From assembly GCA_003134435.1 (NCBI GenBank), contig PLBE01000213.1, positions 9,700 through 50,612 on the forward strand: DNA of 40,913 nucleotides, written 5' to 3'. The position numbers were made by a program, and so were the translations under genes. This DNA comes from Acidobacteriaceae bacterium (GTDB lineage: Bacteria; Acidobacteriota; Terriglobia; Terriglobales; Acidobacteriaceae). Below are positions 1-40,913 of this stretch, one piece after another (positions within the stretch are counted from its first letter, which is position 1; the number at the start of each line of letters is the position of its first letter). Below the pieces are notes generated by a model, which made no database searches, had not been told where the DNA came from, and saw only the letters and a program-made list of their open reading frames with translations.

Positions 1-1
1 C

Positions 2-202
2 GATCGCGGCGGCAGCGGCGAAAAAATTTCACTGAAAGACGCGGCCCGCGCCGCCTCCCGCGAGGCTGAAAGAGAGATTATTCTGCAGGTCCTGACCCGC
101 ACCCGCTGGAACCGGCGCCGAGCGGCCCAGGAGTTGCAAATCAGCTACAAAGCGCTGCTCTACAAACTGAAACAGATTGGATACGAAGAATTCGGCGCCT
201 GA
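2..202 (+). CDS. C-terminal end of a Fis-type (probably sigma-54-dependent) response regulator, partial
   Basis: The frame is open from the window edge to a TGA at 200-202 and encodes about 66 residues. It ends in a Fis-family helix-turn-helix: WNRRRAAQELQISYKALLYK, then LKQIG. This is the standard C-terminus of NtrC-like activators, which bind enhancer sites and drive sigma-54 RNA polymerase. The receiver and AAA+ domains would lie upstream, outside the window. Position immediately before an exopolysaccharide cluster matches the PrsR-type regulator commonly found at XrtA/PEP-CTERM EPS loci, so control of the downstream genes is a reasonable inference. I saw no clear -24/-12 promoter between it and the next gene. 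A stand-alone Fis-like protein cannot be excluded from this fragment. Confidence 0.8.
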   Translation, partial: DRGGSGEKISLKDAARAASREAEREIILQVLTRTRWNRRRAAQELQISYKALLYKLKQIGYEEFGA

Positions 203-276
203 GCACAACGGCCCGCGGTTTGAGCGTTACCAGAAGAGGGAATCGAGAAGTTTCGAGCAGTTAGAGGAGAAGGACT

Positions 277-918
277 ATGAAATTGACATGGCATGTGGCG
301 CTTACGGCACTCATCCTGATTGGCAGTATTGCGCTGGCGCAGGATGCGCCAGCCGCCAGCCCCGCTCCCGATAAGGCCGCCGCCGGCAAGAGCGCTTCGG
401 ACAATACGGCGAGCCCAGCCTCCAACAGCGCGGCCGGACCTGAGTATGTGATCGGTCCCGATGACGTGCTGCACGTAGCGGTATGGAAAGAAGCCGACCT
501 AACCGCCACTTTGCCGGTTCGTCCCGATGGCAAGATTTCTTTGCCCCTGCTGAACGATGTTCAGGCGGCGGGTCTTACTCCCGAGCAGTTAAGCCAGGCG
601 CTCACCGAGAAGCTCAAGAAATACATTTCCGATCCGCGGGTCACCGTGGTGGTGACTTCCATCAATAGCAAGCGGATTTACCTGACGGGCGAGGTTATGC
701 ATTCAGGGGCCACGCCGATGTTACCCAACATGACCGTCCTCCAAGCTTTGTCCAGCGCCGGCATCAGCCAGTTCGCCAACACGAAACGCATTTACGTCCT
801 GCGCACGGAAAACGGCAAGCAGGAAAAACTACCGGTGAACTATCAGAAGCTGGTCAAGGGCGAGCAGATTGAACAGAATTATCTGCTGCAGCCGGGCGAC
901 ACGATTGTCGTCCCGTAA
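277..918 (+). CDS. OPX/Wza-like polysaccharide export protein (short form)
   Basis: The protein has 213 residues. An N-terminal signal peptide (about 1-22, ending near ALAQDA) is followed by an Ala/Pro/Ser-rich linker. A Poly_export domain begins at YVIGPDDVLHVAVW (about 52-65) and contains VRPDGKISLPLL. One SLBB-like beta-grasp unit follows (RIYLTGEVMHSGATPM, about 130-145), and the protein ends at LLQPGDTIVVP. Family members form the periplasmic part of the EPS export channel. There is no lipobox Cys, and the C-terminal helix that forms the outer-membrane pore in full-length Wza is absent, because the protein stops right after the PGDTIVVP turn. An outer-membrane partner is therefore expected, and the next gene encodes a predicted beta-barrel. 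The ATG at 277 follows a good ribosome site (GAGGAGAAG). Confidence 0.9.
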   Translation: MKLTWHVALTALILIGSIALAQDAPAASPAPDKAAAGKSASDNTASPASNSAAGPEYVIGPDDVLHVAVWKEADLTATLPVRPDGKISLPLLNDVQAAGLTPEQLSQALTEKLKKYISDPRVTVVVTSINSKRIYLTGEVMHSGATPMLPNMTVLQALSSAGISQFANTKRIYVLRTENGKQEKLPVNYQKLVKGEQIEQNYLLQPGDTIVVP

Positions 919-960
919 GAGTTGCAAAGTGTTCGGTCGAAGGTGTGCGGCCCGGCACAG

Positions 961-982
961 ATCAAGGATCAAGGATCAAGGA
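961..982 (+). repeat. short tandem repeat of a 7-base unit
   Basis: Three consecutive copies of a unit reading AAGGATC/ATCAAGG lie in the gap between the export-protein gene and the beta-barrel gene. The flank holds more GATC-containing words. No function is evident; it may be replication slippage in a leader region. Confidence 0.6.
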
Positions 983-1033
983 TTGGTAATCGACGATCGA
1001 TGAAGATCGACGGGTGAAAAGCGAGTGAAGAGC

Positions 1034-2455
1034 ATGTTCATCACGAGAACAGTCCGTTTGGCGTTGCTGGTCATTGGCGGGAGCTTGTGGGCAGCGGCTC
1101 AGGGCAGTGCCCAATCCCAGCCCGCGACCACCCCGGCTCCAGCCTTTGGGCAGGAGAACGCGCCCATTCTGAGCCCGGAGAATCCGCCCGTTTCCGGCCT
1201 CGACGAGCCCGGCCTGGAGCTGCATACCGCCAGCCGCAGTTTCATTTCACCGGCCTTGCAGGTGAGCGAATCGGCCGACACGAATGGGAGCAACGTACTC
1301 GGCGGCGCTAATAATCTGGAGTCCACCACGCGCGTTCTGGGGGCTTTCGATCTTCAGCAGTTCTGGTCCAGGAGCGATCTCCTGATGGAGTATCTGGGGG
1401 GTGGAGCTTTCTACAGCAATCCTTATTACGCGAAGCAGTTGCAGGCCGCCGGCCTCGAGGCCGTGACCCGCTGGCGAACCGGGCAGGCGACCTTGCGCGA
1501 CGCCTTCAGCTACCTGCCCGATGGTTCGTTTTCGATTGGCACTTTCGGCGGCGCCCCGGGACTCGGTCTGGCCACGGGCGGCCTTGGGACGGGGGAGTCG
1601 GGTGGCGGTTTGCCCGGCAGTCACCTGTTCGGCAGCGGTCAGTTCGGCACCGTGGGCAACATTCCCCGGCTCACCAATACCGCGATACTCGATGCGGTGC
1701 AGGCGATTAGTCCGGTCTCCGCGATCACGGTGGCCGCTGGCTTCAGCAACGCTCATTTCTACGATCCGACCAATCTACTGATCAACAGCGACCAGATCAC
1801 CCTCGAGGGTGGATATGCCCGGCTGGTTTCCCATCACGATCAGCTTGGCATTGTCTACGCCTTTCAGCTGTTTCAATTTCCGCAGAATAGCGGCGGCCAG
1901 ATTTACAACCATATCGTCAATCTGCGCTGGAAATATAACCTGAGCGGCAGGCTGAGCCTCACCGCCGGCGCCGGTCCGCAATATACCGACCTGGAAGAGG
2001 GTGGCCTGTACATTACGCACTGGTCGCTGAGCGCGCGGGTGCAGTTGCGCTACAAACTGGGCCATGCGGCGGTGGTTGCCAGTTATGAGAAATTTACGTC
2101 GTCCGGCTCCGGCTTCTTCGCCGGCGCCAATACCCAGGCTGCCCGGCTCGGCTATACGCGGCCGCTGGGACGAACCTGGGATTTTTATGGAGACCTGGGC
2201 TACTCGCATAACAAGGAACTTCAGAATGCGGCACTGGGGGCGTTCCCGGCGACCAGCTACGACGATGGTTCGGCGGGCGCCGTTTTCCGCAAGCATCTCG
2301 GACGCACGTACGATTTTTTTGCCGCGTATCGTTTCAGCGAGGTGGCGTTCAATGTCGCTCCCTCGGATCTGGGCGGCTCCACCGGGAGAATCAGTCAGCG
2401 GCACGTTGGCACCATCGGGGTGGAATGGCACCCCAGGCCGACTCGGATCGAATAA
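1034..2455 (+). CDS. predicted outer-membrane beta-barrel protein of the EPS locus
   Basis: The product is about 473 residues and not recognised as a named family. A signal peptide (MFITRTVRLALLVIGG, cleaved near GSAQ) is followed by a Pro-rich segment. The rest consists of alternating hydrophobic/polar stretches typical of beta-strands, with aromatic girdle residues and Gly-rich turns (for example around residues 165-200). The segments FYGDLGYSHNKE, YDFFAAYRFSEVAF and HVGTIGVEWHP near the C-terminus look like closing strands. XrtA-type EPS loci usually carry an outer-membrane protein at this position (TIGR03016-like), and the upstream export protein lacks its own pore, so a porin-like EPS exit channel is the most attractive role. 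That role is inference. A GTG at 1025 is an alternative start adding three residues. Confidence 0.75.
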   Translation: MFITRTVRLALLVIGGSLWAAAQGSAQSQPATTPAPAFGQENAPILSPENPPVSGLDEPGLELHTASRSFISPALQVSESADTNGSNVLGGANNLESTTRVLGAFDLQQFWSRSDLLMEYLGGGAFYSNPYYAKQLQAAGLEAVTRWRTGQATLRDAFSYLPDGSFSIGTFGGAPGLGLATGGLGTGESGGGLPGSHLFGSGQFGTVGNIPRLTNTAILDAVQAISPVSAITVAAGFSNAHFYDPTNLLINSDQITLEGGYARLVSHHDQLGIVYAFQLFQFPQNSGGQIYNHIVNLRWKYNLSGRLSLTAGAGPQYTDLEEGGLYITHWSLSARVQLRYKLGHAAVVASYEKFTSSGSGFFAGANTQAARLGYTRPLGRTWDFYGDLGYSHNKELQNAALGAFPATSYDDGSAGAVFRKHLGRTYDFFAAYRFSEVAFNVAPSDLGGSTGRISQRHVGTIGVEWHPRPTRIE

Positions 2456-2496
2456 TTTCTGGGCCGCCTCGGGGCGGCCGGATTGGTGAACCAGCT

Positions 2497-4095
2497 ATGA
2501 GTGAAAATCGCGAACTGACAATGGACGATTATCTGGCGATGCTGCGGCGCCGCCTGAAAGTCATCTTGATCCCAGCCCTGCTTGCCCCGCTGGCGGGCTT
2601 CATGGTTTCTTATCTCTTTCCGCCAAAATATACCTCGCAGTCCACCGTGCTGGTCGAAGGCCAGAAGGTGCCTGACGCCTACGTCGCGCCGGTCATCACT
2701 TCGGATTTTACCCAGCGGGTTCAGACCCTGAGCCAGGAGGTCGTGAGCCCGACTCGCTTGCGCCCCGTGATTCAGGGCCTGGCGCTGGTCAAGCCCGAAG
2801 AAGAGGACAAGCTCATCAGCGAGATCCAGCAGAATTTACAGGTCCAGCCCGTGATCACCTCGATGAGCGCGGCTGCCGCGTCTTCCCCCGGCGCCAAGAA
2901 GAATAAGCCCTCTGCCTCCAGCGAACCCGTGCCGGGCTTCACCGTGAACTACTCGGACAGCAATGCCGCCCGTGCCCAGAAAATTTGCAACGCCATGACC
3001 TCGTTGATCGTGGACGAAAACTTGCGCGAGCGCGCCACCATTGCCGGCAGCACTACCGATTTTCTCAGCCGCCAGGTGGAGGATGCGAAGCGCACCGTCG
3101 ACGAACAGGACGCCAAGCTGGCCGCCTTCAAGAAGCAGTATTTGGGCCAGTTGCCAACCGATGTCGACAACAACATGCGGATGCTGATGTCGCTGAACTC
3201 GCAACTCGACGCCACGACCCAAGCCCTGAGCCGCGCGCAGCAGGACAAAGCCTATACCGAGAGCATGCTGGCGCAGCAGATTGCCGCCTGGAAAAGTTCG
3301 CAGTCGAGCGCCAACCCCCAGACCCTGGAACAGGAACTGACCCAGCTCAAGGCTCAATTGATGCAACTGCAGTCGCGTTATACCGACGATTACCCCGATG
3401 TGATCAAAACCAAGACTGAAATCGCCGACATCGAGAAGAAGCTGAAAGAAGTCAACGCCGCAGCCGCCGCCACTGTCCCCGAAAATACCGATAACGGTAG
3501 CGCCACCGAAACGCCTGAGATTCGCCAACTCCGCCTGCAGGTTCACCAGTACCAGGCCTCGATCGAGCAGAACACCCTCGACCAGAAGAAGCTGCAAAGC
3601 CAGATTGCGATCTACCAGAGCCGCACCGCCATGAGCCCAACCGTGGAAGAGCAGTACAAGGTGCTAACCCGCGACAACGATAACGCGCAGTCCTTTTACA
3701 AAGACCTGCTGGCCAAGAAAAGCGCCGCCGGACTCGGCACCAGCATGGAGAACGCGCAAGAAGGCGAGCAGATGCACATTCTGACCACGGCTGGCCTGGC
3801 GGATTCTCCCAGCTTTCCCGTCCGCCCGCTCTTTGCCGCCGCCGGCATGGGCGCGGGACTGGCGCTCGGCATCCTCATCGCCATCATTCTGGAGTTTAGC
3901 GACAAGTCCATCCGCACTGAGAAAGATGCGGCCGCCGTCATGGATCTGCCACTCCTGATCTCCGTGCCCTGGCTGGGCGAGGAGTCTGAGCCACAGGATG
4001 ACGTGGTCGGCAACGGCAATGGGCACGGTCGCCGCCGTTTCTGGGGCCGGGGCGATTCCGACCCGTCAAAAGAACACGAACACGTCGAGGTCTAG
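2497..4095 (+). CDS. Wzz/GNVR-type polysaccharide chain-length determinant protein
   Basis: The protein has 532 residues from the ATG at 2497. This start suits the conserved opening ELTMDDYLAMLRRRLKVIL; an in-frame ATG at 2425 would overlap the previous gene by about 30 bases. A first membrane helix (about 22-41) is followed by a periplasmic Wzz domain and long Gln/Lys/Asp-rich coiled coils (about 190-300 and 340-400). A second helix (LFAAAGMGAGLALGILIAII, about 445-467) precedes a cytoplasmic tail. The layout matches polysaccharide co-polymerases that set EPS chain length and work with a BY-kinase. No kinase domain is fused; the kinase is encoded two genes downstream. A Ser/Pro/Lys-rich insertion (about residues 124-150) interrupts the N-terminal periplasmic part. 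Confidence 0.9.
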   Translation: MSENRELTMDDYLAMLRRRLKVILIPALLAPLAGFMVSYLFPPKYTSQSTVLVEGQKVPDAYVAPVITSDFTQRVQTLSQEVVSPTRLRPVIQGLALVKPEEEDKLISEIQQNLQVQPVITSMSAAAASSPGAKKNKPSASSEPVPGFTVNYSDSNAARAQKICNAMTSLIVDENLRERATIAGSTTDFLSRQVEDAKRTVDEQDAKLAAFKKQYLGQLPTDVDNNMRMLMSLNSQLDATTQALSRAQQDKAYTESMLAQQIAAWKSSQSSANPQTLEQELTQLKAQLMQLQSRYTDDYPDVIKTKTEIADIEKKLKEVNAAAAATVPENTDNGSATETPEIRQLRLQVHQYQASIEQNTLDQKKLQSQIAIYQSRTAMSPTVEEQYKVLTRDNDNAQSFYKDLLAKKSAAGLGTSMENAQEGEQMHILTTAGLADSPSFPVRPLFAAAGMGAGLALGILIAIILEFSDKSIRTEKDAAAVMDLPLLISVPWLGEESEPQDDVVGNGNGHGRRRFWGRGDSDPSKEHEHVEV

Positions 4096-4104
4096 AGAAA
4101 GACT

Positions 4105-5061
4105 ATGTACAAAGAGTTTTTTGGACTTCGCGCCAACCCGTTCAACGTCAATCCGGACCCGCGTTATCTTTTTCTAACCCGGCATACGGAAGAGGCGCTG
4201 GCTTGCCTTACCTATGGCATCCAAAGCCGCAAAGGCTTCGTGTTGCTGACCGGCGAGGTCGGTACGGGCAAGACCACGCTGATCAATAAACTGATGGAGT
4301 GGCTGCGCCTGCAGCAGGTTGCGACCGCCTTTATCTTCAACTCGCGCATGGATGTGCCGCAGCTCCTCGATTTCATGATGGCCGATTTCGGCATTCCCTG
4401 CGACACCAAGTCCAAGAGTCAGATCCTGCAGCAACTCTACAACTGGCTGCTCGACCGCTATCGCGCCGGGGAAACGGCTGTGCTGGTGATTGACGAAGCC
4501 CAAAACCTCTCGGACGAAGTGCTGGAAGAGATTCGCATGCTCACCAATCTCGAGACCTTCACCGAAAAACTGCTGCAGATTGTCCTGGTCGGACAGCCCG
4601 AACTCGAGCAACGCCTGAAGCAGCCCCAGTTGCGCCAGTTGCGTCAGCGTCTCACCCTGCGCGCCAAGACCCATCCCCTGAATCTCGAGGAAACCAGGTC
4701 TTATATCAACCAGCGGCTGCGCATCGCGGGGTCGAACGGCGATCCGATTTTCGAACCCGACGCCACCGTGGCCATCTATCGTTATGCGCTGGGCATTCCG
4801 CGCGTCATTAACCTGCTCTGCGAACATTGCCTGGTGAGCGCCTTCGTCGATCAGAGCAAGACCGTTTCGGTCACGGTCGTCGATTCGGTGGCCCGGGATT
4901 TCGACCTCGCCGACGGCAACGCCGCAGCCGCCATGACTGCGCCCGCTCCCGCGTCTTCTGAAAAATTTGACCTGGTCGAGGCTTTACGCACTCTGGCAAC
5001 ACTGGCCGACCGGTTGCGACAATCGGAACCGCAAGATCTCCCCAAGGAAAGGAAAATATGA
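4105..5061 (+). CDS. ExeA/GspA-type AAA ATPase, XrtA/PEP-CTERM-system type
   Basis: The protein has 318 residues. It begins with the family signature MYKEFFGLRANPFNVNPDPR. Walker A is GEVGTGKT (about 50-57) and Walker B is VLVIDEAQNL (about 127-136). Further AAA features include a sensor-like QIVLVGQPELEQRL and LRQRLTLRAKTHPL. Relatives in type II secretion (GspA/ExeA) energise envelope assembly. The version found in exosortase-associated EPS loci (TIGR03015-like) has no settled biochemical role. There is no C-terminal peptidoglycan-binding domain; the protein ends in a short charged tail. Its last codon overlaps the start of the tyrosine kinase (ATGA), so the two are probably translationally coupled. 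It lies nine bases after the Wzz gene. Confidence 0.9.
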   Translation: MYKEFFGLRANPFNVNPDPRYLFLTRHTEEALACLTYGIQSRKGFVLLTGEVGTGKTTLINKLMEWLRLQQVATAFIFNSRMDVPQLLDFMMADFGIPCDTKSKSQILQQLYNWLLDRYRAGETAVLVIDEAQNLSDEVLEEIRMLTNLETFTEKLLQIVLVGQPELEQRLKQPQLRQLRQRLTLRAKTHPLNLEETRSYINQRLRIAGSNGDPIFEPDATVAIYRYALGIPRVINLLCEHCLVSAFVDQSKTVSVTVVDSVARDFDLADGNAAAAMTAPAPASSEKFDLVEALRTLATLADRLRQSEPQDLPKERKI

Positions 5062-5963
5062 GCCGCATCCATGACGCTTTGAAACGCGCCGAGCAGGAAA
5101 GAGCATCCTCCATGGGGACGCACGTCGAGCCCGCTTTCAACCCCCCCCCGGACGTCCAGCCCGAGAACATGCCGGAGATGCCTTCCCTGCAGCCTTCGCC
5201 CGCCGCCATGCCCGGCCGGGGCGCAGCGACCACTTACGAATCGCTGCTGGCGCGCTGCCCCCAGCCCGATTGGAGTCCCGATCCGCGCACTATGCTCTTC
5301 TTCCACGAAGACGATAATCGCATCGGCGCGGAAGAGTTTCGCACCTTGCGCTCCCGCCTCTATCAGATTCGCGAGAAGATGCAGTTGAAACGCCTGCTGG
5401 TCACGAGCGCGCTACCTAAAGAAGGGAAGTCCTTCGTGGCCGCCAATCTCGCCCAGGTCATGGTGCGGCAGCACGGACGCCGCGCCCTGGTGATCGACGC
5501 CGATCTGCGCAACCCCGGCATGCACCGCCACTTCGGCGCCCCGCCGCAACCCGGTCTCTCCGAATATCTGCTGGGCGAATGCGACGAGTTCGCCGCCCTG
5601 CAGCGCGGACCCATGGAAAACCTCTTCTTCATGCCCGCCGGCCGCCTTGCCGGCAGCGCTCCGGAACTGCTTTCCAATGGCCGTCTGAAGCTCCTGCTGC
5701 AGCGCGTCGAACCTTTGTTCGACTGGGTCATTATGGACTCTTCGCCCGTCATCCCCGTATCGGATGCCACCCTCGTTGCCAGTTGCTGCGACGGCATCCT
5801 GATGGTGGTGCGCTCCAACGCGACGCCTTCCGATCTGGCGCGCCGGGCCCGCGAGGAGTTTCCCGACAAGCTGCTTCTGGGAGTGGTGCTGAACGGAGCC
5901 CCCTCCGGCAAACTTTCACAGTCCAAGTACTACTATGGCGAGGCCGTGAACAGCCCCACCTAG
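5058..5963 (+). CDS. CpsD/CapB-type BY tyrosine kinase of the EPS locus
   Basis: The 301-residue cytoplasmic ATPase has a bacterial tyrosine-kinase layout. Walker A is SALPKEGKS (117-125), Walker A' is ALVIDADLRNP (about 143-153) and Walker B is WVIMDSSP (about 223-230). A tyrosine cluster near the end (SKYYYG) is the expected autophosphorylation site. Such kinases act with Wzz proteins in a phosphorylation cycle that controls polymer length and export. The first residues, MSRIHDALKRAEQER, resemble the conserved N-terminus of GspB/ExeB proteins and of other kinases in this type of locus. About 60 Pro-rich residues then precede the catalytic core. The gene starts inside the stop codon of the ATPase gene. 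Confidence 0.9.
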   Translation: MSRIHDALKRAEQERASSMGTHVEPAFNPPPDVQPENMPEMPSLQPSPAAMPGRGAATTYESLLARCPQPDWSPDPRTMLFFHEDDNRIGAEEFRTLRSRLYQIREKMQLKRLLVTSALPKEGKSFVAANLAQVMVRQHGRRALVIDADLRNPGMHRHFGAPPQPGLSEYLLGECDEFAALQRGPMENLFFMPAGRLAGSAPELLSNGRLKLLLQRVEPLFDWVIMDSSPVIPVSDATLVASCCDGILMVVRSNATPSDLARRAREEFPDKLLLGVVLNGAPSGKLSQSKYYYGEAVNSPT

Positions 5964-5995
5964 TTGACAAAAAATGAAGTTGAACCGAGGCTGCG

Positions 5996-7369
5996 TTGAT
6001 CCGGCTCTTTAATGTCTATTATCCAATCCGTACTCTGATCCTGCTGATCGGAGAGGCCCTGATTGTCTGGACCTCTTTCCTGCTCGGGGCCATGTACGAA
6101 TTTCAGGAAGACAGTTATCTGGCGCTCAACGCGGACCACGGCTATTACAAGATTCTCGGCCTGACGGTGCTGGTGTTGCTGTGCTCGCACTGGCTCGACC
6201 TTTACGACACGGCGCGCCTCAATCCTCCGGGTGAACTCTATTTTCGCCTCCTGCTGCTACCCGGAGTGCTGGCCTTCATTCTCGCGGCCGTGGCCTACGT
6301 ACGGCCCAGCTTACTGGTGGGGAGCGGTTCTTCCACCATTGGCCTTCTCATTCTCACAGTCGCCTTGTTCGGCTGGCGGATGGGATTCACGTGGCTGGTC
6401 CAGTTGCCGATTCTGGTGGAGCGCGTTTACGTTCTCGGGACCGGCGACCGTGCCCAGCGCGTGGTTCAAGGGCTGCGCCAGAACCCTGAACTGGGCGTCG
6501 AGATCGTGAATTGGACGGGCAAAATGGAAGGCGCGATCACCCTCGAGGCGGTGGCGGCACACCTGATGGACGTCTATCACAAACAAAAATTCCATCGCGT
6601 CATTGTCGCCATGGAGAACCGTCGCGGCGCTACCCCGATGGACCAGTTGCTGGAATTAAGGCTGGACGGGGTCAAGATCGAGGAAGCCACCAGTTGGCTG
6701 GAAAAGATCTCGGGCAGGATCGAGGTCGAAAATCTCAATCCCAGTTGGATGGTGTTTGGCGAAGGTTTTCGCCGCAGCACTCCCTTCAAAGCGGTACGCC
6801 GCGTACTTTCGTTGTGCATCTCGCTGGTGGGCCTCATCCTCGCGCTCCCTTTATTCCCCTTCATCATGCTCGCCATCCGCCTTGATTCCAAGGGCCCGGT
6901 GTTCTATACGCAGACCCGGGTGGGCAAGGGCAACCGCGAATTCAAAGTGATGAAGTTCCGCACCATGCGTCAGGACGCCGAAGCCGTGAGCGGACCGAAG
7001 TGGGCGGGCGATAATGATCCGCGCGTTACCCGCGTGGGCAAATTCCTGCGCTCCTCGCGCCTCGACGAGATTCCCCAGTTGTGGTGCGTGCTCAAAGGCG
7101 ATATGGCCTTCGTCGGCCCTCGCCCGGAGCGCCCGGAGTTCATCGCGATGCTCTCCGAGAAAATCCCATACTACAAAGTTCGGCACGTAGTGCGGCCCGG
7201 ACTCACCGGATGGGCGCAGGTGAAGTACAAGTATGGGAGCACGGTTGACGACGCGCGCGAAAAACTTCAATACGACCTCTTCTACATCAAGAACGCTTCC
7301 ATTGGTCTGGATCTGCTGATCATGTTCCAGACTATCAAGACCGTCCTCTTGCGCCGGGGTGCACAGTGA
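5996..7369 (+). CDS. polyprenyl glycosylphosphotransferase (EPS priming enzyme, EpsB/WbaP-like)
   Basis: The protein has 457 residues. It would start EPS repeat-unit synthesis by moving a sugar-1-phosphate onto undecaprenyl phosphate at the inner membrane. Four or five N-terminal helices (about 10-140) precede a Rossmann-like segment (VYVLGTGDRAQRVV). The catalytic domain at the C-terminus has GPVFYTQTRVG (about 300), FKVMKFRTM (about 318), LDEIPQLWCVLKGDMAFVGP (about 355) and YYKVRHVVRPGLTGWAQV. The start is taken as TTG at 5996: it gives the usual MIRLFNVYYP opening and has GAGG upstream, while the nearby ATG at 5974 leads to a stop after 12 codons. The sugar is not predictable; glucose or an N-acetylhexosamine is typical. 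Confidence 0.92.
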   Translation: MIRLFNVYYPIRTLILLIGEALIVWTSFLLGAMYEFQEDSYLALNADHGYYKILGLTVLVLLCSHWLDLYDTARLNPPGELYFRLLLLPGVLAFILAAVAYVRPSLLVGSGSSTIGLLILTVALFGWRMGFTWLVQLPILVERVYVLGTGDRAQRVVQGLRQNPELGVEIVNWTGKMEGAITLEAVAAHLMDVYHKQKFHRVIVAMENRRGATPMDQLLELRLDGVKIEEATSWLEKISGRIEVENLNPSWMVFGEGFRRSTPFKAVRRVLSLCISLVGLILALPLFPFIMLAIRLDSKGPVFYTQTRVGKGNREFKVMKFRTMRQDAEAVSGPKWAGDNDPRVTRVGKFLRSSRLDEIPQLWCVLKGDMAFVGPRPERPEFIAMLSEKIPYYKVRHVVRPGLTGWAQVKYKYGSTVDDAREKLQYDLFYIKNASIGLDLLIMFQTIKTVLLRRGAQ

Positions 7370-8598
7370 TGAGCGCCATCATCAGCGCTACCGGGATAAG
7401 AATAATGAAATGTGTATTCTGGATGGCGGCTGCCTTGGTTGGCTACTCCTACCTGGGCTATCCCGTGTGGTTATGGATGCGCAGCCTCTGGTCGCCCCGT
7501 CCCGTGCGCCGCAATTCCGGTCACAGCTTGAAAAATGGTTTGGAAAATAGTCTGGCACTGCCCTCGGTCTCGGCGGTGATGGTAGTGCGCAACGAGGAAG
7601 CGGTCATCGCCCGCAAACTGGAAAACCTGCTGGCGCTCGACTATCCCAGGAATAAGCTGGAAGTGGTTGTCGTCTCCGACGGCTCCAGCGATCGCACGCC
7701 CGCCATTCTTGCCGATTACGCGCGCGCCTCGGAAGCGCGAACGGAATCGCGGGAGGGCGCGCCCATCCGGGTGCGAACTCTTCTCAAACCGCAATCCCAG
7801 GGCAAAGCCGCGGGTCTCAACGACGCCATCAAACTCGCGGTTGGGGAGATTCTGCTGTTTACCGACGCCCGCCAGGACCTCGAGTGCGGCGCCCTGCGTC
7901 TGCTGATCGAGAATTTCGCCGACCCCGATGTCGGCGCCGCCAGCGGTGAGTTGATGCTGGGAGATCCTGCCAGCGGAGAGACGGGGCAGGGAATGGGTTT
8001 GTACTGGCGCGTGGAAAAGAAGATTCGCGAGCTCGAGTCCGCCTCGGCTTCGGTCGTCGGTGCGACCGGGGCGATTTACTGCGTTCGCCGCAGCTTGTTT
8101 TTACCCTTGCCGGAAGGCACTATTCTCGACGATGTTCTGGTTCCCATGGAAATCGTGCGCCAGGGATTTCGCGTAATCTTCGATTCGCGCGCCCGCGCCT
8201 GGGATGCGCCCGACCTCGGCGAAGGCCGTGAATTTTCCCGCAAGGTCCGCACTCTCAGCGGCAACTATCAGCTTCCCCAACTTGCTCCGTGGCTGCTGAG
8301 TTCGCAAAATGCGATCCGCTTCGAATACATAAGCCACAAGCTTTCACGGCTGGCAGTGCCCTTTGCCTTGCTGGCGCTTTTGCTCTCTTCGATGCTGGTG
8401 CCCCAGCCCCTTTATCGCGCCGCGCTGGCCGCGCAGCTGGCGTTTTATGCCCTCAGCCTGGCCGCCCTGGCGGGCCTTCGGATCGGTCCCTTGTCACGCA
8501 TTGCCGATCCCGCCCGCACGTTCGTCATTCTCAATTCCGCCGCTCTGGTCGCCTTCGTCAACTTCGTCACCGGCAGAAAGGCGGTCTGGGTTCGCTGA
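7369..8598 (+). CDS. membrane-anchored family 2 glycosyltransferase
   Basis: The protein is about 409 residues. An N-terminal membrane helix (CVFWMAAALVGYSYLGY) precedes a GT-A fold: VSAVMVVRNEEAVIARKLE, VVVVSDGSSDRTP, LLFTDARQDL (the DxD-like position) and ILDDVLVPMEIVRQGF, followed by RKVRTLSGNYQLL-type residues. Three or so helices close the C-terminus. This is the architecture of processive or lipid-linked inverting transferases that extend a polysaccharide at the inner membrane. The start overlaps the stop of the priming enzyme (TGATG). A second in-frame ATG at 7405, just before the membrane helix, is possible. The donor sugar cannot be read from sequence. Confidence 0.9.
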   Translation: MSAIISATGIRIMKCVFWMAAALVGYSYLGYPVWLWMRSLWSPRPVRRNSGHSLKNGLENSLALPSVSAVMVVRNEEAVIARKLENLLALDYPRNKLEVVVVSDGSSDRTPAILADYARASEARTESREGAPIRVRTLLKPQSQGKAAGLNDAIKLAVGEILLFTDARQDLECGALRLLIENFADPDVGAASGELMLGDPASGETGQGMGLYWRVEKKIRELESASASVVGATGAIYCVRRSLFLPLPEGTILDDVLVPMEIVRQGFRVIFDSRARAWDAPDLGEGREFSRKVRTLSGNYQLPQLAPWLLSSQNAIRFEYISHKLSRLAVPFALLALLLSSMLVPQPLYRAALAAQLAFYALSLAALAGLRIGPLSRIADPARTFVILNSAALVAFVNFVTGRKAVWVR

Positions 8599-8632
8599 AA
8601 TCGGTCCGCCGAATGACCAGCGAAGGGCTGCT

Positions 8633-9892
8633 ATGAGAATCCTCTGGGTCAAAGCCGACAAGCTTCTGCCCGTCCAAAACGGCGGCAATATTCGCACGTA
8701 CCACGTCTTGCGATATCTGTCCGCCCGCCACGAACTTACGTTCTACTCCTACTATGCGGGAGCACCCGATGCGGAGTACGAGAACGAACTGCGGCGCCAG
8801 TTGCCGGGAGCGGTGGCCGTGTGCACCGGCAAGCGCGAGCTTTCGGGAGCCGCGCGCGCTCTCGACTATCTCGTTCATCTCGGCGCCCGGCCGCCCTATG
8901 CCGTCAGCCGCTTTGCTCACCCTGGAGTTCAGAAGCAGATCCAGGCATGGTATCGCGAGCAGCGTTTTGAGGTTGCGGTCTGCGACTTTCTGGATGCAGC
9001 CGTCAATTTTCCCGGACGCCTCAACCTCCCCAGTGTGCTTTTCCAGCACAACGTGGAAAGCGAAATCTGGCGCCGCCACGCCGATACGGCGGGCAATGCG
9101 GCGAAAAGGATGATGTACCGTATGGAATTCCGCAAGATGCTCGGCTACGAACGCGCTGCGGTTCGCAAGTTTCAGCATGTCATTGCCGTTTCCGAAAACG
9201 ATCGCTCTCTCATGACACAGTGGGTTGATGGAGGGCGCGTGACCGTTGTCCCCACCGGAGTCGATCTCGCCGAGTATCGTCCCCATCCCTTGGCGTTTGA
9301 GTCGAACCCGTCCGCGCCATTGATCACGTTTGTAGGGGCGATGGATTGGGAGCCGAACGTCGACGGCGTCGAGTATTTTTGCTCTGAAATCTGGCCCGCG
9401 ATCAAGGTCGAAGTTCCGCAGGCGCGACTCCGTATCGTTGGCCGTAATCCCGACCAGAGGGTGCAGAAGTGGGCGGCCGATTCGATTGCGGTGACCGGGC
9501 GCGTGCCTTCGGTGGTCGAGCATCTCCACCAGTCTGACGTGGTGATTGTGCCCTTGCGCATTGGGGGCGGAACGCGATTGAAAATCTACGAGGCCATGGC
9601 CACGGCCAAGGCGGTGGTCTCCACCACCGTTGGCGCCGAGGGATTGGATGTTCATCACGGCCGTGACATTGTTCTGGCCGATGACGCCCGGTCCTTTGCC
9701 CAGGCAGTGATCATGCTGCTGCGCGATCCTGAACTGCGCCGCCGCTACGCGAACGCCGCCGCCCAGACTGCCGCCGCTTACGACTGGCCGGTGATCGGAG
9801 AACGCTTTAGCGAGGTCTTAGAGTCGGTAGCGCAAAGGAGATCGGTTGCAGCGTTCGGCGGGAGTAGGGTTCGCGTCAACGCATCGCTTTAG
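8633..9892 (+). CDS. family 4-type glycosyltransferase, XrtA/PEP-CTERM (stp1-like)
   Basis: The protein has 419 residues from ATG 8633, which is preceded by AAGGG. The opening MRILWVKADKLLPVQNGG is a GT-B N-terminal strand with a glycine-rich loop. The C-terminal Rossmann domain has ITFVGAMDWEPNVDGVEYF, RLRIVGRNP, SDVVIVPLRIGGGTRLKIYE and AMATAKAVVSTTVGAEGL, with the conserved donor-binding Glu in KIYEAMA. The closest described type is the sugar transferase of exosortase-associated EPS loci (TIGR03087-like). It would add a sugar to the lipid-linked repeat unit at the cytoplasmic face. The frame stays open upstream into the GT2 gene, but the longer start is disfavoured because it would overlap that gene by over 200 bases. 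Confidence 0.88.
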   Translation: MRILWVKADKLLPVQNGGNIRTYHVLRYLSARHELTFYSYYAGAPDAEYENELRRQLPGAVAVCTGKRELSGAARALDYLVHLGARPPYAVSRFAHPGVQKQIQAWYREQRFEVAVCDFLDAAVNFPGRLNLPSVLFQHNVESEIWRRHADTAGNAAKRMMYRMEFRKMLGYERAAVRKFQHVIAVSENDRSLMTQWVDGGRVTVVPTGVDLAEYRPHPLAFESNPSAPLITFVGAMDWEPNVDGVEYFCSEIWPAIKVEVPQARLRIVGRNPDQRVQKWAADSIAVTGRVPSVVEHLHQSDVVIVPLRIGGGTRLKIYEAMATAKAVVSTTVGAEGLDVHHGRDIVLADDARSFAQAVIMLLRDPELRRRYANAAAQTAAAYDWPVIGERFSEVLESVAQRRSVAAFGGSRVRVNASL

Positions 9893-9982
9893 CGGTGCTG
9901 CAATGTACTTCGAATCTGGATGCACTTTTAGCGGCTGGGTGCCGCTGAGCGAAAAGAAAGCTTGTGAGAAAAAGAGGAATCT

Positions 9983-11347
9983 GTGGCCATCGGCGATAAC
10001 GGCAATAAAGGAATAGTAGCGACGGCGAGCCCCACGGGCAGGCGCATGTCGATCAAGATGTCGGATCCGACCAAGGGCGCGTTCTTCTGGCTGACCGCTT
10101 TCTTTATCGTGTATTGCACCCGCTTCCAGGACTTCATTCCGGGTTTTTCATATCTCCCGGTCGCCAAGGTTCCCGCCATCATGGCCATGTGGGGGCTGTT
10201 CAACTCTCTAGGCAAGACCAAACGGTCTTTCAAAGATCTGCCTAAGATGGCGAATCTGCTGCTCTACATCATCCTTCTGATGTACGTTGGCGCCTTCCTG
10301 TCTCCCATCTGGAGGGGCGGAGCGCTGACCCGCACCATCGACTTTTCCAAGATTTACATCTGTTGGGTGCTGGTTTTCCTGCTCATCACGACGTTTACCC
10401 GCCTGAAACGGATCATTTTCATTCAGGCGTTTTCGGTGGTCATGGTTTGCATCGCGGTCATCATCAAGGGACACGACGTACCGCGGCTCGAACAAGTGCT
10501 GGGCGGCTTCTATTCGAATCCCAACGATCTCGCCTTTGCCGTCGTGCTGTCGCTGCCCTATGCCCTGGCTTTTTTCGTGATCGCTAAGAATGGTGCGGTG
10601 AAAGCGTTCTGGTTTGTCGGGATGCTGCTGATGTTGACCGTGATTTTTCTAACCGCCTCCCGCGCCGGTTTCATCGATCTGGTTTGCTCCTTTAGCATTG
10701 CGCTCTACTACATCGCCGTCAAAGGAAAGCGCTACTGGTTGATCGCGGCAAGCCTGGTCCTCGGAGTGGTGATTCTGTCCACGGTGGGCGGGAGACTCTA
10801 CGACCGGTTTAACGCGCTGTCGGGCAACAGCACGACCGAGAAGGGTGCCTATGGATCGTATGAAGACCGCAAGTACCTCATGGTGCGCGCCGTCGAGGGC
10901 ATCGAGCATTATCCGGTGTTCGGTCTTGGTTGTCGGAACTTCGAAACCTATTCCCTGATCTGGCACGAAGTGCACATGACCTACCTCCAGATTGCCGTCG
11001 AATGCGGTATTCCGGCGCTGATTCTCTACTTGATGTTTTTCTGGCGAGACTTCCAGAATATGTTTGCACTTCACAGAATGAAGAATCTCGATCCCGAGGT
11101 CAGGCTCTTTGCCGGGGCCTTGACCGGTTCCCAGGTGGGCTTCGTGGTGGGGGCATTATTTGCGCCGGAAGCTTACCAGTTCTTCCCCTATTTTGCCGCG
11201 GCTTTTACGGCTACGCTATTGCAGACCGTCAAAGAGCAAGACAAACAAGGACCCGGCTCGCCGCTCCCTCCGGCGAAAAAGCCGCGTCACTTCCTGGAGG
11301 TTTATGCCGATCACCGAACCACTGGTGCAGTCTCACCTGTCCGTTGA
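9983..11347 (+). CDS. O-antigen ligase/polymerase family membrane protein (Wzy/WaaL-like)
   Basis: The protein has 454 residues and about ten to twelve hydrophobic helices. The large periplasmic loop (about residues 265-330) contains SYEDRKYLMVRAVEGIEHYP and VFGLGCRNFETYS, which match the Wzy_C/O-antigen ligase pattern, with an Arg in the loop and the usual HxxY-like EVHMTYLQIAVECG. Related proteins in EPS loci act as polymerase (Wzy) or as putative O-glycosylation ligase. No other polymerase is present, so Wzy is the likelier role. The start is taken as GTG 9983 after AGAGG; ATG 10046 is an alternative. The 3' end overlaps the next gene by 44 bases. Confidence 0.85.
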   Translation: MAIGDNGNKGIVATASPTGRRMSIKMSDPTKGAFFWLTAFFIVYCTRFQDFIPGFSYLPVAKVPAIMAMWGLFNSLGKTKRSFKDLPKMANLLLYIILLMYVGAFLSPIWRGGALTRTIDFSKIYICWVLVFLLITTFTRLKRIIFIQAFSVVMVCIAVIIKGHDVPRLEQVLGGFYSNPNDLAFAVVLSLPYALAFFVIAKNGAVKAFWFVGMLLMLTVIFLTASRAGFIDLVCSFSIALYYIAVKGKRYWLIAASLVLGVVILSTVGGRLYDRFNALSGNSTTEKGAYGSYEDRKYLMVRAVEGIEHYPVFGLGCRNFETYSLIWHEVHMTYLQIAVECGIPALILYLMFFWRDFQNMFALHRMKNLDPEVRLFAGALTGSQVGFVVGALFAPEAYQFFPYFAAAFTATLLQTVKEQDKQGPGSPLPPAKKPRHFLEVYADHRTTGAVSPVR

Positions 11348-12275
11348 CTTGCAGGCGATTTTGCGTTGCCTCGGTTGCGGTTCGAAACTTGAAAGTGACC
11401 AGGCCGAGGGTTTTGTCTGTCCGGCTTGCAAGCGAGCCTATCCCAAGGTGCAGGGCATTGCCCGCTTTGTCGACGCCCAGCACTACGCGGCGAGCTTTGG
11501 TTACCAGTGGCACCGCTATCAGAAGACGCAACTTGATCACGACGAGCTTCGAGAATCCGAGCGCCATTTCCTGGCCAAAACCGCCCTCCGCCCCGAAGAC
11601 CTCAAAGGCAAACTGGTGCTTGACGTCGGCTGTGGCATGGGGCGTTTTGCCGAGGTTGCCACTCGCTGGGGTGCGCGTGTGGTTGGAGTCGACCTGAGTG
11701 CCGCCGCCGAAGTTGCCGCCAAGAATCTGGCGGAGCGCGACTTTGTGGCTTTTCAGGCCGATGTGTTCGCCTTGCCCTTCGCTCCCGAATCCTTCGACGT
11801 GATTTACAGCATCGGAGTTCTCCACCACACACCCGATTGCGAAGCGGCCGTGAAGACGCTGGATAAATACCTGAAGCCTGGCGGGTTGCTCGTGGTGTGG
11901 CTCTACAGTGGGTACAACAAGTGGTATCGCTTCAGCGATTTCTGGCGCCGCTATACCCACAAGATGAAGCCGGAGAACCTGCACCGCATCCTGAAGTTTG
12001 CGGTTCCGTTCTTTTACAACCTGAACCAGGGATTGAAGCGCGTGCCGCTGCTAGGTCCTCCGCTCGCGGGCGCCATTCATCACGTCTTTCCCGTCAACCG
12101 CCAGAAGGATCCCGAAGCCCGGATGCTCGACACCTTCGACTGGTATTCTCCCAAGTATCAGTCCAAGCACACCTACGAGCAGGTGTTCCAATGGTACGAA
12201 GCGATGGGCATGGAAGACATGCGCGTGGGCGAAATCTCCATTGCCGTCCGAGGCCGTAAACCAGCCCGAGGATAA
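11304..12275 (+). CDS. SAM-dependent methyltransferase with N-terminal zinc ribbon
   Basis: The protein has 323 residues. A Trm112-like ribbon with two CxxC pairs (LRCLGCGSKL ... FVCPACKRAY, about 18-45) is followed by a class I methyltransferase core: LVLDVGCGMGRFAE (about 105-118), VVGVDLS, FQADVFALPF and YSIGVLHHTP. The C-terminal third (YNKWYRFSDFWRRYTHKM onward) is typical of polysaccharide-locus methyltransferases. It probably methylates a sugar precursor or the growing EPS; the acceptor is unknown. The start ATG 11304 has an excellent ribosome site (TGGAGG, 3 bases before the ATG) inside the end of the ligase gene, implying translational coupling. Confidence 0.88.
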   Translation: MPITEPLVQSHLSVDLQAILRCLGCGSKLESDQAEGFVCPACKRAYPKVQGIARFVDAQHYAASFGYQWHRYQKTQLDHDELRESERHFLAKTALRPEDLKGKLVLDVGCGMGRFAEVATRWGARVVGVDLSAAAEVAAKNLAERDFVAFQADVFALPFAPESFDVIYSIGVLHHTPDCEAAVKTLDKYLKPGGLLVVWLYSGYNKWYRFSDFWRRYTHKMKPENLHRILKFAVPFFYNLNQGLKRVPLLGPPLAGAIHHVFPVNRQKDPEARMLDTFDWYSPKYQSKHTYEQVFQWYEAMGMEDMRVGEISIAVRGRKPARG

Positions 12276-12376
12276 ACGACCGGAGGAGCGACGGCGTCCC
12301 CAACCGTCCCTCCAGGAATGGTAAGCAGGCAATCGTAAGCGGCAAACCGTAATAATAAAGAAGCTCTGATTTTCGA

Positions 12377-13549
12377 ATGGGTCTTGCAAAACAAATCGCC
12401 TATGCCAGAAAGGTCATGCCGTCCGCGACCTGGCGTGCGTTGAAATCGACGCCCTCCGGCCCGGTTCACATCATCCTTACTCTCGCCGATCACTTCGAGC
12501 CGGCCATCGATCCCGCAGATGGCCAAAAACGCGTCTCTCGTTCCGAGCAAGAGCGCCGCGTGGAATGGTGGACGCGCGAGTATCCCAAGGTCGTCGATGC
12601 CTGGCGTGACCACGATGGCCGCCCGCTCATCCACACTTATTTTTATCCCGCCGAGCAATACGACGAGGGTTTGCTCGACCTGCTTGCCGACCACTGCCAC
12701 GCCGGTTGGGGAGAAGTCGAGGTCCACCTGCACCACGGCATCCCGCATCCCGATTCCGCCGAAAACACCCGCCGCGTGCTCACCGAATTCCGGGACCACC
12801 TTGCGGTTCGCCATCGCTGCCTGGCGCTCGAAGAAGGTGGGGCGCGTCCTGCCTATGCCTTTGTTCACGGAAATTTCGCGCTCGCCAACTCCGCCGCCGG
12901 ACGCTTCTGCGGTGTCGATTCGGAAATGCAGATTCTTGCCGAGACCGGTTGCTATGCGGACCTGACTATGCCTGGCGGCATCTGGCATCCGGCACAGGTC
13001 CCGAAAACTAATTCCGTCTACACCTGCGCTCTTCCTCTCGATCGCCGCGCACCGCATCGGCAAGGCGACGACCTGGTTGCCGGCACTGTGCCTTCGTTTC
13101 CCCTGATCATCCAAGGCCCGCTGGTGACCGACTTCCGGCGCACTTGGCGTTCCGCGCGCCCGGTTCTCGATAACGGCGCCATTACCGGGCCGAATCCCCC
13201 TACGATGCACCGATTCTCTCTCTGGAAGCAGGCTCAAGTCCGCGTCGCCGGTGGTCCCGACTGGCTGTTTATCAAATTGTTTTGCCATAGCATGAACCCG
13301 GCTCAGAAAGATTCGGTCATCGGCGACAGCTTCCGCGATTTTCTTGCCGCTTTGGTTGGCGGCGCAACTGACCGGAAAGAAACGCTGCACTTCGCCTCCG
13401 CTCGCGAGATGGCCAACATCCTGCTCGCGGCCTGCGATGGCCGCGAGGGCAATCCCGGCGACTACCGTGATTATCGCTTCAAGAAGATTGCCGATATGCC
13501 GCCAGCATTGCAGAAATCCAGTTCCGTTCCGGTGAGTTTGAGAGGATAG
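12377..13549 (+). CDS. conserved EPS-locus protein, possibly polysaccharide deacetylase-like
   Basis: The protein has 390 residues and I cannot name the family with certainty. There is no signal peptide and no clear membrane segment, so it should be cytoplasmic. The N-terminal half has an alpha/beta look, with VHIILTLADHFEP (about 30-42), LIHTYFYPAEQYD, VEVHLHHGIPHPDS (about 115-128) and YAFVHGNFAL (about 157-166). The Asp-His and HxHHG patterns are reminiscent of the metal triad of NodB-like TIM-barrel deacetylases or related hydrolases, but the order does not match canonical TIGR03006. The locus context suggests it edits the sugar chain or a precursor. A ribosome site is not obvious. It ends nine bases before asnB. 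Confidence 0.6.
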   Translation: MGLAKQIAYARKVMPSATWRALKSTPSGPVHIILTLADHFEPAIDPADGQKRVSRSEQERRVEWWTREYPKVVDAWRDHDGRPLIHTYFYPAEQYDEGLLDLLADHCHAGWGEVEVHLHHGIPHPDSAENTRRVLTEFRDHLAVRHRCLALEEGGARPAYAFVHGNFALANSAAGRFCGVDSEMQILAETGCYADLTMPGGIWHPAQVPKTNSVYTCALPLDRRAPHRQGDDLVAGTVPSFPLIIQGPLVTDFRRTWRSARPVLDNGAITGPNPPTMHRFSLWKQAQVRVAGGPDWLFIKLFCHSMNPAQKDSVIGDSFRDFLAALVGGATDRKETLHFASAREMANILLAACDGREGNPGDYRDYRFKKIADMPPALQKSSSVPVSLRG

Positions 13550-13558
13550 ATTAATCCC

Positions 13559-15532
13559 ATGTGTGGAATCGCCGGAGTGGTGAGCGCAACTCGCGAGAGC
13601 AATATCACCGAGGCACTCGTGCACCACATGTGCGAGCAAATCGTCTATCGCGGTCCGGACGACGAGGGGCTCTACGTGGCCGACGGCGCCGGTCTGGGCA
13701 TGCGCCGCCTCTCGATTATCGACCTCTCTGGCGGCCACCAACCGGTATTCAACGAGGACCGCAGCGCATGGATCGTTTTCAACGGAGAGATCTACAACTT
13801 TCCCGAACTCCGTCCCGAACTTGAAAGCCGCGGGCATCGCTTCGTAACCCACACCGACACGGAAGTCATTATTCATCTCTACGAAGAAATGGGCGCCGAC
13901 TGCGTCAAGAAACTTCGCGGCATGTTTGCCCTCGCTATCTACGACAAGACGAAACGTAAACTGACTCTGGCTCGGGACCGTCTCGGCAAGAAGCCGCTGC
14001 ACTACGCTCTCCATAAGGGCAATCTCTACTTTGCCTCCGAAATAAAATCGATTCTTGCCGTGGCTCCAGAACTGGCCGAAGTGAATTCCCAGGCATTGCT
14101 CGAGTATCTTTATTACGGATACGTCCCCGATCCCATCACCGCTTTCACTGGAATTCAGAAACTGCCTCCCGGACACCTGCTCGAGTTCGAGGGCGGCAAG
14201 GTAAATGTCCGGCAGTACTGGGACCTTCCCGCATACAACACCCATGCGCCCAGGAACGAAGAAGAATGTCTGGAAGAATTGGAGCAGCGTCTGTTTGAGG
14301 CGACCAGGATTCGCCTGATCTCCGACGTGCCTCTGGGAGCATTTCTCAGCGGCGGTACCGACTCCTCTACGGTCGTGGCCCTCATGGCGCGGGCCAGTTC
14401 AGGCCCGGTCAAGACGTTCTCGATCGGTTTCAAGAAAGACGATTTTAACGAATCGAAATGGGCGCGCGTGGTGGCCGATAAGTTCGGCACCGATCATCAC
14501 GAGATGATCCTTGAGCCCGACGTGGTTCAGACCGTCGAGCACCTCACCAGTTCGCTGGAAGAGCCCTTCGGCGACTCCTCCATGCTGCCCACCTACTATG
14601 TCTCGCAGATGGCGCGGCAGCACGTCACTGTCGCTCTTTCCGGCGATGGCGGCGACGAGATGTTTGCCGGATATGATCGCTATCGCATTCATGATGAGCG
14701 TCGCATCTACGAACACATTCCTGGATGGGCCCGCAAACTCTATCGCGACCAGATTCTCCCGCGCCTGCCCAACCGGATGCGGGGACGCAGGTTCAGTTAC
14801 AACGTCTCGCTGCCCTGGCAGGAGCGTTACATCGATCATCTTGCATTCTTGCCTTCCTTCGAGCGCGATACTCCGCTGCTGTCGCCCGATTTTCGGGAGA
14901 TACTGAAGCGCAGCGACGATCCCGCGAATGTTCTCCGCCGTTACTTCGCGCAAGCTCCCACCAAGGATCCAGTCGACCAGTTGCTTTACGTTGACGCCAA
15001 GACGTACATGGTTGCGGACATTCTCACCAAAGTCGATCGCATGAGCATGTTGAATTCGCTCGAAGTCCGCGTCCCCATTCTTGACCACGTGTTCGTCGAG
15101 TGGGTAACCGGCCTTCCGCCGCAGTGGAAACTGCGGGGCAAGGAGCAGAAGTACATTCTGCGGAAACTGGCCGAGCGCGTTGGCGTACCGCACGAAGCGC
15201 TTTACCGCCAGAAGCAGGGATTTACGCTCCCGCTGGTGCACTGGATGCGCTACGAACTCAAAGACATGCTGATGATCCTGCTCGAACCCCGCACTCTGGA
15301 GCGCGGATATTTCGACGCGAATGGCATCAGGAAACTGATGGACGATCACCTGCTCCGCGGCCGCACTATGACCAGTCGTATCTGGCGACTATTGATGTTC
15401 GAGCTCTGGCATCGTAACTTTCTCGAAAAGTTCGTCAAGCCCGCTGGCCTTTTCTCGCTCCCCGTGGTTGCCGACTCGCGCCGCCAGGCGCCGACTTCCG
15501 CCGCTCTGGCGTCCGCTCCGGTGGGAGGATGA
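13559..15532 (+). CDS. asnB: AsnB-type glutamine amidotransferase of the EPS locus
   Basis: The protein has 657 residues. The class II glutaminase domain starts MCGIAGVV with Cys2 as nucleophile and continues with YRGPDDEG, MRRLSIIDLSGGHQP and IVFNGEIYNF. The synthetase domain has the PP-loop FLSGGTDSSTV (about 262-272), ALSGDGGDEMFAGYDRY and LEVRVPILDH. The family makes asparagine from aspartate, ATP and glutamine. Copies inside exosortase-type EPS loci (TIGR03108-like, amidotransferase 1) probably amidate a sugar acid or another EPS component instead. A C-terminal extension of about 25 Ala/Pro/Arg-rich residues is unusual. The gene lies nine bases after its upstream neighbour and five before the next gene. 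Confidence 0.92.
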   Translation: MCGIAGVVSATRESNITEALVHHMCEQIVYRGPDDEGLYVADGAGLGMRRLSIIDLSGGHQPVFNEDRSAWIVFNGEIYNFPELRPELESRGHRFVTHTDTEVIIHLYEEMGADCVKKLRGMFALAIYDKTKRKLTLARDRLGKKPLHYALHKGNLYFASEIKSILAVAPELAEVNSQALLEYLYYGYVPDPITAFTGIQKLPPGHLLEFEGGKVNVRQYWDLPAYNTHAPRNEEECLEELEQRLFEATRIRLISDVPLGAFLSGGTDSSTVVALMARASSGPVKTFSIGFKKDDFNESKWARVVADKFGTDHHEMILEPDVVQTVEHLTSSLEEPFGDSSMLPTYYVSQMARQHVTVALSGDGGDEMFAGYDRYRIHDERRIYEHIPGWARKLYRDQILPRLPNRMRGRRFSYNVSLPWQERYIDHLAFLPSFERDTPLLSPDFREILKRSDDPANVLRRYFAQAPTKDPVDQLLYVDAKTYMVADILTKVDRMSMLNSLEVRVPILDHVFVEWVTGLPPQWKLRGKEQKYILRKLAERVGVPHEALYRQKQGFTLPLVHWMRYELKDMLMILLEPRTLERGYFDANGIRKLMDDHLLRGRTMTSRIWRLLMFELWHRNFLEKFVKPAGLFSLPVVADSRRQAPTSAALASAPVGG

Positions 15533-15536
15533 TGGG

Positions 15537-16709
15537 GTGGAAACAACCGACGCTGCCTGCCTGAACCCTGCAGACGATTTCTGCGGCCTGCCCAAAGTTC
15601 CGATCAGCCTGTTCCTCATGGTCAACACTTTCGAAACCGGGGGGTCCGAGCGCCAGTTCACCGTGATTGCTCAGAACCTCAAGGCGCCGCAATTCGAAAC
15701 TCATCTCGGATGTATCGAACGCTACGGTCCGCTCGCCCATCACTTCCCGGACGCGCCTGAGTTTCCTCTCGGCGGCAGCCTCTTTAAATGGCAGTCTGTG
15801 CGCACGCGCTTCCACCTCAGCCGCCATTTGCGGCAGCATCATGTACAAGTCGCTCATGCTTTCGACTTTTACGCGAACCTCACGCTCATTCCCGCCGCCA
15901 AACTTGCCCGCGTGCCCGTCGTCATCGGCAGTCATCGCCAACTGGGAGACCTGATGAGCCCGGCGCAGTTTCGGGTGCAGGCCGCCGCTTTTCGCTGGTG
16001 CGACGCCGTGGTCTGCAACTCGCAGGCGGCTGCCGATCGCTTGCTTGCCACTGGCATCTCGCCCCACAAGATCGCAGTCATCGGGAACGCCTTACCTGTC
16101 GAGGCTTTCGCCGCAACTTGCGAGGCTCTGCCCAAGACTCCCGGTGTCCTGCGCGTCGGGATGGTTGCGCGCATGAATCATCGCTACAAGAATCAAGCTG
16201 GATTTCTCCGGATCGCCGCGCGGATCCATCAGCGTATGCCGAACGTAGAGTTTGTTCTGGTCGGCGATGGCCCGCTGCGGCAGGAACTGGAAACCCAAGC
16301 GTCAAGCCTGGGCCTTGGCGACTCCGCCAATTTTCCGGGTGATCGTCAGGACATGCCTGCTGTGCTGGCGTCGCTCGACGTGGCCGTGAACACCTCCGAT
16401 TCCGAGAGTTTGTCGAACGTGATTCTCGAAGCGATGGCCGCTGGTTTGCCCACGGTTGCATACTCGGTTGGCGGGAATTCCGAGTTGCTCAGCCCGGAAC
16501 GCGGAATCCTGGTCGCGCCCGGCGACGAGGCTGACTTTGCGGATGCGGTCCAGAAGCTTCTCACCGACTCCGTTCTGCGCGAGCAACTTGGCCGCAACGG
16601 CCGGCAGTTCGCAGAAGAAAATTTCAGCCTCGATCGCGTGCGCCAGCGCTACACGGAACTCTACGCCGGACTCTTGCAGAAGAAGCTGGGAAGGAACTTT
16701 GCGGCATGA
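15537..16709 (+). CDS. family 4 glycosyltransferase
   Basis: The protein has 390 residues from GTG 15537, which sits behind a strong GGGAGG. That site lies at the very end of asnB, so the start is well supported. The GT-B motifs are clear: LFLMVNTFETGGSERQF near the N-terminus, VVIGSHRQLGD, KIAVIGNALPVEAF, LRVGMVARMNHRYKNQ, FVLVGDGPLRQELE, and the donor-site SLSNVILEAMAAGLPTVAY with the EX7E pattern. It would transfer a sugar from a nucleotide donor to the EPS repeat unit with retention of configuration. It is coupled to the next gene by an ATGA overlap. The specificity is unknown. Confidence 0.9.
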   Translation: METTDAACLNPADDFCGLPKVPISLFLMVNTFETGGSERQFTVIAQNLKAPQFETHLGCIERYGPLAHHFPDAPEFPLGGSLFKWQSVRTRFHLSRHLRQHHVQVAHAFDFYANLTLIPAAKLARVPVVIGSHRQLGDLMSPAQFRVQAAAFRWCDAVVCNSQAAADRLLATGISPHKIAVIGNALPVEAFAATCEALPKTPGVLRVGMVARMNHRYKNQAGFLRIAARIHQRMPNVEFVLVGDGPLRQELETQASSLGLGDSANFPGDRQDMPAVLASLDVAVNTSDSESLSNVILEAMAAGLPTVAYSVGGNSELLSPERGILVAPGDEADFADAVQKLLTDSVLREQLGRNGRQFAEENFSLDRVRQRYTELYAGLLQKKLGRNFAA

Positions 16710-17836
16710 GCGAGCCCAGTTCGACCATTCCCGAAGGTGCCGCGGCCAAGCTCTGCCTGGGCGAAAAAAGCACGCGGCTGCGAGTTTGCATCGTCGCGCC
16801 CAGCCTGCGTTATGTGGGAGGACAATCGGCTCAGGCTGACTTGCTTTTGCGCCAGTGGCAGAACGATCCCGATATCGCCATTTCCTTTATCGCGGTGGAT
16901 CCTCCATTGCGGCGTGCTTTGTCCTGGGCGGAAAGTATTCCTGGGCTGCGCACAATTTTGCGGGAGCCCATATATTTGTGGCATCTCTGGCGCGGCCTTC
17001 AAGACGTCGATGTGGCGCACATTTTTTCCGCTTCCTACTGGTCGTTTCTGCTGGCTCCCGCGCCTGCGGTGTGGATAGCCAAACGGCGGCGCGTTAAGAC
17101 TCTAATCAACTACCACAGTGGCGAAGCTCGAGACCACCTGCAGCGCTTCCGCTCAGGCAAGTTCGTTCTGTCGCTTGTGGACAAGATTGTCGTTCCGTCC
17201 GGCTATCTGGTTGATGTCTTCCGCGAGTTCGACCTGCCAGCTTCCGCTGTCCCGAACATCGTCGATTTCTCGCAGTTCCGCTTTCGCCAGCGCGCGCCGC
17301 TTCGGCCTCATCTGGTCTGCACGCGGGGATTTTCCAATTACTACAGTGTGGATGTCGTGGTCCGCGCTTTTGCCGAGGTGAAAAAAGAATATCCCGAGGC
17401 GCAACTCGATCTCGTCGGCAACGGACCACTCGAAGGCGAGATACGCAGGCTGGTTGCGGACTTGCATCTTACTGGAGTTAACTTCACCGGTGTCGCGTCG
17501 CGTGAAGAGATCGGAAAATATTACGACCAGGCGGACATCTTCATCAACGCTTCGTGGCTCGACAACATGCCGCTCTCCATCATCGAAGCCTTTGCCGCTG
17601 GCACTCCTGTCGTCACGACCTCACCGGAGTGTATGCCGTATCTGGTCGAACACGAGCGCACCGGATTACTTTCTCCGGTCGCGGATGGAAAGGCGCTCGC
17701 GGCCAATGCGATTCGTTTGTTGCGCGAGCCCGCGCTCGGGGCCAGCATTGCACGCAACGCTTACCAGGAAGCGCAAAACTATACGTGGCAAGCAGTCCGC
17801 GGACAATGGCTGAAGACCTATCGAGGATTGGTCTAG
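16706..17836 (+). CDS. family 4 glycosyltransferase
   Basis: The protein has 376 residues. The start ATG overlaps the stop of the previous glycosyltransferase. GT-B features are VCIVAPSLRYVGGQSAQADL (about 29-48), KTLINYHSGEARDHL, DKIVVPSGYLVDVF, AQLDLVGNGPLEGEI and ADIFINASWLDNMPLSIIEA followed by FAAGTPVVTT, again the EX7E donor site. It probably adds a sugar to the same EPS repeat. This is the last gene of the plus-strand cluster: the next gene is convergent and only two bases away. No classical terminator is seen in between. Confidence 0.9.
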   Translation: MSEPSSTIPEGAAAKLCLGEKSTRLRVCIVAPSLRYVGGQSAQADLLLRQWQNDPDIAISFIAVDPPLRRALSWAESIPGLRTILREPIYLWHLWRGLQDVDVAHIFSASYWSFLLAPAPAVWIAKRRRVKTLINYHSGEARDHLQRFRSGKFVLSLVDKIVVPSGYLVDVFREFDLPASAVPNIVDFSQFRFRQRAPLRPHLVCTRGFSNYYSVDVVVRAFAEVKKEYPEAQLDLVGNGPLEGEIRRLVADLHLTGVNFTGVASREEIGKYYDQADIFINASWLDNMPLSIIEAFAAGTPVVTTSPECMPYLVEHERTGLLSPVADGKALAANAIRLLREPALGASIARNAYQEAQNYTWQAVRGQWLKTYRGLV

Positions 17837-17838
17837 CC

Positions 17839-18321
17839 TCACGCTGCCTTCAGACGCGGCCACGCCGTCGTCACTACCAACGCCACTGCAATGCCCAGCG
17901 ACACTTCCAGAAAGCGATGCCAACCGATGAGCCAGGGAGCGCTCGTCCGCGGAACCAGCAGAACGATGCTCAGCGTAATGGCCGCGAAACGGTAAGCGCC
18001 TCCGACGCGCAGCATCCAGGCCAGCACGCCACACAGGAAAATTCCCGGGGCATAGACCCACGGATTCGGACGGAAGAAAGTTGCAATTGCAGTGCCCAGC
18101 AACGCGCCCAATGCCGTCCCCACAAACCGCTGCCAGCCCAGAGTGAGGGGCGGGATGGTCGACTGCATGATTACGATAGTGGAAATCGGAGCCCAATAGG
18201 ACTCTCGCATATCGAAAAGACGGGCCAGCAATAATGCCGCGACTGCGGCGATCGTGGTTCGAAGCGAGTCCAATACTGCATCCCGATCTACTCCCCAAAA
18301 GGCGATTCCCCTGCTCATCAA
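17839..18321 (-). CDS. FUSC-family membrane protein, half-size
   Basis: The protein has 160 residues and is highly hydrophobic, with about four to five helices. Segments include RTTIAAVAALLLARLFDM, YWAPISTIVIMQST, GTALGALLGTAIATFF and FLEVSLGIAVALVVTTAWP. The WAPISTIVIMQ pattern and the following G-rich helix fit the FUSC/aromatic-acid-exporter membrane domain. Classical family members are far longer (duplicated membrane domain plus cytoplasmic part), so this is a single-domain version. A transport role is inferred only from the family. The start has a strong GAGGAGGG ribosome site. An ATG one codon downstream is equally possible. Confidence 0.75.
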   Translation of the reverse strand: MMSRGIAFWGVDRDAVLDSLRTTIAAVAALLLARLFDMRESYWAPISTIVIMQSTIPPLTLGWQRFVGTALGALLGTAIATFFRPNPWVYAPGIFLCGVLAWMLRVGGAYRFAAITLSIVLLVPRTSAPWLIGWHRFLEVSLGIAVALVVTTAWPRLKAA

Positions 18322-18604
18322 CCCTCCTCAGGCTCGGGCAAGAAGCCGTTATTGTAGCGGACCGTATTTCTGGCCATCGACAAGCGGACACGGATTTTCT
18401 GTGGTATTCTCTTCGACGTACCTCGCGGGACCCGCGCGCTGAGCCGACATTGGCGCCAACGACAATGAGGGTTCCTACCTGCGTCCTTCCTCGCAAGGGT
18501 CGTGGATGGAGGCGATGCGAGCACACCGGAAGTGTGCCATCGTCTTCAGGACACACGGTCCGGAATCAATTCACGAGTCCAATTTATCAAATCGAGGAGA
18601 AGCT

Positions 18605-18997
18605 ATGCAGATCACAAAACTCACGCCCAATCTAGTGGTTCGCAACGTTGAAGCCAGCCTGAAGTTTTACCGCGAGATACTGGGGCTGGAGAAAACGATC
18701 AGCGTTCCCGAGGAATCGCCTTACGTTTTCGCCGCGGTATCGAACGGAGCGGTTGAAATTTTCTTCAACGATCAAAAGACTGTTGCCGCCGAATATCCCA
18801 AGCTCGCGGCTTCGATTGGCGCGAGCCTGACGCTTTACCTGGAAGTGGACAGCCTGCAAACGGTGCTGGACCGCGTCCAGAGAGCGGGTGCGAAAATCTC
18901 GATGCCGGTGGTCGAGCAGTTTTATGGCATGAAGGAATTCGCATTTGAAGATGGGGATGGATACACCATCACCATCGCACAGAAGCTGGAGCAGTGA
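18605..18997 (+). CDS. VOC-fold (glyoxalase/bleomycin-resistance-like) protein
   Basis: The protein has 130 residues from ATG 18605, supported by GAGGAG seven bases upstream. It shows the paired beta-alpha-beta-beta-beta units of the vicinal oxygen chelate fold: LTPNLVVRNVEASLKFYREI at the start and a second unit from LTLYLEVDSLQTVLDRVQRA. It ends with FAFEDGDGYTITIAQ, in which the Glu/Asp positions match the metal-site strand. Family members include glyoxalases, dioxygenases and antibiotic-binding proteins; the substrate cannot be predicted. A frame extending upstream to 18506 is not supported by a ribosome site. Confidence 0.85.
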   Translation: MQITKLTPNLVVRNVEASLKFYREILGLEKTISVPEESPYVFAAVSNGAVEIFFNDQKTVAAEYPKLAASIGASLTLYLEVDSLQTVLDRVQRAGAKISMPVVEQFYGMKEFAFEDGDGYTITIAQKLEQ

Positions 18998-19005
18998 GTA
19001 ACGGT

Positions 19006-19051
19006 GGCGCGGACAGCGCCTGATCTGAGGCCGTCGCGGGATGTCCGCGCC
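19006..19051. repeat. 10-bp inverted repeat after the VOC gene
   Basis: GGCGCGGACA at 19006-19015 is matched perfectly by TGTCCGCGCC at 19042-19051, with a 26-base loop. No T-run follows, so a simple intrinsic terminator is not supported. It could be a REP-like palindrome related to the transposase remnant further on. Confidence 0.6.
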
Positions 19052-19279
19052 ATACGAAAGGCTGCAGTTTTCGTGGTTCGACGAGGGGAGACAGTCGGCT
19101 GATAACATCCGTGAATGGTTCCGGGCGGAAGGTCTTCGCGGTTGTTGCCGGGCTGATTGTCTTCGCTCCGATTGTCTTGAGGCGGATAGTCATCGGGTGA
19201 ATCGAGGACGACTTCATCTCTCGTGCGAGGGTACAGGGCAGGTTTCGAGTCGATTTCGACATCGGTGACAACCTGCTCT
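19052..19279. other. intergenic stretch without a recognisable gene
   Basis: Both strands are open here for short distances but show no known motif, no convincing ribosome site and low-complexity translations. It probably belongs to the decayed mobile-element region that continues to 19625. Confidence 0.4.
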
Positions 19280-19507
19280 GGTTGCGGCTTTTCGAGTTCA
19301 CGGTGGGTTCGAGAGAAGTGGGACACGCAATTTGCCTGGCAGACGGGATATGGCGCGTTCAGCGTAAGTGAATCGACCGTGCCCGCTGTTGTCCGATATA
19401 TTGCCGGGCAGGAGGAGCATCACAGGAAGAGAACATTTCAGGAGGAGTACGTAGTGTTTTTGAGGAAGAATAAAATTGAGTACGACGAGCGGTATATTTG
19501 GGAGTAG
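19280..19507 (+). pseudogene. 3' remnant of a REP-associated (Y1/IS200-like) transposase
   Basis: About 75 codons remain in one frame. They encode SSRWVREKW, FAWQTGYGAFSVSES, VPAVVRYIAGQEEHHRK and RTFQEEYVVFL, ending IEYDERYIWE before the stop. This is the standard C-terminal tail of RAYT/TnpA_REP-family tyrosine transposases. The catalytic HUH motif and Tyr helix that should lie upstream are not found, so the gene is truncated. REP-like palindromes begin four bases after the stop, the expected arrangement for a RAYT and its target repeats. A short frame from 19223 includes this tail but its first residues do not look like the family. Confidence 0.8.
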
Positions 19508-19510
19508 TTT

Positions 19511-19625
19511 CTTTCGCCCCTACGGGGCTGGGTTATCTGTTGGAAGGGTGCCCACGGCTGGCGCCGTGGGCTGCATTCTAACGCCGCTTCTGGGCTCTGT
19601 AGCTCTGGCACGCTGTAGCTCAAGT
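19511..19625. repeat. REP-like palindrome cluster beside the RAYT remnant
   Basis: The first hairpin is GCCCC-TAC-GGGGC at 19516-19528. The second is CCCACGGC-TGGC-GCCGTGGG, an eight-base-pair perfect stem at 19551-19570. A degraded third palindrome follows around 19581-19625 (CGCCGCTTC...GTAGCTCTGG). Hairpins of this kind beside a Y1 transposase gene are typical REP/BIME sequences that such enzymes recognise. Confidence 0.7.
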
Positions 19626-19704
19626 ATGCACGCCGAATTATCCTTCGTAGAGGAGGCGCATGGCCATGCATCTTGTGAGAGATTGCCCTCGGGAACGATA
19701 ACAA

Positions 19705-19731
19705 AGCCCCGCTCTTGCGAGTGGGGTTTTT
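19705..19731 (+). terminator. intrinsic terminator (plus strand)
   Basis: CCCCGCTC-TTGC-GAGTGGGG forms an eight-pair stem (one G-T pair) at 19707-19726, followed by five Ts. On the other strand the hairpin is followed by a weaker TTTG run, so it may work in both directions. Confidence 0.7.
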
Positions 19732-19736
19732 GGCCA

Positions 19737-19773
19737 AGAAAAAAGCCCCGCCCAAGCAAAGCCTGGACGGGGC
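19737..19773 (-). terminator. intrinsic terminator of the groES-groEL operon
   Basis: Read on the minus strand, a stem made by 19761-19773 and 19745-19757 (11 of 13 pairs, loop of three) is followed by a run of Ts complementary to the A-run at 19739-19744. It begins 16 bases after the groEL stop codon. Confidence 0.85.
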
Positions 19774-19788
19774 ATCTTACAGAGTTTC

Positions 19789-21528
<1,740 letters not shown>

Positions 21529-21562
21529 TCAGCGAGTTTGGCGGAGGGCTGACGAGGAACAG

Positions 21563-21892
21563 CTACCGGCGCGATCCGGCGGTTTCTTTCTTGGCCGCTC
21601 CCGAGAGCACGCCCAGTACTTCTTCTTCGCGCATGATGACGAAATCCTCGCCATCGATTTTGATTTCGGTGCCGGAATACTTGCCAAACAGAATGCGGTC
21701 GCCTTCCTTCACATCGAGGGGACGAACCTTGCCTTCTTCGCTGATCTTGCCTTTGCCGGCGGAGATGACTTCTCCCTCTTGCGGCTTGTCTTTCGCGGAG
21801 TCGGGAATAATGATGCCGCCGCGGGTGGTATCGGCCTCTTCAACCCGACGGACCAGGATACGGTCATGCAGCGGGGTAAATTTAGTGGACAT
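21563..21892 (-). CDS. groS: GroES co-chaperonin (10 kDa)
   Basis: The 109-residue protein caps the GroEL chamber. Motifs are [19 protein letters not shown], the mobile loop region [36 protein letters not shown] and [13 protein letters not shown]. The start is ATG 21892. The longer TTG version would contain the ribosome site AAAGGAG itself, which instead sits 11 bases before ATG 21892. The C-terminus carries about ten extra residues ([12 protein letters not shown]) beyond the usual end. It is the first gene of the operon, under the promoter and CIRCE at 21965-22020. Confidence 0.97.
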
Positions 21893-21964
21893 AAGTTGTG
21901 TTACTCCTTTCAAGAGTTGTGAATTGAATTGCTCGGATTCGAATTTCCTATGAATCGAGGGCTG

Positions 21965-21991
21965 TTAGCACTTGAAGCTCACGAGTGCCAA
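21965..21991 (-). promoter_or_regulatory. CIRCE operator (HrcA-binding site) of groES-groEL
   Basis: TTAGCACTT, nine bases, then GAGTGCCAA. This matches the canonical CIRCE TTAGCACTC-N9-GAGTGCTAA with two changes. It lies 73 bases upstream of the groES ATG and directly downstream of the -10 box, where a bound HrcA repressor would block initiation. hrcA itself is not in the window. Confidence 0.92.
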
Positions 21992-22020
21992 TTATAGGAA
22001 TATGAGTGGGTAATTGTCAA
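21991..22020 (-). promoter_or_regulatory. sigma-70-type promoter of groES-groEL
   Basis: On the minus strand TTGACA (22020-22015) and TATAAT (21996-21991) are both perfect consensus boxes, separated by 18 bases. The -10 box overlaps the first base of CIRCE, so transcription should start inside the operator. An A/T-rich tract upstream (about 22036-22080) could act as an UP element. Confidence 0.85.
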
Positions 22021-22309
22021 GTGGGTCATGGCAAGTCATTGTAAGTATATGATAATAGTATTATTATAGTATTATATTGGAACGAGGAAAACGCGCCACG
22101 ATTCTCACCCGGTTCTCATCTGGGGGGGCTGAGGGGCTTCGGGTCGATGGAATCCGGATACTGGCCGGGGTTGGACGGGGGCAAAGCCCTCACCAGACCA
22201 GTAACGCCAGTTCCGGGTTGTGAGGTGGGCCCAGCGCTTGCGCGGCGGAGCGGAGCGGGGTAGGCTCAGGAATCGACTTTTAAATGCAATTTTGGAGAGA
22301 GAAGCGCGT
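22021..22309. other. divergent intergenic region with an A/T-rich tract
   Basis: The region separates groES (-) from the STAS gene (+). Bases 22040-22080 are almost pure A/T (TATATGATAATAGTATTAT and on), which is striking in a GC-rich setting. It may supply promoter elements to both sides. The rest (22085-22300) is GC-rich with no recognisable motif or gene. Confidence 0.4.
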
Positions 22310-22651
22310 ATGCAACTGAGAATGAGCACCCGATCGTTGGAAGGCGTACTGGTGGTCGATTGCAGCGGTCGAGTGGTGTTTGGCGAAGAGTCGGCCAGCC
22401 TGCGCGACACGGTGAAAAAACTGTTGGCCGAGAGCCCGAAAGTTGTGATGAATATGCGCGAAGTGGATTACATCGACAGCGGCGGGCTGGGCACGCTGGT
22501 TTCGCTATACACGAGCGCGCGCAATGCGGGGGGCGGGGTGAAACTGGCGAGCCTGAGCCAGCGCGTGGGCGACCTGCTGCAGATCACGAAGCTGTTCACC
22601 ATTTTTGAAGTATTTGACGACCCGGAAGCGGCGGCCAGATCGTTCAAGTAG
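22310..22651 (+). CDS. STAS-domain anti-sigma factor antagonist (SpoIIAA/RsbV-like)
   Basis: The protein has 113 residues, one STAS domain. The N-terminal strand VLVVDCSGRVVFGEES is followed by VVMNMREVDYIDSGGLGTLV, in which Ser57 is the conserved phosphorylation site read by anti-sigma kinases of the RsbW/SpoIIAB type. The C-terminal helix matches QRVGDLLQITKLFTIFEVF. Unphosphorylated antagonists free a sigma factor by binding its anti-sigma factor; neither partner is encoded nearby. The start is ATG 22310 with GGAGAG upstream. A second ATG at 22322 is possible. A strong terminator follows. Confidence 0.9.
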   Translation: MQLRMSTRSLEGVLVVDCSGRVVFGEESASLRDTVKKLLAESPKVVMNMREVDYIDSGGLGTLVSLYTSARNAGGGVKLASLSQRVGDLLQITKLFTIFEVFDDPEAAARSFK

Positions 22652-22726
22652 ACGGGCGGATGGGGCGGGATGGACTTCACGCTGACAAAGTTAAGACGCT
22701 GGGCAAAATTATGGTTGTAATATTCA

Positions 22727-22754
22727 CCGGGCCTCCGACGGAGGCCCGGTTTTC
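22727..22754 (+). terminator. intrinsic terminator after the STAS gene
   Basis: CCGGGCCTCC-GAC-GGAGGCCCGG is a perfect ten-pair stem with a three-base loop, followed by TTTTCC. It lies 75 bases after the STAS stop codon. Confidence 0.93.
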
Positions 22755-22778
22755 CTTTGGAGGAGTACTCGCCTGATG

Positions 22779-22850
22779 GGCAGGAGTATCGGCAGGAGTA
22801 TCACCGGCACAGGCTTTTCGCGGACAAGAGTGGCCGCACTACACATGTTC
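22779..22850. repeat. tandem 12-base duplication plus short palindrome
   Basis: GGCAGGAGTATC occurs twice in a row (22779-22802). It is followed by an imperfect GC-rich palindrome (GCGGACAAGAGTGGCCGC, about 22820-22837) and a CACTACAC tail. A related core (TCGGCAAGAGTGTGGGCAGG) occurs near 34218-34238, hinting at a dispersed intergenic repeat. Confidence 0.45.
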
Positions 22851-22859
22851 AAAAAGTAC

Positions 22860-23582
22860 TCAGTTGAGGTCTGACAGCTCCAGCCACTGCGGAGGCGGTC
22901 CGCCGCCGGCGGTGTCGACGAGCACCAGAGTGCGAATCTGTCCGGCGGTGAGGGTGTAGTCCTGGCTGAGGAGGATCTGTTTGGTTCCCGCGTAAGTGAC
23001 GATAGCGGCATAGGTCGCTGGGGCAAGGCTGATGTAGGAAGGGCTCGCCGCCTGGAAGGCAACGCCGGAAATCTGCGGCGTGACTTGGCTGGGAGTGATG
23101 TCGGTGCCGGGCGGGACCAGATAGACGTCAACGCTGGTTGTGCTGGGGGAAGCGTGAATGATGCGGAATTCAACGTCGCCGGTTGTGGCCAGAGTGTTGT
23201 TATCGGTGAAGAGCACAGCTTGGGGAGCACTGGGGGCGATGGTGCTGCCATACCTTCCGGTTAGAACCAGCGTGTACTCGTTGGAACCGCCAAAGCTGAG
23301 CGAGGTGGTGTTGATGACGGGCGTAGTTTGGCCAGTTTGAACCACTTCGATGGATTGACTGCCCGAGGATACTTTCTGATAACCAGTGGATGGATTCACG
23401 CTTCCGAAGGAGATGTCGGAAAATACGACCGCGGTATTGACATCGAAATCGAGACCGACGGGAGAGTCGGGAATGGTATCGACGACGCGATACTTCGTAC
23501 TGCTGGAACCACAACTGGCGGCAAAGAAAGTCAGGGCGGCAAGCGCCAACGCTAGGGGCAGGGCTTTCAACAAGCGAAACAT
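22860..23582 (-). CDS. DUF4397-domain lipoprotein
   Basis: The protein has 240 residues from ATG 23582, which has a GGAG ribosome site eight bases upstream. A lipoprotein signal (MFRLLKALPLALALAAL ... FFAASC) ends in a lipobox with Cys at about residue 24, so the mature protein is lipid-anchored. Two similar beta-rich units follow: YRVVDTIPDSPVGLDF with a partner around residue 50-110, and FRIIHASPSTTSVDVYLVPP with QDYTLTAGQIRTLVLVD. This HASP...VDVY pattern is the DUF4397 signature. The function is unknown; cell-surface location is the main prediction. A longer frame from 23816 is not supported. Confidence 0.82.
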   Translation of the reverse strand: MFRLLKALPLALALAALTFFAASCGSSSTKYRVVDTIPDSPVGLDFDVNTAVVFSDISFGSVNPSTGYQKVSSGSQSIEVVQTGQTTPVINTTSLSFGGSNEYTLVLTGRYGSTIAPSAPQAVLFTDNNTLATTGDVEFRIIHASPSTTSVDVYLVPPGTDITPSQVTPQISGVAFQAASPSYISLAPATYAAIVTYAGTKQILLSQDYTLTAGQIRTLVLVDTAGGGPPPQWLELSDLN

Positions 23583-23795
23583 GCGTATTCTCCAAAAAGG
23601 CAGTTTTGGTGGCGAGCAAAAATGTCGGATGCAGCCATCGTAAACCCGAGTTTTACGGGCTTGTGTAAATTTTTGTATTGGCGCATCTAAAATAACATGA
23701 TTGTTGGCAATGTTGCTGGCGATGAGAGGGCTCCGGGTTCGTCGAAAAGGGTGAGCGCCACCAACGTCTTGATCTTCGTTTTTCGCTGATCCCCG

Positions 23796-24149
23796 ATGGT
23801 GCATCGGAAAAAACAATCGAAGGCAATGTCAATCCGGAGGAGCACGCTGGAGGAGAAGCGGGCGCGGGTCGTGCGGTGCATTCGGGCGTTGCCGGCGGGA
23901 ACGGTGTCGAGCTATGGAGCTTTAGCCAGGGCTGCAGGCTGGCCGGGGGCTGCGCGTCAGGTGGTACGCATTCTGCAGCAGGTTCCGGGATTGCCGTGGC
24001 ACCGCGTGGTGGGCTCGGGTGGCGCCATTAAACTGCCGGGAGAGAATGGCGCCGAACAACGCTTGCGCCTGCGCCTGGAGGGCGTAACGTTTCGCGGGAT
24101 GCGGGTGGATATGAAGCGGCACGAATTTCGCTTTGGAAGCAGATCTTAG
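23796..24149 (+). CDS. alkyltransferase-like (ATL) DNA-repair protein, MGMT fold without catalytic Cys
   Basis: The protein has 117 residues (107 if the ATG at 23826 is used; neither start has a good ribosome site). The sequence follows the DNA-binding domain of O6-alkylguanine-DNA alkyltransferase: LPAGTVSSYGALARAAGWPG, then GAARQVVRILQQVPG with the base-flipping Arg, then PWHRVVGSGGAI. The alkyl-acceptor motif PCHRV is PWHRV here, with Trp68 in place of Cys. That is the mark of ATL proteins, which bind O6-alkylguanine lesions and hand them to nucleotide excision repair rather than repairing them directly. The C-terminus (LEGVTFRGMRVDMKRHEF) also fits. Confidence 0.88.
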   Translation: MVHRKKQSKAMSIRRSTLEEKRARVVRCIRALPAGTVSSYGALARAAGWPGAARQVVRILQQVPGLPWHRVVGSGGAIKLPGENGAEQRLRLRLEGVTFRGMRVDMKRHEFRFGSRS

Positions 24150-24168
24150 TTGTAGTTCTCAGTTCCCG

Positions 24169-24225
24169 GTTCTCAGTTCTCAGGGAAAGCCGGTTCTGCC
24201 AACACCGAGAATGAGAACTGAGAAC
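24169..24225. repeat. 14-bp perfect inverted repeat between convergent genes
   Basis: GTTCTCAGTTCTCA at 24169-24182 pairs exactly with TGAGAACTGAGAAC at 24212-24225, loop 29 bases. Each arm is itself a direct repeat of an eight-base unit, and a further partial copy lies at 24155-24166. It sits between the ends of the ATL and hemQ genes and could block read-through from both sides. Confidence 0.7.
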
Positions 24226-24236
24226 TGAATGCGGGT

Positions 24237-25100
24237 CTAGGACGGCAAATTTCCTTCCAGCAAGTCGTAGAGGCGGCTGGCTGGACAGCGCAATCCGATA
24301 TAGAAGCTTCCGAATAGCGCGTAGACGGCGCTGACCTGGTCGAAGCGCATCTCGTAGATCAGTTTCTTGAACACCAGAGGATCGTCGGCGAAGAGGTCGA
24401 CGCCCCACTCCCAGTCATCGAAGCCGATGGAGCCGGTGATGATTTGTTTGACTTCGCCGGCATAGCGGCGTCCGACCAAGCCGTGTTCGCTCATCTGGCG
24501 CTGACGTTCTTCCATGGGAAGGGTGTACCAGTTTTTGTCTTCGCCACGGCGGCGATCCATGGGATAAAAACAGACGTAGCGGTTGGGGGGCATGGTGGGG
24601 AAGAGGCGCGGCTTCATCGCTTCTTTCTGGCGCGCGATGGTATCCGCGATGGCCGATTTCCATTCGTCGGAGTGAGGTTCGACGCCGCGCTCGGCCAGGG
24701 CTTTGTAGGTCTTCAAGGTCGATTCATAGAGGCCGAGTTCAATGACGGATAAATAGGAGGTTGCAGGCTCGAGAAAGTCGTTGAGTCGAAGGCGGGCCAC
24801 GTCGAGTTCCGCCTGGTTGAGCTGGTCGAAACTGTTGCGGAAGTGGACCAGCATGAGGTCGCCTTTGTGTCCGAGCAACGAAAACAGGGCGGATTGACCG
24901 TCGGTGTTGGTTTCCATTGCGGCCAGGAGTTTCGTGGCTTCGCTGGCGATCTCGCTGCGGGCATCGTCGGGAAGGGCGCGCCAGGCGGTCCAGCGAAGGC
25001 GCATCATCTGGTGCAGCGTGGCGTAGCCTTCGAGGGTCAGCGGCACGGGGGGGAGTTGGCCGGCGGCTACGGGGAGAACTGGAGGATGCGTCGGGTTCAT
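24237..25100 (-). CDS. hemQ: HemQ/ChdC coproheme decarboxylase (chlorite dismutase family)
   Basis: The protein has 287 residues. It converts coproheme to heme b by two oxidative decarboxylations, the last step of the coproporphyrin-dependent heme pathway. Family signatures are plain: EGYATLHQMMRLRWTAWRAL, RYVCFYPMDRRRGEDKNWY, YTLPMEERQRQMSEHG, YAGEVKQIITGSIGFDDWEW and YEMRFDQVSAVYALFGSFYI. The Tyr in NWYTLP corresponds to the radical-forming Tyr of HemQ proteins, which separates them from true chlorite dismutases. The N-terminal 20 residues are Pro-rich and variable. Other heme genes are not adjacent. The gene is convergent with the ATL gene and divergent from the kinase gene. Confidence 0.9.
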   Translation of the reverse strand: MNPTHPPVLPVAAGQLPPVPLTLEGYATLHQMMRLRWTAWRALPDDARSEIASEATKLLAAMETNTDGQSALFSLLGHKGDLMLVHFRNSFDQLNQAELDVARLRLNDFLEPATSYLSVIELGLYESTLKTYKALAERGVEPHSDEWKSAIADTIARQKEAMKPRLFPTMPPNRYVCFYPMDRRRGEDKNWYTLPMEERQRQMSEHGLVGRRYAGEVKQIITGSIGFDDWEWGVDLFADDPLVFKKLIYEMRFDQVSAVYALFGSFYIGLRCPASRLYDLLEGNLPS

Positions 25101-25242
25101 GAAATTTACCTTGCGGACTATTGTAATCGCAGGTTGGGGCTTAAGAACGAGGGGCCGGCGGAGTGGCGGAGGCTACGGGTACCGCAACCGGCAAGGGGCG
25201 GAGATTGCTCCGGTGTGCGCCGGTATGCTACAAGCAAGCTAT

Positions 25243-26190
25243 ATGCGCAAATGGATGAGCGATCGTTTAAAGCGGCGCAAGAAGCCGGGAGAGGGATCGA
25301 GCCAGGACGGATCGAGCAAGGAAAAAGGATCGACCACAGCTCCCGAGCCCCTGCAGCCAAAGTATTATGAATCTGGTAATGAGGGTGCCGCGCCGGTCGA
25401 AGCGCGCGCGGAAACTCGAGAGGTAGAGTCGCAGCGGCCGTTCGAATCCGAGCCGATGGCTGAGCCCGAGACCGGGCATGGGTCGGCTGCTGAGCCGGCC
25501 GGGGCGTCGGCGGCGAGGCCGCGAACTGCGCGCCGTCGTCGCAGCCGAGGAGGCCGGGGCGGGAGTCGCGCGCGAACGGCGGCGGTTGCGCCTGCGGCGG
25601 GAGTTGAGGCCTCTGCGGTTGAAGCGGAATCGGCGGAGCCAGTGAGTGCAGGACAATCGCCAGCTGAAGCTGCCCCGGTTGAAGGGGCACCGATTCAGGT
25701 AGCGTCAGCACCGGCTCGCGCCAGCAAGGGTACGGTTGTGTTGGCGATCGGGTTGCCGGGGTCGGGGAAGAGTTCGTGGTTCAAGCGGCACAACATCCAT
25801 CCGCTTTCGAGCGATCTGCTGCGCGAACTGCTTTTTGATGACGCGCAGGAGCAGCGCTTTCAGGATCTTGTTTTTTCCAACCTGCGGTCGATGCTGAAGG
25901 CGAGGCTGATCGCGCGCCGTCCGATGAACTACGTGGACGCGACGAACCTCACGCCTCACGACCGCCATAGCTGGATCAAGCTGGCGAAGGATTACGGCTA
26001 CGATGTGCAAGGCGTTTTCTTCGATGTGCCGTTGGAGGTTTGCCTGGAACGCCACGAACGGCGGGGCCGGGTGGTTCCCGAAGATGTGATGCGGAAGATG
26101 GCGGGCAAACTGAAGCCGCCGACGTTCGAGGAAGGCTTCTCGAAGATCACGGTCGTAAGGGTGAAGCAGAAAGAGGCAGCGGCGGGGTAG
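25243..26190 (+). CDS. polynucleotide-kinase-like P-loop protein with disordered N-terminus
   Basis: The protein has about 315 residues from ATG 25243. Upstream in-frame ATGs at 25099 and 25225 exist, but the former overlaps the hemQ start and no ribosome site is clear. Residues 1-165 are low complexity, rich in Ala, Glu, Arg, Ser and Pro, with a basic patch (RPRTARRRRSRGGRGGSRAR). The C-terminal domain is an AAA_33/PNK-type kinase: VVLAIGLPGSGKSSWF (Walker A), LSSDLLRELLFDD, NYVDATNLTPHDRHSWI and VFFDVPLEVCLERHERRGR with a lid arginine set. RNA/DNA 5'-kinase or a small-molecule kinase are both possible. The basic tail suggests nucleic-acid contact. Confidence 0.78.
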   Translation: MRKWMSDRLKRRKKPGEGSSQDGSSKEKGSTTAPEPLQPKYYESGNEGAAPVEARAETREVESQRPFESEPMAEPETGHGSAAEPAGASAARPRTARRRRSRGGRGGSRARTAAVAPAAGVEASAVEAESAEPVSAGQSPAEAAPVEGAPIQVASAPARASKGTVVLAIGLPGSGKSSWFKRHNIHPLSSDLLRELLFDDAQEQRFQDLVFSNLRSMLKARLIARRPMNYVDATNLTPHDRHSWIKLAKDYGYDVQGVFFDVPLEVCLERHERRGRVVPEDVMRKMAGKLKPPTFEEGFSKITVVRVKQKEAAAG

Positions 26191-26267
26191 GGAGCCGATC
26201 GCGGTCCTCCACTAACGACTCACGACTCACCACCAACGGCGAACGACCACCGACCACCGACGAAGTT

Positions 26268-26912
26268 TCACCCTCTCAGATAAGGCAGCAATTCGCGAAA
26301 GGCGGGAGCGCCGGAGGAGCGGAGGAGTTCGTAGATCATCATTTCTGCTGAGGAAAGAATGGCTCCGGCGGCGCGCATGCGATCGAGCCCGATCCGCCAA
26401 TTTAATTCTGCCCGGGAACTGACGGCATCCGAAGCGACGTGCACCATGTAACCCTCTCGTAAGGCTCCCAGCGCGGTCTGCATCACGCAGATGTGGGTTT
26501 CCATGCCGCAGAGCAGGACGGTGGTGCGGTGGCCGGGCAGGCGCTTCAATAATGAGCAAAAAACGTCGCTGCCGAAGCAGGAGAACATCAGTTTGTCGAT
26601 GGCCGGACTGTCGGGCAGCAGGGAAGCGATTTCGGGTACGGTGTTGCCCAGGCCTTTGGCATATTGGGTCGTCACCAGCGCCGGGATTTTCAGGATTCCT
26701 GCCAGACGAATGAGCAGTTGGACATTGCGCACCAGCCGTTCTTTTTCCCAGATTGGTGGCAGCAATTTCTCCTGCATGTCGACGATGATGAGGGCGCACT
26801 GCTCGACATCTAGGGGACGGCGTGCCATCTCGGCATAGCCGGTTTCGGCTGGGGTGACGGATCCGATTAAATTGCCCGGCAAATTTCCGGTGAGAACTCC
26901 ACTGCTCGACAT
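26268..26912 (-). CDS. isochorismatase-family cysteine hydrolase
   Basis: The protein has 214 residues. The catalytic triad of the family is visible: Asp in ALIIVDMQEKLLP, Lys in AIDKLMFSCFGSD and Cys in GMETHICVMQTAL. The last block also holds the conserved non-proline cis-peptide region VLLCGMETH. The arrangement is closest to YcaC-like hydrolases of unknown substrate rather than nicotinamidase or true isochorismatase. The start ATG 26912 has GAGGAG seven bases away, so the roughly 28-residue N-terminal lead before MARRPLDVEQ is probably real. The gene has no obvious operon partner. Confidence 0.88.
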   Translation of the reverse strand: MSSSGVLTGNLPGNLIGSVTPAETGYAEMARRPLDVEQCALIIVDMQEKLLPPIWEKERLVRNVQLLIRLAGILKIPALVTTQYAKGLGNTVPEIASLLPDSPAIDKLMFSCFGSDVFCSLLKRLPGHRTTVLLCGMETHICVMQTALGALREGYMVHVASDAVSSRAELNWRIGLDRMRAAGAILSSAEMMIYELLRSSGAPAFRELLPYLRG

Positions 26913-26990
26913 AGTTGACTCCTCACACCACTGGCAAAGATTCTAACGCGGGGGTGGTGACTTGGGTGTTGATCCGACAGGGCAGATGTT

Positions 26991-27018
26991 TTGCAGCTGC
27001 AGGAAAATGATTTAGAAT
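26991..27018 (+). promoter_or_regulatory. probable promoter of tRNA-Gln
   Basis: TTGCAG (26991-26996) and TAGAAT (27013-27018) are separated by 16 bases. Transcription would begin at about 27025, only a couple of bases before the mature tRNA 5' end. Confidence 0.55.
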
Positions 27019-27026
27019 TCGGTCAT

Positions 27027-27100
27027 AGCCCGGTCGTTCAACGGTAGGACTGCAGCCTCTGGAGCTGCGTATCGGGGTTCGAATCCCTGCCGGGCTGCCA
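27027..27100 (+). tRNA. tRNA-Gln (anticodon CTG)
   Basis: The 74-base sequence folds into a full cloverleaf. The acceptor stem is AGCCCGG/CCGGGCT, the D stem GTTC/GGAC, and the anticodon stem GCAGC/GCTGC. The seven-base loop CTCTGGA puts CTG at positions 34-36. The T arm is CGGGG-TTCGAAT-CCCTG. The discriminator base is G, as expected for glutamine, and CCA is encoded. It reads CAG codons. It stands alone, with no other tRNA nearby. Confidence 0.95.
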
Positions 27101-27343
27101 CGCTTTTCTTGATACTTTCTGCCTACACTTGTTTTCAGCCAGTTGGAATGGACGCCGGCGCCGCGCTCGCGCCGTCCACAGCTCAATGGGCAGGTGGGGG
27201 TTGCCGTGGCTGAGTAGGGCAGGGGTAACGTCCTCGCGCGTCCGCCAGGTGGCGAAGCCCGGTGCTCCACTGCTGTTGGACCAACTACATGGACCGGCTT
27301 GTCCTCTTCCCCTTTTCCCCAATTTCATTTCTAATGCTCGGCT

Positions 27344-28840
27344 ATGGTCCGCAACCTTTTTTGCCTGGGTTTCACCCTCTTTTTTCTGACCGTTTCTTCT
27401 TTATCAACCCTCGCCGCCGACCGCGCTTCAGATCGAGAAATCGCCGATCGCCTGATCGCGGAGGCACTCAAGCCCTCTCCGCTGCAAAGCAATCTTCGCC
27501 GGTTGACCGATGAGATTGGCGGACGCGTGCCTGGCACTCCGGCCTTCCAGCGTGCGGCCGATTGGGGCGTGGCGGCTTTCAAGGAAGCCGGCGCCGACAG
27601 CGTGCATACCGAAGAATTCAGCATCCCGCAATCCTGGGCCGAGGGCGCAACCGAGATGACCGCGTCGCTGTTTTCCGGAACCACGTTCCCCGTCCGCGCC
27701 GTATCGGTTGCGTGGGCGCCGGCACTGGCTGCGACCAAGCAAGTGCCCATCGTCGATGTGGGCGAGGGGTCGGCCGCCGAGTTTGCCAAGGTCGGAGACA
27801 TTGCTGGCAGGTTGGTGCTGGTGCACACCAAGGTGCTCGGGAACTGGGACGATCTTTTCCTGGAATACGAACGCGCGCCCGCGGTGATTGCGCTGGCGGT
27901 GAAAGGGAAGGCCCTAGCCATCGCGTTCATGGCCACCCGCGAGCATGGCATCCTCTACCGGCATACCAACGCCGGGGTTGGCGAGATTGATGCGCTTCCG
28001 CAGCTCATCGTCGCCCGCGAAGACGGAGAGCGCATTGCGCGCTTGCTCGCGTCGGCCAATCCGGTGTGGGCCAATCTTTCCATTCCCAACAAAATCGGTC
28101 CAGCCTTCAAGACCTGGAACGTAGTGGCGGAGATTCGTGGCAGCGAGAAGCCCGACGAGTTCGTGGTCCTCGGCGCCCATCTCGATTCCTGGGAACTCGG
28201 AACGGGCGCGCTCGACAACGGCTGTAACGCCGCCTTGGTGATTGACGCGCTGCGAGCGATCAAAGCGTCGGGCTTGAGGCCGCGACGATCCATCCGCTTT
28301 ATTCTGTTTTCGGGGGAAGAGCAAGGCATGATCGGGTCTCGACAATACGCCACCGCGCATCGCAGCGAACTCGACAAAATGGCCGCTGCCGTTATCTTCG
28401 ATTCCGGCACCGGCAAAACCACCGGCTTCTCCACTGGCGGTCGCAAAGACGTTGTTCCCGCCGTCCAGTTGATGTTAGAGCCCTTAGAACAGTTCGGCGT
28501 CACCAAGGCCGATCCCAGCGCCGAGTCGGGCACCGATCACTTTGACTTCATGCTCGAAGGCGTCCCCACCTTTGTCGCAGACCAGGATGAAGCCAACTAC
28601 TTGGAGAACTATCACGCCACCACCGATACCTTCGACAAAGTAGATCTCCCTCAGCTCAAGAAGCATGTGGCGGAAGCCACGGAATTTACCTTTGCGCTGG
28701 CCAACGCCGCCGAGCGCATCGGACCGCGCCTGACCCGCGCCCAGATCGAACAGACCCTGCATGAAACTCATCTCGACCAGGAATTGAAAGACATGGATAT
28801 GTGGGAGGAATGGGCCAACGGAAAGCGAGGCCGACAATAG
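27344..28840 (+). CDS. secreted M28-family zinc aminopeptidase
   Basis: The protein has 498 residues. A signal peptide (LFCLGFTLFFLTVSSLSTLA) directs export to the periplasm or outside. A PA-like insert (about 100-190) precedes the peptidase core. Metal and catalytic motifs are complete: VVLGAHLDSWELG (His/Asp, about 276), TGALDNGCNAALV (bridging Asp), LFSGEEQGMIGSRQY (catalytic Glu pair, about 323) and SGTDHFDFMLEGVPTF (last His, about 397). M28 enzymes remove N-terminal residues from peptides using two zinc ions. The start is the only in-frame ATG; the ribosome site is weak. No partner genes are evident. Confidence 0.9.
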   Translation: MVRNLFCLGFTLFFLTVSSLSTLAADRASDREIADRLIAEALKPSPLQSNLRRLTDEIGGRVPGTPAFQRAADWGVAAFKEAGADSVHTEEFSIPQSWAEGATEMTASLFSGTTFPVRAVSVAWAPALAATKQVPIVDVGEGSAAEFAKVGDIAGRLVLVHTKVLGNWDDLFLEYERAPAVIALAVKGKALAIAFMATREHGILYRHTNAGVGEIDALPQLIVAREDGERIARLLASANPVWANLSIPNKIGPAFKTWNVVAEIRGSEKPDEFVVLGAHLDSWELGTGALDNGCNAALVIDALRAIKASGLRPRRSIRFILFSGEEQGMIGSRQYATAHRSELDKMAAAVIFDSGTGKTTGFSTGGRKDVVPAVQLMLEPLEQFGVTKADPSAESGTDHFDFMLEGVPTFVADQDEANYLENYHATTDTFDKVDLPQLKKHVAEATEFTFALANAAERIGPRLTRAQIEQTLHETHLDQELKDMDMWEEWANGKRGRQ

Positions 28841-28930
28841 CAGGGTAGCTGCAGCAGGCGGCGGAAAAACTTCGATGCGCGGTGGTTCCGGGATGGGCAC
28901 AATCGTGCCGTAAACCCTTTCGCGCTTGGA

Positions 28931-29899
28931 TTGACTCACCACGCAGGTCGGCCACCTGCAGTAATATTTCCTGTGCTCGTCTTCTGGATTCTCTTCAATT
29001 TGTTTGTAGTGGCGATGCTGGCCCTCGACTTGGGAGTCCTGAATCGTCGCTCCCATCGCATCCGCTTTCGCGAAGCCCTGGCCTGGTCAGCCGTCTGGAT
29101 TCTGCTTGCGGCCACGTTTGCGGTGCTGGTGTTGGTCTGGCACGGGCGTCCTCAGGCCCTGCAGTTCGTGACCGGATACGTCATCGAACTGTCGCTCAGC
29201 ATGGACAATCTCTTCATCTTTCTCGTCATCTTCCGTTACTTCAAGGTGCCCGACGAATATCAGCACAAAGTGCTGTTCTGGGGAATTCTCGGCGCTCTGC
29301 TCATGCGCGGCCTTTTCATCATCGCCGGTGTTGGACTCATGCAGCGCTTCAGTTGGATCACCTACGCCTTCGGCGCTCTGCTTATCTATTCCGGAATGAA
29401 ATTGCTGCGGCCAGGCAACGCGCAGGTCCATCCCGAAAAAAATCCTGCGCTCAAATACTTTCGTCGAATGTTCCCAGTAACCAAAGAGTATGAGGAGGAT
29501 CGGTTTTTCGTCCGGCAAGTTGCCGAGGGAAGCTACCGTCTGTATGCCACTCCGTTGCTGCTGGTGCTGCTGATGGTGGAGACCAGCGACATTCTTCTGG
29601 CGGTCGATTCGGTCCCGGCCATCCTCTCCATCACGGTGAATGCCTTCATCGTCTATACCTCGAATGTGTTTGCCATTTTCGGTCTGCGGTCCATGTACTT
29701 TGCCCTGGCTGGAATGATGGACCTATTTCACTACCTGCATTATGGACTGTCGCTGGTGTTGATTTTTATCGGGTTCAAAATGCTGGCCTCGCATTACCTG
29801 TCGATTCCAACCGAGTGGGCGCTCGGGATTGTGCTACTGGTTTTGGCAACCTCCATAATGGCGTCGCTCCTGCATCCGCAAAGAGAACTGGCGCCATAG
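28931..29899 (+). CDS. TerC-family integral membrane protein
   Basis: The protein has 322 residues if TTG 28931 is used; GTG 28973, just before the first helix, is a fair alternative. It has about nine helices. Family motifs are MLALDLGVLNRRSH, the acidic pair region FVTGYVIELSLSMDNLFIFL and a second copy LMVETSDILLAVDSVPAILS, plus FVVYTSN-like FIVYTSNVFAIFGLR. Family members (TerC/Alx) are linked to tellurite resistance and Mn2+ export at the inner membrane. I looked for a yybP-ykoY riboswitch upstream and did not find one; only 90 bases separate it from the peptidase gene. Confidence 0.9.
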   Translation: MTHHAGRPPAVIFPVLVFWILFNLFVVAMLALDLGVLNRRSHRIRFREALAWSAVWILLAATFAVLVLVWHGRPQALQFVTGYVIELSLSMDNLFIFLVIFRYFKVPDEYQHKVLFWGILGALLMRGLFIIAGVGLMQRFSWITYAFGALLIYSGMKLLRPGNAQVHPEKNPALKYFRRMFPVTKEYEEDRFFVRQVAEGSYRLYATPLLLVLLMVETSDILLAVDSVPAILSITVNAFIVYTSNVFAIFGLRSMYFALAGMMDLFHYLHYGLSLVLIFIGFKMLASHYLSIPTEWALGIVLLVLATSIMASLLHPQRELAP

Positions 29900-30001
29900 C
29901 TGTACCGGTGTTGTCCGAGTCCTCTGTTGTAAGGATTTTGATGGTGAGCCCAGTCGCAGAGCGCCGGTGTGCCAGGTTGAATATTGCTATGATGAAGATT
30001 C

Positions 30002-31096
30002 ATGATCAGCGTCCCCGTCGCCACGCCCTCCCGATCCTATGAAGTTCTCATCGGGAGTGGCCTGCTCCTCCGCGCCGGAGATTGCCTGGGCAAGTTTCTT
30101 GAAAACCGTTGCGCCTTCGTGATCACGGTCCCCCCCGTTCGCAGGCGTTGGGCCAAAGTCTTAACCAAATCGTTGGCAGCTTCGGGAATCGAAACCAAGG
30201 TACTTGAAATGCCGGATGGCGAGCGTTCCAAACGCCTCGCGACCCTGGAGAAACTGGCAGAGGCGCTGGTGAAGCAAGGCGCGGATCGCGGCGTGACGCT
30301 GGTTGCGCTTGGCGGCGGCGTTGTCGGCGACGTGACCGGATTTCTGGCCTCGATCTACATGCGGGGCGTGGATGTGATCCAGGTGCCAACCACAGTATTA
30401 GCGCAGGTCGATGCGGCCATCGGAGGGAAAACCGGCGTCAACCTGGTGTCGGGAAAGAATCTGCTCGGCACTTTCCACCAACCCCGAGCCGTGCTCATCG
30501 ACCCCGCTGTGCTCGAGACCCTGCCTTCGCGCGAATACTGCGCCGGCCTTTACGAGTCGCTGAAGTGCGGCATCATGGGGGATCCGGGATTGTTCAAGCT
30601 CTTTGAAGATCGCCGCCGCGAAATTCTGGATCGCGAGCCGGCTGTGGTCGAGAAGGTGATTGCCGATTCGGTGCGCCTGAAAGCATCGATTGTAAGCGCC
30701 GACGAACGTGAAGGAGGGCTGCGCCAGGTGCTTAATTTCGGCCACACCATCGGACACGCCCTCGAAGCGGAGACCGGCTACACGAAGTTGCTGCATGGAG
30801 AAGCCGTGGCCTGGGGCATGATCGCCGCCACCCACATCGCGCTCTCCACCGGCAAACTGGATAGCGTGACGGCGGGCCGCATTTCCAACTTGGTGATCGG
30901 TTTTAGCCGCTTGCCTCGCATGGAGTTGAAGACCGCCAGTATCTTGAAGCGATTGCGTTCCGACAAGAAAACGCGCCGCGGCGTAGTCCACTTCATTCTG
31001 CCTCGTGAGATTGGAAAAGTTGAGATCACCAGCGACGTACCGGAAGCAATCGTGCGCTCCGCCGTCGACGAGATAAGAAAACTGGCGCGGAATTAG
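30002..31096 (+). CDS. aroB: 3-dehydroquinate synthase
   Basis: The 364-residue enzyme catalyses the second step of the shikimate pathway, making 3-dehydroquinate from DAHP with NAD+ and a divalent metal. NAD-binding and active-site blocks are intact: VALGGGVVGDVTGFLASIYM, VIQVPTTVLAQVDAAIGGKT, NLLGTFHQPRAVLID, YCAGLYESLKCGIMGD and the metal ligands in LNFGHTIGHALEAETG and LLHGEAVAWGM. The start ATG 30002 is preceded by a modest GAAG. It is followed after 46 bases by the quinone methyltransferase gene on the same strand, and the two may be co-transcribed. Confidence 0.96.
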   Translation: MISVPVATPSRSYEVLIGSGLLLRAGDCLGKFLENRCAFVITVPPVRRRWAKVLTKSLAASGIETKVLEMPDGERSKRLATLEKLAEALVKQGADRGVTLVALGGGVVGDVTGFLASIYMRGVDVIQVPTTVLAQVDAAIGGKTGVNLVSGKNLLGTFHQPRAVLIDPAVLETLPSREYCAGLYESLKCGIMGDPGLFKLFEDRRREILDREPAVVEKVIADSVRLKASIVSADEREGGLRQVLNFGHTIGHALEAETGYTKLLHGEAVAWGMIAATHIALSTGKLDSVTAGRISNLVIGFSRLPRMELKTASILKRLRSDKKTRRGVVHFILPREIGKVEITSDVPEAIVRSAVDEIRKLARN

Positions 31097-31142
31097 TGGA
31101 GTGACAGGCGTCTTGGGCCGGTCTCCACGAAGCAGCCATCCT

Positions 31143-31925
31143 ATGTATCAAGAGATCAAGCATCGAATTGTGGGCGCGGCTCCGGCGGGCGCGGCCGACC
31201 GCGACTCGGCGGCGGACGCCGTGCGCGAGATGTTCACCGCGATCGCGCCGCGCTACGATCTGCTGAATCACGTCCTTTCGTTCAATATCGATCGCTGGTG
31301 GTGGTGGCGCACGGCGCGCAGGTTCGATGCCATTCTGCAGCGACCCGAAACTCGTGTGCTCGATCTCTGTTGCGGCACGGGAGATATGAGTTTTGCTTTG
31401 CAGCGTCGCGCCTTACGTTGGCGCAACGGTTCCCGAGTTGCCCAGATTCTGGGCGCCGATTTTTCTCATGCCATGCTGCAACGCGCGGCGCAGAAGACAG
31501 CCGAGAAGGGAAGCGGCGCAAACTTGCGCTGGATCGAGGCCGACGCGCTGCGACTGCCTTTTCCCGATGGCCATTTCAATCTGGTGACGTCGGCATTCGG
31601 TTTTAGAAACCTGGCCGACTATGACGCCGGCCTCCGCGAGATCGCTCGTGTGCTGGCCCCCGGCGGAGAGTGCGGCATCCTCGATTTTGGAGAGCCCGGC
31701 GGATTGATCGGACAAGGGTATCGAATTTATTTCAAAAAAGTCCTTCCCGCCATCGGGACCTTGATTTCAGGGGTGCGAGGCCCGTACGCCTACCTGCCCG
31801 CTTCCGTCGAGCGCTTTCCCGCCCCCGGCGAAATGCTGGAGCGCATGCGCCAGGCTGGGTTTCGTGAAGTTTCCTGGACTGCTTACACTTTTGGGGTTGC
31901 CGGCCTCTACCGCGGCGTGAAGTAG
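31143..31925 (+). CDS. ubiE: demethylmenaquinone/ubiquinone C-methyltransferase
   Basis: The protein is about 260 residues from ATG 31143; GTG 31101 would add 14 residues and neither ribosome site is strong. UbiE/MenG signatures are present: VREMFTAIAPRYDLLNHVLS, VLDLCCGTGDMSF (SAM binding), LGADFSHAML, EADALRLPFPDGHFN, VTSAFGFRNLADYDAGLREI and YLPASVERFPAPGEM. The enzyme methylates demethylmenaquinone, the final step to menaquinone, the usual respiratory quinone of this kind of organism. An oddity is the WWWWRTARRF run near residue 55. Confidence 0.93.
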   Translation: MYQEIKHRIVGAAPAGAADRDSAADAVREMFTAIAPRYDLLNHVLSFNIDRWWWWRTARRFDAILQRPETRVLDLCCGTGDMSFALQRRALRWRNGSRVAQILGADFSHAMLQRAAQKTAEKGSGANLRWIEADALRLPFPDGHFNLVTSAFGFRNLADYDAGLREIARVLAPGGECGILDFGEPGGLIGQGYRIYFKKVLPAIGTLISGVRGPYAYLPASVERFPAPGEMLERMRQAGFREVSWTAYTFGVAGLYRGVK

Positions 31926-31978
31926 GTCGAGATCCCTAGCGTTAAGATCGGAGATGAATCCTTGTCGAGTCGGTTCTT

Positions 31979-33034
31979 TCAGTTGCTGGGGAAGGAATCC
32001 GCGAACGCCTCCAGATTGGTTTTCTCCATCACTCTTTTGTAGTCGTCGCCGAGAAATTCCTGCAACCGGTCCGTGTTCATGGTGTACTGCCCAGTCATGT
32101 AAGGGACGGCGTCCGGCGGGATCGCCGAAATGTTCCAGTTCCACAGCAGTTGCAGGATGCGACGCATGGTCCACTTTCCCGGCACCCGGAGCAAGCGGGC
32201 GTTCGCCAGCGCGATACATTGCTCGAAACTCAAAGCCTCGCCGCGCCCGGCAACATTCAGAATGGTCACGCGCCGCGCTTCCGGTTCTCGATTCAGTATC
32301 CACGCGATCAGCCGGGCCATGTCGTCCACGTGGACGAACTGAATCTTGTTGTCCAGATACTTCCGTCCAAACGGCAAAATGCAGGGTAGCCGCCGTCCCG
32401 ATTGCCGCCATCGCGCGGCGCTCGGCCCTTTGCCATTGGGCGTTCCACGAAACGCCCCCATCAGATAATTTTCCACCGTGGCGCCCGCCAGAATGTGAGG
32501 ACGCAAAATGAAAACGCTGCACCCCCGCAGCGAACCGGCGCGCTGCTGCACCACCATCTCGCTTTCCTGCTTGTGGATCGCGTAGGGCAGCGTATGCGCT
32601 CCCAGAGGCGCATCTTCGGCAACGGGCGTGGGGAGGTCCGGGCCATACGCCGACACACTGCTGGGAAAAATAAACTGCCGAATCCCGCTTTCCGCGTTCC
32701 GGTTGGCCTCACTGATCGCTTCCATGACCCGCGCGGTCCCGGCCACGTTGATCCGCCACATCCGGTCGACATCCAAAACTCCGGTGCGCTGCGGATCGAT
32801 GACAAATGCCAGGTGCACCACGGCCACGGGCTGCACGTCGCGTAACAACAGGAGCATTTCGCGCGCCGATTCCTCCACTCCCAGGTCCAAGGCTACAAAG
32901 CGCGCAATCTGGGAATGAGTTGGGGGCGAAATATCAATCCCGACCACCTTGTAATCCGAGAGTTGTTGTACGAGTCGTTGGCCCAGATTGCCCGAAACGC
33001 CGGTGACGACGATGGTTGGCTTTGCCGTATCCAT
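31979..33034 (-). CDS. NAD-dependent epimerase/dehydratase (extended SDR)
   Basis: The protein has 351 residues. The Rossmann motif is VVTGVSGNLGQRLV (about 9-22), with the acidic NAD-selecting residue in VVGIDIS. The active-site Ser is in IFPSSVSAYGP and the Tyr-Lys pair is in LPYAIHKQESE. The C-terminal part (HVDDMARLIAWILN, and so on) fits a sugar-nucleotide or steroid-type SDR. The substrate is unknown. Its start codon touches the stop of the upstream foldase gene (TAAATG), so both are likely in one transcript. A role in envelope sugar metabolism is possible but unproven. Confidence 0.85.
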   Translation of the reverse strand: MDTAKPTIVVTGVSGNLGQRLVQQLSDYKVVGIDISPPTHSQIARFVALDLGVEESAREMLLLLRDVQPVAVVHLAFVIDPQRTGVLDVDRMWRINVAGTARVMEAISEANRNAESGIRQFIFPSSVSAYGPDLPTPVAEDAPLGAHTLPYAIHKQESEMVVQQRAGSLRGCSVFILRPHILAGATVENYLMGAFRGTPNGKGPSAARWRQSGRRLPCILPFGRKYLDNKIQFVHVDDMARLIAWILNREPEARRVTILNVAGRGEALSFEQCIALANARLLRVPGKWTMRRILQLLWNWNISAIPPDAVPYMTGQYTMNTDRLQEFLGDDYKRVMEKTNLEAFADSFPSN

Positions 33035-34132
33035 TTAATCGGGATCGTCTTCACCCGGCTTTACCGGAGGCTTTGATCCTCTGACCGGTGGTGGCACGAC
33101 CGGGCGAGTGGGACCAAAGTAGGCCTCATTCAGATCGACATTGCCCTGAAAACCCTGCATGCTGTCACGATAACGCTGGCTCGATATTGTGTTGCGAATT
33201 TCCGTCTTCACCTTGTCATCAGCCAGGGTCAAGGTTTCCTTGCTCACCAGTTTGTAAATGTAGTGGCCGCTGTTGGCGTCGTTGATCACCTCCGATACCT
33301 CACCCGGCTTCAAATCCATGACTGCCTGATGGTTCGCCGGCAGCGTGCTGCGGCGCACCTTCTCCATTTTCGTGTTCGGCGCATTTCCCGGCAGTCCGGC
33401 GGCGCTATAGGCTTCCTTTTGCAGCTTGTCGGGATCTTCGCCCTGAACAGCGCGCGCGCGCAGTGTGTCGGCGATTTTCGTCATCGCCTCCTCCGCAGCT
33501 TTCTTCTGCGCGTCGGTCGGCGTTGCTGGTGGACTTGGCTTGGCAGTCGCGGCGCCCGGCTTCGGTTTTACGGGCGCAGGCGCAATCTGTTTGGACCGCG
33601 GAATGAAGATCCGGGCAAAAGTCGCTTGCTCATACGAGCCTTCATTCTTCTTGTAATACTCCTCAATATCGCTATCGCTGACCTTGCCCGAATCCTCCTG
33701 CAGTGCGCGGCTCAGTTCCTGGGAGAGAATTTGCATGCGCGCAAAGTGCATCTTCTCCTCGAACGTCGCTCCCTTGTCGAGACCGCGCTTGTCCGCCGCC
33801 TCCGACATCCTCAGCATTCGCGTATACGCCGTCGCCAACTGGCGTCGAATCGCGGGCGACATGTTGGGCTGCAGCGCTTCGGCGAGCTTCTCAAATTGCG
33901 CCCGGTTGATCGTTGTTTTGCAGGCGTCGCCCGTGGCACCGGCGTCGGAACAAAAACCTTTGATCGTGATCACCACATCATCCGGCGCAACTTTGACCTC
34001 GGCGGGCTTGTCGGGTGCCGGGGCAGCGGGTTGTTCCGCCTTGGCTCCGGCGGCGGCAGGTGTAGCCGGGGGCGGGGCTTGTGCAAACGCCAAGCCCGCG
34101 AATAAGAGATACACGAGACACTCAGAACGCAT
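33035..34132 (-). CDS. periplasmic parvulin-type peptidyl-prolyl isomerase (PpiC/SurA-like)
   Basis: The protein has 365 residues. A signal peptide (MRSECLVYLLFAGLAFAQA) is followed by a Pro/Ala-rich linker and a SurA-like helical chaperone part (NRAQFEKLAEALQPNMSP to RALQEDSGKVSDSDIEEYY). The parvulin domain starts at ATFARIFIP and is interrupted by about 30 Pro/Ala/Lys residues before resuming with LRARAVQGEDPDKLQKEAYS and SEVINDANSGHYIYKLVSKE. It should help fold outer-membrane or exported proteins. Two Cys in GFCSDAGATGDACK may form a disulfide. The TGGAGG site 10 bases from the ATG supports the start. It ends in a Pro-rich acidic tail. Confidence 0.85.
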   Translation of the reverse strand: MRSECLVYLLFAGLAFAQAPPPATPAAAGAKAEQPAAPAPDKPAEVKVAPDDVVITIKGFCSDAGATGDACKTTINRAQFEKLAEALQPNMSPAIRRQLATAYTRMLRMSEAADKRGLDKGATFEEKMHFARMQILSQELSRALQEDSGKVSDSDIEEYYKKNEGSYEQATFARIFIPRSKQIAPAPVKPKPGAATAKPSPPATPTDAQKKAAEEAMTKIADTLRARAVQGEDPDKLQKEAYSAAGLPGNAPNTKMEKVRRSTLPANHQAVMDLKPGEVSEVINDANSGHYIYKLVSKETLTLADDKVKTEIRNTISSQRYRDSMQGFQGNVDLNEAYFGPTRPVVPPPVRGSKPPVKPGEDDPD

Positions 34133-34267
34133 GAATCTGGATCCTCCAGGGAAAGAAAATTGCGACGAATGTCATCGTAGCATGTCCCGCCGCAGACGGG
34201 GCAAGGGGTCATCCTTGTCGGCAAGAGTGTGGGCAGGGGGTTGGCGGCGGACCCATCCAAAGCGATA

Positions 34268-35707
34268 ATGTCGTGTATGCCAGTAATTCCGGCCACTTTC
34301 AGCTCCGAGTCCATGCGCCAGGAAAAACGCGCGGTTTCCGGAAACTCGGTGCTGGCAGCTCTGGTGGTTACGGGCCTGAAAATCATCGTGGGGATCACGA
34401 CCGGCTCTCTGGGAATTTTATCGGAGGCGGCCCACTCCGGATTGGATCTGGTGGCGGCCATGGTAACGTTCCTCTCGGTGCGCGTTTCCGATAAACCCGC
34501 TGATGCCGACCACCAGTACGGGCACGGCAAGTTCGAGAATTTCTCCGCCTTCATTGAAACCGGCCTGCTGCTGCTGACCTGCATTTGGATCGTTTATGAG
34601 GCCATCAAGCGGCTCTTTTTCCACAGCGTTGAAATTGAACCGAGTCTGGCTGCATTCCTGGTCATGTCTCTGTCCATCGGCGTCGACGCCTGGCGTTCCC
34701 GGGCCCTTGGCCGCATTGCCACCAAATACGACAGCCAGGCGCTGGAAGCGGACGCGCTCCATTTCTCGACCGACATCTGGTCCAGCGGGGTCGTGATCCT
34801 GGGCTTGGCGCTGGTCTGGTTGGGCCGGACGTATCACTTGGAGTGGTTGCGCCAGGCCGATCCCATCTCGGCCCTTTTTGTGGCGGGGGTGGTGATTACC
34901 GTGAGCTGGCGCTTGGCGCGAAGAACGGTGGATGCCCTGCTCGATGCCGCGCCCGCCGGTGTGCGCAGCCAGATTCTCGACCGCCTCGCCGGCGTCGAGG
35001 GCGTGCTCGAAGTGGAGCGCGTGCGTTTCCGCAAAGCTGGGAACGGCTACTTCGCCGACGTTTCGGTTGGCTTGGAGCGCAATTTTACTTTCCAGCGGTC
35101 CGAGCAGGTCTCCGATGCCGTGAGATCGCGGGTGCGCGAGGTTCTACCTGGAGCCGACGTCATGGTGCATACGGTTCCGCGCGCTCGCCGGACGGAGAAT
35201 ATTTTCGATCGCGTCCGCGGCGTGGCGGCCCGCCACAATTTCAATGTGCACGATGTCAGCGTGCAGGAAATCGATGGCCAGTTGCACGTCGAGCAGCATC
35301 TGGAGCTTGCCGAGCAGCTCAGCATGAAGCAGGCGCACGATGAAGTGACCCGCCTCGAAACCGAGATGCGCGCCGAAATCCCGGAGATTGCAGCCATTCT
35401 CACCCACATCGAAAGCGAGCCCGCGACCATTGAAAGAGGGGAAGAGATCGTGCGCGAGCCGGAACTGGAGCGTCGACTCAAGAACATCGTCAAGGAATTT
35501 CCAGAAGTGATGGACGTGCACGACTTTCAGTTCAAGAAAGTGCGGGCGCGCCTCTATGTTTCGTGCCATTGCACCCTGCCCGACGACATGCCGCTGTCGC
35601 GCGTGCACGACGTTCAGACCTCGCTGGAGATTCGCTTCAAACAAGACGCGCCCGAACTGTTTCGGGTGCTGATTCATCCCGAACCGGTCACCGATAACCG
35701 GCGTTAA
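34268..35707 (+). CDS. cation diffusion facilitator (CDF) metal transporter with extended C-terminus
   Basis: The protein is about 479 residues from ATG 34268 (GTG 34229, ATG 34277 and ATG 34313 are alternatives). Six helices carry the two HxxxD metal sites: ILSEAAHSGLDLVAA in helix 2 and ADALHFSTDIWSSGVV in helix 5. The loop DHQYGHGKFENF is a family hallmark. Such proteins export Zn2+, Fe2+ or Mn2+ by proton exchange. After the membrane part I see three successive alpha/beta units of the cytoplasmic dimerisation type instead of one: around VEGVLEVERVRFRKAG, around HNFNVHDVSVQEIDGQ and around FPEVMDVHDFQFKKVR. No close operon partner precedes it; osmC follows after 62 bases. Confidence 0.88.
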   Translation: MSCMPVIPATFSSESMRQEKRAVSGNSVLAALVVTGLKIIVGITTGSLGILSEAAHSGLDLVAAMVTFLSVRVSDKPADADHQYGHGKFENFSAFIETGLLLLTCIWIVYEAIKRLFFHSVEIEPSLAAFLVMSLSIGVDAWRSRALGRIATKYDSQALEADALHFSTDIWSSGVVILGLALVWLGRTYHLEWLRQADPISALFVAGVVITVSWRLARRTVDALLDAAPAGVRSQILDRLAGVEGVLEVERVRFRKAGNGYFADVSVGLERNFTFQRSEQVSDAVRSRVREVLPGADVMVHTVPRARRTENIFDRVRGVAARHNFNVHDVSVQEIDGQLHVEQHLELAEQLSMKQAHDEVTRLETEMRAEIPEIAAILTHIESEPATIERGEEIVREPELERRLKNIVKEFPEVMDVHDFQFKKVRARLYVSCHCTLPDDMPLSRVHDVQTSLEIRFKQDAPELFRVLIHPEPVTDNRR

Positions 35708-35769
35708 TCCGGCAACTGAAGACAAAGACTGAAGAAAAAGGCCGGGAGAAAAACGGAAAGAGAGATCAA

Positions 35770-36171
35770 ATGATCGCAGCCACAGTCCACTGGACCGACC
35801 ACGACCGCTACGTAGGCGAGGCGACTTCGCGGCACTCCATTGTGATGGACACCGCATCCGAGAAAACCGCCAATAGTCCGATGGAGTTAGTGCTGCTAGG
35901 GCTCTGCGGCTGCACCGCATCGGACGTAATCGGGATTCTCCGCAAGAAGCGCGAACCCTTCACCGGCCTGGAAGTGCTGGCGGCGGCCGAACGAGCCGAC
36001 GGCTACCCTGCCGTCTACACATCAATTCACTTGACCTATCGAGTGCGCGGAGAGGTTACGCACAAAGCTATGGAAGACGCGGTGCGCCTGTCCAAGGAAA
36101 AGTACTGCTCGGTTTCCGCCATGCTGGAAAAAACTGCGAAGATCACTTATACCATTGAGCACCTTGCGTGA
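35770..36171 (+). CDS. OsmC-family peroxide-reducing protein
   Basis: The protein has 133 residues. OsmC/Ohr-fold features are SPMELVLLGLCGCTASDV, with Cys46 and Cys48, and KYCSVSAMLEKTAKI, with Cys113; the family uses one Cys from each block to reduce organic peroxides. The length and the lack of the extra N-terminal helix fit the YhfA-like branch, whose physiological role is less clear than that of Ohr. It overlaps the next gene by four bases (GTGA), implying coupled translation. A GA-rich ribosome site (AAAGAGAG) precedes the ATG. Confidence 0.9.
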   Translation: MIAATVHWTDHDRYVGEATSRHSIVMDTASEKTANSPMELVLLGLCGCTASDVIGILRKKREPFTGLEVLAAAERADGYPAVYTSIHLTYRVRGEVTHKAMEDAVRLSKEKYCSVSAMLEKTAKITYTIEHLA

Positions 36172-37202
36172 ACGCTGAACCAGTTCAGCATCGGAACCGC
36201 GCGCTTCAGACGGCTTCCCGTCAGGCGGTCGCCCATCCGCTGCGGGGTTACTTCTTTATTGCGAGCGCGGCCCTGCTGTGGGGCATTTCGGCGACGTTGG
36301 GGCGCGCCGCTTTCACCGGGCATCGACTGCCGGGCGGCGCATCGCTGGGCGGTTCGTTCGCGGATTCTCTGAAAAGGATCGATCCTCTGATCCTGTCGCA
36401 GAGTCGCGCCACTTTGTCGCTCACGGTGCTGTTGCCGATGCTGCTGGCGCGACGAGGAGCCTCCGCGTTGCGCGTCCCGGCCCGTGATCTGGTGCAATTC
36501 TTTCTGCTCGGAGTCCTGGGAGTTGCGGCCTCGAATTATCTCTACTACCTCGCGATCCAGCGTACGAACGTGGCGACGGCCATCATTTTGCAATACACCG
36601 CTCCCGTCTGGGTGCTGCTCTACACCGTGGCTCGCGGAGCCCGGCGACCGTCGTGGCGCAGGAGCGGGGCAGTGGCCTTGGCGGTCGCAGGATGTGCGCT
36701 GGCAGTGGGAAGCGTCGGCGCGGGCGGCTTCCGCCTCGACCCCGTCGGGGTCACGGCCGCGCTCCTGGCGGCATTTTCATTCGCGTTCTATAACGTCGGC
36801 GGACACAAAGTCCTGGCCCGCTACGACCGCTGGAAAGTCCTGCTCTGGGTCTTAGTGGCGGCTGCGACATTCTGGATCTTCGTCAATCCGCCCTGGAAGA
36901 TTGTCGCGGCTCACTACGGCCCGCGGCAGTGGGCATTCATGCTGGTGTTTTCGCTGGTGTCCGTGCTCGGCCCATTTTCCTGCTATTTCGCAGGCCTCCA
37001 GCACCTCGAGCCCACCCGCGCCATTGTAGCCAGTTGTCTGGAACCGGTGTTCAGCATCGTAATCGCGGCGCTGGTTCTGGGAGAGTTACTGCGCCCCATG
37101 CAGACCGTCGGAATTGTCCTGGTGCTGGTCGCGATTGTCCTGATTCAGTTGCCGGAACGGGCGACTCGGGGCGAGGAGTTGGTGGTCGAACCGATCGAGT
37201 AA
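36168..37202 (+). CDS. EamA/DMT-family transporter
   Basis: The protein has 344 residues with about ten helices arranged as two EamA repeats. The first starts at FFIASAALLWGISATLGRA and includes ASNYLYYLAIQRTNVATAII and QYTAPVWVLLYTVARG. The second includes AALLAAFSFAFYNVGGHKVL and YFAGLQHLEPTRAIVASCLE. Members export amino acids or other metabolites; the substrate here is unknown. A hydrophilic insert (TGHRLPGGASLGGSFADSLK) between helices 1 and 2 is longer than usual. The start is GTG 36168, overlapping the osmC stop. Confidence 0.9.
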   Translation: MNAEPVQHRNRALQTASRQAVAHPLRGYFFIASAALLWGISATLGRAAFTGHRLPGGASLGGSFADSLKRIDPLILSQSRATLSLTVLLPMLLARRGASALRVPARDLVQFFLLGVLGVAASNYLYYLAIQRTNVATAIILQYTAPVWVLLYTVARGARRPSWRRSGAVALAVAGCALAVGSVGAGGFRLDPVGVTAALLAAFSFAFYNVGGHKVLARYDRWKVLLWVLVAAATFWIFVNPPWKIVAAHYGPRQWAFMLVFSLVSVLGPFSCYFAGLQHLEPTRAIVASCLEPVFSIVIAALVLGELLRPMQTVGIVLVLVAIVLIQLPERATRGEELVVEPIE

Positions 37203-37221
37203 GCGGCAGTTCTCATGTTTC

Positions 37222-38214
37222 TCAGGTCGGATTGGGGACCGGGACAACTTCAGCGACGCCCTCCGACCGCCCCAGCCGCCGGAAATATTTCCGGGCCTTC
37301 CGCACATCCAGGCCGATCTGCTCCTTCAGCGCTTCGACGGAGGGAAACTTGATTTCATGGCGCAGCCGGTCGAGGAAAAAAAGTTCGACTTCCGTCTCCG
37401 CCGAGAGTTCGATGGGATGAAAATTCAGCAGGTGAGTTTCAATGGCAAAAGAATCGGCGCCGAACGTAGGCCGATTTCCAACATTCGTGACCGAATCAAA
37501 ACACTCGTTCTTGTGACCGCTGCCCACGCGTGTGCGCGTGATATAGACGCCGTCTTTAGGAACCAGCTCTTCGTAGCGTGACAGATTGATGGTGGGCACG
37601 GTGTATTTCGATCCGTAGCCGCGTCCGCGTCCGGGGGTAGAGAGAATGCTGAACGGACGCCCCAGCAAATGGCGCGCCCGGCTCACCCGGCCATCGGCAA
37701 GCAGTTTGCGGATGTGGCTGCTCGAAACGCGCTCGCCGCGCAACCGCATCTCGGGATAATCGTGCACTTCGAATCCCATCTCGCGTCCCATTTCGCGCAG
37801 CATTTCGAGGTTGCCCGCCGCTTTGTGCCCGAAGTGGAAGTTGTAGCCTTCGTGAACTTCGCGGGCACGCAGCCGTTTCTTCAGAATCTCGTGGGCAAAC
37901 TGGTGCGGCGTCATCAACGAAAGATCGCGTGAGAATGGGAGCAGCAAAACAGCGTTGACGCCAGTGGCCTGCAGCAGCCGCAATTTTTCTGGCAGCGGGG
38001 TCAGCAGTTTCAGGCTGTGATCGGGTCGCAGGATGCGCGCCGGATGCGGTTCGAACGTGACCACCACGGAATGGGCGCTTTCCGCTTTCGCCCGCCCCAC
38101 GATCTCATCGATCACATGACGATGGGCGCGATGCACTCCGTCAAAGTTTCCGACGCTGACCAATGCCGGCCCGAAGTCGCGGGGAACATCGTCAAGTTTA
38201 TGAAAAATCAACAT
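37222..38214 (-). CDS. ribF: bifunctional riboflavin kinase/FAD synthetase
   Basis: The 330-residue enzyme makes FMN and FAD from riboflavin and ATP. The N-terminal adenylyltransferase part has ALVSVGNFDGVHRAHRHV (nucleotide-binding loop), VVTFEPHPARIL, the region EGYNFHFGHKAAGN and SSSHIRKLLADGRV. The C-terminal kinase part has GRGYGSKYTVPTINL, in which the usual PTAN motif reads PTIN, then DGVYITRTRVG, VTNVGNRPTFG, the catalytic Glu in AIETHLLNF and FLDRLRHEIKFPSVEALKEQ. The start ATG 38214 lies in a region with a poor ribosome site. It is convergent with the EamA gene. Confidence 0.95.
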   Translation of the reverse strand: MLIFHKLDDVPRDFGPALVSVGNFDGVHRAHRHVIDEIVGRAKAESAHSVVVTFEPHPARILRPDHSLKLLTPLPEKLRLLQATGVNAVLLLPFSRDLSLMTPHQFAHEILKKRLRAREVHEGYNFHFGHKAAGNLEMLREMGREMGFEVHDYPEMRLRGERVSSSHIRKLLADGRVSRARHLLGRPFSILSTPGRGRGYGSKYTVPTINLSRYEELVPKDGVYITRTRVGSGHKNECFDSVTNVGNRPTFGADSFAIETHLLNFHPIELSAETEVELFFLDRLRHEIKFPSVEALKEQIGLDVRKARKYFRRLGRSEGVAEVVPVPNPT

Positions 38215-38230
38215 GCGCCAATCTTTCGCA

Positions 38231-38271
38231 GGGGCGGGTGCCCCAACCTACCGAGCGGAGCAAAGCTCCGC
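38231..38271. repeat. two adjacent hairpins between ribF and the MBL gene
   Basis: GGGGC-GGGT-GCCCC at 38231-38244 is followed by GCGGAGC-AAA-GCTCCGC at 38255-38271, a perfect seven-pair stem. No T-run follows on either strand. It looks like a REP-type intergenic repeat or an RNA-processing element between two minus-strand genes. Confidence 0.55.
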
Positions 38272-38301
38272 AGCTCACACGCACCCAAAAACGCGTGCCT
38301 T

Positions 38302-39075
38302 CTAAATCTGAAACTCCAGCTTCATCCCGTCAAACGCCAACTGTACGCCGGGCGGCAAGGAAGCATTGGTAGCCGCGTGCGCCAGATCATGGCAGACGTG
38401 AGTAAAAAAAGTTCGTTTCGGTTTCACGGCTTCGACGATCTTCAGCGACTGCTCGACGGTCGAATGGGTCGGATGGGGCGTGTAACGCAGGGCATCCAGA
38501 AACAGGATGTCGAGGCCACGCAGCTTCTCCAGAGTTTCCTCCGGAACTTCGCTGTGATCGGTGAGGTAGGCGCCCGATCCGAAGCGAAAGCCGAGGATCG
38601 GAGTCTCCCCGTGAATCACCGTCAACGGCTCGAAGCGCGCTCCAAACAGCTCGACCGGGCCTTCGATGGGATGCAATTCAACCTGCGGCAGTCCGCCAAA
38701 CTTGTAAGTGGCTTCGAAAATGTAACGAAACATGTTGCGCAGAAATTCGCAGTTGCGTGGCGTGGCATAGAGCGGCAGCTTCCCCGGCTTGTGGTGATAC
38801 GTCAGGGGACGCAGATCGTCGATGCCCAGGATGTGGTCGGCGTGTGTGTGGGTGTAAAGCACGGCATCGAGATGCGTAATATTTTCGCGCAAAGCCTGTT
38901 CGCGAAAGTCAGGCGTGGAGTCGATCATGACCTGGCGCCCGTCATAGCCGATCATCACCGAAGGACGCGTGCGGCGGTCGTGCGGATCCGTGGAATGGCA
39001 GACGGCGCAGTCGCATCCGATGGTGGGAACTCCCATCGACGTGCCGCTCCCCAGAACCGTCAGAGTTGCCTGCAT
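38302..39075 (-). CDS. MBL-fold metal-dependent hydrolase (PhnP-like)
   Basis: The protein has 257 residues. The N-terminus has LTVLGSGTSMGVPTIGCDCA with a Cys-x-Cys-x2-Cys set (GCDCAVC) that binds a structural zinc in PhnP relatives. The metal site is complete: LYTHTHADHILGIDDLR, ITGxH-like VIHGET, AYLTDHSEV and FFTHVCHDLAH. PhnP cleaves cyclic phosphodiesters in phosphonate use, but no other phn gene is near, so the actual substrate is open; lipoate-type and nuclease-type relatives share this fold. The start overlaps the stop of the DUF1844 gene (TGATG). Confidence 0.9.
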   Translation of the reverse strand: MQATLTVLGSGTSMGVPTIGCDCAVCHSTDPHDRRTRPSVMIGYDGRQVMIDSTPDFREQALRENITHLDAVLYTHTHADHILGIDDLRPLTYHHKPGKLPLYATPRNCEFLRNMFRYIFEATYKFGGLPQVELHPIEGPVELFGARFEPLTVIHGETPILGFRFGSGAYLTDHSEVPEETLEKLRGLDILFLDALRYTPHPTHSTVEQSLKIVEAVKPKRTFFTHVCHDLAHAATNASLPPGVQLAFDGMKLEFQI

Positions 39076-39707
39076 CAGCCCTTGGTGCCCGTGATCGGAC
39101 TAGGCGCTTGCGGAGCATGCGCCAGCGCGTTGGTCACTTCGACATAGGCCATGCGCAGTTCATACAGGCAGTTCTGCAAGAATCCCTGCTCCTTGGCGGT
39201 GAGATTGCCCTTTGTTTTTTCCGCGATCATGCCCAGCGTGTCGATGGTCTGCCGGGCTCCGATCAAGTCCACTCCGGGCTGGCCGCCCTGCTCGTGCATC
39301 AATCCGAGCTGCATCATGGCGGTCATATAAAGCGAAGCCATGAAGCGCTCGAAACTCATTTCCAGTTCTTTCGCAGAATGCCCGCTGAGTTCGACCCGGG
39401 TGTCGAGATCGCGCGCCGATTTCTTGTAGGCATCGTGCTGCGCCTGCTGCTCCGAAGCAGTCGGCGGTTCGGGAACCTCGGACTCCGGCGCCGCCGGGAT
39501 GGTCGGGATCGCCGCCACCTCAGGTATCGCAGCCGCCGGCGTTGTCGCCGGAGTGGACGCCGCGGCCGGAGCGGTTGCCGCAGCCGTCGCTGTTCCGGAC
39601 GAAGTCGCTACTTGCTCTTCCGTGGAGTCGCGAAGCTCTCCGTCGGCGTTGAACAGGCGTTTATCGCTAACTTTGAATTCGCTTTCTTCTTTTCTTTTTT
39701 GAGCCAT
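39075..39707 (-). CDS. DUF1844-domain protein
   Basis: The protein has 210 residues. About 70 residues rich in Ala, Pro and Thr (roughly 35-85) connect a charged N-terminus (MAQKRKEESEFKVSDKRLF) to a helical domain. That domain includes SFERFMASLYMTAMMQLGLM, then PGVDLIGARQTIDTLGMIAE and LTAKEQGFLQNCLYELRMAY, the DUF1844 pattern. The function is unknown. The N-terminal motif KVxDKRxF recurs in proteins of this family. It is cytoplasmic by prediction. It overlaps the MBL hydrolase gene by one base, so the two are presumably co-expressed. Confidence 0.85.
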   Translation of the reverse strand: MAQKRKEESEFKVSDKRLFNADGELRDSTEEQVATSSGTATAAATAPAAASTPATTPAAAIPEVAAIPTIPAAPESEVPEPPTASEQQAQHDAYKKSARDLDTRVELSGHSAKELEMSFERFMASLYMTAMMQLGLMHEQGGQPGVDLIGARQTIDTLGMIAEKTKGNLTAKEQGFLQNCLYELRMAYVEVTNALAHAPQAPSPITGTKG

Positions 39708-39772
39708 AGGGTTTACCTGATCTCTCTTTGAGCTTAGCTTTAAGTATTGGCCTTAGCCTTTTCTTGAATTGT

Positions 39773-40816
39773 TCAGGCGATCGGAAGCGGTGCCGGTTTC
39801 AGTTTCGCCGCTCCCGCGCGCAAATCTTTTCCCGTTCCCTCGCGCCGCAGATACCCCAGCGCCACGGCGCGATCTCCGCCGGGCAGGGGGAGCAGCGCGC
39901 TGCTCGTGATCTCCCCCACTTCCTTTTCCGCTTCGCCGACCAGAATCTGCGCGCCCGATTCGGGCAGCGCGCCCTCGACCGCGAACGCCGTAAACTGCCG
40001 GTGCACCGCCCCGCGCGACCGGATACGCTCCACGATCTCCTGTCCCAGGTAGCAGCCCTTGGTGAAGTTCAAAGCCCGCGTTTGTCCCGTCTCCTGGGGC
40101 AGATCGCGCTCGCGAATATCCACGCCAAACTGCGGGATGCCGCGTGAAATCCGGAACAGATTCAGCGCCTTCGTACCCGTCGGCCGCGCTCCCGCTTGGA
40201 TCAGAGCATCCTTAAGCTCGCCGGCGACATCCGGAGCAGTCCAAATCTGCCAACTCTCTCGCGCCTCCTCGCCTGAACGCAGGGCCGTGACCGGTCGCTG
40301 AGCCACATGCTGCCAAGTGACTTCCGCAAACTGCAAATGTCCCAACTCAGGAACGACGATTCCGGCCCGTTCGATCACCTTGCGCGATTCCGGCCCCGTG
40401 AGTCCGAGGGCGACAACTTTGTTACTGATTTCGGCAATCTCAACCTCGTCGGCAATTATGTAGCGGTCGAAAAGTTGTAAGACCTTTTCGCCCTGACCTC
40501 CCTCGGTATCGACCAGCAGCGAATCTCCTCGCTGGAAAACATAGAGATCCGCCTGAATGCGCCCCTGCGCGTTGAGCACGAAAGCATAGACGCCATGTCC
40601 AGCCGCCAGGTCGCGAACGTTGTTCGACACCATGCCGTTCAGCCAGCGCACCCGGTCGGCGCCGGTTACCGCGAGCTTGGCGCGCGCGCTCAGGTCATAG
40701 ACGCCGCACCCCGAAATCAAGGCCATGAACTCGCCGCGAACATCGCCGAAATCGGTCGCTGCGGACGGGCCTCGGTCCTCGCTGGGATTTGCCGTTGGAA
40801 GCGTTGTCGTGGTCAT
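39773..40816 (-). CDS. ygfZ: YgfZ/GcvT-like folate-binding protein (Fe-S cluster maintenance)
   Basis: The protein has 347 residues. It is related to the T-protein of glycine cleavage, but in this branch acts with tetrahydrofolate in Fe-S enzyme upkeep. Motifs are LSARAKLAVTGADRVRWLNG, MVSNNVRDLAAGHGVYAFVL, NAQGRIQADLYVF and the YgfZ hallmark TKGCYLGQEIVERIRSRG with its conserved Cys. The C-terminal part ends in ALGYLRREGTGKDLRAG. No gcvH, gcvP or full-length gcvT is nearby, supporting the YgfZ reading. The start is ATG 40816, close to a TATAAT-like box. Confidence 0.92.
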   Translation of the reverse strand: MTTTTLPTANPSEDRGPSAATDFGDVRGEFMALISGCGVYDLSARAKLAVTGADRVRWLNGMVSNNVRDLAAGHGVYAFVLNAQGRIQADLYVFQRGDSLLVDTEGGQGEKVLQLFDRYIIADEVEIAEISNKVVALGLTGPESRKVIERAGIVVPELGHLQFAEVTWQHVAQRPVTALRSGEEARESWQIWTAPDVAGELKDALIQAGARPTGTKALNLFRISRGIPQFGVDIRERDLPQETGQTRALNFTKGCYLGQEIVERIRSRGAVHRQFTAFAVEGALPESGAQILVGEAEKEVGEITSSALLPLPGGDRAVALGYLRREGTGKDLRAGAAKLKPAPLPIA

Positions 40817-40830
40817 ACGTTCAACCTTCG

Positions 40831-40853
40831 ATTATAGCGAAGCAACCGCTTCG
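40831..40853 (-). promoter_or_regulatory. TATAAT box with an overlapping-spacer palindrome upstream of ygfZ
   Basis: On the minus strand TATAAT (40836-40831) lies 14 bases before the ygfZ ATG. Immediately upstream is a perfect palindrome CGAAGC-GGTT-GCTTCG (40853-40838). No good -35 box is seen. A start about seven bases after TATAAT would leave a nearly leaderless mRNA, so the assignment is tentative. Confidence 0.35.
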
Positions 40854-40913
40854 ACCGTCGCCCCGTGACGAAACACAAGCCATCGCATGGAAGTGCCGGG
40901 TTCATGGATTCTC

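Follow-up and report, generated by a model that had tools for sequence, protein, structure and literature searches.

Composite translocons, in which an OPX protein is combined with a β-barrel, are not a new idea: they have been in print since 2022, with EpsY/EpsX and WzaX/WzpX as examples, and are described as widespread (PMC9601211, PMC9603273). In the Myxococcus system, EpsX and EpsY interact and stabilize each other, and EpsX is important for exopolysaccharide (EPS) (PMC9601211). For Myxococcus WzpB and WzaB, evolutionary-coupling data give no backing to a contact, according to PMC9603273. The Sphingomonas LM7 promonan cluster carries a barrel (prmC), an OPX protein (prmD), an AAA ATPase (prmE), a Wzz protein (prmF), and a kinase (prmG) in a row; deletion of any of these genes gives an EPS-negative strain, so that the barrel is required for EPS (PMC11340318, which mentions exosortase, OPX, and barrel alike). 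Among the closest known counterparts of the two components are Wza of Escherichia coli, a class 1 OPX protein, and AlgE, the 18-strand barrel that exports alginate in Pseudomonas aeruginosa by a synthase-dependent pathway (PMC9601211).

The DNA analyzed here, termed the window, is 40,913 nucleotides of an Acidobacteriaceae bacterium (GCA_003134435.1, contig PLBE01000213.1, positions 9,700 to 50,612, forward strand). Scoring with NCBIfam and Pfam models places an OPX gene and a barrel gene at the head of an exosortase-type exopolysaccharide operon. An initial annotation had read this pair as a split export channel, which is partly supported: the domain content, operon context, and conserved pairing described below suggest that the two proteins are probably a split OPX/β-barrel translocon at the outer-membrane end of an exopolysaccharide exporter. 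The further suggestion that the pair may be an independent example is overstated: in view of the 2022 reports, it is not isolated.

The OPX gene (277–918, forward strand) encodes a short protein of 213 residues, assigned by its reading frame and domain profiles to the D1D2 type, or class 3 (domain names after PMC9601211). The D1 domain with its PES motif (Poly_export, PF02563; 430–657, residues 52–127) scores 100.3 bits against a curated cut-off of 28, which makes the protein a member of the Poly_export/OPX superfamily. It is followed by D2, a single SLBB unit (SLBB_2, PF22461; 670–912, residues 132–212; 38.4 bits, cut-off 27), and the protein ends one residue later, as the initial annotation had stated. 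With Poly_export and SLBB as its only domains, it lies within the limit of 280 residues used for OPX proteins of composite translocons and resembles EpsY, which has 217 residues. The XrtA-system OPX equivalog TIGR03027 (161.8 bits, cut-off 180) and the EpsY equivalog NF041843 (135.9 bits, cut-off 320) both stay short of their cut-offs.

The missing Wza-type outer-membrane helix and lipobox are likewise borne out. A Pfam search for Wza_C (PF18412) gives no match in this protein up to E 1, and the family profile, built from a 36-row alignment, covers residues 56–230 of 359 in the Wza chain 2j58_A (E 1.1e-33), which is the part preceding D3 and D4. D1 and D2 are shared with Wza, whereas D3, the membrane helix of D4, and any lipid anchor are absent. 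The protein has no cysteine and hence no lipobox. Its N-terminus reads by eye as a probable type I signal peptide (277–339) with a signal-peptidase-I-type cleavage site, Ala-Leu-Ala/Gln. This differs from the myxobacterial OPX proteins, which are predicted lipoproteins with one exception (PMC9601211). The missing lipid anchor is not unusual, since about 30% of class 3 OPX proteins carry type I signals according to PMC9603273. Three of the 36 aligned rows carry a loose lipobox pattern, and 14 have some cysteine ahead of D1; both counts are soft, since a number of start sites are uncertain (each row was opened at its earliest possible start codon, and that of L037 was trimmed by hand). A start further upstream with a lipobox was considered and rejected: the listed reading frame already opens at the earliest start codon that the preceding stop allows, and the protein lacks cysteine. 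Also rejected was a truncated or misannotated Wza, as the C-terminus (I/L)(V/I)VP is common to all 36 aligned rows, including the window (L036 is one residue longer), and in each of 20 further OPX loci, zero to one residue comes after the end of the SLBB profile.

The adjacent gene (1025–2455, forward strand, GTG start) encodes 476 residues with a hydrophobic N-terminus. AlphaFold2, fold comparison, and the family alignment point to a predicted outer-membrane β-barrel resembling EpsX and Wzp: the model has 18 predicted strands in residues 73–468 (1241–2428), with a pLDDT of 77 and a pTM of 0.75, in place of the non-barrel fold that would have spoken against the initial annotation, which expected about 16–18 strands. 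The family alignment (A1) omits L048, whose barrel is split into two frames, and L013, which is the window itself, and all of its rows but that of the window barrel stop one residue short of the C-terminus. A probable signal peptide (1025–1099; AAA/Q26, read by eye) forms a helix at residues 2–23, the sole helix of four or more residues in the model, and Q26 is invariant in 35 rows. Before the first strand lies a conserved segment, residues 51–72 (1175–1240; family consensus PDxxPLxG...TLG...RS), with a mean information of 2.28 compared with 1.52 for residues 26–50 and 2.01 overall. Judged by its conservation, this segment could be an OPX-docking peptide; residues 64–68 have pLDDT values below 50, and residues 26–50 are also of low confidence.

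The nearest folds found by VIA-align are OprD-type porins (Z 19.5) and AlgE (5iyu; Z 18.7, rmsd 5.0, 316 residues aligned, 10% identity). Adjacency to the OPX gene, 18 predicted strands, and an AlgE-like predicted fold liken the protein to EpsX by description. As a model-based comparison, the fold similarity fails to separate exporters from other barrels: OprD/Occ substrate porins lie within one Z unit of AlgE, barrels with no relationship, maltoporin and Tom40 among them, still have Z values of about 15.7–16.4, and Foldseek TM-scores, taken by query length, are low, at about 0.4, for the AlgE and OprD-type entries. This leaves room for a barrel that is a surface anchor or lectin, as is Wzi of group 1 capsules, or a polymer-modifying outer-membrane enzyme, with the OPX protein serving a distant or other exporter. 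Wzi, too, has 18 strands and is important for anchoring the capsule, not for exporting it (PMC9601211). Such a role is nonetheless unlikely. An OPX protein with no membrane-spanning part needs some other pore, and a porin-like predicted barrel travels with it; moreover, the N-terminal helical bundle that closes the periplasmic end of Wzi (PMC9601211) has no counterpart in the barrel model, in which residues 26–50 are of low confidence. Wzi is absent among the 50 VIA-align entries listed for the model, an absence that carries no weight as an exclusion.

The genes that follow, all on the forward strand, supply further parts of an exopolysaccharide pathway. First is a Wzz-type polysaccharide co-polymerase (PCP; 2497–4095) with two transmembrane segments separated by 406 residues; it passes PF02706 (33.0 bits, cut-off 25.5) and lies below the cut-off of TIGR03007 (210.3 bits, 278.85). 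An AAA ATPase of exosortase-type EPS loci (4105–5061) scores slightly below its cut-off (TIGR03015, 308.5 bits, 324.5), and a tyrosine autokinase, the partner of the PCP (5058–5963), is recognized by TIGR01007 (127.7 bits, cut-off 108.05) and below cut-off by TIGR03018 (133.5 bits, 230.65). Beyond these are an initiating sugar-phosphate transferase (5996–7369; TIGR03013, 443 bits, cut-off 393.35), a GT2 glycosyltransferase (7366–8598; PF00535, 69.5 bits, cut-off 23.3), a GT4-type glycosyltransferase resembling TIGR03087 (8609–9892; 228.8 bits, below the cut-off of 316.65), and a membrane protein like Wzy or O-antigen ligase, related to TIGR03097 (9983–11347; 55.3 bits, E 4.8e-15, below the cut-off of 188.1). 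Polysaccharide biosynthesis genes thus begin within five genes of the OPX/barrel pair, as expected of a composite translocon. The Wzz-type PCP is a further likeness to the EpsY/EpsX system, and the Sphingomonas LM7 cluster has the same parts in a row; that likeness is one of gene set, the barrel preceding the OPX gene there. Scans gave zero promoter sites compared with 1.3 in shuffled sequence and seven terminators compared with 5.6, and no repeats were found in the gap between the OPX and barrel genes.

By analogy with the Myxococcus system, the D1 and D2 domains of the short OPX protein would build a ring in the periplasm, to which the Wzz co-polymerase would deliver the polymer. Because this ring would lack both a membrane helix and a lipid anchor, it would hand the polymer on to the adjacent predicted 18-strand barrel, which would dock on it and act as the actual pore. 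The pathway is probably Wzx/Wzy-dependent, given the Wzy-like gene inside the cluster; flippase-type genes were found on other contigs only.

A full-length Wza elsewhere in the genome, paired with this Wzz, would have weakened this scheme. Of the six OPX genes detected in the genome, none gives a Wza_C match; four of them (L009, L010, L011, and L012) have about 25–32 residues after the last domain, tails that could perhaps span the membrane. One of these longer proteins might then be the outer-membrane pore and the short OPX protein only an adaptor. The four proteins give no match to Wza_C up to E 0.1, with a model whose small length could let divergent helices go unnoticed, and the helical-moment values of their tails are uninformative on membrane spanning. 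Among the hits listed for the genome there is a single Wza_C signal (14.9 bits, below the cut-off of 25.8), on contig C103 at a distance of some 38 kb from that contig's OPX gene. The four genes are at other loci, L012 has its own Wzz-like neighbor (E 2e-9), and in other genomes the short OPX protein retains its barrel and PCP or ATPase neighbors, all of which makes a longer OPX pore very unlikely. No barrel of this family was seen on the contigs of the four among the best 10 of 34 first-look candidates. The second OPX protein of the genome that ends after D2 (G000:C4) has a diverged barrel beside it (hhalign E 8.9e-18), together with a PCP, an ATPase, and a kinase.

The split translocon is further supported by conserved pairing, the co-occurrence across genomes that the initial annotation had proposed to examine. 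An OPX reading frame lies directly upstream of the barrel, on the same strand, in all 36 loci selected by a barrel relative (30 of 47 listed matches, one being the window, and six more). Profile searches of 151 genomes, in which the best 10 or best 20 first-look candidates per genome were scored so that counts are lower bounds and absences soft, place an OPX gene directly upstream for at least 65 of 81 barrel hits. From the OPX side, the pairing is less complete among the best candidates scored: a barrel hit lies beside 65 of 124 close OPX hits and is missing beside 59. Twenty of these 59 loci were read; in eight, profile comparison places a barrel beside the OPX gene (for three of the eight at hhalign E values of no better than 1e-6 to 1.5e-5), one is ambiguous, two have a barrel elsewhere in the cluster, and nine have none beside the OPX gene. 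These nine loci, the OprD-like fold match, and weak barrel hits outside recognized EPS loci (L079, L080, L081, and L083, where no neighbor matched the EPS query proteins) could be taken to mean that a general porin has come into the cluster by chance and hitch-hikes in the operon, but this is most improbable against the barrel-side adjacency and against genomes G116 and G120, in which the barrel stays beside the pathway ATPase and kinase genes though OPX and PCP are on another contig.

Whether the barrel family is undescribed, as the initial annotation held, has a divided answer. The window barrel reaches no NCBIfam or Pfam model at its cut-off, OMP_b-brl (PF13505) staying slightly below at 26.7 bits (cut-off 28.7), and a profile from the barrel alignment finds nothing among PDB sequences up to E 1, nor does tblastn with the barrel among plasmids. 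On the other side, 19 of 35 barrel relatives match TIGR03016 at E ≤ 1 (best 5e-8), the model for the outer-membrane protein of XrtA/PEP-CTERM EPS loci, the same kind of operon; the window barrel itself has 13.5 bits, far from the cut-off of 90.85, which is exceeded in none of 199 genomes of the phylum. Among the papers covered by a text search, none mentions TIGR03016, nor acidobacteria, exosortase, and exopolysaccharide together, and the main text of the 2006 exosortase paper (PMC1569441) does not contain "polysaccharide export", "barrel", or "Acidobacteri".

More broadly, composite OPX/barrel translocons might be the general rule in exosortase-linked EPS loci, and the acidobacterial family, perhaps together with the uncharacterized TIGR03016 outer-membrane family, might be their export porins. 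Lacking helix and lipid anchor across most of the acidobacterial branch, the OPX protein would then depend on binding to the barrel to reach the outer membrane at all, possibly by way of residues 51–72. This extension is tentative. Barrel candidates of a Sphingomonas and an Alteromonas XrtA locus, compared as single sequences, gave no hhalign signal against the barrel family (E 0.063 and 0.043; a control, a large reading frame read as a TonB-type receptor, gave E 0.095). In the Alteromonas locus (L076), the 560-residue neighbor of the OPX gene has no NCBIfam match up to E 0.1, and in the Sphingomonas locus (L075) a TIGR03016-like protein (23 bits, E 3.5e-5) lies three genes beyond the OPX gene, not adjoining it.

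The pair points to a likely role for a barrel family of acidobacterial EPS operons that meets no curated cut-off, and it suggests that exosortase (PEP-CTERM) loci export polymer through two-part channels. If so, non-lipidated OPX/barrel pairs might be easier to purify for the structure of a composite channel. Features particular to this locus are a barrel family below every curated cut-off with a weak relation to TIGR03016, the conserved stretch that precedes strand 1, and the presence in this genome of a second, diverged set. In a joint alignment, eight diverged barrel candidates show 16–25% identity to the first.

The OPX gene (positions 277-918, 213 aa) and the barrel gene (1025-2455, 476 aa) both lie on the plus strand, and an ORF listing bears out the two reading frames proposed in the initial annotation. 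The OPX protein consists of a Poly_export domain and one SLBB unit, and the chain stops one residue past the SLBB match. A 36-row OPX profile aligns to residues 56-230 of the 359 in Wza (2j58_A), a region that, judged from this alignment, is D1 (the PES part) and D2 (the single SLBB unit) only. The AlphaFold2 model (mean pLDDT 83.7, pTM 0.60) is confident over the D1-D2 part and low in the N-terminal region. Given that the protein is limited to D1 and D2 and contains no cysteine, a helical pore or a lipid anchor is hardly possible for it.

The AlphaFold2 model of the barrel, calculated from a 35-row alignment, has 18 strands within residues 73-468 (pLDDT 77.4, pTM 0.75), with pLDDT below 50 at residues 26-50, 64-68, 168-198, 204-208, and 446-452. 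Foldseek and VIA-align place the model among 18-strand porins. With VIA-align, the BenF-like/OprD-type (Z 19.5) and AlgE (Z 18.7) rows are less than 1 apart, and maltoporin and Tom40 come next at about 15.7-16.4; in Foldseek, TM-scores normalised by query length come to about 0.4 for the AlgE and OprD-type rows. Owing to the near-equal Z values and these TM-scores, the predicted fold is that of an outer-membrane porin, with the kind of porin not singled out. Residues 51-72, just before strand 1, are conserved: information content is 2.28 bits per column there, 1.52 in the tail that precedes them, and 2.01 over the whole alignment.

An OPX gene lies directly upstream, on the same strand, in all 36 loci fetched by barrel (30 from one barrel search, the window itself included, and six from a genome-contig search). 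Across 151 genomes of the class, profile searches return at least 81 matches for the barrel (E <= 1e-5), spread over 72 genomes, and at least 124 for OPX (E <= 1e-35), spread over 106. OPX is upstream of 65 of the 81 barrel matches, and of 36 among the best 40. For two of the four unpaired top matches (genomes G116 and G120), the barrel adjoins ATPase and kinase genes, and an OPX gene paired with one for the Wzz-type co-polymerase (PCP) sits on another contig. Twenty OPX loci lacking a barrel match beside OPX were also fetched and checked by hmmsearch or hhalign; every one of these OPX proteins stops within one residue of the profile end. A barrel is next door after all in eight (L052-L056, L058, L061, L068), the weakest matches (E 1e-6 to 1.5e-5) being those of L055, L056, and L068; three comparisons without signal, serving as a yardstick, gave E 0.04-0.1. 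The neighbour in L065 compares to the barrel family at E 0.0026, and in L057 and L060 a barrel lies elsewhere in the cluster. Nine loci have no barrel beside OPX (L050, L051, L059, L062-L064, L066, L067, L069) and tell against a strict pairing rule; two of them, L050 and L051, have their barrel on a different contig.

Several arrangements vary. In L059, L062-L064, L066, L067, and L069 the short OPX gene, with no adjacent barrel, is followed by PCP and kinase genes. In L016, L023, L025, L027, L028, and L030 an ATPase gene directly follows the barrel, and a PCP gene is absent from the fetched stretch. Close upstream of the barrel relative in L057 is an 84-aa ORF (10532-10783) with weak OPX similarity (E 3e-4), distinct from the cluster's main OPX gene. 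Weak barrel relatives occur in L079 (4922-6244), L080 (5410-6723), L081 (4911-6257), and L083 (4197-5828), none with a neighbour matching the EPS query proteins.

The window's own genome encodes six OPX proteins, none of which matches Wza_C, the outer-membrane helix of Wza. The two that end after D2 are each followed by barrel, PCP, ATPase, and kinase genes. The second, diverged set, with an OPX protein of 255 aa, occupies positions 174-6047 of locus L008 (58000-70000 of contig C4); its barrel is missed by phmmer and matches the barrel profile at E 4.4e-24 (alignment over 374 columns, E 8.9e-18). The genome therefore probably has two composite exporters working in parallel. The remaining four OPX proteins carry C-terminal tails of about 25-32 residues, and their contigs hold no barrel of the window family among the best 10 of 34 candidates scored. 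This division, D2-ending with barrel versus tailed, agrees with the split of Schwabe et al.

What the present analysis shows is which parts are there, how the barrel is predicted to fold, and that OPX and barrel genes pair. Polymer would be made at the inner membrane, handed by PCP to an OPX ring, and released through the barrel. Ring formation, docking, and transport are taken by analogy from Myxococcus (PMC9601211, PMC9603273) and from a Sphingomonas barrel mutant, which a passage of PMC11340318 describes as EPS-negative. Pull-downs reported in the text of PMC9601211 indicate that EpsX and EpsY interact; the WzpB-WzaB contact, as treated in the text of PMC9603273, is not bolstered by evolutionary-coupling data. 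The composite OPX/barrel translocon as a kind is already known. The window barrel lies outside TIGR03016, an exosortase-associated outer-membrane protein model, by cut-off; matches to this model at E <= 1 occur in 19 of 35 relatives (the best at E 5e-8), and none of 199 genomes of the phylum has a match that exceeds the cut-off. The main texts of PMC9601211 and PMC9603273 mention neither exosortase, PEP-CTERM, nor Acidobacteria, and their figures or supplements may hold acidobacterial examples. The system thus belongs to an established type, and at the sequence level its barrel forms a separate family.

The window covers 9700-50612 of contig C71 in a draft genome of 5.75 Mb, and the nearest barrel relatives in the genome-contig search are in MAGs titled Acidobacteriaceae (four), Terriglobales (one), and Terriglobia (one), at 66-75% best-segment identity. 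OPX and barrel head an operon with products matching exosortase-type exopolysaccharide families: PCP (TIGR03007), AAA ATPase (TIGR03015), tyrosine kinase (TIGR01007, TIGR03018), initiating transferase (TIGR03013), glycosyltransferases, and a Wzy/ligase-like protein. Only the TIGR03013 and TIGR01007 matches exceed cut-offs; the others are below. The genome has six PEP-CTERM signals over cut-off and six flippase-type Polysacc_synt matches over cut-off, none of the latter on the window's contig. About 1.3 kb before the window start, a divergent fused exosortase-EpsI gene occupies 6683-8407 (minus strand) of L007, a stretch that includes the DNA just before the window. The fusion scores 404.4 for TIGR04152 (XrtD) against a cut-off of 400 and also exceeds that of TIGR02914. 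It is below the XrtA cut-off and adjoins an XrtA-like EPS operon. Unresolved bases near L007 9695 (X in translation), just before the window, break an ORF upstream of OPX; this ORF may encode a sigma-54-activator-like regulator.
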